Source: Arenicola marina (lineage: Eukaryota; Annelida; Polychaeta; Arenicolidae). Taken from it: a DNA stretch of 64,000 nucleotides. Every line of letters starts with the position of its first letter. The stretch's first letter is position 1. Both the position numbers and the translations under genes were made by a program. Below the pieces are notes generated by a model. The model did no database searches, was not told where the DNA came from, and saw only the letters and a list, made by a program, of their open reading frames with translations. Location of the stretch: assembly GCA_964019135.1 (NCBI GenBank), contig OZ025263.1, forward strand, positions 17,461,123 to 17,525,122. Reading direction: 5' to 3'. This document shows positions 1 to 64,000 of the stretch, in pieces.

Positions 1-2600
1 GGTTACTTCGTTACTAATCTCTGTACAATCGCCTCATAAATTACATCCAGTTAATTAGAGAGCAGACCTCAATAGTGTTGAGTTGGAGAGGCTTTGACAC
101 CCTGTTTCCTAAAAACGTATTGTCGATTTTTTGGGGGGATTTGAAAGACGTTTATATCAAAGCTACGGTATTGTACGCTATAGTAAGTGGCTACTACTAA
201 GCCCTTCGTGGCAAGCCCGGGGAGGGGGAGGGGCGGGGGTGGCTCGCGACACAGTCAACGTTGGGACCCATGGTAAAAAAGCAACCTCTCAGCCGCCCTA
301 TATCTCACTGCCGAGTCCCTGTTTACCACATGGACGACCGGATAGTCTTAGGCCCCCGTCAGCAGTCACCATCTTACACAGCGTTATACAGGTTATCGAC
401 AACCTGTCGTGGACCGTTGCGCACCGTGAGGTGAGAGCGCGGTGGCCCAGCGGGTAGCGCGATCGGCTGGGGTATCCCATAGCGGCCCATGGGGGGTGGT
501 CGGCGTGTCTGGTCTCGAGCCCCACCCGTGCAAACGTCCTCGTTGTCTTTGCAGGATACGGGTAGGGCTTTTAGTATAGGGCGCAGGCCATATCGTTTCG
601 TCTTTTACACTACCGGTTACCTGGCTTGGGGGCCATGCTCTTTTCCCCCCCATGGTCCTTTCCACGTCGTCTCTGTATGACATAGCAACTTATCTCACCT
701 TGCTCCCCCCCCCCCATTCTCTTTGTCAGTGGAAACAGGTATGTCCCCGCACCCCCCCCCCACCTTTTTTTCCTGGAGGCGCCTAACACACCAGCCACGA
801 TGTCGAAATGACAACACATCGAGCACGCATGTCTGAAGGGAGATATTGGGAGGGGGGGAGGGGTGCTTCATATCATCGGTGTCTTTACTGTACGAAGACC
901 CCCCCCCCCCCCAACCCCCCAACTGCAATCAATAGCAGATGACCCACACCATTAAATTGCAGCTGTCTATGGGTTGCCAATAATAACGCCAAGATCATTA
1001 AGTGAAGTTATAGCCTTTCCTTTTAAACTTACCCCGCCAAACCTATTAAGGCGGTGTATCCGGTTACTCTTCCGAATGCTAATGCACAGCACGGCTAATC
1101 ATGTCAGAGGCACGGTTTTCCTACCAGTTATCTTTGAAACGACTCAGCTGTCAATACTACACCCCGTTATGATTTTGCCCGTTCATGTTTACAAGGCCTG
1201 ACGTACATAACATGGGGAGTTCACTCATGGGCCACCGGCTGAGAAAAAATAATCAATAATAATCCATATCTGGAAAAACGAATTAAAATGCCACGGTTGA
1301 ATCCGCGTGCCGTCTGACTGAATCAGTTTCCTATTCAAGTCTAAAATGGTGACGCACAAAATTCGCTTTCCTGGGTGATAGGGTTATGAACAGGAGTATT
1401 GGATACCATTCTCAATCAATACGCCCGCAGCGCGCCACGCGGTGGCAGAGCACGGTGTAATGCAGTGGCTTGTTAGCGGGAACGGTATCGTCTGCTCGGT
1501 GAATAATGGCGGGAAACTCGTGACGCGGCGTAACCACGACCCTGGAGAGCGTGACTCACGCACCTCGGCGCCGGCCGCATCGGGTAGTAATAAATGTGGA
1601 AACTTCTGGGTTCCATTCACCAGATAAAACCTAGGGGTGTCGTCTTATCGGGCTGTGACAAAAGCGTCCCCCCCCCCTTGTTTTATCATCCTTCAATGAT
1701 TGCTTTGATATGTCACGGGATACAAAACACACCATTCAAGAATGTCAGCGGTGATTCACAGAGGGGTGGGTAGCCTATATATATTATATATTAAACATGC
1801 TACCTGACCTATGTGAGCAGCGTGCAGTGGTGACTCCTCCCCCGGTATTGTAAGGGAATATATAGGGTGGTGACTCACCGACGCGAAACATCAGGCAGAA
1901 ATAATTCTTCAGAGGGCCACAGCACTTAGCTGTACAATGACTTTTATCTGATTTACACCCGACCCGTTCTACTCATTTGCCGCCACACACACACACACAC
2001 GCGCGGGCGTACGAACGGACGTGTATGGTATTACAATAGTGGACTGGTACACAAACACACATACACAAAGAGAGCCCTTCTCACAAGGAAACCCAAGCCT
2101 CAGCCACGCCAGATGGCTGGCTGTCTGTCTGTCACCGTGTGGCCTAACAAACACGTTATCTCTTGGCCACGTGGCGATACGATTCCCCGTAATATCGCCC
2201 ACTACGGTTGCGGCGGCAAGCGAGCAGACGACCCGCGTGACCCTGTGACAGGTCTGTGGCGCGCAGTCAGATCGCATGACACCACGGTCGGGCCGCGTTA
2301 TCTCGGGCCAGGGGGACACCACCATCGCCGAGTTGTCCGCGATCTCACTGCCCCTTATCTTGAAACTCCATCTGGTGGTCTACGGTAGCGGAACGAGACT
2401 GCATAAAACGGAACCACTCTGGGGTTGTAAACTAGCCGGACTTGTCCTAACGCCACTGGAACTCGTCACTCATGCGATGGTTGTTGATAACAATACGGGG
2501 TTTCCATGACCTCTATTCCTCGCTAATATCATTATAGCGCCATTGTTATTGATAACAATACGAGTTTCCATTACCATTTCTCATATATTTAAAGTCATGT
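1..2600. other. Non-coding DNA upstream of the TRIM-NHL gene
   Basis: No supportable coding region is visible; the short open frames have no recognisable domains. The stretch holds poly-C runs (near 702-714 and 900-912), a CA/CG microsatellite near 1983-2005, an AT-rich stretch near 1779-1795, and a SINE-like segment at about 430-545. Just before the gene, a segment of about 28 bases containing ttgataacaatacg occurs twice, 66 bp apart (about 2482-2510 and 2548-2576), each carrying a GATA-type motif. The promoter and any 5' UTR exon of the gene at 2617 should lie here, but I cannot place them. Confidence 0.5.
430..545 (+). repeat. SINE-like tRNA-derived head, divergent
   Basis: The segment has an A-box-like stretch (ggcccagcgggtagcgcg) and, about 70 bases on, a B-box-like stretch (gtctcgagccccacc) followed by gtgcaaacgtcc. 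The same order, with the phrase accagtgcaaatgtc after the B box, is seen in the SINE at 30.15 kb. It is probably an old copy of that family. No target-site duplication was found. Confidence 0.35.
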
Positions 2601-2601
2601 G

Positions 2602-2616
2602 CTTAATGTTTTTTAG
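2602..2616 (+). promoter_or_regulatory. Possible 3' splice site, or YY1-like start element, at the TRIM-NHL start codon
   Basis: The bases before the first ATG (tgttttttag) form a good splice acceptor, so the coding exon may begin exactly at the start codon after a 5' UTR intron. Alternatively agatggcggc across the ATG matches the YY1 element often found at TATA-less start regions, in which case no intron is needed. The first ATG has a weak context (T at -3) unless splicing changes it. A second in-frame ATG three codons on (2626) has G at -3. Confidence 0.4.
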
Positions 2617-5600
2617 ATGGCGGCCATGTTGCCTGACGTCATAGACGAGGACTTCCTGTGCTGCCCGCTCTGCTGTCGCGGTCTGAAGCAGCCCAAGCTG
2701 TTGCCATGCCTACACCTCTTCTGCCAGGCGTGCCTCATGCAGCACATTGCCCAGTGGAGGCGGAAGAGCGCCAAGCTCGCCGCCAGCCCCACGCCGGCTC
2801 CGAGATCCGGGGAGTCGTCGTCACAGCGACCGGCCGCCGTCTCCAGCCCGCCTGGCAAGGTCAGGAAGGAGTCGGCAACCGCCTACTACGTCCTGCCCAG
2901 CTCTCTGCCCGCACCCTCCCGGGGGCCGGGGGCTGCGGCGGGGGGCAGTGACCGAGGCGGTGGATACGGCAGTCAAGGGAAGCTTGATCGGGTCGTCGTC
3001 GGTGACGGGGACCGATCTTCGCCCATATCGAACTACTGCTTGGCCTCCGCGCTGGCGGACGGCAATCCCAAGCTGAACCACTCGTCGCGATCGTTGGATA
3101 ACCTCCTCGACGCCGCCTTACCTACACCGCCAAAAGGTGACAATACCGCCACTTCAACCGTCTCCTTGGAGACCGCCGACCTTGACATTCGGCGTCCCGG
3201 CGCGGAAGGTCGGGCCCGGAAGAAGGGAGTGAAGAACAAGAAACGTTCGATCGAGCGCTACCAGAACCAGACCAAATTCACCGCCCAGGGACCAGAGTTC
3301 AGGCAAAAGTACAAGGGACAGCCGCTCGGGACCCCGGATGAACCGCCCAGTGACGTCACAGCAGCGTCGGCAGCGGTAGCGGCGGTGGAGCCCGCAAGCG
3401 CGCCAATCATCGAGACTGTCGATCCGGGAGCAGAGAATCCGTCGCCTTCAGCCAAGCCGACAAAGAAGGTCAAAAGACGGAGTAGTTCGACATCGCGCGC
3501 CGGATCCAGACGCCGGAAGAAGGATCGGCTCCAGGGTTCCGTAGACGACGCGGGGAAGGATCCGGCGGCTGATGGAGTCCCCAGGAAGGCGAGGGTCCCC
3601 AAGGCGTCTCGACAGTACATGCCCAAGGACCTGGCGGAGCCCGGGCTGCTGCAGGGGAAGGTGACCACCATGGTGAGGACCTTCGAAGACGCGCAGGCCT
3701 CGGCGCAGGCCGCCGCCCCGCGCGCCCAGATCAGATCCAAGGGCCGGGGGCGGCGGTCAGAACCCGCCATTGTGCCGCTGAGGGATCGGCCTCTGCCCGA
3801 GCCAGAGGGTCCGACCCACGCCGCCCCCAAGGATAGGGGTGCTACGACTGACCCAGACTCAAAGGGTAGGGGTACTCCCCCCAACCCCCCAGACCTCAAG
3901 GATGGGGATGCCACGACCCACCGTGAGGACGCTACGGAAGGGGGTTCCGAGGGCGAGGACACAGTCCCACCCCCGCTGCCGGCGTCAGCGCCGCCTCTCC
4001 CGACGAAAACCCCTCCAGTCTCCAGACCCTGGCATCGTCATCTCAGCATCACGTGCGGGAGACCGCCGCCGGCTCCACCCCCGGACGGGATTCCACCCCC
4101 GGGCGGGATCCCTGGATTGGGGGCCGCCTCACACCCCACCGACAAGTCAGTGCGGACGTCCCCGCCCAAGGCATCATCACCCCAGTGTGCGCCGAAGTCT
4201 AATAGTGATGACACCACGGCGCGGCCGCAGGCGGGGGCTGGGGCAGGGGCTGGGGCTGGGGCAGGGGCTGGGGCTGGGGCAGGGGCTGGGGCTGGGGCAG
4301 GGGCTGGGGCAGGGGCTGGGGCTGGGGCAGGGGCTAGGGCAGGGGCTGGGGCCGGGGCTGGGGCCGGGGCTGGGGCGGGGTCAGCCACATTGAACACACC
4401 GCCGCCGGCCGAGCGGCCGAGGAAGCTGATCCCGTTACCAGCCTCGACCTTGTCCAAGATCCCGCTTCCCATTCCCAGTCCGGACGCGGACGAGGCGGAA
4501 GAGGGGATCTACGACACCATGGCCCCTTCCCCCATGTACGACGTCCCCGCGTTCGGCCAGACGCCGGTGGCGGAGGCGGTCGCGCCCGAACTTCCGCCCA
4601 GGAATGTGGTGGAGAATCCGGGTCGGTCCCCGGCACAGGCGGCGCTAGGCGGCGGTGGCGGAGGCGGGGCCGGGGGCGGCGGAGGCGGGGGCGGCGGAGG
4701 CGGGGGCGGCGGGGGCGGGAGCGGACACCCGCGGGGCAGTCACGGCTCGGACTACAACGACGAGGGGATCTATGAACTATACGAGGTGCCTCACGCGAAG
4801 CGACCCTTCCAGCGGTCCATCACGTGCCCGCCCCCGGAGACGACATCCGGCGGTCTGGATCTGGCGGGGCTGTCCTCAGCCCCCGCCGACTATGACGTCA
4901 ACACCTCGGCGTTCTCCTTCGACGAGGAGTCCTTTTGTAACGAGTCGTGGGAGGAGGATAGCGCTGATTCCGCCACAGCCACAGCGGCCATGAGTGTGCC
5001 CGGGACAGACCCCAAGCAGGCGGCGGCGCCCTCCGCGGGGTCCAACGTCGCCAAGGGACATGTCAGCCACCTCAATGGCGGTGGTGACGTCAGCGCGGGT
5101 GTCCCTGGGAACGCCGACGACGACGATGAGGAATACGAACATTTCTATTACGAGATCCCGGAGAGCGCGCATGGTACCCTGAAGCGTGTCTCGGTGCGAC
5201 GGTCAAAGCGCTCCGGCGAGTGCAAGATTGAAGGCGGTGGCGGTACACCCGACAGCCTCCTCTCCCGCCTGCCGTCAGATACATACATGCTGGCGGGGGA
5301 TTTCAGCGCCGGAATGGAGCAGTCTGCCTTGAACGTCCCGATTCCTGTCCAGGAGGGGGCAAGGGCCGTGAAGGAAGGGGCCCTGCCGCCGGACCACTAC
5401 AAGGTCCCTCCCCAGCGCAAGCTCAGCGAGCAGTATCTCAGGATGGACGGCGTAGTCCGCCGCAGCCGCGTCGCCGGAGATGACGTCACGGCCCCCGCCG
5501 CCAGTGACATCGGGGGACCACCACCACCACCACCCCCGATAGAACAGCGCCAACCCGAGTACATTAACGGCACCACCGTCGATGACATGAAGATAATCCG

Positions 5601-7779
5601 TGACGACATCGCGGAGTTGAACATGCTGGATACGCCGATCCCTCTGTACGACGTGGCCAAGGCTACGCGCCGCCCCGCCGCCGCCGCCGCCGACGGGGCG
5701 ATGTACGACACTCCTTCCGGTCTCTTGTCACGTCCGGTATCGCCACCGGAGGATGACGTCTTCGACGACCACTCAAGCTTCCCGAAGAGCGGCGCGTTGC
5801 TGAAGATTCCGTGTCCCAAGTGCAAGAAAACGTTCGTCCTCCCCGAAGAGGGCCTGGACGGCTTGAAGACGTGCTCCTTCGCGTCGCAGCTGCAGGAGGT
5901 CGTTCAGACGCAGCGCGTCGAGCAGAAGAACTGCACCAACTGCGAGACGGGCCGGGCGCGCTTCCGGTGCTTTGACTGCGAGCAGTACCTCTGCTCGGGC
6001 TGCCTCAACGCCCACAACTGGCTCAAGGCCAACCGCGACCACAAGGTCATCAGCGTGGAGGAGCTCCAGAGCGGCAAGTTCCAGCAGGAGATCAAGGACT
6101 TGCAGGTGGCGACGTGCGACGTGGACAAGGTGAAGGAAGCGCAGTACTTCTGCATCCAGTGCCGCCACTGCCTCTGCCCGGACTGCGTCATGACGCACCA
6201 GCCGGGCCACTTCTGCGGCCCCATCGACCTCACCTCGCAGCGCGACTGCGACATCGTGCTGGCCATGAAGGACGAGGTCAAAGGTCGCGTGGAGACGTTC
6301 CAGGGGGCCCTGGAGCGGATGGACAACTACGGCAGCCACTGCGAGCAGATGGAGGCCGCCGTGCGCCAGCGCCTCGGCCAACACGAGGCCGTCATCACCC
6401 GGCTCGTGGCGCAGTGCTTCCAGAGCATGCGCGCCAAGGTCACGGCCGACTTCCGGGAGGAGGCCGAGGCCACTGAGGTCATACGGACCCAGATCGTGGC
6501 GTCGCTGGATTCCATGCGGTACACGACCAAGTTTGTGGAGCAGCTGGTGACCCACGGCAGGCCGGCCGACGTGGTTTCTCTGGCAACCCCGCTGAAGGAT
6601 ACTCTGCTCCGGTTGAAGGGCCAGCGTCCCCCTCATATGGATAACGAGCTGGATACCACCTACACCCTGCCGCCCGCGCTGTCTAGGGCGCACGTGGAGC
6701 CGCTGTGCGGTCACGTGAAGAGCGTCCAGCGACCGGTGGCCGAAGCGTCCTTGACCTTGCAGATGCGCACCGCCAAAGTGCTCGCGCAAAACACGCTGAC
6801 ACTGAACCTGCTTCGGGAGTTTCCGACCAAGATCGTCGAGGACACGAAGGGCTGCAAGCCGACCGGCCTGGCCGTGCTGCACAACGATGACGTCATCCTG
6901 GTGGACGACATCAACAAGAAGGTGAAGATCTTCGACCAATCGGGTCGCTTCCGGACGCAGCTGCACCCGAAGGGCAAGACGGCCTTCGTGGACCCCTGGG
7001 ACGTGTCGGTGATGGAAAACGGCAACATCGCCGTGACGGACAAGGGGGCCAAATGCGTCAAAGTCTTCAACTCCCACGGGCGCTTCATGTTCAGCTTCGG
7101 CCCGCACCTGCAGAACCCCTGGGGCATCGCGATCAACTCGCGGCGAGAGATGGTCGTCACGGACGTGTCCAGGAGGCGGGTCTACGTCCACAGCGAGGGA
7201 GGGAACCTGCTGTTCTCGCTTCCACACGAGGGGGACGCCAAGAAAAAATCTAACGCCGCCGCCTCCAAGGTGACCTTCAAGTGCCCGGAGTACGTGTGTG
7301 TCAATCACAACGACGACATCATAGTGTCGGATTTCGAGAATCACTGCGTCGTCGTGTTCGACTTCCTGGGGCGTGTCCTCTTCAAATTCGGCCAAAAGGG
7401 GCGTGGCTTGGACGAGCTGGACGTGCCCTGCGGCCTCGCTGTGGATCATAACCATGGCAACATCTTCATCGCCGACTACAACAATCAGCGCGTCATGGTG
7501 CTCACGCGCAACGGCCAATTTCTCTGTTGCCTAGCGACGCGACCCAAGTCGGGGGGACTCCTGGAGGTACCACAGACGCTGGCCGTCAACCACGTGGGCA
7601 ACCTGGTGCTGATCGACGGCACCAAGGTCAAGGTCTTTGAGATGCCCCCAGAGCTGTTGGCCAGGACGTCGATCCATGACAAAGGGGACAACGTTAACTA
7701 CGGCGACATCATCTTCAAGAGCAGCCACCTGGCGGGAGGCGAGGTGGAGAAGAAGGACGACAGAGAGACCACCGTCTAG
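2617..7779 (+). CDS. TRIM-NHL protein (RING, two B-boxes, coiled coil, NHL propeller) with a ~1,000-residue insert inside the RING
   Basis: Seen: a 1,720-residue frame. The first RING half is C16-x2-C19, C31-x-H33, C36-x2-C39. The last zinc pair is C1066-x2-C1069, followed by a TRIM2/3-like segment (FVLPEEGLDGLKT). B-box 1 starts at C1106 and B-box 2 at C1167. A helical, coiled-coil-like region spans about 1205-1330. Six NHL repeats lie between about 1402 and 1690. No filamin domain lies between coil and propeller, unlike TRIM2/3/71. The insert (about 45-1060) is basic, Ser/Pro-rich and disordered, with Ala-Gly repeats (539-588), poly-Gly (678-701), SH3-type PxxPxR and repeated YxxP motifs. 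Family knowledge: TRIM-NHL proteins are usually E3 ubiquitin ligases, and NHL propellers bind RNA or protein. Inferred: a cytoplasmic E3 ligase and tyrosine-phosphorylated scaffold. A retained intron is unlikely, because the insert stays open for about 1,000 codons. The paralogue group is uncertain. Confidence 0.93.
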   Translation: MAAMLPDVIDEDFLCCPLCCRGLKQPKLLPCLHLFCQACLMQHIAQWRRKSAKLAASPTPAPRSGESSSQRPAAVSSPPGKVRKESATAYYVLPSSLPAPSRGPGAAAGGSDRGGGYGSQGKLDRVVVGDGDRSSPISNYCLASALADGNPKLNHSSRSLDNLLDAALPTPPKGDNTATSTVSLETADLDIRRPGAEGRARKKGVKNKKRSIERYQNQTKFTAQGPEFRQKYKGQPLGTPDEPPSDVTAASAAVAAVEPASAPIIETVDPGAENPSPSAKPTKKVKRRSSSTSRAGSRRRKKDRLQGSVDDAGKDPAADGVPRKARVPKASRQYMPKDLAEPGLLQGKVTTMVRTFEDAQASAQAAAPRAQIRSKGRGRRSEPAIVPLRDRPLPEPEGPTHAAPKDRGATTDPDSKGRGTPPNPPDLKDGDATTHREDATEGGSEGEDTVPPPLPASAPPLPTKTPPVSRPWHRHLSITCGRPPPAPPPDGIPPPGGIPGLGAASHPTDKSVRTSPPKASSPQCAPKSNSDDTTARPQAGAGAGAGAGAGAGAGAGAGAGAGAGAGAGAGAGARAGAGAGAGAGAGAGSATLNTPPPAERPRKLIPLPASTLSKIPLPIPSPDADEAEEGIYDTMAPSPMYDVPAFGQTPVAEAVAPELPPRNVVENPGRSPAQAALGGGGGGGAGGGGGGGGGGGGGGGGSGHPRGSHGSDYNDEGIYELYEVPHAKRPFQRSITCPPPETTSGGLDLAGLSSAPADYDVNTSAFSFDEESFCNESWEEDSADSATATAAMSVPGTDPKQAAAPSAGSNVAKGHVSHLNGGGDVSAGVPGNADDDDEEYEHFYYEIPESAHGTLKRVSVRRSKRSGECKIEGGGGTPDSLLSRLPSDTYMLAGDFSAGMEQSALNVPIPVQEGARAVKEGALPPDHYKVPPQRKLSEQYLRMDGVVRRSRVAGDDVTAPAASDIGGPPPPPPPIEQRQPEYINGTTVDDMKIIRDDIAELNMLDTPIPLYDVAKATRRPAAAAADGAMYDTPSGLLSRPVSPPEDDVFDDHSSFPKSGALLKIPCPKCKKTFVLPEEGLDGLKTCSFASQLQEVVQTQRVEQKNCTNCETGRARFRCFDCEQYLCSGCLNAHNWLKANRDHKVISVEELQSGKFQQEIKDLQVATCDVDKVKEAQYFCIQCRHCLCPDCVMTHQPGHFCGPIDLTSQRDCDIVLAMKDEVKGRVETFQGALERMDNYGSHCEQMEAAVRQRLGQHEAVITRLVAQCFQSMRAKVTADFREEAEATEVIRTQIVASLDSMRYTTKFVEQLVTHGRPADVVSLATPLKDTLLRLKGQRPPHMDNELDTTYTLPPALSRAHVEPLCGHVKSVQRPVAEASLTLQMRTAKVLAQNTLTLNLLREFPTKIVEDTKGCKPTGLAVLHNDDVILVDDINKKVKIFDQSGRFRTQLHPKGKTAFVDPWDVSVMENGNIAVTDKGAKCVKVFNSHGRFMFSFGPHLQNPWGIAINSRREMVVTDVSRRRVYVHSEGGNLLFSLPHEGDAKKKSNAAASKVTFKCPEYVCVNHNDDIIVSDFENHCVVVFDFLGRVLFKFGQKGRGLDELDVPCGLAVDHNHGNIFIADYNNQRVMVLTRNGQFLCCLATRPKSGGLLEVPQTLAVNHVGNLVLIDGTKVKVFEMPPELLARTSIHDKGDNVNYGDIIFKSSHLAGGEVEKKDDRETTV
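4231..4380 (+). repeat. In-frame GGGGCT/GGGGCA hexamer repeat coding for Ala-Gly dipeptides
   Basis: About 150 bases of near-perfect ggggct/ggggca/ggggcc hexamers code for residues 539-588, an Ala-Gly run broken once by an Arg. Runs of four Gs every six bases give strong G-quadruplex potential on the coding strand. The antisense strand reads Pro-Ala. The same hexamer on the other strand forms the non-coding array at 51.14-51.33 kb. Confidence 0.9.
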
Positions 7780-8007
7780 TCCCCTCACTGTTATACTGGT
7801 TATAGTGAAGCGTTGAAGTATAGGAGCCTGGCGGGTGGCGAGGTGAGGATAACAGAGACACCACCGCCTAGTCCCCCCACTGTTATACTGGTTACAGTGA
7901 AGCGTTGAAGTATAGGAGCCTGGCGGGTGGCGAGGTGAGGATAACAGACACAACAACGCCTAGTCCCCTCGCTGTTATACTGGTTACAGTGAAGCGTTGA
8001 AGTATAT
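7728..8007 (+). repeat. 92-bp tandem repeat built from the 3' end of the TRIM-NHL gene
   Basis: The unit cctagtccc..ctgttatactgg recurs with an exact 92-bp spacing: the base after TAG is at 7780, 7872 and 7964. The first half of each downstream unit (ctggcgggtggcgaggtgag) is a decayed copy of the last coding bases of the gene (ctggcgggaggcgaggtgga), and each keeps a TAG at the matching place. There are about three copies counting the gene's own end. Confidence 0.9.
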
Positions 8008-8061
8008 TGCAAGGACGTCGTGATTAAGTTATATGTTTCTCAGTATCCCGGTGCCGACCCG

Positions 8062-8067
8062 AATAAA
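8062..8067 (+). terminator. Possible polyadenylation signal AATAAA for the TRIM-NHL gene
   Basis: This is the first AATAAA after the stop codon, about 285 bases downstream and just past the 92-bp repeat. A second AATAAA lies at 8498-8503. Either could be used, and cleavage sites cannot be seen from sequence alone. Confidence 0.45.
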
Positions 8068-8069
8068 AC

Positions 8070-9350
8070 AAGGCAAATGTTATTATTTCGTTACTATGCG
8101 ACCGACCCGAAAAATACATTGCCACGACTGGCTTTTATGCATTAAAGGCTACATTAACCACGCCGAGGGTCGCGGTGCGGATCCCAGTCGGCGAAAGACG
8201 GGGCGAGAGTTGTACGGTGTGGCTACGACGTACTTTCGGTAGTAATGGCTGGCCTTGACAAAGCACTTATCTCAAGCTGATCGCGGAAATATTGGGCGTG
8301 CAGTCGGTAAAATCGCAGACCTTTGGTGCATGGTCTGAATCATAACGTTCTCCACGATGATCCGTACACCCAGTGCATTATGACTCAACCTGCTCAACCC
8401 AACAGGGCTTCAGTATCACACATAGAGTAACCTACCTGATGAGGCGGCTTTGAAATGTACATCATTTATATACCAAAAACCGTCATTACTATTGAATAAT
8501 AAAAGATAAACGCAGTTATGTCACACTGGGGTCATTTTTTGTTTCGTCTGATATTAGTGGTGGGTACCGGGAGAGAGGGTAAGATACCTGAGACCTTGTA
8601 TGTAGTAATCTCGGTCATTGTTTACCACTGGTATACACTCCACAAAAAAAACCCTGTATTCACTATCATGGCCTTAAATTGTTATATTGTTTTTTTCCGG
8701 GTAACGTGTCATATGATTGTAATTCTAGGCCAATTGTGAACCAATTGTAACCCTTACAACGCAGTAGAGGTCCGAAGGAAAAGTCACCAAAAAATGTAGA
8801 ATTAAATCAATTGGCACCAAGATTAATAAGCATTTGCAGCATAACAATAACTGATGCTCCCTTTTAAATTTATTTTACAAACGGATTTTTGCAGATATTG
8901 CACACCCCGAGACAATATTCGACATGCTTTGATACCAATTATAACTTGCGTGCCCGACATTTACCCAGGAGACTATAATCTTTACCTTTCGGTTTTTCGG
9001 GCTGCATGGCCACTAAGCCCCAGCGCTTTCGGCTAGCAGTGTAATAGGGATGTTTACTAAAGATTGTCCAGGGAATGTTTGGTTTGACAACGACAACACA
9101 AGGCGTTCGGGGGCCCGAAGGCTTGCTCATTGCTTAAAGCAATATATTCTGTAATTTTTTGTATTTCCAACCTCTTCCCCATGTCAAATAAGTATATTCT
9201 GTCTTGAATTTAAATCCCGAAAGCCTGTGGGCTATCCGGAGAGAAGCAATTTGGTCACCGGAGCAGAAGTTGGTGGTCGGCTTTATATCCCTGCGCGCCT
9301 GTTCGCCGTTCGGTATTTTGTGTGTGATGTCGACCGCGGCAGCTATCACG
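8070..9350 (+). other. Non-coding stretch between the TRIM-NHL gene and a candidate promoter
   Basis: The sequence is AT-rich, with no recognisable domain in any frame and no clear repeat. It ends in a GC/CpG-richer segment (about 9290-9360) that leads into the TATA box at 9362. Confidence 0.4.
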
Positions 9351-9361
9351 TCCGCGCGCGA

Positions 9362-9370
9362 TATAAATAG
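9362..9370 (+). promoter_or_regulatory. Candidate TATA box
   Basis: tataaatag is a near-ideal TATA element. It sits in a CpG-rich patch (cgcgcgatataaataga) about 80 bases before an ATG in strong context that is followed at once by a consensus 5' splice site. Transcription would be expected to begin near 9390-9395. Confidence 0.42.
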
Positions 9371-9440
9371 ACCGCGCAGTTTTATGTTGAAATTGTTGTT
9401 TTACAGACTCTCAGAGATATAAAACATATATGCATGTAAG

Positions 9441-9449
9441 ATGGCGTCT
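9441..9449 (+). CDS. Candidate mini first coding exon (Met-Ala-Ser, then 5' splice site)
   Basis: The sequence aagatggcgtct|gtaagtat reads ATG-GCG-TCT and then a consensus splice donor at 9450. aagatggcg also matches the YY1 element that often overlaps start codons of TATA-less and housekeeping genes. The exon would end in phase 0. A possible partner exon in the same phase is at 11338-11427. The product is unknown. A chance combination is possible, although the TATA box at the right distance makes it less likely. Confidence 0.33.
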
Positions 9450-9657
9450 GTAAGTATATTGCTTTAAAGCTATTTACGCAGATATTTTCAGCTAATCTTA
9501 ACAAAAATTAAGTGAAATATTAGCATTTAACAGAGCTATTTTTTTTTACTTGTCTGACAGTTGACCGTAAGTTATAAGCTAGGTGCACTACGTCACAGAT
9601 GCGCGTGTAATTTATCGGTTTATTGCACCAGTTGCTGAGCGGGTTTCAGACAATGAA

Positions 9658-9843
9658 TGGAATGTTGGTGTTTTAGGCCACTTTTGTGCACATACAGGCT
9701 AAATTGGGCCAAGGAACCTCCCGAGACGATGAAGGATGAAGAAATGAAACATGCCCCAGATTAGGTGCCCGAGCCCGGATTCGAACCCAGGACCTATTGA
9801 TCTGCGGTCTAGTGCGCTAACCACTACACCAGGGAGGCCCCCC
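9658..9843 (-). repeat. tRNA-derived SINE, family A, full length with 13-bp target-site duplication
   Basis: On the minus strand the element starts with a tRNA-like head (A box tggtgtagtggttagcgc, B box gggttcgaatccggg). A body with cgtctcgggaggttccttgg follows, and it ends in a tail containing ggcctaaaacacc. It is flanked by ttcagacaatgaa at 9645-9657 and 9844-9856, a perfect 13-bp target-site duplication typical of LINE-driven insertion. A G-run marks its 5' end. Confidence 0.85.
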
Positions 9844-10136
9844 TTCAGACAATGAAGTTTACTGATGAGAATAGAGGATTCTTGCATTATTAGTCCGGTC
9901 ATACAAGGATACAATTTTAGATATAGTTGATGAACATAGCGTCCTGTTAGGATGGGAAGAATTCAGAAAGAATGTGTTATGGTGAAATACAAAAAAAAAA
10001 AAAAAAAAAAAAAAAAAATCGATCCTGATATGTCGACGGGAAACAACTGTGTGAATGGCTTTAACAGACCAACAGGATTCCTAATGATACACATGCGACA
10101 CAATGACATTTTAGATTTGTGTTCCATAATAATCAA

Positions 10137-10285
10137 CTGGTGTTTTAGGCCGCGTTTGTGCACACAAGGGTTAAACTGGGCCAAGAAACCTCTCGCGATG
10201 TGAATGGACACAAGATTAGGTGCCAGACACGACTTCAAACTGCGAGACATGTAGATCTGCGGACTAGTGTGCTTACCATTACTCC
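10137..10285 (-). repeat. SINE family A, degenerate copy
   Basis: The tail (ttttaggccgcgtttgtgcacac), body and head (ctgcggactagtgtgc) are recognisable in the same order as the copy at 9.66 kb. The B box is damaged (gacttcaaactgc). Confidence 0.7.
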
Positions 10286-10670
10286 CGGGACGACGAAGGA
10301 TGTAAGGTTGGTTATTCAGGACGCTTTAACCACTTTTGGTCATATCGCGTCAATGGGAGAAGGAAGGGAGAGTGGAGCCATGTCTCCGGGGGTAACCCCC
10401 TACTCTCTACGAAGAAAGACATGGGATCTTTATCCTGCGACCTCACAGACATGGACACAGCGGGGCTCGAACCATCGATCCACGCGCCGTTAGGCTCTCA
10501 GGTGACCAGAGCACTCAATGCGAGCGCTCTAGCCCACTGAGCTATCGCGCCGGCCCCCGGGACGAAGAAGGATGAAAGGTTGAAAAATACCCCAGATTAG
10601 ATGCACGATTAGATTAAATTCGAACCCAGGACCTGCGGTCTAGTGCGCTAACCAGTACACCAGGGACCCC
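10286..10670 (-). repeat. SINE family A copy interrupted by a nested SINE family B element
   Basis: Family A sequence stops at 10304 and resumes at 10558. In between (10305-10557, minus) is a family B SINE with the head agctcagtgggctagagcgc, a B box ggttcgagccccg and the tail ttaaagcgtcctgaataacc. The junctions carry a 25-base near-identical duplication with two differences (10285-10309 and 10558-10582, starting cgggacga), as expected of a target-site duplication. Confidence 0.75.
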
Positions 10671-11075
10671 CCCCCCCCCACCAACACACACGTAACCATA
10701 TCAACGGATGAGACATACCTCAGGTTCTGACCCAGGACTTATTGACCTGCGGTCTAGTGCGCTAACCAGTACACCAGGGAAGCCCCCACACGTAACCATA
10801 TCAACGGTTGAAACATACCTCAGGTTCTGATCCAGGACTTATTGACCTACGGTCTCGTGCGTTAACCAGTACACCAGTGAATCCCCCCCCCCCCCACACA
10901 CACACACACGTAACCATATCAACGGATGAAACGGATCAACGGATGGAGATGAAATATGCCCCATATTCTGACCCAGGACCCATTGACCTACGGTCTAGTG
11001 CGCTAACCACTACACCAGGAAGGCCCCCGGGACCTACTGATCTGCAGTCTAGTGCGCTAACCACTGGACCAAGGG
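10660..11075 (-). repeat. Tandem array of SINE-A head fragments
   Basis: Five head fragments (ggtctagtgcgctaaccagt and variants) alternate with acacgtaaccatatcaacgg. The link sequence begins at 10690, 10790 and 10908, giving a 100-118 bp period that varies with the length of the poly-C and CA runs. Confidence 0.8.
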
Positions 11076-11102
11076 CGCTGTTCCATAATAAAGACCACGT
11101 AC

Positions 11103-11241
11103 CTGGATCTAGCGGTGTGTAGCAATGCTCGCGACACCACTTCATCGTCTCCCGCGTCGACCACACCGCCTGATGCCGGAAGTGGAGCTCTCCACCCAAG
11201 GAGGCGAGAATCTTCTTCCGCACGCGACAGGCTCTCTGCCA
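11103..11241 (-). CDS. Candidate internal exon, product unknown
   Basis: On the minus strand a 139-base segment is preceded by a good acceptor (ttccctttacag) and followed by a good donor (ccag|gtacgt). It is CpG-rich against AT-rich flanks and open in two frames. One frame starts WQRACRVRKKILASLGGE and includes KWCREHCYTPLDP; I do not recognise it. The plus strand is open here too, so strand and reality are uncertain. In a window this size, several such exon-like segments are expected by chance. Confidence 0.25.
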
Positions 11242-11337
11242 CTGTAAAGGGAATAACCCATAATATAGCCGCAATTCCGTAAAAATTAAAAACAATGTTA
11301 AACTTTATCAGCGGACATATGTGGCCTTCACCTTGAG

Positions 11338-11427
11338 ATAACGTCTGACCGATTCCCCACGGAGCTAATCAACGCATTGCGAAAGAGAATTACAGCGTTA
11401 CAGATAAAAGTGATTAGGAAACTTCAG
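11338..11427 (+). CDS. Candidate internal exon ending in a strong 5' splice site, product unknown
   Basis: The donor cttcag|gtaagtac is near-consensus. Upstream, one frame reads SDRFPTELINALRKRITAL and onward to the donor, an amphipathic helix-like stretch. Two acceptors are possible: cag at 11309-11311 (exon 11312-11427) or gag at 11335-11337 (exon 11338-11427, 30 codons, phase 0 to 0). The second would keep frame with the mini exon at 9441. The link is speculative. Confidence 0.22.
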
Positions 11428-11429
11428 GT

Positions 11430-13000
11430 AAGTACAGCGACTGGTTGGTTTATGCCTTCCCGTGGCAGTTAAAGTAATCAAATCAAATTCAAATCAATTC
11501 GTCCGGTACGGTACCAGTAGCCCAGTGGTGCAGTCGATGCCAAAACTGCGACGATATCTTTGATTGGATTCATTTTCAATTTTTGCGTGTGAAGGATAAT
11601 TCTGATGGTTGAACTTCCTGTGGGGCGGAGGGACTATAGCGTAAGCGAAACGCCTTCTGTCGGGAGATCTCTCCTAATGCTTTGAAGATGGTGGATTGCA
11701 CTCCACCAAAGTCAACCAGGTGTGTATTCCAACATGTCACACATAAATGAACTAGGTGCATATTATTAACTAGAAAATCAGAATATAAAGAATTATGTTA
11801 AAACGCGTGTTAACTCAACAGTAATGCACCCCCAAGGGCGGTGGTGTGTGGTCTGTCTGTGTTTATTCGGTGGTTTGGCTGCAATGCCTGTTTGGTTATC
11901 GGCGTCGCCAGACGGTCTCCTCTCGCGAGACCACAACGAGATCATTAGCGCCCTCTGTTGCTAGATTCGGCGCCAGGTCTAACTATGTATATACATCAAC
12001 AACAACGCGTCCATTAAGGGCACCATTAAGGTGGGTGGGGGGGGGGGGGGTCGGGTGATACCACATCCGTTGTAACGGCTGGACGCGTGGGTCAAACAGG
12101 CAACCATGTACCTGTTTCATGTAAGAAGGCCGTTTGATCTCCCGCGATGACGTCATCACGGCGGATAACACGGACAAGTATGCCACTTTGGTTTGGCTGC
12201 CGCCACGTGACCTCTATCACGTGATCACCGTCATTGAAGTCACGCGAGATAACTGGTACCAGTTTGGAAACACGCAGCTTACCTATGGTGATGCATGTAA
12301 TTAAGCGTGGATAAACAAATTAACAGTCTCAGATGGGACATCATCCACCGAAACGGTAATTGCCTTGTCGCGCGACATTTTAAATTAACGACAAATAATC
12401 CCATCAGCTCCATAAATAATCTCAATCAAAAGTCAGAACGCTGTTGAACGTGAAGGTTATTTGGTTTCATCAAGTAAACTTCACAAGGGCTGGTAAAGAA
12501 ATTTGAAGAGAGGGGTTTCACTGGATATTTGCGATCGGGGAAGGGGGGGGGGGGGGGAGTCGCGCCTTAGAGGGTCTATATTTTGCATTGAAAAACCCAC
12601 ATCATGTCTGACGCTAAAATATGCTATAGCCAGTCGAATGCTTGTCACTAACATCCATTGCCTGGGGCCGGCCCAGGGTCCCTACAATTGTGCAATAACA
12701 CAGTCGACTACACACAGATCTGTGACGTAGTACACGAAGTCTCCAGCTAACCATCAGATGTCAAGCAAAACAGACCTTTTCTGACATATTTACCATTCCA
12801 AGTGAACAAAATCTCACACTTCTGTTAAACGTGAATGCTACACGTAATTTCAATGCAGTATATTATGCCAATTCTTACTAAGCGGCGCGAAATAAGTTCA
12901 CCCTGAGAGGTGACGAATGAATTCTAAGGTATTAAAAGTAAACAGTCCCGGAGTGCGGGATGGGTTTATCCCAGACCTGATGTCACAATGTAGGACGTCT
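11430..13000. other. Non-coding stretch with a small CRE/E-box cluster
   Basis: No gene is visible. The stretch holds G runs near 12031-12048 and 12542-12558. Around 12148-12225 there is a palindromic CRE (tgacgtca, 12148-12155) followed by two CACGTG-core motifs (ccacgtga near 12202, atcacgtgat near 12216). This grouping could be regulatory, but nothing ties it to a gene. Confidence 0.3.
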
Positions 13001-13008
13001 GGGCCAGT

Positions 13009-13720
13009 GGACGTTTCGGCCTAGGACGTTTCGGCCCAGGACGTTTCGGTCTAGGATGATTCGGCCTAGGACGTTTCGGTCTAGGATGATTCGGCCAAGG
13101 ATGTTTCGGCCAGGTATTTTTGGAAGGGCGGACGTTTCGGTTGATTTGATTGGGGTTTAACGGTACTTTTAGCCTGTAAGGCTATATCGTGCCATACTGG
13201 TTCTTCAAAATATATATAAGTCGGCAGTCAACACCAAAACCCTGAAAATTAATACATGTGATATTGAAGATAAAACAATTGCAAAAATGCGGACGTTTCG
13301 GTTAAGTATAATTAAAACGGATGTATCTGTAATGTAAGTGTTACGCCAATTTTGTGTTATATTGTATTATTCTGTATTCTGGTATATCTATATTGTTATT
13401 TCTGGTGAAAAGGTGTTAAGCAATTCAACAGATGTGTAAACCGGTGACAGGACGAATGAACGGGAGAGGAAGACCATAGGCCCAGCGTCAACCACTGCGT
13501 GTCTCTAAACGGCGACCAAAAGTGTAATAAGAAGTGTGAAGTGTGATTATAGTTTTTAGTTTCGTACCAAATAAAACACGTATGACTCCATGACCTAAGT
13601 TTTGTAATATTGTACTTGGCCGAAACGTCCACCCTGGCAAAAATAAAACATGTATGACTCCATGATATAAGATTTTTTAAAATATCATATCACGTCCGTA
13701 GGTTGAAACGTCCGTCCACC
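13009..13720. repeat. GGACGTTTCGG 15-bp tandem repeat and dispersed inverted copies
   Basis: The motif ggacgtttcgg or a close variant starts every 15 bases at 13009, 13024, 13039, 13054, 13069, 13084 and 13099. It recurs at about 13131 and 13290. It occurs inverted near 13619 (ggccgaaacgtcc) and 13704 (gttgaaacgtcc). The copies near 13290 and 13630 form an inverted repeat of about 25 bases around roughly 310 bases. This may be a small foldback or MITE-like element. Confidence 0.7.
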
Positions 13721-14215
13721 CACACCATGGGCCACGGCTAAGTGAGAGCAAGAACTGGAGCTTTCTTCAGTTTTGAAGGCACTTCCCATTGTCTTCTAAG
13801 CAACGGCGACTATTGATCAAGGCCAATTATGTGACGACGATGGGCGGATTGCGAGCCTTCATGGGTTCGATTGGGCCCAGTTACCTTCATGACATGCATC
13901 ATATAATAGAAAGCAATTACGTGTTGAAAAATGGACCAACTATGTATGCCACGCGTTAAGACAACAGCCTATGGCCACAATTCAGTGAAGTATCAAGGCA
14001 GCAAGTTGGCAAGGAATTCAAAACGCTGTCAACCTCGGATGTGTTCATGTGTCACTGTAATTCGTGCACATTGTGCGAAGTTTAAATAGATGATAGAATA
14101 GTTGATATATTTTCATTATTATATGTACATTTATCACATGTATCATTGTCGGTCAATATCACTTGGGCTTAATGTTTATTGTTGACTTTTATATACCGAC
14201 GCTCAATAAAACTTT

Positions 14216-14372
14216 CTTTTATCTTATCTTATCTTAAACCACGCCGAGGAAGCTCCCGAGACGCCGGGACGAACGGCATGTAAGACATTCACCCAATGCT
14301 GTCGTGAATCAAACCCGAGTCTACTGGCCCGAAGCTCGGCGTACTACCCACTGAGCTATGTGCTGGAGCCCC
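14216..14372 (-). repeat. SINE with a third tRNA-like head and (AAGAT)n-type tail
   Basis: The minus strand reads an A box (tagctcagtgggtagtacg) and a B box (gggtttgattcac). The body contains gtctcgggagcttcctcgg, matching the family A body. The tail is a short ttatc repeat on the plus strand (14216-14235). The head differs from those of families A and B. Confidence 0.7.
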
Positions 14373-14714
14373 CGACAACACTCGACTGCAGCACAATCAG
14401 AATCTGGTTCGAAACCGGGTCTGGACGATCTAATCTGCCCCCCCCCCCCCTCCCTCCCACCAGCATCCCATCAATCTTAATTAATGGCACACCGATCAGA
14501 CCAGACAACAGACCCGACGTTTTCTCACCTCTTTACGTATATCACCATTAAATTCCCCCAAGGACACCTGTAACTGCACACGCCAAAATAAAAACCCGGC
14601 CAGACTCTCTTAGCCGTATCTAGCTATCTATGCTCGCCCCCGCCCTACAACCATCCACCTACGGCCCGCCAAACGCCCGTCTTACACCACCGACACTACA
14701 GGGTCCACACGGCT

Positions 14715-14935
14715 AAAACGGCAGACCCACCGCCCACAGCAGTCCCGCGGCGAGACCCACCACCCACAGCAGTCCCACAGCGAGACCCACCAACCACAGT
14801 GAGACCCACCACCCACAGTGAGACCCAACACCCACAGTGAGACCCACCACCCACAGCAGTCCCGCAGCGAGACCCACCACACACAGCAGTCCCACAGCGA
14901 GACCCACCACCCACAGCAGTCCCGCAGCCGACGCC
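14715..14935. repeat. Minisatellite, unit ~30 bp with 18-bp subvariants
   Basis: Alternating blocks of gagacccaccacccacag and cagtcccacagc or cagtcccgcagc run for about 220 bases. Open frames across it are repeat artefacts. Confidence 0.85.
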
Positions 14936-14939
14936 TCAT

Positions 14940-17900
14940 CTTTGCTGACCGTCGGGGCGACCCCTATCGGGAGGCCACTCCAGATTAGAGCAGTCGTCAT
15001 TCCGGAGAATAGTCCGCTTACGGAGAACCAAACCACTCTTCACCAGCAGCGGCAGCAGCCATTCAAGGCGTAGCCACCTCATACGCCAACAACTCGGGGG
15101 AGGGGTTGGTGAGTGCTCGCTTTACCGCCTTCCCCTAATACCCACCGAGAAAACGTTTCCCCAGAAACTTGCCAAATACACAGATAAATAATACGAAGTA
15201 ATGCACCGTTTCTGTCAGTACGATTTCCCCGTAACGCACTCCGTAAATATAATAAATAACGTGATCTAAAACTAGTCAGATAAATAGGACATAAAGCACC
15301 CCGTGTACAAATCAATATGACCCGATCAGCCGTGTGCCCAAGGCCCTAATCAGACATTATGAAGTCGTATAACGCAGAATCGCGCTTATTCTTGCCTACT
15401 TGGGAGATAGGCAAAGCCATATATTGGCGGCTTTAGTCCCGAGATCTCATATGACCTTCACCGGAAGTGTGGCTAAGTGTGATTTTTATTATTAGTTTGA
15501 CAATCATTATTTTTAACCATGTTTGAGATGTGAATCTTTTGACATTGGCGGATGAATACATGCCAAGCTGGAGGGACATGCAAAGCCTGTTTGACCTACA
15601 GAGCCGTCACATAAGTCCAACCCCCTCACCTGACACAGCAGTACTGGCACCATTGATTTTGTTTACCGAAGATGAAGGCTGCAAAGTTCTTAACAATGGG
15701 GGAAGCAACTGGTGAGTTCACTTCAGCTTTCGGTATTTAGTTTTACGAGGCAGAAGTGGAGCAGTCATATTTCTCCCATTCGTCTGACAGGTCGCTGGCC
15801 TGTAACGACTGCTCTACGTGTATAGAATATTGAAAAAAAGAGATGAAGGTGGCAAAGCACTCAGTCACATGTTCAGGCTCTTGATGTATCAATATAGCAC
15901 TGTTTCGCCACAGTGCACAAAGAAGAGGGTTGCGGGGGCTGCGAAAAATGCCAAAAAAATCTTCCGACGACTTTCCCATGAGCTTGACCTAACGAAGAAT
16001 GTAAAGCACGCATAATCCTATGACTAATCGATCGTTGTACTACTAGTGTGTAGGGATTTTTCTGTCTCGTATGTCACAAATACACACCAATCCATGCCTT
16101 TTGCAGTGGCACACAGGGGTTCATAAATAAAATTAACTGGTATTCTAGTTTAAGAGCGTAAGATATTGGGATCAATATCTCCAAAGTTACTTTAGGTCTA
16201 AGAACTTGAAACATATAAACATAGATACAACGCCCCAATATAATTGCTTCTGAAGCCCCTAGCGACGGAAACGGTATTAAAGTCTCGTTGTCAGTTAGAC
16301 TATGACGTCACGGTTTTGAATAACGCCGGTCCTCACTTCCGGCCTGGACACCTAACGTACTGGTCGCGTTTCCATGACGCATAAACGCAACAACAAGGTC
16401 AGCGGTTGGGAGACATTGCCTGATTCCATTATCAGTTCGGGGAAGTCCTATTCCCTGCAGCCCTTTGGACCTCCACGTTACTTTTCCCCTCTGTGGCAGC
16501 CATACCCCGGGGCTAGCGGCAAGGACGACGCGTAAGGCGGACTGGCAGGACATACCTTCCTCCCCTCCCTCCCTCCCTCCACATATATTAGGCTCGTTCC
16601 ATTCCCTGGCTTTACATGCACTAGGCTTGTATCCTCCCCCGCCCTCTACGTCCATTGGACTTGGGTCTCTTTCGCCTTTAGCATTCAGGCTTAACATTAT
16701 CTTGATTACTTCCCTCCTTGCCCTTCAATTTTCTTGTTGCAGGCAGGCAGGCAGGCAGGCAGCACTTGACCAATACATACCCCGTAAGGCATGTTGTTCG
16801 TGTCCGTGTCTGCGGGCGGTAACCAAGGACAAACATACACAGGCCCTTGGCCGCCCCCACACGAGTAACCAAGCCATCTGCCCGTCCCCGCAAACACCGC
16901 AATAACCTACCCTCCGCCCCACAACAACCATAAGTAAGCCACCTCGCGGTCTCTCAACCCACACACACTTAACGCCTTATAGTTTACTTTGCTTTGCCTT
17001 GGGGCGCTTCAGACCATAGACAGAGCGAGGACCCCACCCAGATAGTTACCTCGGGAGCTCACGACTGGTCCGTTATAAAGCCCAGGAAGGAGATAAGGAG
17101 ACCGGGCAACAAACACACCGTGAATCTTCCATGCTTACCTCATGTCTTAAGTATGTTTTCGTCTTCAAGCAACAGTTTTGTAAAAGCCCCCCCCCCCCTC
17201 CGCCCCCAACGCCCTGCAACACGACTTCAGTTTGTTTTTTAAAGCAACACTTCAACATATACTCACGGCAAAGAAAAAAACACCCCTTTTATTTTTGACA
17301 TATATCATTATTCAAGCAGTATACGATTTCACTAACTTGCACCAAAAAAAACCTATCTGCAATGGTGGTGGGAATAAATTGCTAGACAATTTTCTTCGGC
17401 CAAGCCTGATACTAGATATTTTTTACAGACTCTTTACTTTTGTTATGCGTGTCACTTATATGGCTGTACCACTGTTATTAAAATATACCTTCTACAATAA
17501 GTTGTGTGCTTCTTTGTTCCACGAGTTTATAACTGAAAGTCAGATTATACACTGAGAATGAATGACCTTGGTTATGACACAGGCGCTGGCGCTGGCCCGT
17601 CCAGTGTGTGGAGACTCTAACACGCACAGAAGCCAGCTTCAGAGGAATAGATGGGAAGCATATGTACCTATAATGGTTATAATTCTAATAATCCCATCGG
17701 GAGCCCATGTGGCTGTGCTGGGGACGTGGACGAGGAAGGCCTAACCCGGTCTATTACACAGTACTTTCTCCCAGCATTCCATGGCACCAGACGTACTTGC
17801 GGCGCGAGCGTTCATGGCGCATCGCATTTGACAGGCGCCGATGTGTCCGTAGTCCAATCGACACGGCAGATGCTTGAAACTGGCGTTGAACAAGATACAT

Positions 17901-19425
17901 GCGGATCAGCCCTCCGCCAGCAGCCTCCCCCCCCCCTCCCCCACACACCCCACCCCCTCGCCCCTACCACAAGGGCCATATTAAACCTGTTTAACTTTAC
18001 ATCCAGTCAATCTGCCACTCGTTAACCCTGGATGGGCAGTGTCTTACCACGCCTCCCCTCTGGGCAGAGTGAGGCGGGCCTGGGCCGGGTACCGCGACTC
18101 CAGTGCCGCACCCCCCCACCCCCACCCCACACCCCTCCAGAGCAGCCTACACGGATTTGAATAACAGGTAAGTTTTGAGTCTGAAATAAATATGCGTTTT
18201 AACACGGGATAATGACATCTGTGGGTAAACCCCGTACGTCTTCCCATAAAACTCGGTACGAACAGTGCCGCCATCTAGTGAGTTGGCCCTGTCGACATGA
18301 GACTTACAGAGACGGATAACCCAGCCTTCCCCGTGGGGGCTTTCGTCAAACAAACGGCCTACCCACTACCCTGAACCCCCCCCCCTCCACCCACCCTCCC
18401 TCCTCGCTCTCCAGTCCTGCCCGCCTCATTTCGCTTCCATCCTCTTATCCCTTAAATTCCGTCCACATTGTTAACGGTGTTTAGTAAACACCCCCGATAG
18501 GGCCTGGCCGTCCACTCAGGACCAGGCTGGTTCCCCGAACAACGCGACCGGGTCAAGTTCTCTTCCGGTAGTTTACCTACTCGAGAGGAGGCAAGAAGAA
18601 AGAGGGAAATAAAGGCTCGCAACCCAGAGACCGGGGGCGACCGTGTCCTTGGAGTGGACTCACCCACCCAATGGGCTCCCCGTGGAATCCACCCCATCCG
18701 TCCACCCACCCCACCCCCGTGGAACCAACCAACCCAGCCTAGGGGTTCGCCGTCCGCCCTACAAGGTGCCGACCACTTGGACAGTGTCAATGCGTGCATC
18801 GATCAGTAGCACACTTAAGGCCAAGGGCGGCAGACAACCCGACAAAAAAAAATCGATAGATTTCTTTCAATTTTTTTTTTAGTATTGCATATCAGGCGGG
18901 CTATCGAAAAATGCAATAAAACAGATACGTCACCGTGCTTACTTTTCTGTATTTAAGCATTTATTATCCAAGAAAATAACATTGACCATATGGGAAAATT
19001 AGCCAAAATTCAGGTTATTTCACCAATTTTGTGCCTCGGAAAAAAACTGTTGATAGAAATACCTTAAAAACTTTCTGAATGTTGTCCATTTGTCAGTAAA
19101 CATAATGACTGAATAATATGTGGGGGTCACCGTACTAATTATGTCACTATGATTTCCCAAAACTGCCCCCCCCCCGCCGTACCAATATGACTGAAAATGG
19201 GATCTTCCTCACAAGGTACATATATAGATAATACTTTTTGCCCAAGTTTCACTAGATAGATTTCTCTCAAACTCTCTGATTAATAAATCTCCCTTTTTTT
19301 CGCATCAGGCGCCTGCCTGCGTGCTCCTCCATTTTCCTTGATTATCGCTCACAAGTTAGTTCCAGTTCTACTCGCTAGACGCTCATCAGTAGTACATAAA
19401 ACACTCGCTTGGCGCCTGCCGCACT
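14940..19425. other. Non-coding stretch with simple repeats
   Basis: I see no supportable gene. There is a (GCAG)n microsatellite near 16739-16763, C-runs near 17187-17200, 18105-18127 and 18377-18385, and scattered splice-like motifs such as actg|gtgagttc at 15711 and acag|gtaagttt at 18169. None of these comes with a convincing coding frame. Confidence 0.4.
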
Positions 19426-19430
19426 AGGCC

Positions 19431-20053
19431 TTAACAATAATCGCATTAGCAAGAGAAAACATTGTATGTCGACATCATAATTTTAATTATAATTGGTGGA
19501 TGTGGATAATCATAATCATAGCATAGTCTTTATTGTTATAGCAGACGTTGCAGACTATCATTGGACGAACCATTTGCAGTGTTAGCATAGCTCACGTATC
19601 ACTCACGATGCCAACTGTTTACTGCAATTATCATGTATTTCGCGAGCGCTAAATATAGAAGATGGATCTCGGTTATCGTCTAACATCCGTCATATCTTAG
19701 CCAACATCTTAAGCGTCCTGGTTGTTAAGATAAGACAATATAAGGTAAAGCTTTTTTTAACGTCGGTATTAAAAATCAACAGAACATTAGCACAAGTGTT
19801 TTTGTTGACCAATAATGAGAATGTTGATAATTGGGATAAATTATGTACAGATGGCAACGAATAAAAAAGAACCGTATCGCACTCCAGTTTGCTACGGTTC
19901 ACCCATTAGGTAAGCACACTTAACAATAACTGCATTTGCAAGAAAAAAAAACTTCGTAATTCGACAACATCATCAGTCTTAAAATCCAGGCGATAATTGG
20001 GGGATATGGATAATCATTGTTAGCATAGTCTTTATTGTTACAGCAGACGTTGC
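19431..20053 (+). repeat. Two direct copies of a ~125-bp sequence
   Basis: The segments 19431-19551 and 19920-20053 share ttaacaataa, gcaag, ggataatcat, and gcatagtctttattgtta followed by gcagacgttgc, in the same order and strand, with internal drift. They lie about 490 bases apart. They could be copies of one dispersed element or an old tandem duplication. Confidence 0.7.
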
Positions 20054-20485
20054 TTATAATTATTAAATTAATGTTGGCAATGCTACGACTTTGTTTGTTC
20101 AACCTTAAAGCTGCTCATACAGCAATTTTCAAATTCGATCGTTTTCAATCTTTCATGTTGAAATCATTTTTTGAGATCATTATTGCATAAAAGCAGTCAA
20201 TAACAAAAAAAGGACATACTGCTATGGGTCACTTTATGCCAATTGAACTCAAGATAAATATGAGAATGTTGACATTTCCTGAAGAGTTAACACTGAAACA
20301 TATCCTACAACGCTTCCAGGTCATTGCAGTAACTACGAAATAAGCAGAAATGCATTATTCACGGAGACAAATGCCGACCGGGTAACTTTTTGGTTTATTA
20401 TAATGGATATACGTACTATAAGATGCTCTTAATGGACAAATACAGCTGATCGACCATTTAAGTTTTAAACAAAATGAAATGAAAC

Positions 20486-20608
20486 CAGCCCAGTGATCCT
20501 CCAGGGACAAGTAAGGATGAAAAAAATAATTTGATGCCCGGGCTGGGAGTCTTACCCAGGATTCGTGGTTTAGCGCGCTAGCCGCTACATCAGCGAGCCC
20601 CCCCCCCA
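20486..20608 (-). repeat. SINE family A, degenerate copy
   Basis: The body (gatcctccagggacaagtaagg) and head (ttagcgcgctagccgctac) are in family A order. A poly-C run abuts the head at its 5' end. Confidence 0.6.
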
Positions 20609-20707
20609 CGCCCCCTTAAGAAATCTTAAACGAGTTCATAAGAATTTCCCGCTTGGAGTAGATTTACGTGGGGTTGCAAGCACAGCTTGGCAGTCCGGGT
20701 TCCTGGG

Positions 20708-20903
20708 TGCAGGTTGTATCTGTTGCGCTGCACCAGACCCCGATGAATATACCCCGGTACCAGACCGACCAGTCCATCAAAACATAAAGCTGGAGCCAGA
20801 ACTCAGAACGTATCCCAGCGCATCCCACGATATGCTGTCTGTTCGGTCTGGTACCGGGGTATATTCATCGGGGTCTGGTGCAGCGCAACAGATACAACCT
20901 GCA
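20708..20903. repeat. Perfect 61-bp inverted repeat around a 74-bp loop
   Basis: The left arm 20708-20768 and right arm 20843-20903 are exact reverse complements over 61 bases (tgcaggttgtatctgttgcg at the outer left end). The loop is 20769-20842. There is no sign of coding. A perfect stem of this length points to recent origin or active homogenisation. Confidence 0.95.
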
Positions 20904-20961
20904 TGGTCTGGAGATTTAGGTCCAATTAATCCAGATTAATTTGACCTAAATCTCCAGACCA
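20904..20961. repeat. 58-bp near-perfect palindrome directly abutting the larger hairpin
   Basis: The outer 19 bases (tggtctggagatttaggtc, 20904-20922) and 20943-20961 are exact reverse complements. After one mismatch, about seven more bases pair (aattaat/attaatt), leaving a loop of only a few bases. There is no spacer between this palindrome and the 61-bp hairpin. Confidence 0.95.
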
Positions 20962-20964
20962 ACA

Positions 20965-23900
20965 CATCTCAAACAAGACGCGCACAATTACACCGCCTCC
21001 CAAAGCCACATGGAGAGCGAGAGAGAGAGTGAGATTTCCCATACATTAATCCTGCTCGGACGTCGCCACGGAGATGAACTGCAGTAATTGACCTCGCGTT
21101 TGGCCGAGGAACAGGGCACGGAACCTACCATTAGTGAGAGCCAGCCCCCTAACGAATGAACCCATCACTGTAGTTTTCCACGTGAGCAATTGCTTCCCCA
21201 GAAAACTGACTGAATGAATGAGACGCGGGATGAAAGGTCTCGTTGTGAGCTACAGATTTCCTCTCTCCCTCAACGACAAGAGTGGTGTCCGGAACATGTA
21301 CGTCTCTTCCATCGTTACATGCGGGGAGAAGGCAGCGATTTAGAAATTGAGTTGTGCGGTTCGTACATAAGGGAAATGGAAGAGGGGGAGAGGAGAGGGG
21401 GGGGGGGACGTAACTACGGACCAAGAAAATCAATAAATGGACATCGAAAACACGTTTAAGACAAATGAACTTCTATGCCGTCCATTTACATTTTAAACGT
21501 CGATTTGAAAAAGGTCTGTCAGTTCGACCTCTAATCGACCTGTGACCTCATTGGCCGCGGAAGGTCAAGTCGCAATGTAGTAATGAAGACTACGTGCGCA
21601 CTGAGCCACGATTTGACAAAATGGACGTTGTGTCGTTCTTACCAGGTCCGCCTCTTGTAGATTTTTAATGCGTAAACAATGAAAACTACACACGTCGGTT
21701 GGTTTAAAGCGGTGTCATTTGTTTCACAACAACCCGTAAACAAAACAAGCTAAAAGTAAGCAATCATTTCGGTAAAATGATAGTTATCAATCTACTTAAT
21801 CACCACAAAACTACGTTTGCAGCAACACCGAAAACATTTTATCAGTTCGGGAAGGAAGAATTTGGTAAATTATCTTCGGTTACATAAACAAAACAACCTG
21901 GTACGCATGACGGATATTAGGAATAGCTGGCACAGGTGTCGAATCATATACAAGAAACGTAATGTTTGTGACTGACCAATATTTGTGTCGGCGAATTTGT
22001 AGACGCCAACAGTTCATTCAAGAACGATTGTTCATTTCAAGTGCGTGAATATTCTTTGGGGATCGCGCAATCATACTGATAAATAATAATTCTTTGCTTA
22101 GAAGACACATGCGGAATAAACGAATCAATTTTCGACACTGTGGGCCATTTTTGCGTACATGAACGCTACCTTTTTTCAAAGCTTTAGTTAAATATCGCAT
22201 TGATGATCAATATTATGACCAGCTTCTTGCTTTTGATACAAAACCCGACTTCAAAAGTCTGGAAAGTATATACAGGTTTACTTCGGTCGTAAATCTCCGG
22301 ACCACGTGGTAGCGATAATAGGCGTACATTAATCAAAAACGACACTAAACGCACGAACGTTTTCACCGCTGATGTTTCGAATTAAACACCAGAGTCGATG
22401 GCGATACTCGGACCGCCAGTCCGACAGGGCCTGATCAGCTGACAAATCACCTCAATATAAATCACCAGGCGGAGCCACCAGGAATCGATTTCAACGCAAA
22501 TTGCCGCAATAGTAAAGTAAAATCCCAGAAATAAACACGAATACCATTGAATTACTACACAAATGGCGGTAAATATATAAATACACATATATAAGACCAT
22601 GAGGATATCCCCATGATCTTTGTGGTGAGTATGACCACGGGATTTGTGAAGATTTATTATAGACATGTCTCCAGACGTGTGAAACAAACCAACCCTCACA
22701 AGAATAACTACTCGTTTTCGTCACAAATTCTGTTGTTAGCACTACACGTGAATGAATGAAAAAAATTAATAATAATACAAAAACATGATAAAAGAAATGT
22801 GAAAGGGAAAAATGGGATCATCATTCGACGCTTTCGAGTGAGTAGATATCGTAGTCACGCCGACCTATACCGTAATCCCCCGTGGATGTTGCCATGGCAG
22901 CGGGAGTGGCGTCTGGACACGCCCTAAGTGTGAGTGGTAAAGGAACGTCGCAGTGAGGCGCTGGGAAGTGGAATCTGGAGGTCGTCCTGTGAAGCAGCCT
23001 AATTAGGGAGGCGTGAGGCGGCGGCCCCAGCTCACCACACACCCCAAGGCCTCCACCCCGCCACGGGTTAACCAGGGATTACCCCGGCCCTAAGTCCCCC
23101 CGCCCCCGGCCTCGGGGCTCGTACCCCCCCCCCCCCCTGCCCCGGGCCACGGGCCTCGGGCCTCGGACCCCCGGAAATCCCCCCTCCTCCCCACCCCCAC
23201 GACCCTCAGGCCGCTCGTCATCGGGACCGGAGTCAATATTATGCTTCACATCGCCAGAAGGGAGTGTGGGAACAAGGCGAGAGGAGCCGGAAGGGATAAT
23301 CCTTGACCGTCAAGACGGGGTTGGCAATGTGATGGGAGTGGGCGACGGAAGGTTGGCAGGGAGAGGGGGGGGGGGCAAGGAGGTCAGGGAGGGATGGGGG
23401 GTAAGGATTAAAGGGGATATGAATAAGAGTGGCAGGGGAACATTCTAGATCCCTCCCCTCCTGATCAACAAACGATGGTTTTACGTTTCCGCTCGACCCC
23501 CTCCCCACCCACCATTCCCCACCGTTTCTTGATACGACAACCCACCCCCCTTACCCGTACCCCCACCCACACCGGAGCGCGTCTCAAACAAACACCGACC
23601 ACACTCACGCGATTTCTAAATTCCTGGCTGTGTACAGTTCAAGCGGCGGACCGGAAGGTTACACCTACAGAGCGATAACACGAGAAGGGACTCCAAACAC
23701 AAAGCAACAATCGTCGGGGGTAGCCTAGAAAAATGTCAGCCCCGGGGCGGCACACACCCGCCGCCCTGACCCCCCCCCCCCCCCCCCCCCCCACCATCTG
23801 ACATTGTCCCATCACACCACCGTGAGAACTGACCACGAGTCTAACAACATACACCGAACCGGAAGCGGAAATAGAGACGGGATGGGGCGGTGGCAGCGCT

Positions 23901-24060
23901 ATTGCAGATGGGAGAGAAATTAAGAGAAATTGCGTGAGAGAACTAGGAAACAAGGGGCGAGCCGCCCATGTAAGGTGGGCCAGACACTTACAGAACAAAG
24001 TGATGAGCAGACAGTCACTTTGGCCAAAAAAAGGTCAGTTTTATCGGAATAAAACTGATT
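20965..24060. other. Non-coding stretch, AT-rich then GC-rich
   Basis: No gene is supported. A short GA repeat lies near 21014-21030, a G-run near 21399-21409, and an X-box-like motif at 22888. The stretch 23040-23560 is very C- and G-rich, with long homopolymers. A poly-C run of more than 20 bases lies near 23769-23792. Confidence 0.4.
22888..22901. promoter_or_regulatory. X-box-like (RFX) motif overlapping a minus-strand ATG
   Basis: gttgccatggcagc differs from a symmetric RFX X-box (gttgccatggcaac) at one base. On the minus strand its centre is an ATG in good context (ctgccATGGCA) that opens a 24-residue frame beginning MATSTGDYGIGRRDYDIY and ending in a stop. Whether it is a regulatory site, a short ORF or chance is not clear. 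Confidence 0.3.
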
Positions 24061-24062
24061 GT

Positions 24063-24245
24063 TACGGTTGGTTGTATATTCACGACGTTTTAACCACTTT
24101 TGGTCATATCGCGTCAATGGGAGAAGAAGGACATGGGATCTTTATCCTGCGACCACACAGACATGGCCACAGCGGGGCGCGAACCTCCGATCCACGTGCC
24201 GTTGTAGGCTCTCAGGTGGCCAGAGCACTCAAGGCGAGCGCGATG
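24063..24245 (-). repeat. SINE family B, internally shortened and 5'-truncated copy
   Basis: The tail (aaccacttttggtcatatcg), body (catgggatctttatcctgcg) and B-box region (ggggcgcgaacctccg) match the copies at 10.3 and 36.5 kb. The A-box end is missing. Confidence 0.8.
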
Positions 24246-24883
24246 ATTACGGGTAAATGGTACAAACTGGCATTTCTGTCATCACTGTCACAGTGGATCC
24301 AACAGCTAAAACAATTACTGGTAAGGTGGTTTTTCTTTGTGCGAAACGCGCGGCAATGCCCCACTATACCCCGCCCTACCTCAGCCCATCTCCCATTAGG
24401 CTCCATGCAGGCTTCGCTTAGAGCTTCCAGTAAATGCATCCTTACTCCAGACTATACACGTTTTGACTCCGGACACAGACTCGGCCAGACTAATGACATT
24501 ACAAGGCTACCGCGACGACACTCGAGCGAAGAGCGCGTTTTGTATATAAAGTGTTGTATAAAGTGTTAGGGAAACAGTTTACGGGTTGACATTGGCCAGA
24601 CGTAACATTGGATGGGAATCTCAAGGATGATTAAGTGGGTGAAAAAGACACTGTGCAGATAAAGTCAAACCAAAGAAAGGCTCCCTTTTTGAAATTTGAG
24701 TTTCTTCTCCATCCAAGATAAACAGTAGCTGCCCAAAAGCGAGTTTGTCTTTTATTTCTTGTAAGTTCAATCGGATCGCTTGCAGTTTTCCAGGTTCGGT
24801 ATCCTGGGAAACGTCCTCCAACACGGAAACAAACATGAACTTCAGTGATTGCAACTGGCAAGATAAATTCCGCTTATGGACAA

Positions 24884-25200
24884 GGTTTCTGAATCACCCC
24901 AGTTATTAATGGATGTTTCTGAATCACCCCAGTTATTAATCGATGTTTCTTAATCACCCCAGTTATTAATCGAGGTTTCTGAATCACCTCAGTTATTAGT
25001 CGAGGTTTCTTAATTACCCCAGTTTATGGACACGCTTCAGAATCACGATAGTCTACATCACCCCAGTTTATGGATAAGTTTCTACGCCACTCCAGTTTAT
25101 GGACAAGTTTCTAAATCAGTTAATGGATGTTTCTGCATCACCCCAGTTTATGGATGTTTCTGAATCACCCCAGCTTATGGACACGCTTCAGAAACACCCG
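24884..25200 (+). repeat. 30-bp minisatellite and diverged relatives
   Basis: gtttctgaatcaccccagtt recurs at 24884, 24914 and 24944, with further copies to about 25030. After that the unit changes to variants with ccccagtttatggac. Related units (tatggacacctttctgaatc and variants) appear again at about 26517-26705. Confidence 0.85.
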
Positions 25201-25204
25201 CAGG

Positions 25205-25885
25205 TGTTTCCAAATTCTCCCACTCAAACCACAGCTCTCTTACATGTATGCAGATACCGGCCGAGGCAACGCCCTAAGGTATAGAACCCATGGCCCATGA
25301 TCCATACACAACGTGGGTCTCCTTGGCCCAAGATACCGTCTTGTTATATACCAGACCCCCACCCCCTTTCCTTTCACAAAGCCTGTCCCTGAACCCACCC
25401 CCGCTTCTCCCCACCCACGGTGCCAAACGGAACCCCTATACCCGTGCTGCCCCTGTCTTCCACCCACGCCACACACCCCACACACCCGTTCTCTGGCATT
25501 GAACCCCAGTTCTCGGAAGGTTCCCCAGCCCCTTCACACCCCCACCACCCATCTCGTCTTTATCATACAAAAGCCAGCCTCGCGGACTGCCTCGAATGTT
25601 TAAAAGCTGCCCACTCGGTCGGCTAACCTTCACACGAACCTCCGCCTTGGTCAAGCCAAAGCCTCGAGTCACACACATACATCGCCAATAAGAAATGTGC
25701 AATTAACATCGGCATATGAGGCGCACGAGGATCGACTAATCCTTGTTAAGAACTTATCCGCGTTCACGAAAAACTGGTTAAAATCAAATATTTATTACAT
25801 TATAATAGGTCATCAGTTCTGTGTGCCATGATATGCTGCCGTAGTCCATTTCAATAACACACGGGAATATCAATCAAACGGCCTT
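25205..25885. other. Non-coding stretch, C-rich then AT-rich
   Basis: No gene is supported. The C-rich part (about 25340-25560) gives proline-rich open frames in several frames at once, which is a composition effect. Confidence 0.4.
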
Positions 25886-26262
25886 CAAGAGGTCGAAGGG
25901 GACATGATCTGTGGGCGATAAAGTTACTTTGCCGGAGCCACAACCAGACACTTAAAGGTCACATGATCTGTGGGCGATGAAGTTACTCTGCCGGAGCTAC
26001 AACGAGACACTTAAAGGTCACATGATCTGTGGGCGATGAAGTTACTCTGCCGGAGCTACAACGAGACACTTAAAGGTCACATGATCTGTGGGCGATGAAG
26101 TTACTCTGCCGGAGCTACAACGAGACACTTAAAGGTCACATGATCTGTGGGCGATGAAGTTACCCTGCCGGTAAGCTGGTACCGCTGCTCATACTGATAC
26201 TTGCTGAGCGAGCGAAGTTGGGGCCGCGGAACCAGGCTACTCTGCCGGAGCCACAACGACAC
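25886..26262 (+). repeat. 59-bp minisatellite, ~5 copies, last copy split by an unrelated ~65-bp insert
   Basis: acatgatctgtgggcgat occurs every 59 bases (25902, 25961, 26020 and on). The middle copies are almost identical. The last copy stops at ccctgccgg (about 26170), and the array sequence ctactctgccggagccacaa returns at about 26237 after about 65 unrelated bases. Confidence 0.9.
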
Positions 26263-28845
26263 GTCGCCACCCACGCCGAGAGAGGACCTCCACCATGATA
26301 GCCTGTTTCCATGACGACAGCAAAGCCCGGATGCGTCCCCTGATGCTCCCAGACCAGTGCTGACCGACCAATAGGAGGTATGTGCGCGTCACTGTGCTAT
26401 TGGTGTCTGTTCATTATGTTTTGTTTACGCGACCACTGTCCGGTTATTTTTCCAACGCGGACACAATCATCAGCTTCATGCACTCCGCCAGTGATAGCAA
26501 CTATCCCAGACGATTCCGTTTATGGACACCTTTCTGAATCCACCCCCCGACCCCTCCATATATAGACACGCCTCTGAATTCAACTCCTCCCCTCTCCCAT
26601 TTTAAGGGCACGTTTCTAAATATACCCCCTCCCCCAGTATATGGAGAGGTTTTAGAACCCTCCCCCCTCCCATTTTGTGGACACGTTTCAGAATCACCCT
26701 TCATTTATAAGATACGGATCGTGGTCACCATGGTAATCGACCGCCATCTTGAATATTTGAAACATGAAAATCTATCCCCGAGAAACGGCCGTTCATATCC
26801 CTTGGCTGATGTACGACCCAATGGGTGACCTTGTAATCGATGATATACGAACCTCCCCCACGTCCATTGTTTGTCAAGTTTCATTCAAGTTTCCGATAAA
26901 GACATCATTTATAAGAAATAAAGGGGCATAATTATATATATATATATACATATATCTCATGTGCGTTTTTCAATCAAACATAAATATCAAGATATAATGT
27001 ATGGGGGACAAGCCTAGCTTGCGGTCGAGGGTTCGATTGCCGGTAGCGACGCCACATATCCACGTACATTAACCTCCACATTTTCCCGTATTCCGGAGCC
27101 CAATTGGTTCAGTCTCATGCGCCCGAGCGCTTCCCAATAAAACATGTACATATATATTCATATATATTACGGGGGTAGCAGGTGTTCTAAGCCAGGGTCT
27201 AACTTAGGTAGCTTCACGATAAGTCCAAGAAAAACAGTTAATGTTCACTTGAATATTATCTACCTGACCCACTCTGTAGAGAGATAGCTTGCGGGCCGAG
27301 ATCTTCCTCTTCCATATGGCGTTGTGTCGAGTCTGCCGCCCAGTCTAGTTTGACTAAATGCCTCTACAGGATGTACGCAAATGCGGAACACTTGTCACAC
27401 TCGTACGAACACCTCTCTGAGTCATCATTCCTAGCCGGGCGATGCTCCGAAAAGAAGTTGTCTTTAGTTTAAGAAGCGTGGCGTTATAATAGCCTTGGTT
27501 AACTCGTGGGCGAGCTAAGTATGCCGAGTTCCCCGAGAGAGATCGCCGGAGAAAGAAGATCGTGCATGAACGAACGAAGCGACCCTGTCCTGGCGGTGCA
27601 GAGGGTAATTCGTCAGTGGAAGCCTATCGCAGAGAAGCTATTGTTTGAACATCTCGCCACCTGACGACGAGTCTGTGAACTGATGAGGGCAGCGAGTGTA
27701 AGCGGCCTCTGCGATGGCGCAGAACGCAGACCGACCTGCGGTTTATTCAGTCCATTCATGAAAACAATAATACCATTAAACGCTCAGCAGGTATTAAATA
27801 ACTCAACAATGATTTTTAAAAACCGAAGTAAATTATGTATAAAAAACAATGATCTTTCAAAACTCAGCAATGTTTAAAACTCAAAAATGATATAGAATAA
27901 TTCCATCACGATATCTAAAAGTCAACACCTATATCTAAAAATTCAATAACGATGTCTAAAAACTCAATAGTGATGTCCAAAAACACAACATGATAGTCAT
28001 GGAATTAACAATAATATTGTTACAGTGATTTGTTAAAGAGACAAATACCATATTCAGGAAATGAACAATACCTTTGATAAATTTAATTGAATAAATTCTG
28101 AATTATTATAAATTATTCCAACAACAAATCTCAATGTTTCCCCTTTCTGGTTTACTACAGGAGCAGGTGCGACTTCCGATTATAAGCATGGAGCTCTGTC
28201 TGCCTCAAGACACCTTCTTATCTCTCACCGACATGTCTCAAGTTACAACCAATTTACAAAATGTATTGCGCTTGGTAATGGTGTTAGTTTCCTCTGCAGC
28301 ATCTACACCCGCTTTCGCCTCAAGCAACTTGTGAAGTAAGATTCCATTGTGTGTTGCTCTTTACGCCCACCACTCTCGTCATAGGAGGCGCGATAGCTTT
28401 GCCAGCTGTGAGTCATGTATGTTTGAACGGAGTTTCTAAAACACAGGACACATGAACCACTACTACCCTTTCGGTGTGTGTGGGGGGGGGGGGGGAGGGG
28501 GTCTGACACAACAAAAAAACTCTAAGAGGAGCGACTGGGAAAGAATTAGAAGCTGCTATTAAAGCCACACTGTAGTGTAGGGAGGCATCGCGCAGGACGT
28601 AGGGGGAGGGAATCGAGGAGCCAGCGTAGGCCGGAGATGTTCTCAAACACAACATGCAAAGGGCATCCCCAGAACGAAACAACCCGACAAAATCACTGAA
28701 CAAATAGCGCTTTCAAACGCACCTCGCGGCCAATGTTTTGCTTAAAACCCTGCGGTAAAAATGTTGGACCAGTGGCTTGTATTTATAAGAGAGGGTGAGG
28801 CTTATAGCACGCATCATGTAGCATGAGCGAGGGATCACAGACACT
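26263..28845. other. Non-coding, AT-rich stretch
   Basis: No supportable gene is seen. Contents are 30-bp-type repeat relatives (26517-26705), a TA microsatellite near 26932-26958, a possible SINE B-box remnant (gagggttcgattgccgg near 27027), and a degenerate AT-rich repeat of about 25-30 bases with aaaactcaa.aatgat near 27800-28010. A G-run lies near 28483-28500. Confidence 0.4.
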
Positions 28846-28847
28846 GG

Positions 28848-29118
28848 GAGCCGGAAGCGCCAGACACCGGAAGTGACATCGGACACCGGAAGTGCCCGAC
28901 GGGGTACACTAGACCGGCCAGTCACTGGAAATGCCAGGCACCGGACACCGGAAGTGCCATACAGCGGACACCGGAAGTGCCATACAGCAGACACCGGAAG
29001 TGCCATACAGCGGACATCGGAAGTGCCAGTCACCGGACACCGGAAGTGACATGGTACACAGTGGGTAGCGGAAGCGGAAGGATGGCAACACGGCGACGTA
29101 ACTTCCGGATGCCGGAAA
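28848..29118 (+). repeat. 23-bp-type minisatellite rich in ETS-like CCGGAAGTG motifs
   Basis: About seven copies of accggaagtg or a close variant lie in 270 bases, several spaced 23 bases apart with the linker gccatacagcgg. The core ccggaagtg equals the preferred site of many ETS factors. The array could bind such factors or be a neutral minisatellite. Confidence 0.8.
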
Positions 29119-29119
29119 G

Positions 29120-30145
29120 TGAAAATACTGGAACAACCACATCATCAAGTCCTGGGGACATCAGATGCCATCCAAATTTGACGGTTAATTAAGTTGACAT
29201 TTAAGACTTTGAACTTCTAGAGAGTTATTTCGCACCCAGTAGTCAGGATAGCCCACACTATCATGAGTGGCCCGCTTCTAACATGCACACGGGTTACTAT
29301 AGCACAGCTGGTTATTACAATCCAATTATTTATCCCAGAACAACAGATCACAGGATCGTTTTTGATTGGTTAAGCAAGTTCGTACAGCAACTTCCCACCC
29401 ACTTGACCATTTACTAAATCTATTGGAGAATTCTCCTTGACGCATTGTCTGACCGTGTAAATGTTATACTAAATTGATATGTTATCATATATAAAAGGCC
29501 AACAAATTTTGATGAGGCAGTACAAAAGAAAGCCACGCCATCCCACATCAGATGCATCAATTTATCGCCACAAGTGGCTTAACAATATGCCCGGTGAGTT
29601 ATCGCACACAATACAACCTAAATACATCATTTCCATTCAAAACATTTGAAAACAAAAAATTGGCAAAATATGAGTCACTTCGATCTAACGTTAACAGCCG
29701 AGTTCATTATCATACACAAGTAAGAAGCATCGTAAACTGGAAACTGTTTACCACAACGAACCATTTATCACCAGCGAGCACGAACGTGTTAGATGAGAGA
29801 CAACCAAGCACCCACACCCACACACAACGCCGCGGAACAGTGATAAGTCCATCAACTGTCCAGGTTCGTGTCAGCAGACATCATCAGACAAAGAAAGCAT
29901 GTCTGTTGAAGCATGGCATCTGGCACCACGTCGTGACTACCGACCGTCCATTAGACTAATTGAGATCCCTGGTCATACCCTGTTTTATAGAAAGGCAACG
30001 GGTGCCAATGCTGTTGTCGTACCTTCACTGATGCCCTGGCAGAAAACTCACCCAACAGCCCTAAATAAACAGCAGAGAGGCGTGTGCATGTTGAAAGTGA
30101 TGTACTGTGTTGTCACGGAGTGAAGCATCCATTGCACGATGAAGT
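29120..30145. other. Non-coding stretch
   Basis: I see no gene or clear repeat. A 135-codon open frame at 29552-29959 has no recognisable domain or compositional sign of coding. Confidence 0.35.
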
Positions 30146-30149
30146 AGAG

Positions 30150-30365
30150 TGGTTAGCCCGCGGCCTAGCTGGTAGGTGGCGCGTTCGGTTATCGTCGATT
30201 GTGCTTGGCTAAGCCAGCCCAATGGGCCGGGGCGGGACTCGAATCCCACCAGTGCAAATGTCTATCTGAGTGTGGGATAAAGATCTTATGTCTTCAATCG
30301 CAAAGCGTAGGTGGTTACTTCACGGAGACATCTCAACCGTGGGCCTCCCCATTGTCGCGATATAC
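30150..30365 (+). repeat. SINE with a fourth head type and a family-B-like body
   Basis: The head has ggcctagctggtaggtggcg and a B box gactcgaatcccacc (30236-30250). The body (gggataaagatcttatgtct, then cggagacat and ttgtcgcgatata) parallels the family B body (ggataaagatcccatgtct, cggagacat, ttgacgcgatatg). Head and body therefore appear to be separable modules. Confidence 0.65.
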
Positions 30366-30409
30366 CCTGCAGAGGGTAAAACATCCTACTTAAACAAACC
30401 GAAACTAAG

Positions 30410-30848
30410 CAGGGCTGTCATCGGTTCTGGGTTCGAATCCGGGCCCGGGCACCCAATGTTTTCCAACCATTCATCCTTCATGGTCTCGGACTGGAGGTGG
30501 GGGGGGGGGGGTACCCGCGAATCCCCAAGGATTCGGGAGAGTAATATCGAATCTTCCAAAATTACGACTGGTCAAAATTGGGCGCGAAATAAAACACCTT
30601 AAAGATGATATCGCGAATATAGAGGAATTCGCAGACTGCTTTAACGGATCGCAGCAAATAGGGAAGGGTCTTCGGGTTGAACCAGGAATTATACCGATAA
30701 CGATCCCCCCAAAATGCCAACAGCTAATCGGGAATCTCCAAGAATTCCTGGATGGAAATCGCGGAGATCGGAAAAGATAGCCCCCACCCGGATTGGCTCC
30801 AATTTAGCCTTGTGCGCACAAAAAAGCGGCCTAAAAACCAGTTGATTT
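30410..30848 (+). repeat. SINE family A copy split by a ~290-bp segment
   Basis: Head-to-body sequence (gggttcgaatccgggc through ttcatggtctcgga) ends near 30487. The matching body-to-tail sequence (ggctccaatttagcc, gcggcctaaaaacca) resumes near 30783. The intervening part has a G-run and two related near-palindromes (gaatccccaaggattc near 30519, gaatctccaagaattcc near 30731). Confidence 0.55.
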
Positions 30849-31373
30849 TATCTCATTGCAAACTATTTCGAAGTTTGCATGAAGTGTACCTAGCTCCTCC
30901 CCTATATCTAGCATGTCACCAGACGACCTTCAGTAATCGATCCACAGAAAGTCTGACAGAGAAGTAGTCATGACCTACTTTCAGGCTACGGAATTATGAG
31001 GAAATAGTTTCTCCAATGGATCTACCATGCGGCATTGCAAGAATGTCATCTATTGCATCAAATTAGTAATAAATATTCGCTCGACCGTTGGTTCATCAGC
31101 AGCCGATGATATAGCACGCCACGAGATAGGAATTATCACTTCAACTCCACATACCGAACGCTATATATCAGATCATAACAAAAAAAATAAGGAAGAACAA
31201 AATAAAAAAGACAAGAAAAACATGATGAACGGAGCTCTTGAAGCTGGAAGCCAAGCTGTGAAGAGCGTGGATTCATCTGACAAGACAAGATCTTTATAGG
31301 TCGTTTCCCCGACCAACGAAGAAAGATGGTAATTCACCAGCTTGTGTTGACCTGAATGAATGAAGAAGGCGTT

Positions 31374-31526
31374 TTATCTGGAGTGATATACTTCTCCCGG
31401 TGTGATGGGACGATAGGTCAGCCTGCGGGGGAGACATGCTTTGAAGCGCATGAACTGACGCGTCGGCAATCGCAGGCGTCGGAATGCCTCTACGGCGGCC
31501 ATTTTGGCTGGCACCAACGGCGCCAT
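31374..31526 (-). CDS. Candidate small ORF, 50 residues, cationic
   Basis: The minus-strand ATG has a strong context (gaaaATGG) and overlaps a YY1-like core (aaaatggcg). The frame begins MAPLVPAKMAAVEAFRRLRL and has many Arg and no acidic run, so it could resemble a mitochondrial targeting peptide or first exon. A second ATG in good context lies at codon 9. I do not recognise it, and there is no clear splice donor inside. Confidence 0.2.
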   Translation of the reverse strand: MAPLVPAKMAAVEAFRRLRLPTRQFMRFKACLPRRLTYRPITPGEVYHSR

Positions 31527-31529
31527 TTT

Positions 31530-32130
31530 CCCCGTAATGTGGTGTCAGCAGTTTAAGCCAAGCAGTTTAAGCCAATTTTTTCCTGCGCATTGATCGCTTA
31601 GAATTAACGAAATCCATTTGTTTTCTTTTTTTTTGATTTGTGCTTTCACGGATGAAGTGTATATATATCACAGTCGAGAGCTTTCGTTACTTTGTTTTAT
31701 AATTGAACTCAACACACCATTCAAACGGTAGTCAAAAACATGTTTTATAATTAGACTTACGCACAAGGCACATGCGAGCAAAACTACCACATGACCTAGA
31801 AAGGCAGGAGTTAGCAGTTCATCCAATCACACAGTGAATACCCCTGTCTACTCGTTTAAATGGGCATTCCAGCAGATACTACGTACTATAGGATCTCCGG
31901 CTCCAGAAACCGCTTTAAGAGTGTTTGTTGTGTCAAGACCGCACCTACAACAGCATTACGAGTCGGTCGCACCGCAGGTAATTTATTACCCAGCATGCCA
32001 TTGGCGTGATTGACACATACAAACTTATTCAGTCAATTAATCAAACTCCCCACTCCCCATCGCCAACGGCCGCCAGCTCCAGAGAGAAGTCATGTGCGTT
32101 GGAAGACAGAAACAGGGAAGATCATTTATT
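31530..32130. other. Non-coding stretch
   Basis: Nothing is recognisable apart from a short tandem pair of agcagtttaagcca near 31547-31575. Confidence 0.35.
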
Positions 32131-32390
32131 GATTGGAAGAACGCTCTGCCGGCATGGGTCACTTAATATTTTCAGGAGATTTCATTTAATGCGAAGTTTA
32201 ATCTAAACAAATTATATTGCTTTTGAAGTTCCCTGTATAACTTGTAGCATGTCAAGCAGATTGGAAGAACGCCCCGCCGTTCATTCAATACTTCTCGGCA
32301 TTTTATTTAATGCGAAGCTAATTCTAAACAAATTATATTGCTTTTGAAGTTTCCTGTATAACTTGTTGCATGTCAAACAGAGTAGCTCCT
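32131..32390 (+). repeat. 128-bp tandem duplication
   Basis: gattggaagaacgc starts at 32131 and again at 32259. Both copies continue with aaacaaattatattgctttt and cctgtataacttgt. The copies have diverged by scattered substitutions. Confidence 0.85.
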
Positions 32391-32921
32391 CATCGGCCGC
32401 TATAACCTGACACTGCCCTCTGTCGGCGGAGACTGATGGCCTAACACATGTTCAGGGTTACTCAATGGATCATACGGAGCTTCAATCTCTGGCCGCGGCG
32501 TGGCGCTGATTGACACCTCCGTCCGTGTAGTCTGGTAGAGTATAGGCGGGGGTCAAATCCAGTCGCCATCCCATGCGATCCATCACGAAATGATGATATA
32601 AATAACAGTAGGATAGTAACATTCATGCTGATATCAAAAGGTCAACCTGTGGCATTCAGAGGTCAGAGATGCCAGACACAGGAATGAAGCTATGGGTATT
32701 AGATGTAGATGGTATGTAAAGCATTAGGCAGAAGCAGGTAGACATGACTATGTGAAGTCCGTGTTTAAAAGAGTAGATCTAGATGATATGTAAAGCATTA
32801 GGCACACATGACCATGTAGCTTTATCTATTATCCCGAGTGTTGGGCCAAGAATATGCCTTTCAAACAAAACTCAACTACAGCCTCAACTCAACTCCATGT
32901 ATAAATGTATAAATCGACTCT

Positions 32922-34128
32922 GCCTTGAGAGCGCTATCTGGCATCGCTGGCCGTCCAGTGGTCTGCCTTGAGAGCGCTATCTGCCATCGCTGGCCGTCCA
33001 GTGGTCTGCCTTGAGAGCGCCATCTGCCATCGCTGGCCGTCCAGTGGTCTGCCTTGAGAGCGTTCTCTGCCATCGCTGGCCGTCCAGTGGTCTGCCTTGA
33101 GAGCGCTATCTGCCATCGCTGGCCGTCCAGTGGTCTGCCTTGAGAGCGCTATCTGCCATCGCTGGCCGTCCAGTGGTCTGCCTTGAGAGCGCTATCTGCC
33201 ATCGCTGGCCGTCCAGTGGTCTGCCTTGAGAGCGCTATCTGCCATCGCTGGCCGTCCAGTGGTCTGCCTTGAGAGCGCTATCTGCCATCGCTGGCCGTCC
33301 AGTGGTCTGCCTTGAGAGCGCTATCTGCCATCGCTGGCCGTCCAGTGGTCTGCCTTGAGAGCGCTATCTGCCATCGCTGGCCGTCCAGTGGTCTGCCTTG
33401 AGAGCGCTATCTGCCATCGCTGGCCGTCCAGTGGTCTGCCTTGAGAGCGCTATCTGCCATCGCTGGCCGTCCAGTGGTCTGCCTTGAGAGCGCCATCTGC
33501 CATCGCTGGCCGTCCAGTGGTCTGCCTTGAGAGCGCTCTCTGCCATCGCTGGCCGTCCAGTGGTCTGCCTTGAGAGCGCAATCTACCATCGCTGGCCGTC
33601 CAGTGGTCTGCCTTGAGAGCGCCATCTGCCATCGCTGGCCGTCCAGTGGTCTGCCTTGAGAGCGCTCTCTGCCATCGCTGGCCGTCCAGTGGTCTGCCTT
33701 GAGAGCGCTATCTGCCATCGCTGGCCGTCCAGTGGTCTGCCTTGAGAGCGCTATCTGCCATTGCTGGCCGTCCAGTGGTCTGCCTTGAGAGCGCTATCTG
33801 CCATCGCTGGCCGTCCAGTGGTCTGCCTTGAGAGCGCTATCTGCCATCGCTGGCCGTCCAGTGGTCTGCCTTGAGAGCGCTATCTGCCATCGCTGGCCGT
33901 CCAGTGGTCTGCCTTGAGAGCGCTATCTGCCATCGCTGGCCGTCCAGTGGTCTGCCTTGAGAGCGCTATCTGCCATCGCTGGCCGTCCAGTGGTCTGCCT
34001 TGAGAGCGCTATCTGCCATCGCTGGTCGTCCAGTGGTCTGCCTTGAGAGCGCTATCTGCCATCGCTGGTCGTCCAGTGGTCTGCCTTGAGAGCGCTCTCT
34101 GCCATCGCTGGCCGTCCACTGGTCTGCC
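32922..34128 (+). repeat. 43-bp minisatellite, ~28 copies
   Basis: The unit begins ggtctgccttgagagcgcta and continues tctgccatcgctggccgtcc. Most copies are identical. Variants (ccatct, ctctct, caatctacc) recur in the same order 129 bases apart (33490s and 33620s), showing a local three-unit duplication. The minus strand is stop-free across units, which explains its short open frames. Confidence 0.97.
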
Positions 34129-34175
34129 ATGGGTCTAGCATATAATACAAGAAAGGCTGTTCATGACCTGTCCAA

Positions 34176-34345
34176 ACGGCTCAGTTCGCAAAGACCATTG
34201 GGGATTTATGCGGAACATGGCTCAGTTCAAAAAGATCATATTGAACTCACGCGGCCAATGGATCAGTTCACAAAGAGCATATTGAATTCACGCGGCACGT
34301 GGATCAGTTCGCAAAGAGCATGGGAGGTTCAAGCGGCACATGGCT
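34176..34345 (+). repeat. 41-bp tandem repeat, 4 copies
   Basis: tcagttcgcaaag or a variant starts at 34181, 34222, 34263 and 34304, with a spacing of exactly 41 bases. It lies directly beyond the 43-bp array but is unrelated in sequence. Confidence 0.85.
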
Positions 34346-34349
34346 AAGA

Positions 34350-36510
34350 TCGCAACGAGAATATCCCTCCCCTCTGGCCAACAGCGGCAAAGACGCCCCT
34401 CCACCATAACAAGCAACCACACACCCAGCTCACCCCCCACCCCATATCTGAACCATACACAACGCATAACCCACAAAAGGTCCCAACCTACCCCACCCCC
34501 ACCCACACCCTGGTCCCCTCTCCTTATCCTCACCCTCACCCCCACCCCTATTCCCACCCACAACCGCACCCACACCTGTTCCAACCCACACACCCACACA
34601 CCCAACCACTCACTTCCACACGAACGAGGAATTACCAGAATGAGGAAGTTCTCGTTCGAGGCCAAAGCTAGATGGGGGATTGCAATGGTCTCCACATGGC
34701 ACTACTCCTGTGGCGCTATTCATCTCCGCTGCTGGGTGCATGGAGCGCAACCTGCCTGTCAGCCATATCAAAAACTGGGTCAGGTCAAGGCCACCCGCCT
34801 GTGGAGATGATAGCACGGTGTGACGTCACAACACAACAGTCCGGCGCAACCCAAGCTGCAATGCTAATATTGGTCCTACCATTCCCAGATTTATAGTCAA
34901 GAGAGATATGGGGCAGGGGGAATCTGGTCTTAATGTTCCGGCATCGCGGTGGAAGTAAGATAGGCGTGGTGCATATAGGGTAATACAGTCATTACAGTCA
35001 TATTTACAAGGCCTTTCATCTCGTCCAGCTATCACAACAATTCTTATCACAATAAACACGTTTCAAAATAAATCCTCTAATGTACAGTAACTCAGGCACG
35101 ATGTTTACTACTGAATGTTTTTAATAGTATGAGTTGTAGCTCTCTACTTTCTCTCATTACATGTTACGCCTCCGCTCGGTTGCAGCAAAAACCACAAATG
35201 CTCTATCCCAACAACAGGGACCCAGGTATACACGTAACAAGCTGTCACTGAATGATGATTGACAGGTAACCGAAGAGCAAGGTTCCCTTGGGATAAGGTG
35301 GGCAGGAGGCGGGAAAACACACTCGATTCGAGAGGCGAACAAACAACAGAGAAAACGTACGGACCGACAGAGAAACAGCAGCAGACGAAAAGTCACGAAA
35401 AACGCGGGAAACAGTGGCGCGCGAGCCATAACAACGGGCATTCGAGGCACGAGCAGCCTGCTAACCGCGATCACCCGTCGAGGACAAATATTTATGCGAG
35501 GAAAACCCCTGGCGCTGAAAGCCGGGGAGTCCTGACAGCAGTCACTGCCAGCTCCAATAGCTCTCGCCCAGGACATTCCCAGGATTATAACCAAGACGCG
35601 AGGGGAAGGCAGGAAGCGAGGAAGAACCCTCTCTGAAAACACATCGCCATTCACCCAGGCGCCACGGCGGAAGTTATCCAGCAGCGAATGTAAACCCGCG
35701 TCTTCATTGGTCGTAAATCGAAGATTTTCTTTTCTTTTTTCACCATCAGTGACTGAGGCGCGTTTATACACAGAACTTTTACTAGAACCATTCGCTGTTG
35801 TGTGATTTGAGGCAGTTATTTGTGTACTTTGATTGAGGTAGTATGTGCCACGTATTACTTCACGGGAACGACGTGATGATACCGCACATTAAGCCTACTA
35901 TATGTATGCGAGAGGGCTGTGAGTGCCTTTATACCAATGGTGTTGTCCCCGATAACAAAGACACGAAACCACCCCAATACAGCGCAAACACTCTCCCCTT
36001 GGCATTAGTTACCTGACCTATCAATAGAAGTCATGTGCTTCCATGAGACAATGATATAATCAGGCAAATAGATCTTTGTACCACCATAGCCATACCATTA
36101 CAACGTACACTTCAACCCCTAGCATCTAACACTAGCATTTCTATCCACTCTCATATCTACCACAACCCCATTCAGGGCTGATCTCCCCTCAACCAATTGG
36201 CCTGAATCCGTGAGAAGCATGGGGTAGGCGGGCAACGGTTGTCACGGCGACATGCCACTACAACGGACGGATACACAGAAGGAACATCCTCCTCTTCATC
36301 CCTACCACGGTGGGATAGTATACATGACAAATATTTTTTTCGTCTATGCTGCTTATTTGACTTGCATGGCGGAGATACACGGAATCCGAAATGGTGCAGA
36401 TAGCGACACCATGTGTGGAACTCGGCCATTTAATCTCTACTTCCTCCTGGCTAATGTCCGGCAACACTACCACATAATCCCCCTTCGTACCGATCCCACG
36501 CCCAGCCGTC
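34350..36510. other. Non-coding stretch with a CpG-rich segment
   Basis: 34400-34620 is C/A-rich simple sequence. About 35160-35730 is CpG-rich, with an E2F-like ggcgggaaaa near 35310, an ETS-like gcggaagtt near 35668 and an inverted CCAAT (cattggtcg) near 35704. It carries overlapping open frames on both strands (minus 204 codons, plus 125), neither with a recognisable domain. It could be a CpG-island promoter of a gene I cannot see. Confidence 0.3.
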
Positions 36511-36525
36511 AGGCCAAAGACGATC

Positions 36526-36763
36526 GGTTGGTTGATTGGTTATTCAGGACGCTTTAACCACTTTTGGTCATATCGCGTCAATGGGAGAAAGAAGGGACAG
36601 TGGAGCCATGCCCCTGGGGGTAAACCCCTACTCTTCCTATCCTGCGACCACACAGACATGGCCACGGCAGGGCTCGAGCCATCAATCCACGTGCCGTTAG
36701 GCTCTCAGGTGTCCAGAGCACTCAGTGCGAGCGCTATAGCCCACTGAGGTAGCGCGCCGGCCC
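36526..36763 (-). repeat. SINE family B, full length with perfect 12-bp target-site duplication
   Basis: ccaaagacgatc occurs at 36514-36525 and 36764-36775, exactly flanking the element. Minus strand: head ggggccggcgcgctacctca, then gagcgctcgcactgagtgct, a B box ggctcgagccctg, a body, and a tail ending in aaccaatcaaccaacc-type simple sequence. The perfect duplication argues for a recent insertion. Confidence 0.92.
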
Positions 36764-36779
36764 CCAAAGACGATCAGCA

Positions 36780-38690
36780 TTGGCATCCAATACCTGCGGC
36801 AGGAGCACTGCCATCAAACACCCAATGGATTGTACTGCTCTCTGGGCCTCCCGGTGTCTATCTGGGAAATAATACACAGACTGACCCCGTTCCACTACCG
36901 ACACAACACCCACAGGTCCTGGGTGCCTCCTCTAACCCCCGCCCCCCCCCCCACGGTGGGTCCTGGGTGGGTCAATGGCAGAGGATGGGCACGTTCCGTC
37001 AGAGATGGCATGGTGCACCCACGACAAGCTCTGTTTCGAGAAACTACACGTCAAACTAAGAGACTCAGGAATATCTTAGCAGTGGTCAATCAGTTGCTAG
37101 AACCCCATCACCAGTAAATCCGGTAACAGCATTCCTGACAATCAATCCTGAGACCCCCCCCCCCGCTTCTCGCCCCTCACCATCCCAAAACCTTCCTTAC
37201 CCACGTCTCCACTTCAATCCTTACCCCACTCTTTCCTCCCCCCTTACCCCACCCCCCACAAACCTTCGTCTTCCTTACCCACACCTCCACTTCAACCCCC
37301 ACCCCCTCTCTCCTCTCCCCTTGAACCCACTACTAAAAATTCGTCTCTCTTACTCACACCTCCACTTCACGCACCCCCCCCCCCCCTTTGTCTCGCACCT
37401 CGCCACCCCAATTCCTCCTTACCCCCCCCCCCCCGCGTCCACTTATGGCGCCGTATGGCGGAGAAGTTATGGCACTTGGGCGTGAAAGCGTGAAGGAAGT
37501 AAAGCCACGTGGACAGAAGAAGCTCGCTGAAGGCCACTTAACAAAGGAACGGGTGGGGGGGGGGGGGTTAGGGGAGGGTCGAGGGATGAAGGAGGCGCTG
37601 GGGTGAGGTGGCAGCGGTCGTCCAGGGCAGCTCCCCGCTTTTCCAGGCATCCAGAACTACCGCGCGCACTCCAGACCACGTGACATCACCAGCGTAACCA
37701 TGACAACAACACGGTCACCTGCGCAAATGTCTACCCATCATCTTTTTCCATTCCATTATCACCAGCCAATGGATGGGTTTGAAATCCGATTTTCGCGTAT
37801 TGTCCGAGACTAGCATTCCAAATAATGTTCCCGGTTGTCCCTTCAGTCAGCCCACTAAACAAACCTTTCTCGTCACTGACTGTCATCACTGTCAAAATCT
37901 GAAATTGAATTAGTTAACTGAATGACCTCGGCACCTTTGGCAATTGCTTCTTCAGGTTACAATGAAATGGTCAGGTCGCATCAGGGAAATAAATATCAGG
38001 ATTCAGAGTGTCTGTCCACTTTGCAATGCCTATTTTCTATTTTTATTATAACGAGAATACCTCAGCTTTGAGCTAAGGGTAACAACAGCAGGAAGCTTAA
38101 ATCAATGCTCAGGTTTTCTACCCAATAAAAACCGCACTCAGGCTTAAAATAATGGCCTTATCTACATACAGCTCGACCCAGTTAAAGCAGCTTTAATAAT
38201 AACACCGGGTACAAAAATGTGTCCCGTCCGACCTAGTTGCAATAACCGTTTTGGCGGGGTGGGGGGTCGGGGGTGGGGGAGGGGGGTAGACTATTTCCAG
38301 CCATGTTGCTGCATGGTGTAAAAGATGGGGACCTGCTAACGGGCACTTCATAAGCCATTATATCTGGTACCACACCGCGCCAGTCCAGAGTGAGCAGTGA
38401 AAAGTGGAGAGGTTTATCCTGATGTAGCTGACTATAGTATCTTCACCGACATTGGCTCCGGCTACCCGCAACGCCACTTTCCCGTTGATAATTGATGCTA
38501 TTCATAGCCGCAAACTTTTGAAATGGCATTATTTCATTTCAAGCCCAAGAATAGTGTACCCGTTGGACCGGGAACAAAAAATAAATGCGTCTCCCAAAAA
38601 TAAATGTTCAAACAAACGGTCCGCCATCGGCAATAAATATGAAATAAAACCCAACGGACGATGGAGAGTGTAGTGACAGCAGGTTCGGTC
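36780..38690. other. Non-coding stretch, C-rich in part
   Basis: No gene is supported. At 37195-37400 the phrase cttacccacacctccacttc recurs three times about 76 bases apart (near 37196, 37273, 37348). Poly-C runs lie near 37155, 37376 and 37422, and a G-run near 37553. Confidence 0.45.
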
Positions 38691-38694
38691 CAGC

Positions 38695-38960
38695 GTTAAT
38701 CTCGGCCCAGGGTTTAATGTCGGCCCATGGTTTAATGTCGGACCAGGGTTTAGATTCAGATTTAATATCATTTATTTGAGTAATATCGAATGCATACCAA
38801 CACACAAAGGAAAACAAAAACGTGATAACTTAACTAATTCTTCCTCCTAATTCTTAAGACCACGAAGGTCGATAGCATAACAGCCACACAAAAAAACGAA
38901 AAAAAACTCTCAGCCCACGGTTTAATCTTGGCCGAGGGTTTAATGTCGGTTGACGTTTGA
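38695..38960 (+). repeat. 18-bp repeat in two clusters
   Basis: ggcccagggtttaatgtc and variants recur with an 18-base period at about 38700-38755, and again at about 38910-38955. Confidence 0.7.
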
Positions 38961-39064
38961 GTTCGGCCTATATTCTGCACTCTGTTGCGCAATCAGCCGG
39001 CAGTAGCCGACAGTAATGTCCCTGCAGACTAGGCGGTGAGGCGCGGTACAGCCCAGCCTGTACA

Positions 39065-41345
39065 CCGGTACTGCGGGACTGTGGACCACAGTGCTTTCCC
39101 AGCCTCACGCCACGGGAGACACGCCAAGGCGGGGCATTCGCTGCGGGACTGTGGACCACAGTGCTGTCCCAGCCTCACGCCACGGGAGAGACGCCAAGGC
39201 GGGGCATTCACTGCGGGACTGTGGACCACAGTGCTGTCCCAGCCTCACGCCACGGGAGAGACGCCAAGGCATTCACTGCGGGACTGTGGACCACAGTGCT
39301 GTCCCAGCCTCACGCCACGGGAGACACGCCAAGGCGGGGCATTAACTGCGGGACTGTGGACCACAGTGCTGTCCCAGCCTCACGCCACGGGAGAGACGCC
39401 AAGGCATTCACTTCGGGATTGTGGACCACAGTGCTGTCCCAGCCTCACGCCACGGGAGAGACGCCAAGGCATTCACTGCGGGACTGTGGACCTCAGGGCT
39501 GTCCCAGCCTCACGCCACGGGAGAGACGCCAAGGCGGGGCATTCACTGCGGGACTGTGGACCACAGTGCTGTCCCAGCCTCACGCCACGGGAGAGACGCC
39601 AAGGCATTCACTGCGGGACTGTGGACCACAGTGCTGTCCCAGCCTCACGCCACGGGAGAGACGCCAAGGCGGGGCATTCACTGCGGGACTGTGGACCACA
39701 GTGCTGTCCCAGCCTCACGCCACGGGAGAGACGCCAAGGCGGGGCATTCACTGCGGGACTGTGGACCACAGTGCTGTCCCAGCCTCACGCCACGGGAGAC
39801 ACGCCAAGGCGGGGCATTCACTGCGGGACTGTGGACCACAGTGCTGTCCCAGCCTCACGCCACGGGAGAGACGCCAAGGCATTCACTGCGGGACCGTGGA
39901 CCACAGTGCTGTCCCAGCCTCACGCGACGGAAGAGACGCCAAGGCGGGGCATTCACTGCGGGACTGTGGACCACAGTGCTGTCCCAGCCTCACGCGACGG
40001 AAGAGACGCCAAGGCGGGGCATTCACTGCGGGACTGTGGACCACAGTGCTGTCCCAGCCTCACGCCACGGGAGAGACGCCAAGGCATTCACTGCGGGACC
40101 GTGGACCACAGTGCTGTCCCAGCCTCACGCCACGGGAGAGACGCCAAGGCGGGGCATTCACTGCGGGACTGTGGACCACAGTGCTGTCCCAGCCTCACGC
40201 CACGGGAGAGACGCCAAGGCGGGGCATTAACTGCGGGACTGTGGACCACAGTGCTGTCCCAGCCTCACGCCACGGGAGAGACGCCAAGGCATTCACTGCG
40301 GGACTGTGGACCACAGTGCTGTCCCAGCCTCACGCCACGGGAGAGACGTCAAGGCGGGGCATTCACTGCGGGACTGTGGACCACAGTGCTGTCCCAGCCT
40401 CACGCCACGGGAGACACGCCAAGGCGGGGCATTCACTGCGGGACTGTGGACCACAGTGCTGTCCCAGCCTCACGCCACGGGAGAGACGCCAAGGCGGGGC
40501 ATTCACTGCGGGACTGTGGACCACAGTGCTGTCCCAGCCTCACGCCACGGGAGACACGCCAAGGCGGGGCATTCACTGCGGGACTGTGGACCACAGTGCT
40601 GTCCCAGCCTCACGCCACGGGAGAGACGCCAAGGCATTCACTGCGGGACCGTGGACCACAGTGCTGTCCAAGCCTCACGCGACGGAAGAGACGCCAAGGC
40701 GGGGCATTCACTGCGGGACTGTGGACCACAGTGCTGTCCCAGCCTCACGCGACGGAAGAGACGCCAAGGCGGGGCATTCGCTGCGGGACTGTGGACCACA
40801 GTGCTGTCCCAGCCTCACGCCACGGGAGAGACGCCAAGATGGGGCATTCACTGCGGGACTGTGGACCACAGTGCTGTCCCAGCCCCACGCGACGGAAGAG
40901 ACGCCAAGGCGGGGCATTCGCTGCGGGACTGTGGACCACAGTGCTGTCCCAGCCTCACGCCACGGGAGAGACGCCAAGGCGGGACATTCACTGCGGGACA
41001 GTGGACCACAGTGCTGTCCCAGCCTCACGCCACGGGAGAGACGCCAAGGCGGGGCATTCACTGCGGGACTGTGGACCACAGTGCTGTCCCAGCCTCATGC
41101 CACGGGAGACACGCCAGGGCGGGGCATTCACTGCGGGACTGTGGACCACAGTGCTGTCCCAGCCTCATGCCACGGGAGACACGCCAAGGCGGGGCATTCA
41201 CTGCGGGACTGTGGACCACAGTGCTGTCCCAGCCTCATGCCACGGGAGAGACGCCAAGGCGGGGCATTCACTGCGGGACTGTGGACCACAGTGCTGTCCC
41301 AGCCTCACGCGACGGAAGAGACGCCAAGGCGGGACATTCACTGCG
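39065..41345 (+). repeat. 70/65-bp minisatellite, ~33 copies, with higher-order structure
   Basis: The unit starts ctgcgggactgtggaccaca. Most copies are 70 bp; about eight lack ggggc near the end and are 65 bp. Each unit holds a 15-base inverted repeat, actgtggaccacagt. Variant signatures (gagac or gagag, cacggga or gacggaa, gggacc or gggact) recur in blocks: units 11-14 match units 22-25. The array is almost free of stop trinucleotides on the plus strand, so very long open frames (up to 776 codons) occur in all three frames. Confidence 0.97.
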
Positions 41346-41503
41346 GAATACGTGGGCAATGTTTAAAATATACTGGACATCCGCAATGACTTAAATACAT
41401 TAGCACAAGCTACAGTATAAAAAAAAAAGTAAAGATTTGTTCTCAACAATACTTTGGCGCATGCGTGACCGTTACCGGGACGAGTCGACCGGCGGCTATT
41501 ACG

Positions 41504-41757
41504 CGTCACGTGGCCCGTCACGTTGTACGCCAAGTGGCACGTCACGTGGTACGTCATGTGGCACGTTATGTGGCACGTTATGTGGCACGTTATATGGCAC
41601 GTTATGTGGCACGTTATGTGGCTCGTCACGTGGCACGTCACGTGGTACGTCAAGTGGTACGTCATGTGGCACGTTATGTGGCACGTCACGTGGCACGTCA
41701 TGTGGCTTGTCACGTGGCACGTCACGTGGTACGTCATGTGGCACATTATGTGGCATG
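41504..41757 (+). repeat. 12-bp minisatellite rich in CACGTG-like palindromes
   Basis: tgtggcacgtta and acgtggcacgtc recur with a 12-base period for 250 bases. Many copies contain cacgtg (E-box/G-box core) or acgtca. The units read in the opposite strand as gacgtgccacgt, so the array is nearly self-complementary. Confidence 0.9.
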
Positions 41758-41800
41758 CAATGATCTCGGAAGCGATAAGTGGACACTGGAAGTGGAGGAC

Positions 41801-41803
41801 AGG

Positions 41804-41834
<31 letters not shown>

Positions 41835-41857
41835 CGAGGGTGAGGGTGTCGGTGTGG

Positions 41858-41903
<46 letters not shown>

Positions 41904-42029
41904 GGGTGTGGGTGAGGGTGAGGGTAATGGTGAGTGTGACCCTCAGGTCAAGGTGAGGGTCAAGGTGAGGGTGATCGTGATGGTGGTGAGGGTGAGAGTG
42001 AAGGTGAGGGTGAGGGTGAGGGTGGGAGG
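41801..42029 (+). repeat. GGTGAG hexamer array
   Basis: There are about 35 ggtgag or close units. It is not telomeric in sequence. It abuts the 12-bp array with only about 45 bases between. Confidence 0.92.
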
Positions 42030-44630
42030 TTAGGATGCAGATGAGTGGGTCACGAGGCAGGCGGGGGTACGGCGGGGGGGAGGAGGAGGGGAGTGGGGAT
42101 AGGGGGAGGATTTGCCCATCACAGTTTTTACACCAAAGTCACTTCTAAAGATTCGCTTATCGTCGTGTGGTTTAAGTTTTGGCGTAAACTACCAGCCCCA
42201 TTCCCTCGGGCGGTACAACATGTGAGGGGGAGGGAGGGAGCCTCCTCGGGCATAGAGGCAGGATACGGAGATAGGGAGAAGGACGAGTGTAAGGTGGGCT
42301 ATCGAAACAAGATGGCTGTCGGGGCGGGAGCGGGCGTGGGGGGGGGGGGGGTAGATAGGTGAGGAGCATGTCTCCACCAAGAGTGAAGAAGAAAGGAGAA
42401 TTGTTGCTGGAGATAACGACAAGTTTAAGACCCACACACTCTAACTGTGCCCCGAGGGTAGAGAACAGAGGGCGGAGGGGGGGGGGGGTGCAGGAGCGGG
42501 GGCGGGGGCGGGGCGCAGCGGAAGGGGGTAAATTAAAGAAGGGGCAGCGTAAATAATACGCCTTAGAGATAAACAAAAAGCACGCATCTGAGATGGGGGT
42601 AGGGGGGCAAATTCGACGCATGCAATTAGATTATATTTGTTATAACTGTTATATAATATCACGAGGCGTTAGGTAATTTTATTGGTCCGACATCAAGCTG
42701 CAGCAGCCCGCCAATTTCATTACCTGCGTATAATGAAAACAAAAGGTTGCTACACTACATTTTGATGAAGGGCCAATACAATGCCGAACGACAGGCAAAA
42801 CTCACGCTATTATTACGATTCAATTTACCTCACATATGTGCTGGGCGTTAACATGTCTGCTTGCTACTTTGGTTTAACTTTCGCATACAACGTTTGACGT
42901 AAAATGTTTAGCGCTTACAAGCCTTCCCACATCTTGTCAGCCAGTCGCCTTCTTTACACCATATCAATATATATATCGTGGCAAAGAAACGTGACACGTG
43001 CAGCTACGCATGCCCTTTTAAATCTATAATGACAATTCGTCTGTGCGTGACGTTATGTTTCATTGTTCTATGCAATGTCACTATGGCAACGATTGCCCAT
43101 TGAAGGGGCCACATGGCGGTTTGGGTCAGATTGCACAATTTTAGCCGCGTTCAGATTGTATTAGTTAACACTGCTGCCCCGGACGACCGCTGCCACCCCA
43201 GGTCCCAGCGCCCCCTTCATCCCCCGACCCTCCCCTAACCCCCCCCCCCAACCTGTCCCTTTAATAATAAGGAAAATGTATTCACACCTACCAATGCCAT
43301 TTTATCTGTTATAGAATTTTATGTGAGAAGACTTAACAAAGTTACTAGTTACTCTTTCAACAAACGCCAAAAAAAGATCTGGTCGGGCCGCTTGAACAAT
43401 ATATTTTGATCAGTCTTAGAATAATAATAATTACGATAGAGGATGGGTTAGGAAATGCGAATATTCGTCAGATAGAAGTGAAAGACAGACGGATAGCATA
43501 GACAGAAGTGACAGACAGACGGATAGCATAGACAGATAGACAGATGGAACAATTGGGGAAGGATGGATCTGGTGAACAGAGGGATGCCAGCATAGGAAGG
43601 GTGGATAAACGAAACGAGGGATGGATGGCTGGACCAAGTGGTGCGGGAAGGATGAATGGATCCATCTCGTTACAGGCTGATAATTATGATAATAATAACT
43701 CTGACTTCTATGGCGGTCATTTATCCCTGTATACGGTTTATATACTGAGTCTTCCTTCGCCCACCTTGGATCTCCCAATGGCGACCATACAGGTTCTGTA
43801 CAGATGGGGTGACGCAGCACTCACTCTACGGCTAACCCGCCACATGTATCCCAGCCGCTACACAAACCTGACTAGCTTGACCTTCACTTGATCTTCAAAG
43901 GAACCTACGAAACATCCCCTTCAGATCCGCGAAAAAATACATCGATACAGAACTTATCAGTGCAGTGAAAAAACACAAAAAAACGACAGGTCTTTCTTTT
44001 TGGGTTTGCAAAGGGGCCGTCAACTGCTTTCGAAATCGGGCCATTCCGCTGCATTACACATGGTAAAGAAAGGGAAGGTAAATACACAATGGTCGTCATT
44101 TCAAGTTGTCGGTACCACTCGTATGTCCAGTGATACTATTTCCCCAATAACACCCGCATTTCACGCAGCCAGTTTTGTTTTCTCTCCCACTTTTTCCCTG
44201 CCGTATTATCCACGCCGCTACCCGGCTTACTTCTTTCTTACGGTCCTCACTTTTCCGTTCACGGAAATATCGAGTCCCGCATATTCGCACTTATGAATCG
44301 AGGCGGCGATGAAAGAAATTGTCAAAAACCTATCCCGAGAGTGTACTTCTATTACACATTGGCTAGGCGAGAAAACAGGTGTCGATTAGCGCTGTAGATA
44401 CAGAGAAATGGTTTCCATCCGTCCGACGAACCACAACGTAGTAGGGTGGAGGAGAGGAGGGTGGGGTGTGCTAAATCCCAACTAACCCCCCCACCCCTCC
44501 CATCGCCCCCTCCACCCCCCTAAAAAAAACTGAAAAAAAAACGCCACACCCTTGGCGTGAGCCTGGCCTTCCGGAAGTACCTACGTCATTGGCTGCAAGC
44601 AAACAAGCGACGACGGCGGCGGCGGGGCTA
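42030..44630. other. Non-coding stretch with G-runs and short repeats
   Basis: No gene is supported. There are G-runs near 42339 and 42477, a 36-bp tandem pair (gacagacggatagcatagac) at about 43455-43545, and an X-box half site (ctatggcaacg) near 43082. At 44566-44600, ccggaagtacctacgtcattggctg combines ETS-like, CRE-half and CCAAT-like motifs. It may be promoter-like, but no gene is visible. Confidence 0.35.
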
Positions 44631-44646
44631 TCCAGGGACCTTCCGA

Positions 44647-44775
44647 GTGGTGGTGGTGGTGGTGATGGTGGAGGTGGTGGTGGTGGAGGTGGTGATGGTG
44701 GAGGTGGTGGTGGTGGTGGTGGTGGTGGTGGTGGTGGTGGTCGTGGTGGTCGTGGTGGTGGTGGTCGTGGTCGTG
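44647..44775 (+). repeat. (TGG)n trinucleotide repeat with GGA/CGT interruptions
   Basis: About 130 bases of tggtgg with occasional aggtgg, gatgg and cgtgg. It explains the Val-, Gly- and His-rich open frames on both strands. Confidence 0.95.
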
Positions 44776-45104
44776 GCGGCAGTGGCAGCGGTGCGAGGGG
44801 CCCAGGGATCTGCCGGCCGTCCTGCCGGCGGGAGGACGGGCACACATCGGCCCCCGGGCGCCCCCGAGCGGTATGCCGCCATCGATACTCCGCGGAGGTG
44901 ATAATCCACGGACATATTGCGTCAATGAGAATCAGGAGAAGTGTTAAGTGATGGAAGAAACGGGGACAAGGAACTGGGACGGGGGGTGGGGGCGGCGGGT
45001 GAGGGGACAGGGGCGGGGGAGATTTCAACCAAGAGGGCCTATCAAAAGCTGTTCCAGGTTCATTTTTGTTCTACGAAAAAGGTTACTGTTCACCAGTTTG
45101 CACC

Positions 45105-45215
45105 AACGTCGTCCTGTTTATCTCATACGGGGAATCGAACCAGGGACTATTTTCCGTCGATACACTTGGTGGCCCTGATAAACCTCTGCCCAACTTCAAA
45201 TCGGTCGTAAGGGGG
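45105..45215 (-). repeat. tRNA-like SINE fragment
   Basis: The minus strand has a B box (ggttcgattccccg) followed by gataaacaggacgacgttgg and tgcaaac, resembling the sequence after the B box in the copies at 0.43 and 30.15 kb. The A box is unclear. Confidence 0.4.
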
Positions 45216-45579
45216 AAAACGACCCAAGCAGTTTCTATCTGAATGACGCTGTGGTATAAGTTGATTCCTTTCATTGGATTTCAGTATTTTTCGGTGAATA
45301 ACTCACTTCTTGTTTAACTGATGCTAACCGTTATACGGAAATCATCAATGGATTTATTTTCACGAATCCACGTCATTGTTTTCTCGTGAAGATGACGCAT
45401 GACCTGTTACCCGAAGCTGTTTGATATGCAATCACTTCATGATAACAATGTACGCGATATTAAAAAAAAAAAAGTACTAGAATTCCATAGTTTACTAATA
45501 CACAAGACGGATATATTAAGTTCAGCGCTAGCGGAAAGCCACCGACGAAGTTGTAGTAAGGACAAGAATTTCTGTTTTA

Positions 45580-45805
45580 TACCGTTTTTGTGGAAGCAAG
45601 GGTTAACATGGGTCAAGGAACCTCCCCGGACGATGAAGGACGAAGGGATGAAACATGCTTCGGATTCGAACGCAAGGCCTATTGATCTAGTGCGCGAACC
45701 ATTACACCAGGGAGGCTCCCCTGAACTAGTAATAGTAGTAGTAGTAACCGTGACAGCAGCCGTAGTAACAGTGGTAGCAGTAGTAGTAGTAGTAGTAGTA
45801 TTAGC
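45580..45805 (-). repeat. SINE family A copy followed by a GTA microsatellite
   Basis: 45580-45725 carries the family A tail, body (aacctccccggacgatgaagg), B box and head on the minus strand. A (GTA)n run with interruptions lies at 45727-45805, directly at the SINE's 5' end. Confidence 0.75.
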
Positions 45806-45983
45806 GCAGGGACAGTGAATAAAGACCAAAGCCCGGATCACGTGATGGCAACGTTCTCCATGGCGGCCCAGCGCGAGCAGAGGTAGCGTCCCTCGCGGCA
45901 GTCCTGTCTTCAGAGGCCCTTTGAAGCCCTGGCGCCGACCTCGGGGACGCAAAACAGATACCAGGGCCCTCTTCTACGGTATG

Positions 45984-46235
45984 CGGGGGAGGGGTGGAGG
46001 TGGAGGGTTCGAGGCGGGTGGGCCAGGGCAAAATGGGGGGGGGGGGTGTAGAAAGTTGTGGAGGGAGGGGGGAGGGGTGCAGGTGCGGGTGGAGGGTTCG
46101 AGGCGGGTGGGCCAGGGCAAAACGGGGAGGGGGGGGGGTGGAAAGTTGTGGAGGGAGGGGGGAGGGGTGCAGGTGCGGGTGGAGGGTTCGAGGCGGGTGG
46201 GCATGGGTAAAATGGAAGGTGGATAGTTGTGGGAG
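45984..46235 (+). repeat. ~90-bp G-rich minisatellite, 2.7 copies
   Basis: tggagggttcgaggcgggtg starts at 46001, 46090 and 46180. The units differ mainly in G-run length. Confidence 0.9.
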
Positions 46236-46542
46236 GGGGCATGGTGATAAGCTAACTGGTGTATAAAGTTGGGAATGCCGTTTTCTTACATATGTGGTGG
46301 TGGACATACCACAGCCACAGCAAGCAGGAAGCAGAGGTCATTTTAGTGTGTGACCACGCCACTGGGGGGCAGTGCTGTGTGGGTTGGCATGTAGCATGCA
46401 GCGCCTGGCCGGTAGCTCAGCGGCTCAGCAAACAACAGCAAAAAACGATTAAAAACAATATTTGTCGTCAAAAACTGTTAGAGCTCAAGACACTGACTCA
46501 TATGTACATCGATAGAACTATAGGGAACTAAAGTGAAATGAA

Positions 46543-46893
46543 CTGTTGGTGCCTTTAGCCCGCCCGTGTGCGTATCAAGGCTAAATTGGGAGAAGAAATC
46601 TCCCTGGATAATTAAATGAAATGGGTTTGGTAATGAAACGAACTGGTGATTTAGGACACTGTTATGCACACACAGGCTGAACTGGGCCAAGGACCCTCCC
46701 GGGACAATGGTGGATGAATGGAGGAAACATGACCCACATTCGGTGTCCGGATTCGAACCCACGACCTATTGATTTACGGTCTAATGCGCACACCACGAAA
46801 TGGGGTCGGGTGAAAATTGCCCCAGATGCATGAGCCAGGGTTTGTTGGTCTGCAGCCTAATCCGATTACCAACAAAGAGGCTCTCCGGGACTA
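46543..46893 (-). repeat. Cluster of three SINE family A copies
   Basis: Tail-body fragments at 46543-46620, a nearly complete copy at 46650-46800 (with gattcgaacccacgacctat) and a degenerate head-body at 46801-46893 follow each other head to tail on the minus strand. Confidence 0.65.
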
Positions 46894-46899
46894 TACGAG

Positions 46900-47455
46900 A
46901 ATAACATTACAATAGCAGGTCTAAACAACTCCAGTTTACGTGAGAAACATATTTGACCATGGATGACCGATGTTTTAAACATCGATATTGAGGACTACAC
47001 CCGAACAGTCCTAGAGCAGCTGTACTTCGGCCTAGATACACGACGTATGCATCATGGCGGCCAGGGTTTACCGCACACCTGGTCTATTTGCCTCGCTCTC
47101 ACTCAGGCTCGTTACCAGTTTAAGGGTTACAGAATGGTATATTAGTGGAGATTGCGCGAGTCCTACGTTAAGCCACAGGAAGCAACAGCCGTGAAGACAT
47201 TATTTTTAGCGGTTAACGGGAGGGGGTGGTGGGGGTGGGTACTCTGCTCGTGCGGTAATGAGATGAATGACTTGGGAGGTCACCCCCCCCCCTCCCCTCA
47301 CCCCAGGATGGGGGAGAGGGGGGGGGGGTCTCAGGCCCGGCCGGTCTGTTGTCTGAATCCCGGGGAGCTACCAACTGAGGTATGAACGCTCACTTATTGC
47401 GGAAGCAGAAAGATACATTTCGTTGGTTAGTGGGGGTCGGGGCGGTTTGGGCGAA
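46900..47455. other. Non-coding stretch before the large 17-bp array
   Basis: Nothing is recognisable except G- and C-runs near 47220-47330. Confidence 0.35.
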
Positions 47456-47459
47456 GCCT

Positions 47460-50372
47460 TTGTCTTAGCTCAGCCATGGTCTTGTCTGATCATTGGTCGT
47501 GGCTGAGCCATGGTCTTGTCTGAGCCATGGTCTTGTCTGGGCCTTGGTCTTAGCTCAGCCATGGTCTTGTCTGATCATTGGTCGTGGCTGAGCCATGGTC
47601 TTGTCTGAGCCATGGTCTTGTCTGGGCCTTGGTCTTAGCTGAGCCATGGTCTTGTCTGATCATCGGTCGTGGCTGAGCCGTGGTCTTGGCTGAGCCTTTG
47701 TCATGGCTGAGCCATAGTCTTGGCTGAGCCTTGATATTGGCTGAGCCTTGGTCTTGGCTGAGCCATGGTCTTGTCTGAGCCTTGGTGTTGGCTGAGCCTT
47801 AGTATTGGCTGAGCCATGGTCTTTGCTGCGCCATGGTCTTGGCTGAGCCATGGTCTTAGCTGAGCCATGGTCTTGGCTGAGCCATGGTCTTGTCTGAGCC
47901 ATGGTCTTGTCTGATTCATGGCCTTGGCTGAGCCATGGTCTTGTCTGAGCCATGGTCTTAGCTGAGCCATGGTCTTGTCTGAGCCATGGTCTTGTCTGAG
48001 CCTTGGTGTTGGCTGAGCCTTGGTATTGGCTGAGCCATGGTCTTGTCTGAGCCTTGGTATTGGCTGAGCCATGGTCTTGTCTGAGCCTTGGTATTGGCTG
48101 AGCCTTGATCTTGTCTGAGCCTTGGTATTGGCTGAGCCTTGATCTTGTCTGAGCCATGGTCTTGTCTGAGCCTTGGTATTGGCTGAGCCATGGTCTTGTC
48201 TGAGCCTTGGTATTGGCTGAGCCATGGTCTTGTCTGAGCCTTGGTGTTGGCTGAGCCTTGGTATTGGCTGAGCCATGGTCTTGTCTGAGCCTTGGTATTG
48301 GCTGAGCCTTGATCTTGTCTGAGCCTTGGTATTGGCTGAGCCATGGTCTTGTCTGAGCCTTGGTATTGGCTGAGCCTTAGTCTTGTCTGAGCCATGGTCT
48401 TGTCTGAGCCTTGGTATTGGCTGAGCCTTGGTATTGGCTGAGCCTTGGTCTTGTCTGAGCCATGGTCTTGTCTGAGCCTTGGTATTGGCTGAGCCTTGGT
48501 ATTGGCTGAGCCTTGGTATTGGCTGAGCCATGGTCTTGGCTGAGCCATGGTCTTGTCTGAGCCTTGGTATTGGCTGAGCCTTGGTATTGGCTGAGCCATG
48601 GTCTTGTCTGAGCCTTGGTATTGGCTGAGCCATGGTTTTGTCTGAGCCTTGGTATTGGCTGAGCCTTGATCTTGTCTGAGCCTTGGTATTGGCTGAGCCA
48701 TGGTCTTGTCTGAGCCTTGGTATTGGCTGAGCCTTGGTCTTGTCTGAGCCATGGTCTTGTCTGAGCCTTGGTATTGGCTGAGCCTTGGTATTGGCTGAGC
48801 CTTGGTCTTGTCTGAGCCATGGTCTTGTCTGAGCCTTGGTATTGGCTGAGCCTTGGTATTGGCTGAGCCTTGGTATTGGCTGAGCCATGGTCTTGGCTGA
48901 GCCATGGTCTTGTCTGAGCCTTGGTGTTGGCTGAGCCTTGGTATTGGCTGAGCCATGGTCTTGTCTGAGCCTTGGTATTGGCTGAGCCATGGTCTTGTCT
49001 GAGCCTTGGTATTGGCTGAGCCTTGATCTTGTCTGAGCCTTGGTATTGGCTGAGCCATGGTCTTGTCTGAGCCTTGGTATTGGCTGAGCATTGGTATTGG
49101 CTGAGCCTTGGTATTGGCTGAGCCTTGGTATTGGCTGAGCCATGGTCTTGTCTGAGCCTTGGTATTGGCTGAGCCATGGTCTTGTCTGAGCCTTGGTATT
49201 GGCTGAGCCATGGTCTTGTCTGAGCCTTGGTATTGGCTGAGCCATGGTCTTGTCTGAGCCTTGGTATTGGCTGAGCCTTGGTATTGGCTGAGCCATGGTC
49301 TTGTCTGAGCCATGGTCTTGTCTGAGCCTTGGTATTGGCTGAGCCATGGTCTTGTCTGAGCCATGGTCTTGTCTGGGCCTTGGTATTGTCTGAGCCTTGG
49401 TCTTGTCTGAGCCTTGGTATTGGCTGAGCCTTGGTATTGTCTGAGCCATGGTCTTGGCTGAGCCTTGGTATTGGCTGAGCCTTGGTATTGGCTGAGCCAT
49501 GGTATTGGCTGAGCCATGGTCTTGTCTGAGCCATGGTCTTGTCTGAGCCTTGGTATTGGCTGAGCCTTGGTCTTGTCTGAGCCATGGTCTTGTCTGAGCC
49601 TTGGTCTTGTCTGAGCCATGGTCTTGGCTGAGCCTTGGTATTGGCTGAGCCTTGGTATTGGCTGAGCCATGGTCTTGTCTGAGCCATGGTCTTGTCTGGG
49701 CCTTGGTATTGTCTGAGCCATGGTCTTGTCTGAGCCTTGGTATTGGCTGAGCCTTGGTATTGTCTGAGCCATGGTCTTGGCTGAGCCTTGGTATTGGCTG
49801 AGCCTTGGTATTGGCTGAGCCATGGTATTGGCTGAGCCATGGTCTTGTCTGAGCCATGGTCTTGTCTGAGCCTTGGTATTGGCTGAGCCTTGGTCTTGTC
49901 TGAGCCATGGTCTTGTCTGAGCCTTGGTCTTGTCTGAGCCATGGTCTTGGCTGAGCCTTGGTATTGGCTGAGCCTTGGTATTGGCTGAGCCATGGTCTTG
50001 TCTGAGCCATGGTCTTGTCTGGGCCTTGGTATTGTCTGAGCCATGGTCTTGTCTGAGCCTTGGTATTGGCTGAGCCTTGGTATTGTCTGAGCCATGGTCT
50101 TGGCTGAGCCTTGGTATTGGCTGAGCCTTGGTATTGGCTGAGCCATGGTATTGGCTGAGCCATGGTCTTGTCTGAGCCATGGTCTTGTCTGAGCCTTGGT
50201 ATTGGCTGAGCCTTGGTCTTGTCTGAGCCATGGTCTTGTCTGAGCCTTGGTCTTGTCTGAGCCATGGTCTTGGCTGAGCCTTGGTATTGGCTGAGCCTTG
50301 GTATTGGCTGAGCCATGGTATTGGCTGAGCCTTGGTATTGGCTGAGCCATGGTATTGGCTGAGCCGTCTTGG
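47460..50372 (+). repeat. 17-bp minisatellite, ~170 copies, with 5-, 21- and 19-unit higher-order repeats
   Basis: Two unit types alternate: gagccatggtcttgtct and gagccttggtattggct. Rare variants mark higher-order periods. The phrase tagctcagcc or tagctgagcc is at 47466, 47551 and 47636 (85 bp, 5 units). ttgatcttg is at 48309, 48666 and 49023 (357 bp, 21 units). tctgggcct is at 49372, 49695 and 50018 (323 bp, 19 units). The units lack stops on the minus strand, giving open frames up to 963 codons in more than one frame. Confidence 0.97.
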
Positions 50373-50374
50373 GA

Positions 50375-51135
50375 GTTAGTCTAGGAGACTGGATCCTCTC
50401 TCCAGAATCCTTGTGAATGGCACTATCAGTGGCGCGAGGCAGCGCAAAGCAAAAGACAACAGCTGAGCATCCCCAGAACTCCCTCCCTCCATTTAAAAGT
50501 GCTCCCCCCACCAAAACTCCATCCCTCCATTTAAAAGGGTTCACCCCCCCCCCCCCTTTCGTGACCCAGGCAGAGAGCAGCGTGTCTTTCACCCCCCCCC
50601 CCTTACCCTAAGTGTAAAGGGGCGGGGGGGGTGGCAGATGGCGGGCGAGCAGGGGGAGCAGCCGTTGCATGCAGCATCAAAGACACCTGGCCGGCGGGGA
50701 GGTATCATGCGTGGGAGGGCGGCGGGGGTGGGGGGCGGGGGTGGGGGGGGGCGGGGAGGGGTGATAACACTTGAGTGAGCTTGGAGGGTTAGGGGGGAGG
50801 GGCAGGTTAATGGAAAAAAGGACACAAAAAAACAAGTGTTAGGAAGCTGAGGCGTTGGGGGTAGCTGGCGAGGCGCGGAAGAAAGAGGGCACCAGGGGAG
50901 GGGGGGCATAAGAGGGAGAGAGGGCAGAAACCGAAAGAGGAAAAGGTAAGGGTGAGGGTTGAGTAGACCAGGCAAGGGGCAGTGGGTAGCACGGACGGGA
51001 TGGCGGGAGGATGGGGAGTGCAGGGGGTCAGAGCTGAGTGAGAAAGGGGAAGAGAAGTGGGGGAAGACGAAGGGGAAGAAGTGAAAGAGGGAAGAATCCA
51101 CTAGGCCCGGAAGCCTTTGTAGCATCAACCACAGT
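50375..51135. other. Non-coding G-rich stretch
   Basis: It has C-runs near 50547 and 50590 and G-runs near 50620 and 50730-50760, and otherwise purine-rich sequence. No gene is supported. Confidence 0.4.
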
Positions 51136-51139
51136 CTCT

Positions 51140-51328
51140 GCCACAGCCCCATCCCCAAGGCCCCAGCCCCATCCCTATCCCCAGCCCCTATCCCCAGCCC
51201 CAGCCCCAGCCCCCATCCCCACCCCTATCCCCAGCCCCAGCCCCAGCCCCAGCCCCTACCCCAGCCCCCAGCCCCAGCCCCATCCCACCCCAGCCCCAGC
51301 CCCAGCCCCAGCCCCAGCCCCATCCTCT
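51140..51328 (+). repeat. CCCAGC hexamer-type array
   Basis: agcccc, atcccc and tatccc units repeat for about 190 bases. It is the reverse complement of the hexamer that codes for Ala-Gly in the TRIM-NHL gene, but it lies in non-coding DNA. Confidence 0.9.
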
Positions 51329-51329
51329 C

Positions 51330-52140
51330 CCGCGCGGTAGCCGTCAGCCCGGCGGGTCAAGGCGTCGGTTGGGGAGCCCGTGGACTTGCCGGGCCAACCC
51401 CCAGTAGAGACCCGTAGCGTGGCTGGAACAGGAAGCACCACCACCACGCCGCTGCGGACCCACGAACACTTGAACAAACAATTGTTCCACAGGCGCTAAC
51501 CCCCGGGAGCTGGTTAACTGCTTCACCACCACCAGCGACTACTTGGCTTGGCCCTCAATGATGGCGAGCGGTAGTGGAGAAAGCAGAGGCAGAGGCAGAA
51601 GAGGACCAATGGTCTAACCGGCGACCGACCAGCGTACGTGGCCCGGTAAGGTCAGCTGTTAGAGTACTTCTCATCACGCCGTAACGCCTTCTCCCGGCAG
51701 AATGCTGCCGTTGGCCGCAACCGTCGGGTGGTTTTAACCGGTGATTAGTTTACAGGCGCCCACTTTGGCCTACGCCGATGATACACACACAGATTTGTCA
51801 CAGAGAGCATTGAGCTTCTCCGCCACAAGGACGAAAGACGCGGAAGATAACTCTAAAAGCCAAAGGGCCATATGGACACTATACCCTGTGACCGCAACGT
51901 TCAATCCTAGACTGACCTCGCGTATCTACCGGAGGAAATGATGTAGCAGACATTTTATAACGTGGATCCCGTGACAACGGAAGGCTAATCCACAGCGACA
52001 ACCATTCGCAACAAAACAAAATCGCTTCACAAGGGTTACTTCCATTAGAAAATGAAACTGCTTAGCGGATCTGTATGTCATGCAGGGACAGACGTGACAG
52101 CGGCAGGTACCTCCTTCCGCGCGGTCAGGCCGTAAGGAGA
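51330..52140. other. Non-coding stretch
   Basis: No gene or strong repeat is visible. The segment becomes CpG-richer from about 52070 towards the candidate promoter. Confidence 0.35.
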
Positions 52141-52160
52141 ACATCGGGGAATATCACGTC

Positions 52161-52211
52161 GTTTTTCATAGCAACGAAGGACGCGTCCATGGGGACCGTT
52201 GTCATGGAAAC
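52161..52211 (+). promoter_or_regulatory. Two X-box-like (RFX) motifs upstream of a candidate first exon
   Basis: gtttttcatagcaac (52161-52175) has the X-box right half catagcaac. gttgtcatggaaac (52198-52211) has the symmetric layout GTTGYC-AT-GGNAAC, with about two departures from the strict consensus. They lie 44-58 and 8-21 bases before the ATG at 52219. RFX X-boxes close to the start are a hallmark of ciliary genes in animals; the link here is inference. Confidence 0.35.
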
Positions 52212-52218
52212 ATATAAC

Positions 52219-52279
52219 ATGGCGTCGTTTCCGCGTCGTTTGGCCGCTGGATATCCCAGAGAGTGTTCACACAGCGCAG
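52219..52279 (+). CDS. Candidate first coding exon (20 codons plus one base), product unknown
   Basis: The ATG is in strong context (aacATGG). The frame begins MASFPRRLAAGYPRECSHSA, then a good donor gcag|gtgagt at 52280 follows. No downstream exon was found, and the next 300 bases contain a SINE (52355-52545), as intron sequence might. The peptide is too short to assign. Confidence 0.3.
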
Positions 52280-52354
52280 GTGAGTCTGGTCAACAAAACT
52301 AGCGAAATTCCTACTCGGTGTAGGAGAGGAGAGGAGGAGGGGGTGGGGGAGGGG

Positions 52355-52545
52355 GGGGGGTGGCTCATTGGTGTAGTGGTTAGCTGCACTAGACCGCGGA
52401 ACAAAAATCGGTCCTGGGTTCGAATCCGGCCTGGACTGCTAATCTGGGACATGGGACATTTTTTCCTCCATTCATCTCTCATCGTCCCGGGAGGTTCCTT
52501 GGTCCAATGTAGCCCGTGTGTACATAAAAGCGGCATAAAATACCA
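52355..52545 (+). repeat. SINE family A, plus-strand copy with poly-G 5' end
   Basis: A G-run leads directly into the head (tggctcattggtgtagtgg), the B box (gggttcgaatccgg), the body (cgtcccgggaggttccttgg) and the tail (gcggcataaaataccaa). It is the clearest plus-strand view of the family. Confidence 0.85.
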
Positions 52546-52549
52546 ATTC

Positions 52550-55500
52550 CTTTTATCTCAGTTTGGACAGGTGACCGCTCTGTTCAGTTTGTAGCGTGTA
52601 TAATGCGTGACTGTAGGCAGGCACTGGTATTGGAGTGGGTACCTCGATGAATCACGTGACCGTGAAATAAAATGAAATAAAATGATTGTTGCCTAATGAA
52701 GATCGTTTTGCGTATATAATCAGCCACATAAAGTTCCAAATCCGTTAATAATCAAACACTAAATTAATTATCAGTCTCAGTCCAGGCATAAACTCATATC
52801 TATGTTCGGCCCCTGCGAACCATTCACCCAAGTCGTACAGGACTCCTGAGGGACCCACAGCACGACAGGGATAGAGAGAGACAAGGGTCACACCCCCGGG
52901 GCATGCCTCCACGGCTGCAGCAGCGTGACAAAGGCAATAATACCTCGCCTGTGGAATGTGTACAGATTACCGTATTTTTGCATTTTGTGGGTCATAAAGC
53001 GATTGGATTATGGCAGGGAGAGGGCCGGGGAAGGGAAAGGAAGGCGGGGAGCAAAGCGGCGGCGGGCGGAAGGCGGAGGAAGGTAAGGAGCAGGCGGGGC
53101 AAAGCGGGGCTATTTATCTGCGTCGGGGTCCTTCGGTGAAAGCCACTAACTTATCTTTCTGACAAAAGGTGAAATATAGATGCGAGTTTTTCCGCACTAT
53201 ACAGCTGAAAGCCGGAGAGGTCATCAAAGCAATAAAGGGCCCTAATCCCGTAAAATGGGGACTTCAAACGGCTTTCATCTCACTCGTTCTGCTAGCCCAG
53301 TGCTAGGTGGTGCGACCAACTCGTTCTGCTAGCCCAGTGCCAGGTGGTGCCACCAACGAAGGCAGGGGGCTGGGAGGGTGTAACCTCAGCTCAGGCCGTG
53401 GAACCAGGCCCGTGAGGGTTGACACCCCGACCAACCCCACCCCGCCCTGTACCCCCGACCCACAACACACTGACACCACCCGACCCCGATACTCAGACCC
53501 ATCCCGCCCTAAACAGTATGGTGTTCACGGTGGACATCCAGAAATGCCAAAGTTTCCTTACATGGCTCGGGGGCTTCAGCTGACAGATCCAACGGTGGCG
53601 ATGCGCTAACAGTACTCTCCGTAGCAGATACCATCTGGTTCAAGGTGGAAGCCGCTTGGAAGGGGGAAGGGGCAGGGGGGAAGAGAGGGGGGGGGGGCGA
53701 GAGGGGAAGAAAGCCCCAATCAACTGAGCACAAAAACAGAACCGCAAAACTATATATCCACTGATAAATACGTGACGTGACGTGAAGTATGATTTAAATA
53801 GAACTGGGCTGATCTCATCACCATGCCAGTGGGCCCCACGTCTGATTCACACGTGAGGGCCCCCCCCAGCCCCCGCTCTCGACCTCCCCCCCCCCCCGGG
53901 CCCCACCCCCAGCCCCGATATCCCTTATTCACCCCGTGGCAGCGGTTGCTCCACTCCCCAGGCCAGCAGCTGCCTACAGGTGGCCGCTGAAATCTGACTC
54001 ATTCTTTCAAGAACTGCCGACCTTTTCCCTCCAGGTATCGGCCTGTTGATCCAGAATATCACATCGAGTCCGGATCCGGCTGACCGTATCACGACCCCCT
54101 GGCTACCAGATCCGGGGTGGGGTTGGGTCGGTCTGGCGGTCTGTGACTGCCGGTATCCATCCATACGCACGGCCTCTCGGGATCAGTAGGTCGATCCGGG
54201 AATTCAAAAATGTGTTCTACAAGTTATCGGGGACTTTCGTGGAAAGTCCTCCTGATGTGGTGTCCGCCCTCAGCGACACAACTCCCAACGCCCTATGGAT
54301 CACGCCAATCTTTGTCCATGTGGCCATATTGTCCACCCGCAACGGAAAGGGGTCATATCATAACAAAAAAGGTACATAATATAATAGCCAGATTATGGAA
54401 ATGTTTTATTTTGATATCAAATACGAAAGTGACGCGAGGAATTGTTTAAAATGGCAGGCAGCTCATCTCGTGCATCCGCCGAGCTCCCCACCTGCAGCGC
54501 ACATGGCGGCAAACACACAAACTACCCCGACCCAGACCACAGATTCTCTTCCCCCGCTCTGCCACCTTCCACCCTTCTTTTCCGCAATAGCCACGCACCT
54601 AACGTTCTCACCAGGAGGTGAAAGGAACAAGAAAGTTTCTTTTAATCACGATAAAAGCTGACAAATAAAAAGTTACCAACGCAGGACCTATAGTGGTATC
54701 TCTACCTATACTTAATTGGTATTAATCAACGTTGCCACAACGCCAGTGCTGTTGGACACTATGCCCCCTCCCCCGCACCCCGAGACCTGTTCTTTAGTCC
54801 GGTCACCACGTGCGGATTGCCACCCAAGTCTCACCCCAAGTCCCGTCAAGGGATCACGTGACATAGTCCCGCAGGCTAGAGTGAAATGGTTCAGTGCGTT
54901 TTTGTTGATTCGAGCACAGCCATTAAACCCCGCGGGGCCTGGTGTCCGGGCTGCTCCACGGCTTGGTTCCCGGCAGAGGAGGAGGCGGAAGAGGCGGAGG
55001 AGGAGGAGGAGGAATTTCACGGCCAATAAACGCCATATACCGGCGTAAAACGGTGTCAAAATGCATTAACACAAGCTCGGTACATCGACCGCTTGAGACA
55101 AGAGCCACAGAACCCCCACCCCCACCCCCGTCCCCACCCGAACCAACACCACCCCACCCCACATCTTCCCCTCCCTCCCCATCACCCCTCTCTCACGTAC
55201 TTCTTCAACTTATCTCAAATGAACCCCTTGGCCAAAAAGTAAACCCTCGACACCTTACCCCCATCGCTTCCCATTAGACACAATCATAAATACACCAGGC
55301 CCCCCTCCACCCCTCCCCCACCCCAACCCCAACTCCACCACCCCTCCTCACCAGTGTCCCGCCACAAATCACCATCATACATCCATGAACGTGTATTAAC
55401 CGCTTTTAGTACTACCCCTAAACGACATTCCACCAGTTTTTATTGTGGTAGATAAATTCGTTACATTCCCTATGTGATACTCGCCCGGTGTAAAGTGTTG

Positions 55501-56475
55501 TCTTTCCGCGTGCTCTGGGGACACAAGGTCAGATTGGTGCGAGACACGTCCAGAAGACGTATGGAGCGCCGTACATGGTACAACTATTGCTACCCCCCCC
55601 CCCCCAGCTGACAGGTGTTTATCGCTCATAAAGGCTGGTGGTATAGGGGAGCAAATCTTATACTGGCTCCACGGCGCGCTTAGCCACCGGTTATTCTACA
55701 CCATTAATTACCCGGAAGGGTGGCGGAAGAGGTTCTGTCTTGTGTTGGGCTGTCAGGCTGAAGTCCGTGGTGTTAACATCATGAGATCTGCCAGAGCGAT
55801 ACCAGCCGCCCATAACAATAGCGGGGCAATCACCAAGGGGGGGAATAAGGCATTCCAGTCGTGCCATAGTCGGGGTTACGACGCCCTGCTGCACCGAGAC
55901 ACACCTGAGCTGGGGCGGTTTGCGCTTATGACGACTGATTAAGGCAATCTTGTGACCGGCAGAGCTTGCGTGCAGTCGTCGCATCGATGACTCGTCGCTT
56001 GGTTTGGTCACGTCGTTTGACGTTCACGTGTAATGTTGGATACAGACGTCGGCGACGAAGGAGTTTACTCGTCCACAAGTGATAGGGACAATGGGACGTC
56101 CTCTCCGTCTCCGTCTGGCGGGCCTTGCCCCCCCCCCCCCCCGATCTCCCCCTCCCCCCTTACCCGCGTCCCCCTCTAGCCAGCCAGTGTCAGTTCACCC
56201 GCCCGTTAACCTGTACCGGGCCCCAGGTCAGGGGCGTGCCGTTAAGTCCAAAGTGTCATTAGCACGTCATCCCTCTAGCGGTTGGCCGTCGCCGCCGGGT
56301 CGACGTCTGTCATCATCCGTGCACCCCTCACCCCCCCCCCCCCCCACCTCCACCCTCACCTAAACAAATACACACCAATGCCTGCAGCACACCGGCTCCC
56401 AGGTAACTTCCTCACAGACAACGCGGACTGCGAATGCGGGGCGGGCTTTGGGGGCGGGGGCGGGGAAATCAAAGA
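52550..56475. other. Non-coding stretch with C-runs
   Basis: No gene is supported. A 38-bp tandem pair (actcgttctgctagcccagt) lies at about 53282-53358, with poly-C/G runs near 53685, 53885, 55592, 56130 and 56330. Several open frames of 70-115 codons lack recognisable domains. Confidence 0.35.
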
Positions 56476-56479
56476 GTGC

Positions 56480-56775
56480 TGTTTTTTCGCCCCGTTTTGT
56501 GCACACGTGGGCTAAAAGAATTAGGCCAAGGATCCCCGGGGACAAGACATGATTTAGATGAAATGTGCCCCACATTACATCGCCCAGACCGGGTTGCAAG
56601 CCAGGGCCTTATTGAACAGCTGTCGTTTTAGTTCATTTTTATGCACAAAGGTTAAACTGGGCCAAGGAACCTCCAGGTTTCCGATGAAGGATGCATGGAT
56701 GACACATGCCCCAGCATTGATGCCCGCGCCGGGATTCGAACCCAGGACTTATTAATACCCCCCCCCCCCCCAATT
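56480..56775 (-). repeat. Two tandem SINE family A copies
   Basis: 56480-56612 is diverged (gccaaggatccccggggac, ttgcaagccagggcctta). 56620-56775 is better preserved (gggattcgaacccaggactt) and is cut short where the head meets a C-run at 56757-56773. Both are on the minus strand. Confidence 0.7.
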
Positions 56776-56794
56776 CTACAAGACGCCACGTGGC

Positions 56795-57199
56795 CTAACG
56801 CTCACACACACCGCATGTGTTCGCAGCGAGGGGCGCGTCGCCTCTCACCAGGGTTGGGGCGCCACCTATTGGGTGAGATTGATGGGGCTGGGCCAGCCGA
56901 CGGGCATTCCAGGACACGCTGTCCACAGATGAGATGACAAATAGTCCGGGCGGCGGTCTTCCACTACATACTACAGGTGTCAATGGGAACCGGCTGGACC
57001 CAACATGGCGCCCGCCATTGCCAAAGGTCACGCCAGGACTCCACCGTGGAATCCGTCCCGTAAAACAGATCCAGGAGGCCACAATGGCCGCTCGAACCGC
57101 GTCCGGATCAGTCCATCCCGCCCAGATGTAAAGGTTCGCCCAGTCGGTACAGGGGCGCACGTCCGACCAGGGTGCCAGCGCTGTATCCGGCAAGGGCAA
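56795..57199 (-). other. GC-rich segment with an unrecognised open frame
   Basis: A 134-codon minus-strand frame includes DWANLYIWAGWTDPDAVRAA, which reads more like protein than its neighbours, but no known domain is evident. No flanking splice sites stood out. It could be an exon or a chance open frame in CpG-rich DNA. Confidence 0.15.
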
Positions 57200-57229
57200 C
57201 TCTTTAGCATCACGATTTACGATTGAAAG

Positions 57230-58170
57230 TAACCCATTATAGTGAACATGATATACATATCCTACAAATTCTAACCTCCGCCTTTAAAAATCACCTATTG
57301 GTCAATTACTGAACATTTCTTTAGTTTTCACGTGAGCGTGACTTTAGTGTCGTTTATATGGCACAAGGATGTCATTTTATCCCCCATAATCGTCAAGCAA
57401 TAGAAAGTCGTAAACATGCTCCGCACAATAAAAGACAGATTATAATAAAATATGACTTCCACTGTCACTGCTAGAACTACACCCACATTGCTAGAAATGG
57501 ACTACAGTAGATTTATTATCATTAAAAAGGGAAACAAATAATGTTGTTGAAGTCTCGCAACCCAATAGGACAGGGACGTACGTTGGAAGTTGAATCCATA
57601 GTTGCGGCTCTAAACCCTCTGCCCACCTTAAGGTGCAGCGCTTGGGTAGCCCCCTGGTCGGCCTGCCGCTCTACACGCCTGCCGCCAAGCGGGGGAAGCG
57701 TGCGTAAAAACATACGGTATTAAGTGAAAGGCGGAAGGAAGAGGCTACCAACGGCAACAAACGATCGGAGCAGAGTGCGCCACAGATGGAAAGACAACAA
57801 AATCCCCTGGCACCTTTCGACCCTGTTCGTAAGCATTTTTTTTCTCCGCCGCCCAACACTCTTACGGTTCTGGAAGAATCTTAGGTCTTCGATGGGCCGG
57901 TGGGGGTGGGGAGGGGGTGGGGGTAAGTTCTGCAGAGCCTGCAGGCAGAGAACTATGTCCCGGCTAAGCAGAAAGAAGAGAGACAGCCCCCACATGCTAT
58001 CGCCCGACAGAGGTCTCAAAGCGCCTTGAAGTGTGCTTCCACGTACGACCTTCGCGTCCTTCAGGGCCGTCTACCGGAGAATGCCGTACACGGTCAGTCC
58101 TTGGCCTTCCCCCATTGCCTCTGTGCTGTCCCTTCCATCTGCTCAGCCTCCTCATCCCAATCTCTTAGTC
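57230..58170. other. Non-coding stretch
   Basis: Nothing is recognisable beyond a G-run near 57898-57925. Confidence 0.35.
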
Positions 58171-58174
58171 TCTG

Positions 58175-58520
58175 CATTCCAAACTATCAGCCTCTCTTTC
58201 TGCATCTCTTAGCTTCTCCCTTTTCATTTCTCATCCTCTTCCTTTATATCTCTCAGCCTCTTTCTACATCTTTCAGCCTCTTTCTACATCTCTCAGCCCC
58301 TCCCTTTCCCTCTCCCAACCTCCCCATCTCAATCTCTCAGCCCCACCCTTTCCATCTCTCAGCCTTCGCATCCCAATCGCTCAGCCTCTTTCTCTCTATC
58401 TCTCATCCTTTCTCTCTCCATCTCTCAGTCTTTTCCTCTCCATCTCTCTGCCTCTCCCCTTTATATTTCTGTTTTCCTTCCCTATTTCTCAACTTTTCCT
58501 TTCACATCTCTCAGTTTCTC
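58175..58520 (+). repeat. Pyrimidine-rich degenerate repeat
   Basis: catctctcagcctc and variants recur every 15-30 bases for about 340 bases. The strand asymmetry (almost only C and T) suggests possible triplex-forming DNA. A (GTCA)n run follows near 58575-58599. Confidence 0.75.
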
Positions 58521-58599
58521 GGCCATCGCCAGGTCAAACTCACGTCAACTGGCCTCGTTATACTTTGGACCAGTTAGTCAGTCAGTCAGTCAGTCAGTC

Positions 58600-61425
58600 C
58601 GACAGGGTGCGGGGTCACGGGAGAGAGGAGGAGAGGGGAGGGGACCGGAGTGGCAGGGGAGGCGGTACATACGGAACCCCCACCAATGAGTGACCCGTTG
58701 TTGCGCCTATGTTTCTCACCCCGACTAGCCACCGTCAATTAACCAGTCTGGAGAATGCCAAGCCTCCCCGTTATGCCCAAACCACACATACACAAACCAG
58801 GGGCTCAAAGGCCCGGACTTGTTTACCATTGACAACCGAGAGGGTAGTCGGTGGATATGATTCAAAGCCAGGCAGTTGGTTGAACTCCCAGCTGGCCCGT
58901 GTCGACCATCATTGTGGCTGTGGAGAGCCACGGCTCAAGCCATCACAGCTTCCCGTTGTATGTATATCAAGACACTTTATACCAAACAGAAACGAGATGT
59001 GGCACATTTCAGGCTCCCAAAACATCTATAAATTTATTCAAAATGTAAACTTGCTGAAGTCTTGTGGTATGAAAAGATTCAGCAGAGAAACAAAGATGCC
59101 AAAGGATTCATTCGTTATAAACTCAAGCACCATGCACATTTTTATACAGTGTTTGAGTCTCTCTACCTCTCTCTCATACACATACCCACACCATTCGAGA
59201 AAGGTTGTGTTAACGCCCTGTTCTTGACCACCCCACCTGGACATTCTCAATCCTTATCGCCTGCCCCCCCCCCCCACCCTCTCTCCATGCACCCACACCC
59301 TACCCCCACGTCGGTCTCATTTCATTCCAGTCCCGCCGTATCGATAAGAGGTGAGCGCAGTCCATCCATTTCTGGAACACCGTAACTAATGAACCGACCC
59401 CGGAAACATCTTGCTTATCACCTCAGCCCCCCCCGCCCCCCACCCCCACTTTTCCTGCCAGCTCACCGCCCACCCTCCCCCATCCTAACGGCGTAGGGCG
59501 TGGGGGGGGGGGGGGCGGGGGGAGACTCCACCCAGGCCCGTCACGGCCGAGTCATCTCCAAAGCGCGCAGTACGAGTACAGGAGCAATGCCACCGAGGGC
59601 CAGACTCGGCCTTGAGACAAACCGGAATGCGGAAAACACCGCTGATTATAAACCATGCACATGTGACCGTAGAAAAGGCATGAGCCGCCTATTATAATGT
59701 ATAACGTGGGCTCTTCAATGAGGAAAACTCGATAAGGAAAGCAAATCAAAAAAATGTCTGACATTGGTCAAGTCCCCCCATCACGCGCCATACCACACAA
59801 CGCGGAAACGAACATGCGCTTCCGGTGAATCAATTCATCCGCCGTAGTAACCTTCGCGGCCACAAGGAGAGCTCCTGGCAGTTCTTGCTGGCGGGATAAC
59901 TCACTCTCTGCCTTCGACTCACTCCGCTAGGGCTCCATTATATCTCTGTTGTCGCCTACGTCCTCAATGCATTTTCGCACTCGCTCACCAGGTCGGCGCT
60001 GCGCAGATTGATAGGAAAAATGCGTCGCGCATTTCTACAAATTAGTGCTGGGACCCAGGCTAAGCCTAATAACGCATGAAATCAGGTGATGAAAAGAAAG
60101 AGTTCTGTCAGAATTATAACTTTTTCGAAAGGGTACAAGATGTGCTTTGCTGTATTAAATACGCAAAGCTCGTTATTTGTATGTTTGATTGTTGAAAACT
60201 ATAATGATGCAGAAAATTACAGCTGATTTGACCGTTTTTCAAGAATCTTGAAATTTGCCCCCGGCCGACAGCACCGGTAAAAGCGTAGCTTGCGTAGCGC
60301 CACCGTGCGGGGAGCTTGGGGATAACTAGGAACGAGCAGTTGACATTTTACATGACTTAGCTCTCAGTAATAACCAATGACCCCTAAAACGTTTCCTATG
60401 CAGCAATATTTTCCATCAGAAATGGTAATGAATGCAGGATGTATGCAATAAATATTAGAATATGTTAATAAGGCAATTTTTGTTGTCACAGTGGTGCATC
60501 TAGTGTGGGAAAGTGCGACTTTGTTGTGTCTTACGTTCACAAAACGTGCCTTTTACCATGATAACAGATATATATATATGTCGTACATTGACACAGTCAG
60601 ACAATGTGTCTTTCTCCAAAAGATCATTAAACTGGTCAGAAACTGGCACTTTGGGTTCGGTTAATGCGTAATGGGGGGAGGCCAACATCCAGGTGGTATG
60701 GCTGCCACCTGAGGAAGCCTGAGGTAATGGCCCGAGGGGTGCCAATCAATGGCGGGCCCAGGAGCCTCGTTCTGAAAGTGTGGACCGGGGTGGGCGTCGG
60801 GATCCGACACACGTCCGGGAGGGGGCAGCACTGTAACTACCCTTCAAGGTCTTCCATGAGACATATCCTCCACCCCCCCCCCCCTCAACCCCACCCCCTC
60901 CCTACAATCATAGGGCGCTGCCGGACATACACGCACAAAAAACGACTCCCCCCCCCCCACACACACACACACCCTAGGCAAGAAGGAGGGGGGCATGTGG
61001 GCATGGTGCTACAGCTGTCCCTGCCTATCACCCCGGTCATCCCCTCCCCCCTGCGCATCCTTCCTGCTCCCTCACCCCCCCCCCCCCCCCCGCTCACGCC
61101 TAGTCCGGCCACCGTTACAACCGGCCATTCCTAAAGCAATCTCTTTCCGGTCTTTAGACGAGCCCCGAGCCTCGTTTCAGCTGCGCTCTTTGCGCAACCA
61201 TTATCCAACCATCATCTCGTTGGCAGAGGCCATCCCATCCCAGCGTGGTGAGGACGGGTCTGGTGAGGACTGCCAGCCGTGAAGACCGGGGCAGCCCACC
61301 GGTATACCAAACACCCTCCAGGTGTGCCCGAGAAACCAACAATCTCTCACGAATGTTATCATTTATATCAAATTTGCCGCATTCGCATCCGCCACATATC
61401 TCGGATAAGTAGATATACAATAGAT
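58600..61425. other. Non-coding stretch with C-runs
   Basis: No gene is supported. There are C- and G-runs near 59263, 59502 and 60873, and a longer one near 61075-61092. A CpG-rich patch at about 59780-60060 contains an ETS-like motif (cgcttccgg). A TA microsatellite lies near 60569. Confidence 0.35.
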
Positions 61426-61431
61426 AAATAG

Positions 61432-61932
61432 ATGGATCTATTGCAGAGGTCACCTGCCATGCATAGTGTATTTACAATGGATCGTGGTGCAACACGATAC
61501 ATCCACAAATATACACAAAAAGCATACAAAACATGCAAATTATCAGCTACAAATAATACGATAGCCGGTGGTAGAAATCAGATCATTTTGAGTCAATTGA
61601 ACGACGTGGGCGGCTCGCCTGTTGAAATTGGTAGCCAGCCTTGGGGCGATGATGAGATGATGCGCCGTTACGCTATGCCAGCTCCCACTAAAATGCAGCT
61701 AAACAGGATACACCAACAAAAATGTCCCGAGGTCCAGAGTCTGATTTCTTTGGTTGGAGCGATAGGAGGATACCGTAACGCGAGAAATTATCGGCGCAAA
61801 TGCATAGACCCTGGCGGCATTTGTCTGGCAACCAGACCAGACATGAGTAACGGCCGGTGCCTCGGCAATCCAGACCTCAGTTCATCCTCAGCGTGCCACC
61901 GTGGCCTACGGTGCCTCATCATCTACAGGTAG
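61432..61932 (+). CDS. Candidate exon for a cysteine-rich peptide, unrecognised
   Basis: In a 166-codon frame the last third contains a hydrophobic stretch (SLISLVGAIGG), a basic stretch (YRNARNYRRK) and then cysteines spaced C-x6-C-x11-C-x11-C-x5-C beginning CIDPGGIC. A possible splice donor (ctacag|gtagca) lies at the end of the frame (about 61928). No signal peptide is visible, and the upstream part looks unremarkable. The layout loosely recalls secreted antimicrobial peptides with a hydrophobic plus Cys-rich module, but the spacing fits no family I know. Confidence 0.25.
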   Translation: MDLLQRSPAMHSVFTMDRGATRYIHKYTQKAYKTCKLSATNNTIAGGRNQIILSQLNDVGGSPVEIGSQPWGDDEMMRRYAMPAPTKMQLNRIHQQKCPEVQSLISLVGAIGGYRNARNYRRKCIDPGGICLATRPDMSNGRCLGNPDLSSSSACHRGLRCLIIYR

Positions 61933-61934
61933 CA

Positions 61935-62225
61935 GCAGAACCAGCGCCGGGGTCCCGTCAGAATTCCTCCGGAGTCTGCGAGTAGATAGATACGCGGAGC
62001 AGGAGGAGGAGGAAGGTCGCCGGTACTTATTAAGCATCGCCTTGTAACATCATCGCCGTATCAACGTCGCCTCGGTGTGAGGCGCACAAGGCCTCATCTT
62101 TCACTCTGGTGACCCCCATGGTATCTCCTGGTGGAGGGTCACTTTGCGCAGAGGAAATGGTCCAAATTGTGTGCGGGCCCAGTGCAGTAGACTTCAGTTT
62201 AAGAGAAACAAATCAGCATTTACAC
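61935..62225. other. Non-coding stretch
   Basis: No feature is seen here apart from a short GGA-rich run near 61998-62012. Confidence 0.3.
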
Positions 62226-62345
62226 AAATGGCGGGTCCGTTTTATGCACATGAGGGCTGAATTAGGCCAAGGACTCTCCGTGTTCAATGAATGATTGGGA
62301 TGACATGCGCCCCAGATTTTATCGCCCATCAGGTTTGTTGGACGC
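62226..62345 (-). repeat. SINE family A tail-body fragment
   Basis: gttttatgcacatgagggct, then gaattaggccaagg and gccccagattttatcgccc, follow family A order. The head is missing. Confidence 0.55.
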
Positions 62346-62349
62346 ACAA

Positions 62350-62830
62350 ACTGAAACAGATTCCAGTGGAATCCCCGAAACAATGCGACGGGGAAAACGC
62401 CCAGGGCTTTTCTTCCTTTTTTAACATAACCAGCTCATCAAACGGGTGGGAGGGGCGCCGGGGGCGGGTAGAGCTTCCAAGGCCATGGCCATAAACAACT
62501 GCCATGAAAGAAAGAATTTCAGGCATAAAAAGGCATTTTATTCTATCCTTCGTTTACGAATCACTGTTTGCCCACGGGCCTGTTTTTGATCTGCGCACGT
62601 TGTTTTGCGAGGGGCCGACTGCGAACACACCTTGAAAGAAGCTCCAATAACTGTTATCGACGACCTTTAAAATCTGTCTTCTATGCATATCACAGTTCAT
62701 AAACTTCCGCCGTAGTCAGCGCCATCTTGTGAGCAGCGGGATAAACTAAATGGCAAAAAAAAACGATGGATCACGAGTTAAAGAAAACACACAAGAAATG
62801 GGACACGAGGCGTAGGGGGAAGTGGGGGAA
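62350..62830. other. Non-coding stretch with a YY1/ETS-like patch
   Basis: On the minus strand near 62704-62730 the sequence acaagatggcgctgac is a YY1-type element with an ATG, followed within 20 bases by an ETS-like gcggaagt. The frame ends after 11 codons without a splice donor. It could be a TATA-less promoter core. Confidence 0.25.
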
Positions 62831-62833
62831 GGG

Positions 62834-62945
62834 GGGTGCCTTGTGGGATATAAAGCAGGAACGTGGTGCATTGTTGGATACGGGGCAGGGACGTGGTGCA
62901 TTGTGGGATACGAGGTAGGGAGGTGGTGCATTGTGGGGGCACAGG
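62834..62945 (+). repeat. 30-bp minisatellite, 3-4 copies
   Basis: gtggtgcattgt starts at 62863, 62893 and 62923. Confidence 0.85.
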
Positions 62946-62949
62946 GGAT

Positions 62950-64000
62950 AGAGGGGGACGCGGGGGACCGAGGATGGAGGGTTGCGCAATGAGTCTGTGT
63001 GTGGGGGGGGGGGGGGGGCGGGGTGGGTGAAGGCCAGAGGGTAAAGAGGATGGGGTATCTACTTTCAAGGTTGATGCAAGGTGAAGCGAACACCGGGAGG
63101 AGTGGGAAGGGAGGACGTCGGGGGGTGGGGGGGGGGCGGCTCAGGTGGATGACGAGGTAGAACACCGAGACATAACACGCACTTTTTTCCTCGCTGCCTA
63201 AAATTCCACGCCTTCTCGGTGTGAGCAGTTACATTAACATGCTCCTCTCCCACCCATCCACACACCATGCAACCCTCTCTCGTTCCGTTTAGGGTGTTGG
63301 GTCAGGTGGTATGGTGCCAGCAGGGTAGAAGGAACAAGCGCCCCGATGGCACATATACTTGGCAGCCAGGCATTCTAACCGACCCCAGGGAAATAGACCA
63401 AAGGGATGCGCAAAAAAAAAGTTGATGAAGGAGAAAGTGGTGCCTCCCACAGAAAGTTCCCGCGGAGATGGAAGGCATACAGGAGAGTGGGTGCGGGCTA
63501 AAGGACAGATGAGATTCGGAAAAACTATTGATCAAAGTCAGATAGGCAGGAATGTTGCCATCAGTCAAGTACCGCTAACGTTAGCCACAAAACACGTGTT
63601 TCTACGACTCACAGCCGTCCGTTTGTATATAACGTGGGGTCTTCACCATTCCCGATGGGCAAGTCCCACAGCGGACGCATCGGGAACCCTGGAGAGACAC
63701 TTCTCCTCTCATTACATAAAATGTCTTATGTTCTTTTACACTAAGAACCTAAACACATCATTTCTGTTCAGAACCTCTTAATTTGTTGTCTAAAGTTATT
63801 GATGCATCATTAACATTAACCATGCCCCCACAACACGGACAATGGCAATCTCACCCATACGCTATTTTTTTTTAACACCGTTACACTGTGGTTAGAAGAC
63901 ACGGTCAGGCGTCGTCCGTCATAAAAACGGTTTGGATCCAATCAACCTCACTGGTTGCACTGCCCGCCCCCCTACCCCCCCCCCCTACCCCCCCCCCCCC
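62950..64000. other. Non-coding end of window with G- and C-runs
   Basis: There are G-runs near 63003-63018 and 63121-63135. The window ends in C-runs separated by TA (about 63965-64000). No gene is supported; a 140-codon frame at 63359-63781 has no recognisable domain. Confidence 0.35.

Follow-up and report, generated by a model that had tools for sequence, protein, structure and literature searches.

Gene and domain organization of the locus

The window analysed, a stretch of 64,000 nucleotides (C18:17461123-17525122) of an 867-Mb animal genome, contains on the forward strand an open reading frame (2617..7779) encoding a protein of 1720 amino acids with the RING, B-box and NHL organization of the TRIM-NHL proteins. 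The Pfam RING model PF00097 gave 28.2 bits against a cut-off of 21, its profile positions 1-31 of 40 being aligned with residues 16-45 (2662..2751, +). This first part of the predicted RING, also matched by the RING of TRIM2, carries by position zinc ligands 1-6 (C16, C19, C31, H33, C36 and C39). Ligands 7 and 8 correspond by position to C1066 and C1069 of a CPKC motif (5812..5823, +), as deduced from the comparison of the rejoined halves with TRIM2 and with PF00097. Between both parts lies an insert of residues 46-1057 (2752..5787, +), rich in Ala, Pro and Gly and with few hydrophobic residues. Downstream, the B-box model PF00643 (36.8 bits) matched two stretches, the better one at residues 1102-1147 (5920..6057, +), and the NHL model PF01436 (76.9 bits) matched four, at approximately residues 1412-1677 (6850..7647, +). 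A sequence search of solved structures paired the NHL region with chains of TRIM2, TRIM3, TRIM71, Brat, Thin and Mei-P26, and the RING with those of TRIM2, TRIM56 and TRIM3. The finding of RING, B-boxes and NHL in one frame agrees with the first-pass annotation, in which the insert was assigned to a TRIM protein.

In an AlphaFold2 model of fragment 1059-1720, of low confidence (mean pLDDT 35.6) and built without relatives, fragment residues 150-239 are folded as a pair of long helices, a prediction too uncertain to assign a coiled coil. In the Pfam scan (E ≤1) of the 1720-residue protein, filamin repeat, SH3, Serine_rich, CAS_C and Cbl_N domains were not found. Rfam and tRNA scans gave no matches, and NCBIfam returned bacterial NHL models alone, far under their cut-offs. 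None of the 42 pattern matches in viral contigs nor of the 201 in contigs of prokaryote genomes was confirmed as a relative, which is expected for an animal gene.

In the region 7741-8006, the protein ends in ETTV, a class I PDZ-type terminus, and the stop codon is spanned by a tandem repeat (7760-8006; 92-bp unit, 2.7 copies); therefore, this ending may be young. The octamer TGACGTCA, of the CRE type, occurs six times in the frame (2634, 3351, 4893, 5085, 5481 and 6888, +), each copy being read in one common codon phase (xDV[I/T/N/S]); 0.40 copies were expected from synonymous shuffles, and none of 2000 shuffles reached six. Across the whole window there are nine copies against 0.97. Elsewhere in the window, large minisatellite arrays were identified at 32919-34128 (43-bp units), 39070-41346 (70/205-bp units) and 47455-50365 (34/85/153-bp units). 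In the last two, several frames run through hundreds of codons without a stop, a trap for gene callers.

Tyrosine and proline motifs of the insert

The insert had been described in the first-pass annotation as a p130Cas-like array of YxxP and Grb2-type tyrosine motifs. The YxxP motifs on which this was based (Y91, Y641, Y722, Y845, Y928 and Y1030) were all located at those residues, as were YING at Y982, YDVA at Y1011, a PELPPR motif at residue 657 and a poly-proline stretch from residue 968 on. Two YxxM motifs had been overlooked there, as had one more PxLPx[K/R] site. A candidate docking cluster extends from Y632 to Y1030 (4510..5715, +), including YDTM, YDVP, YELY, YEVP, YDVN, YEHF, YEIP, YKVP, YLRM, YING, YDVA and YDTP. 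The YxxM sites, YDTM at Y632 (4510..4521, +) and YLRM at Y940 (5434..5445, +), are p85-type and make the motif set a mixed one, and YING (5560..5571, +) belongs to the Grb2-type pYxN class. YVLP at Y91 (2887..2898, +) is isolated and, although real, probably due to chance, since residues 46-599 hold one YxxP where 0.93 were expected. The proline motifs PPLPTK (PxLPxK, Crk SH3-type; residues 459-464, 3991..4008, +) and PELPPR (PxLPxR, SH3-type; residues 657-662, 4585..4602, +) amount to two PxLPx[KR] sites against 0.10 by shuffling (p 0.001), and the broader PxxPx[KR] class was not enriched (2 against 1.83, p 0.55).

YxxP by itself was only marginally enriched, with six motifs against 2.76 in global shuffles (p 0.050) and against 2.3 in local shuffles in which the tyrosines were kept fixed (p 0.019-0.024). 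Stronger signals came from the acidic residue at +1 (Y[DE], 9 of the 22 insert tyrosines, p 0.0008-0.0034, and p 0.0006 in the scan by position), from Y[DE]xP (4 against 0.30-0.34 expected) and from the P, M and N adaptor classes pooled (10 against 3.1-3.4, p ≤0.0012). Eight of the 22 tyrosines fit Y[DE][VILT], for which 0.55-0.68 were expected. Local shuffling with three block sizes, 5000 rounds each, never reached this count of eight; this class was picked after seeing the data and its p-value is descriptive. When flanking offsets from -8 to +8 were scanned, V/I/L/M/T at +2 stood out (13/22, p <0.0001) and proline at +3 was borderline (6/22, p 0.049). Beyond +1 to +3, solely acidic residues at -6 (8/22, p 0.003) and -2 (6/22, p 0.04) passed 0.05, and thus the claim that many motifs are preceded by acidic residues holds at these two positions and at no other upstream offset. 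YxxM (2/22) was weakly enriched by shuffling (p 0.02-0.09; p 0.11 against the paralogues described below) and YxN (2/22) was not above shuffles (p 0.09-0.11).

The YxxP and Y[DE] signal was confined to residues 600-1058, where all eight Y[DE][VILT] sites are located. Residues 46-599, with seven tyrosines including Y91, showed neither, and a weak signal for Yx[VILMT][PMLVI] was found there (2 against 0.29, p 0.03). Synonymous codons vary among the motifs, which argues against a recent tandem copy. A nucleotide bias towards TGACGTC as the source of the YDV motifs was also considered and rejected, as only Y759 among them lies on this sequence. YxxP is not the main enrichment, and the fuller Y-[D/E]-[V/I/L/T] signature, although defined after the fact, is strong.

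Comparison with RING-NHL paralogues and Cas of the same genome

The paralogue scan comprised 48 loci (L001-L048, many of them overlapping), which cover part of the 63 NHL matches and part of the 50 matches of another search. The count took in the 11 frames in which a RING could be recognised within a single open frame, and NHL loci without such a RING match were left out (e.g., L011, L012, L014, L017, L019, L021, L023-L027, L041, L045 and L047). Y[DE][VILT] was found at 8 of the 22 insert tyrosines and at 5 of 160 in these frames (Fisher p 1.1e-5), and YxxP at 6/22 and 9/160, respectively (p 0.004), the paralogues being mostly folded and unmatched for disorder in both comparisons. Among the loci left out, L041 (C8:31234374-31238213) encodes an NHL protein with no other Pfam domain, 798 of the 1043 codons of its frame being covered; its N-terminal part has two PxLPxR SH3-type sites (0.03 expected by shuffling) and no YxxP or Y[DE][VILT]. 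NHL matches with identical scores were found at two places on C12:35357198-35385876 and on the small contig C725, corresponding either to a recent duplication or to an alternative haplotype.

CAS_C and Cbl_N each had one match in the genome. The frame of the genome's own Cas, located through its one CAS_C match and with Serine_rich and CAS_C domains by Pfam, was used as positive control and showed YxxP at 10 and Y[DE][VILT] at 8 of its 18 tyrosines, so judged by sequence the tyrosine signature of the insert is of the same kind. This Cas lies largely in one 991-codon open frame (C10:8912100-8915400) containing the YxxP-rich, serine-rich and C-terminal parts, in which an SH3 domain was not detected. 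A profile of the flanks of the Cas YxxP motifs (-3 to +4 without +3) separated the insert tyrosines weakly from other positions of the insert (p 0.025). Two of the 22 exceeded its top 1% level, and the mean score of the insert tyrosines (-6.72) was no better than that of the nine lying outside the insert (-6.74). This failure to single out the insert tyrosines was counted against the docking reading.

Per block, hydrophobic residues represent 7-24% in the insert versus 31-53% elsewhere, and the mean TOP-IDP value is 0.19-0.29 versus 0.05-0.12. Both values are consistent with an insert that is probably disordered. A neutral, fast-growing disordered spacer of poly-Ala/Gly/Pro, with accidental or dispensable motifs in an otherwise ordinary TRIM-NHL ligase, would fit the simple repeats that preserve the frame (4230-4380 and 4648-4736), the GC3 of the measured insert blocks (0.68-0.82, below the 0.83-0.95 found downstream) and the lack of a paralogue for segment 600-1058, all of whose 24 other places in the genome (E ≤0.1) overlap its poly-Gly stretch, as well as the borderline YxxP count and the result of the Cas-flank profile. 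Such a spacer is contradicted in part by a Y[DE][VILT] count that no local shuffle reached, by a Cas in this genome that bears this signature too, by the varied motif codons and by a signal limited to one sub-region, and we consider it rather unlikely.

Interruption of the RING domain

When the uncut protein was compared with the TRIM2 RING, the match was confined to residues 8-44 (42.9 bits). Once residues 46-1057 were removed, TRIM2 residues 11-88 were covered through the junction with 70.3 bits and a one-residue gap near the join. After rejoining, PF00097 was aligned along its profile positions 1-40 of 40, yet its score rose only from 28.2 to 31.4 bits. This comparison covered one junction. 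As the rejoined halves give a continuous TRIM2-like RING, the insert splits the domain between zinc ligands 6 and 7, and the sequence places about 1010 residues between C39 and C1066. The 11 other RING-NHL frames counted in the genome have 12-30 residues between these ligands, and the best-scoring relative (28% over positions 7-617 of the 662-residue tail) has 17 at that RING position. Judging from titles and the beginnings of abstracts, nothing relevant about split or interrupted RINGs was found in the literature searched.

An insert of this size inside a zinc-binding fold, when the 11 other RING-NHL frames have gaps of 12-30 residues, could have killed the RING, and the protein would then be a Cas-like scaffold anchored by its NHL domain, with docking motifs that matter but are uncoupled from ubiquitination. 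In such a case some loss of ligands or of alignment would be expected, whereas none of the eight zinc ligands is missing and each half can be aligned with TRIM2; a dead RING seems improbable to us.

Coding capacity of the insert

The insert is coding. No in-frame stop was found in residues 46-1058 (1013 codons), whereas base shuffles had 22.8 on average, none of 2000 shuffles was free of stops, and the other two forward frames contain 19 and 33; the possibility of the insert being an intron was rejected because of this absence of stops. Scoring by synonymous codons, with the downstream domains as the training set, favoured frame 0 (-117) over the other forward frames (-194 and -196) for the same residues, but one reverse frame scored higher (-88) and the call by this score is not clean. 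With a crude splice matrix, a single donor scored above 5, at 3673, and the acceptors scoring above 4 were three, at 2727, 3892 and 4478. No donor above 5 lies near the RING break and no pairing of these sites spans it, the matrix being weak and having also missed the TAG immediately before the ATG. This TAG is preceded by a T-run, and there may thus be another exon upstream. Although such an exon would leave room for the insert being partly or wholly spliced out of most transcripts, with the split RING mainly a reading of genomic DNA, this is very improbable given 1013 codons without a stop, where about 23 were expected, and no donor and acceptor pair across the break with that crude matrix.

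Comparison with known systems

The protein resembles TRIM-NHL members (TRIM2/TRIM3/TRIM71, Brat, Thin and Mei-P26) in its RING, nearest to that of TRIM2 among solved structures, its B-boxes and its NHL region. It differs from them in the approximately 1010 residues within the RING, in the tyrosine docking signature and in the absence of a Pfam filamin repeat. We know of no phosphotyrosine array in Wech, the Drosophila LIN41 homologue. Literature searches, which covered few subscription papers, gave no TRIM-NHL protein with YxxP motifs. In the excerpts retrieved, the sole co-mention of TRIM-NHL proteins with tyrosine phosphorylation and SH2 dealt with TRIM2 and arenavirus entry, which is irrelevant here, and there was a single co-mention with Crk, each named once. 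Among the matches listed by two broader searches, those of one had no YxxP and those of the other no TRIM-NHL protein.

With p130Cas/BCAR1 the insert shares a YD[VT]P-type array and, as in the genome's Cas, eight Y[DE][VILT] sites (8/22 and 8/18). In contrast to Cas, SH3, Serine_rich and CAS_C are absent from this protein (Pfam, E ≤1), and YxxP is less frequent (6 versus 10 in the Cas frame of the genome) and mixed with YxxM and YxN. Cas orthologues have 6-25 YxxP each, according to an excerpt of PMC5043372, and the six found here, counting the isolated Y91, reach the lower end of that range. The same excerpt describes choanoflagellate pYDVP peptides that bind a choanoflagellate Crk SH2 domain, and that of PMC2689226 considers at least three YxxP in a 100-kDa intracellular protein to be rare. 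The possibility that the protein is itself Cas was discarded, as the genome's Cas lies elsewhere and the Cas domains are missing here.

Cbl offers a second term of comparison, and its Y774 is a YDVP site. On sequence grounds, the protein is like Cbl and Cbl-b in having an E3-type RING and a proline-rich part with tyrosine motifs in one chain. It has no match to Cbl_N (TKB), for which the genome has a separate one, and it does have B-boxes and NHL; moreover, its tyrosines are inside the RING, whereas those of Cbl come after it. As described in excerpts of PMC11310040 and PMC7994203, Cbl joins a RING E3 and a tyrosine-phosphorylated, SH2-binding part in one chain, with c-Cbl Y731 binding p85, and an excerpt of PMC2689226 includes Cbl among the Crk-engaging proteins. 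The first-pass annotation did not know of a ligase and tyrosine-kinase scaffold combined in a TRIM-NHL protein. Nothing in the literature searched contradicted this, but since Cbl is already an E3 and phosphotyrosine scaffold, the combination is not new in itself. What makes the protein unusual is mainly the location of its putative docking region.

Proposed function of the insert

The reading that we favour, with a probability of about 0.55, is that of a TRIM-NHL ligase with a RING interrupted by a probably disordered insert, some 1010 residues long, the second half of which would be a phosphotyrosine docking region joined to the E3. The earlier proposal of a p130Cas-like array is retained in that the motif region is real, coding, non-random and Cas-like in its Y[DE][VILT] signature; it had to be modified because YxxP is not the main signal, Y91 is probably accidental and the motif set is mixed. 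From its motifs, the insert appears nearer to Cbl, or to a multi-adaptor docking protein, than to a pure Crk platform.

By analogy with Cas and Cbl, a kinase of the Src/Abl type could phosphorylate the insert tyrosines. Once phosphorylated, YDVP, YEVP, YEIP, YKVP and YDTP would recruit Crk, YDTM and YLRM would recruit p85, and YING would recruit Grb2, with the two PxLPx[KR] SH3-type sites possibly assisting. The RING would then ubiquitinate either the complex docked on the insert or nearby targets that the NHL domain selects, a pairing of RING and docking region much like that of the Cbl RING with its own tail. A bolder version, which we put forward as a conjecture with the odds well against it, is that a Cbl-like design evolved independently in a TRIM-NHL protein as a multi-adaptor platform inside the RING, where phosphorylation or adaptor binding between ligands 6 and 7 might open, close or aim the ligase.

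The TRIM-NHL family is usually discussed in relation to RNA binding, neurons and muscle. If this proposal is true, a second ligase family would have converged on the joining of ubiquitin transfer and tyrosine-kinase adaptors known from Cbl, and a docking region within the catalytic zinc finger itself would represent an unusual form of coupling between phosphorylation and ligase activity.
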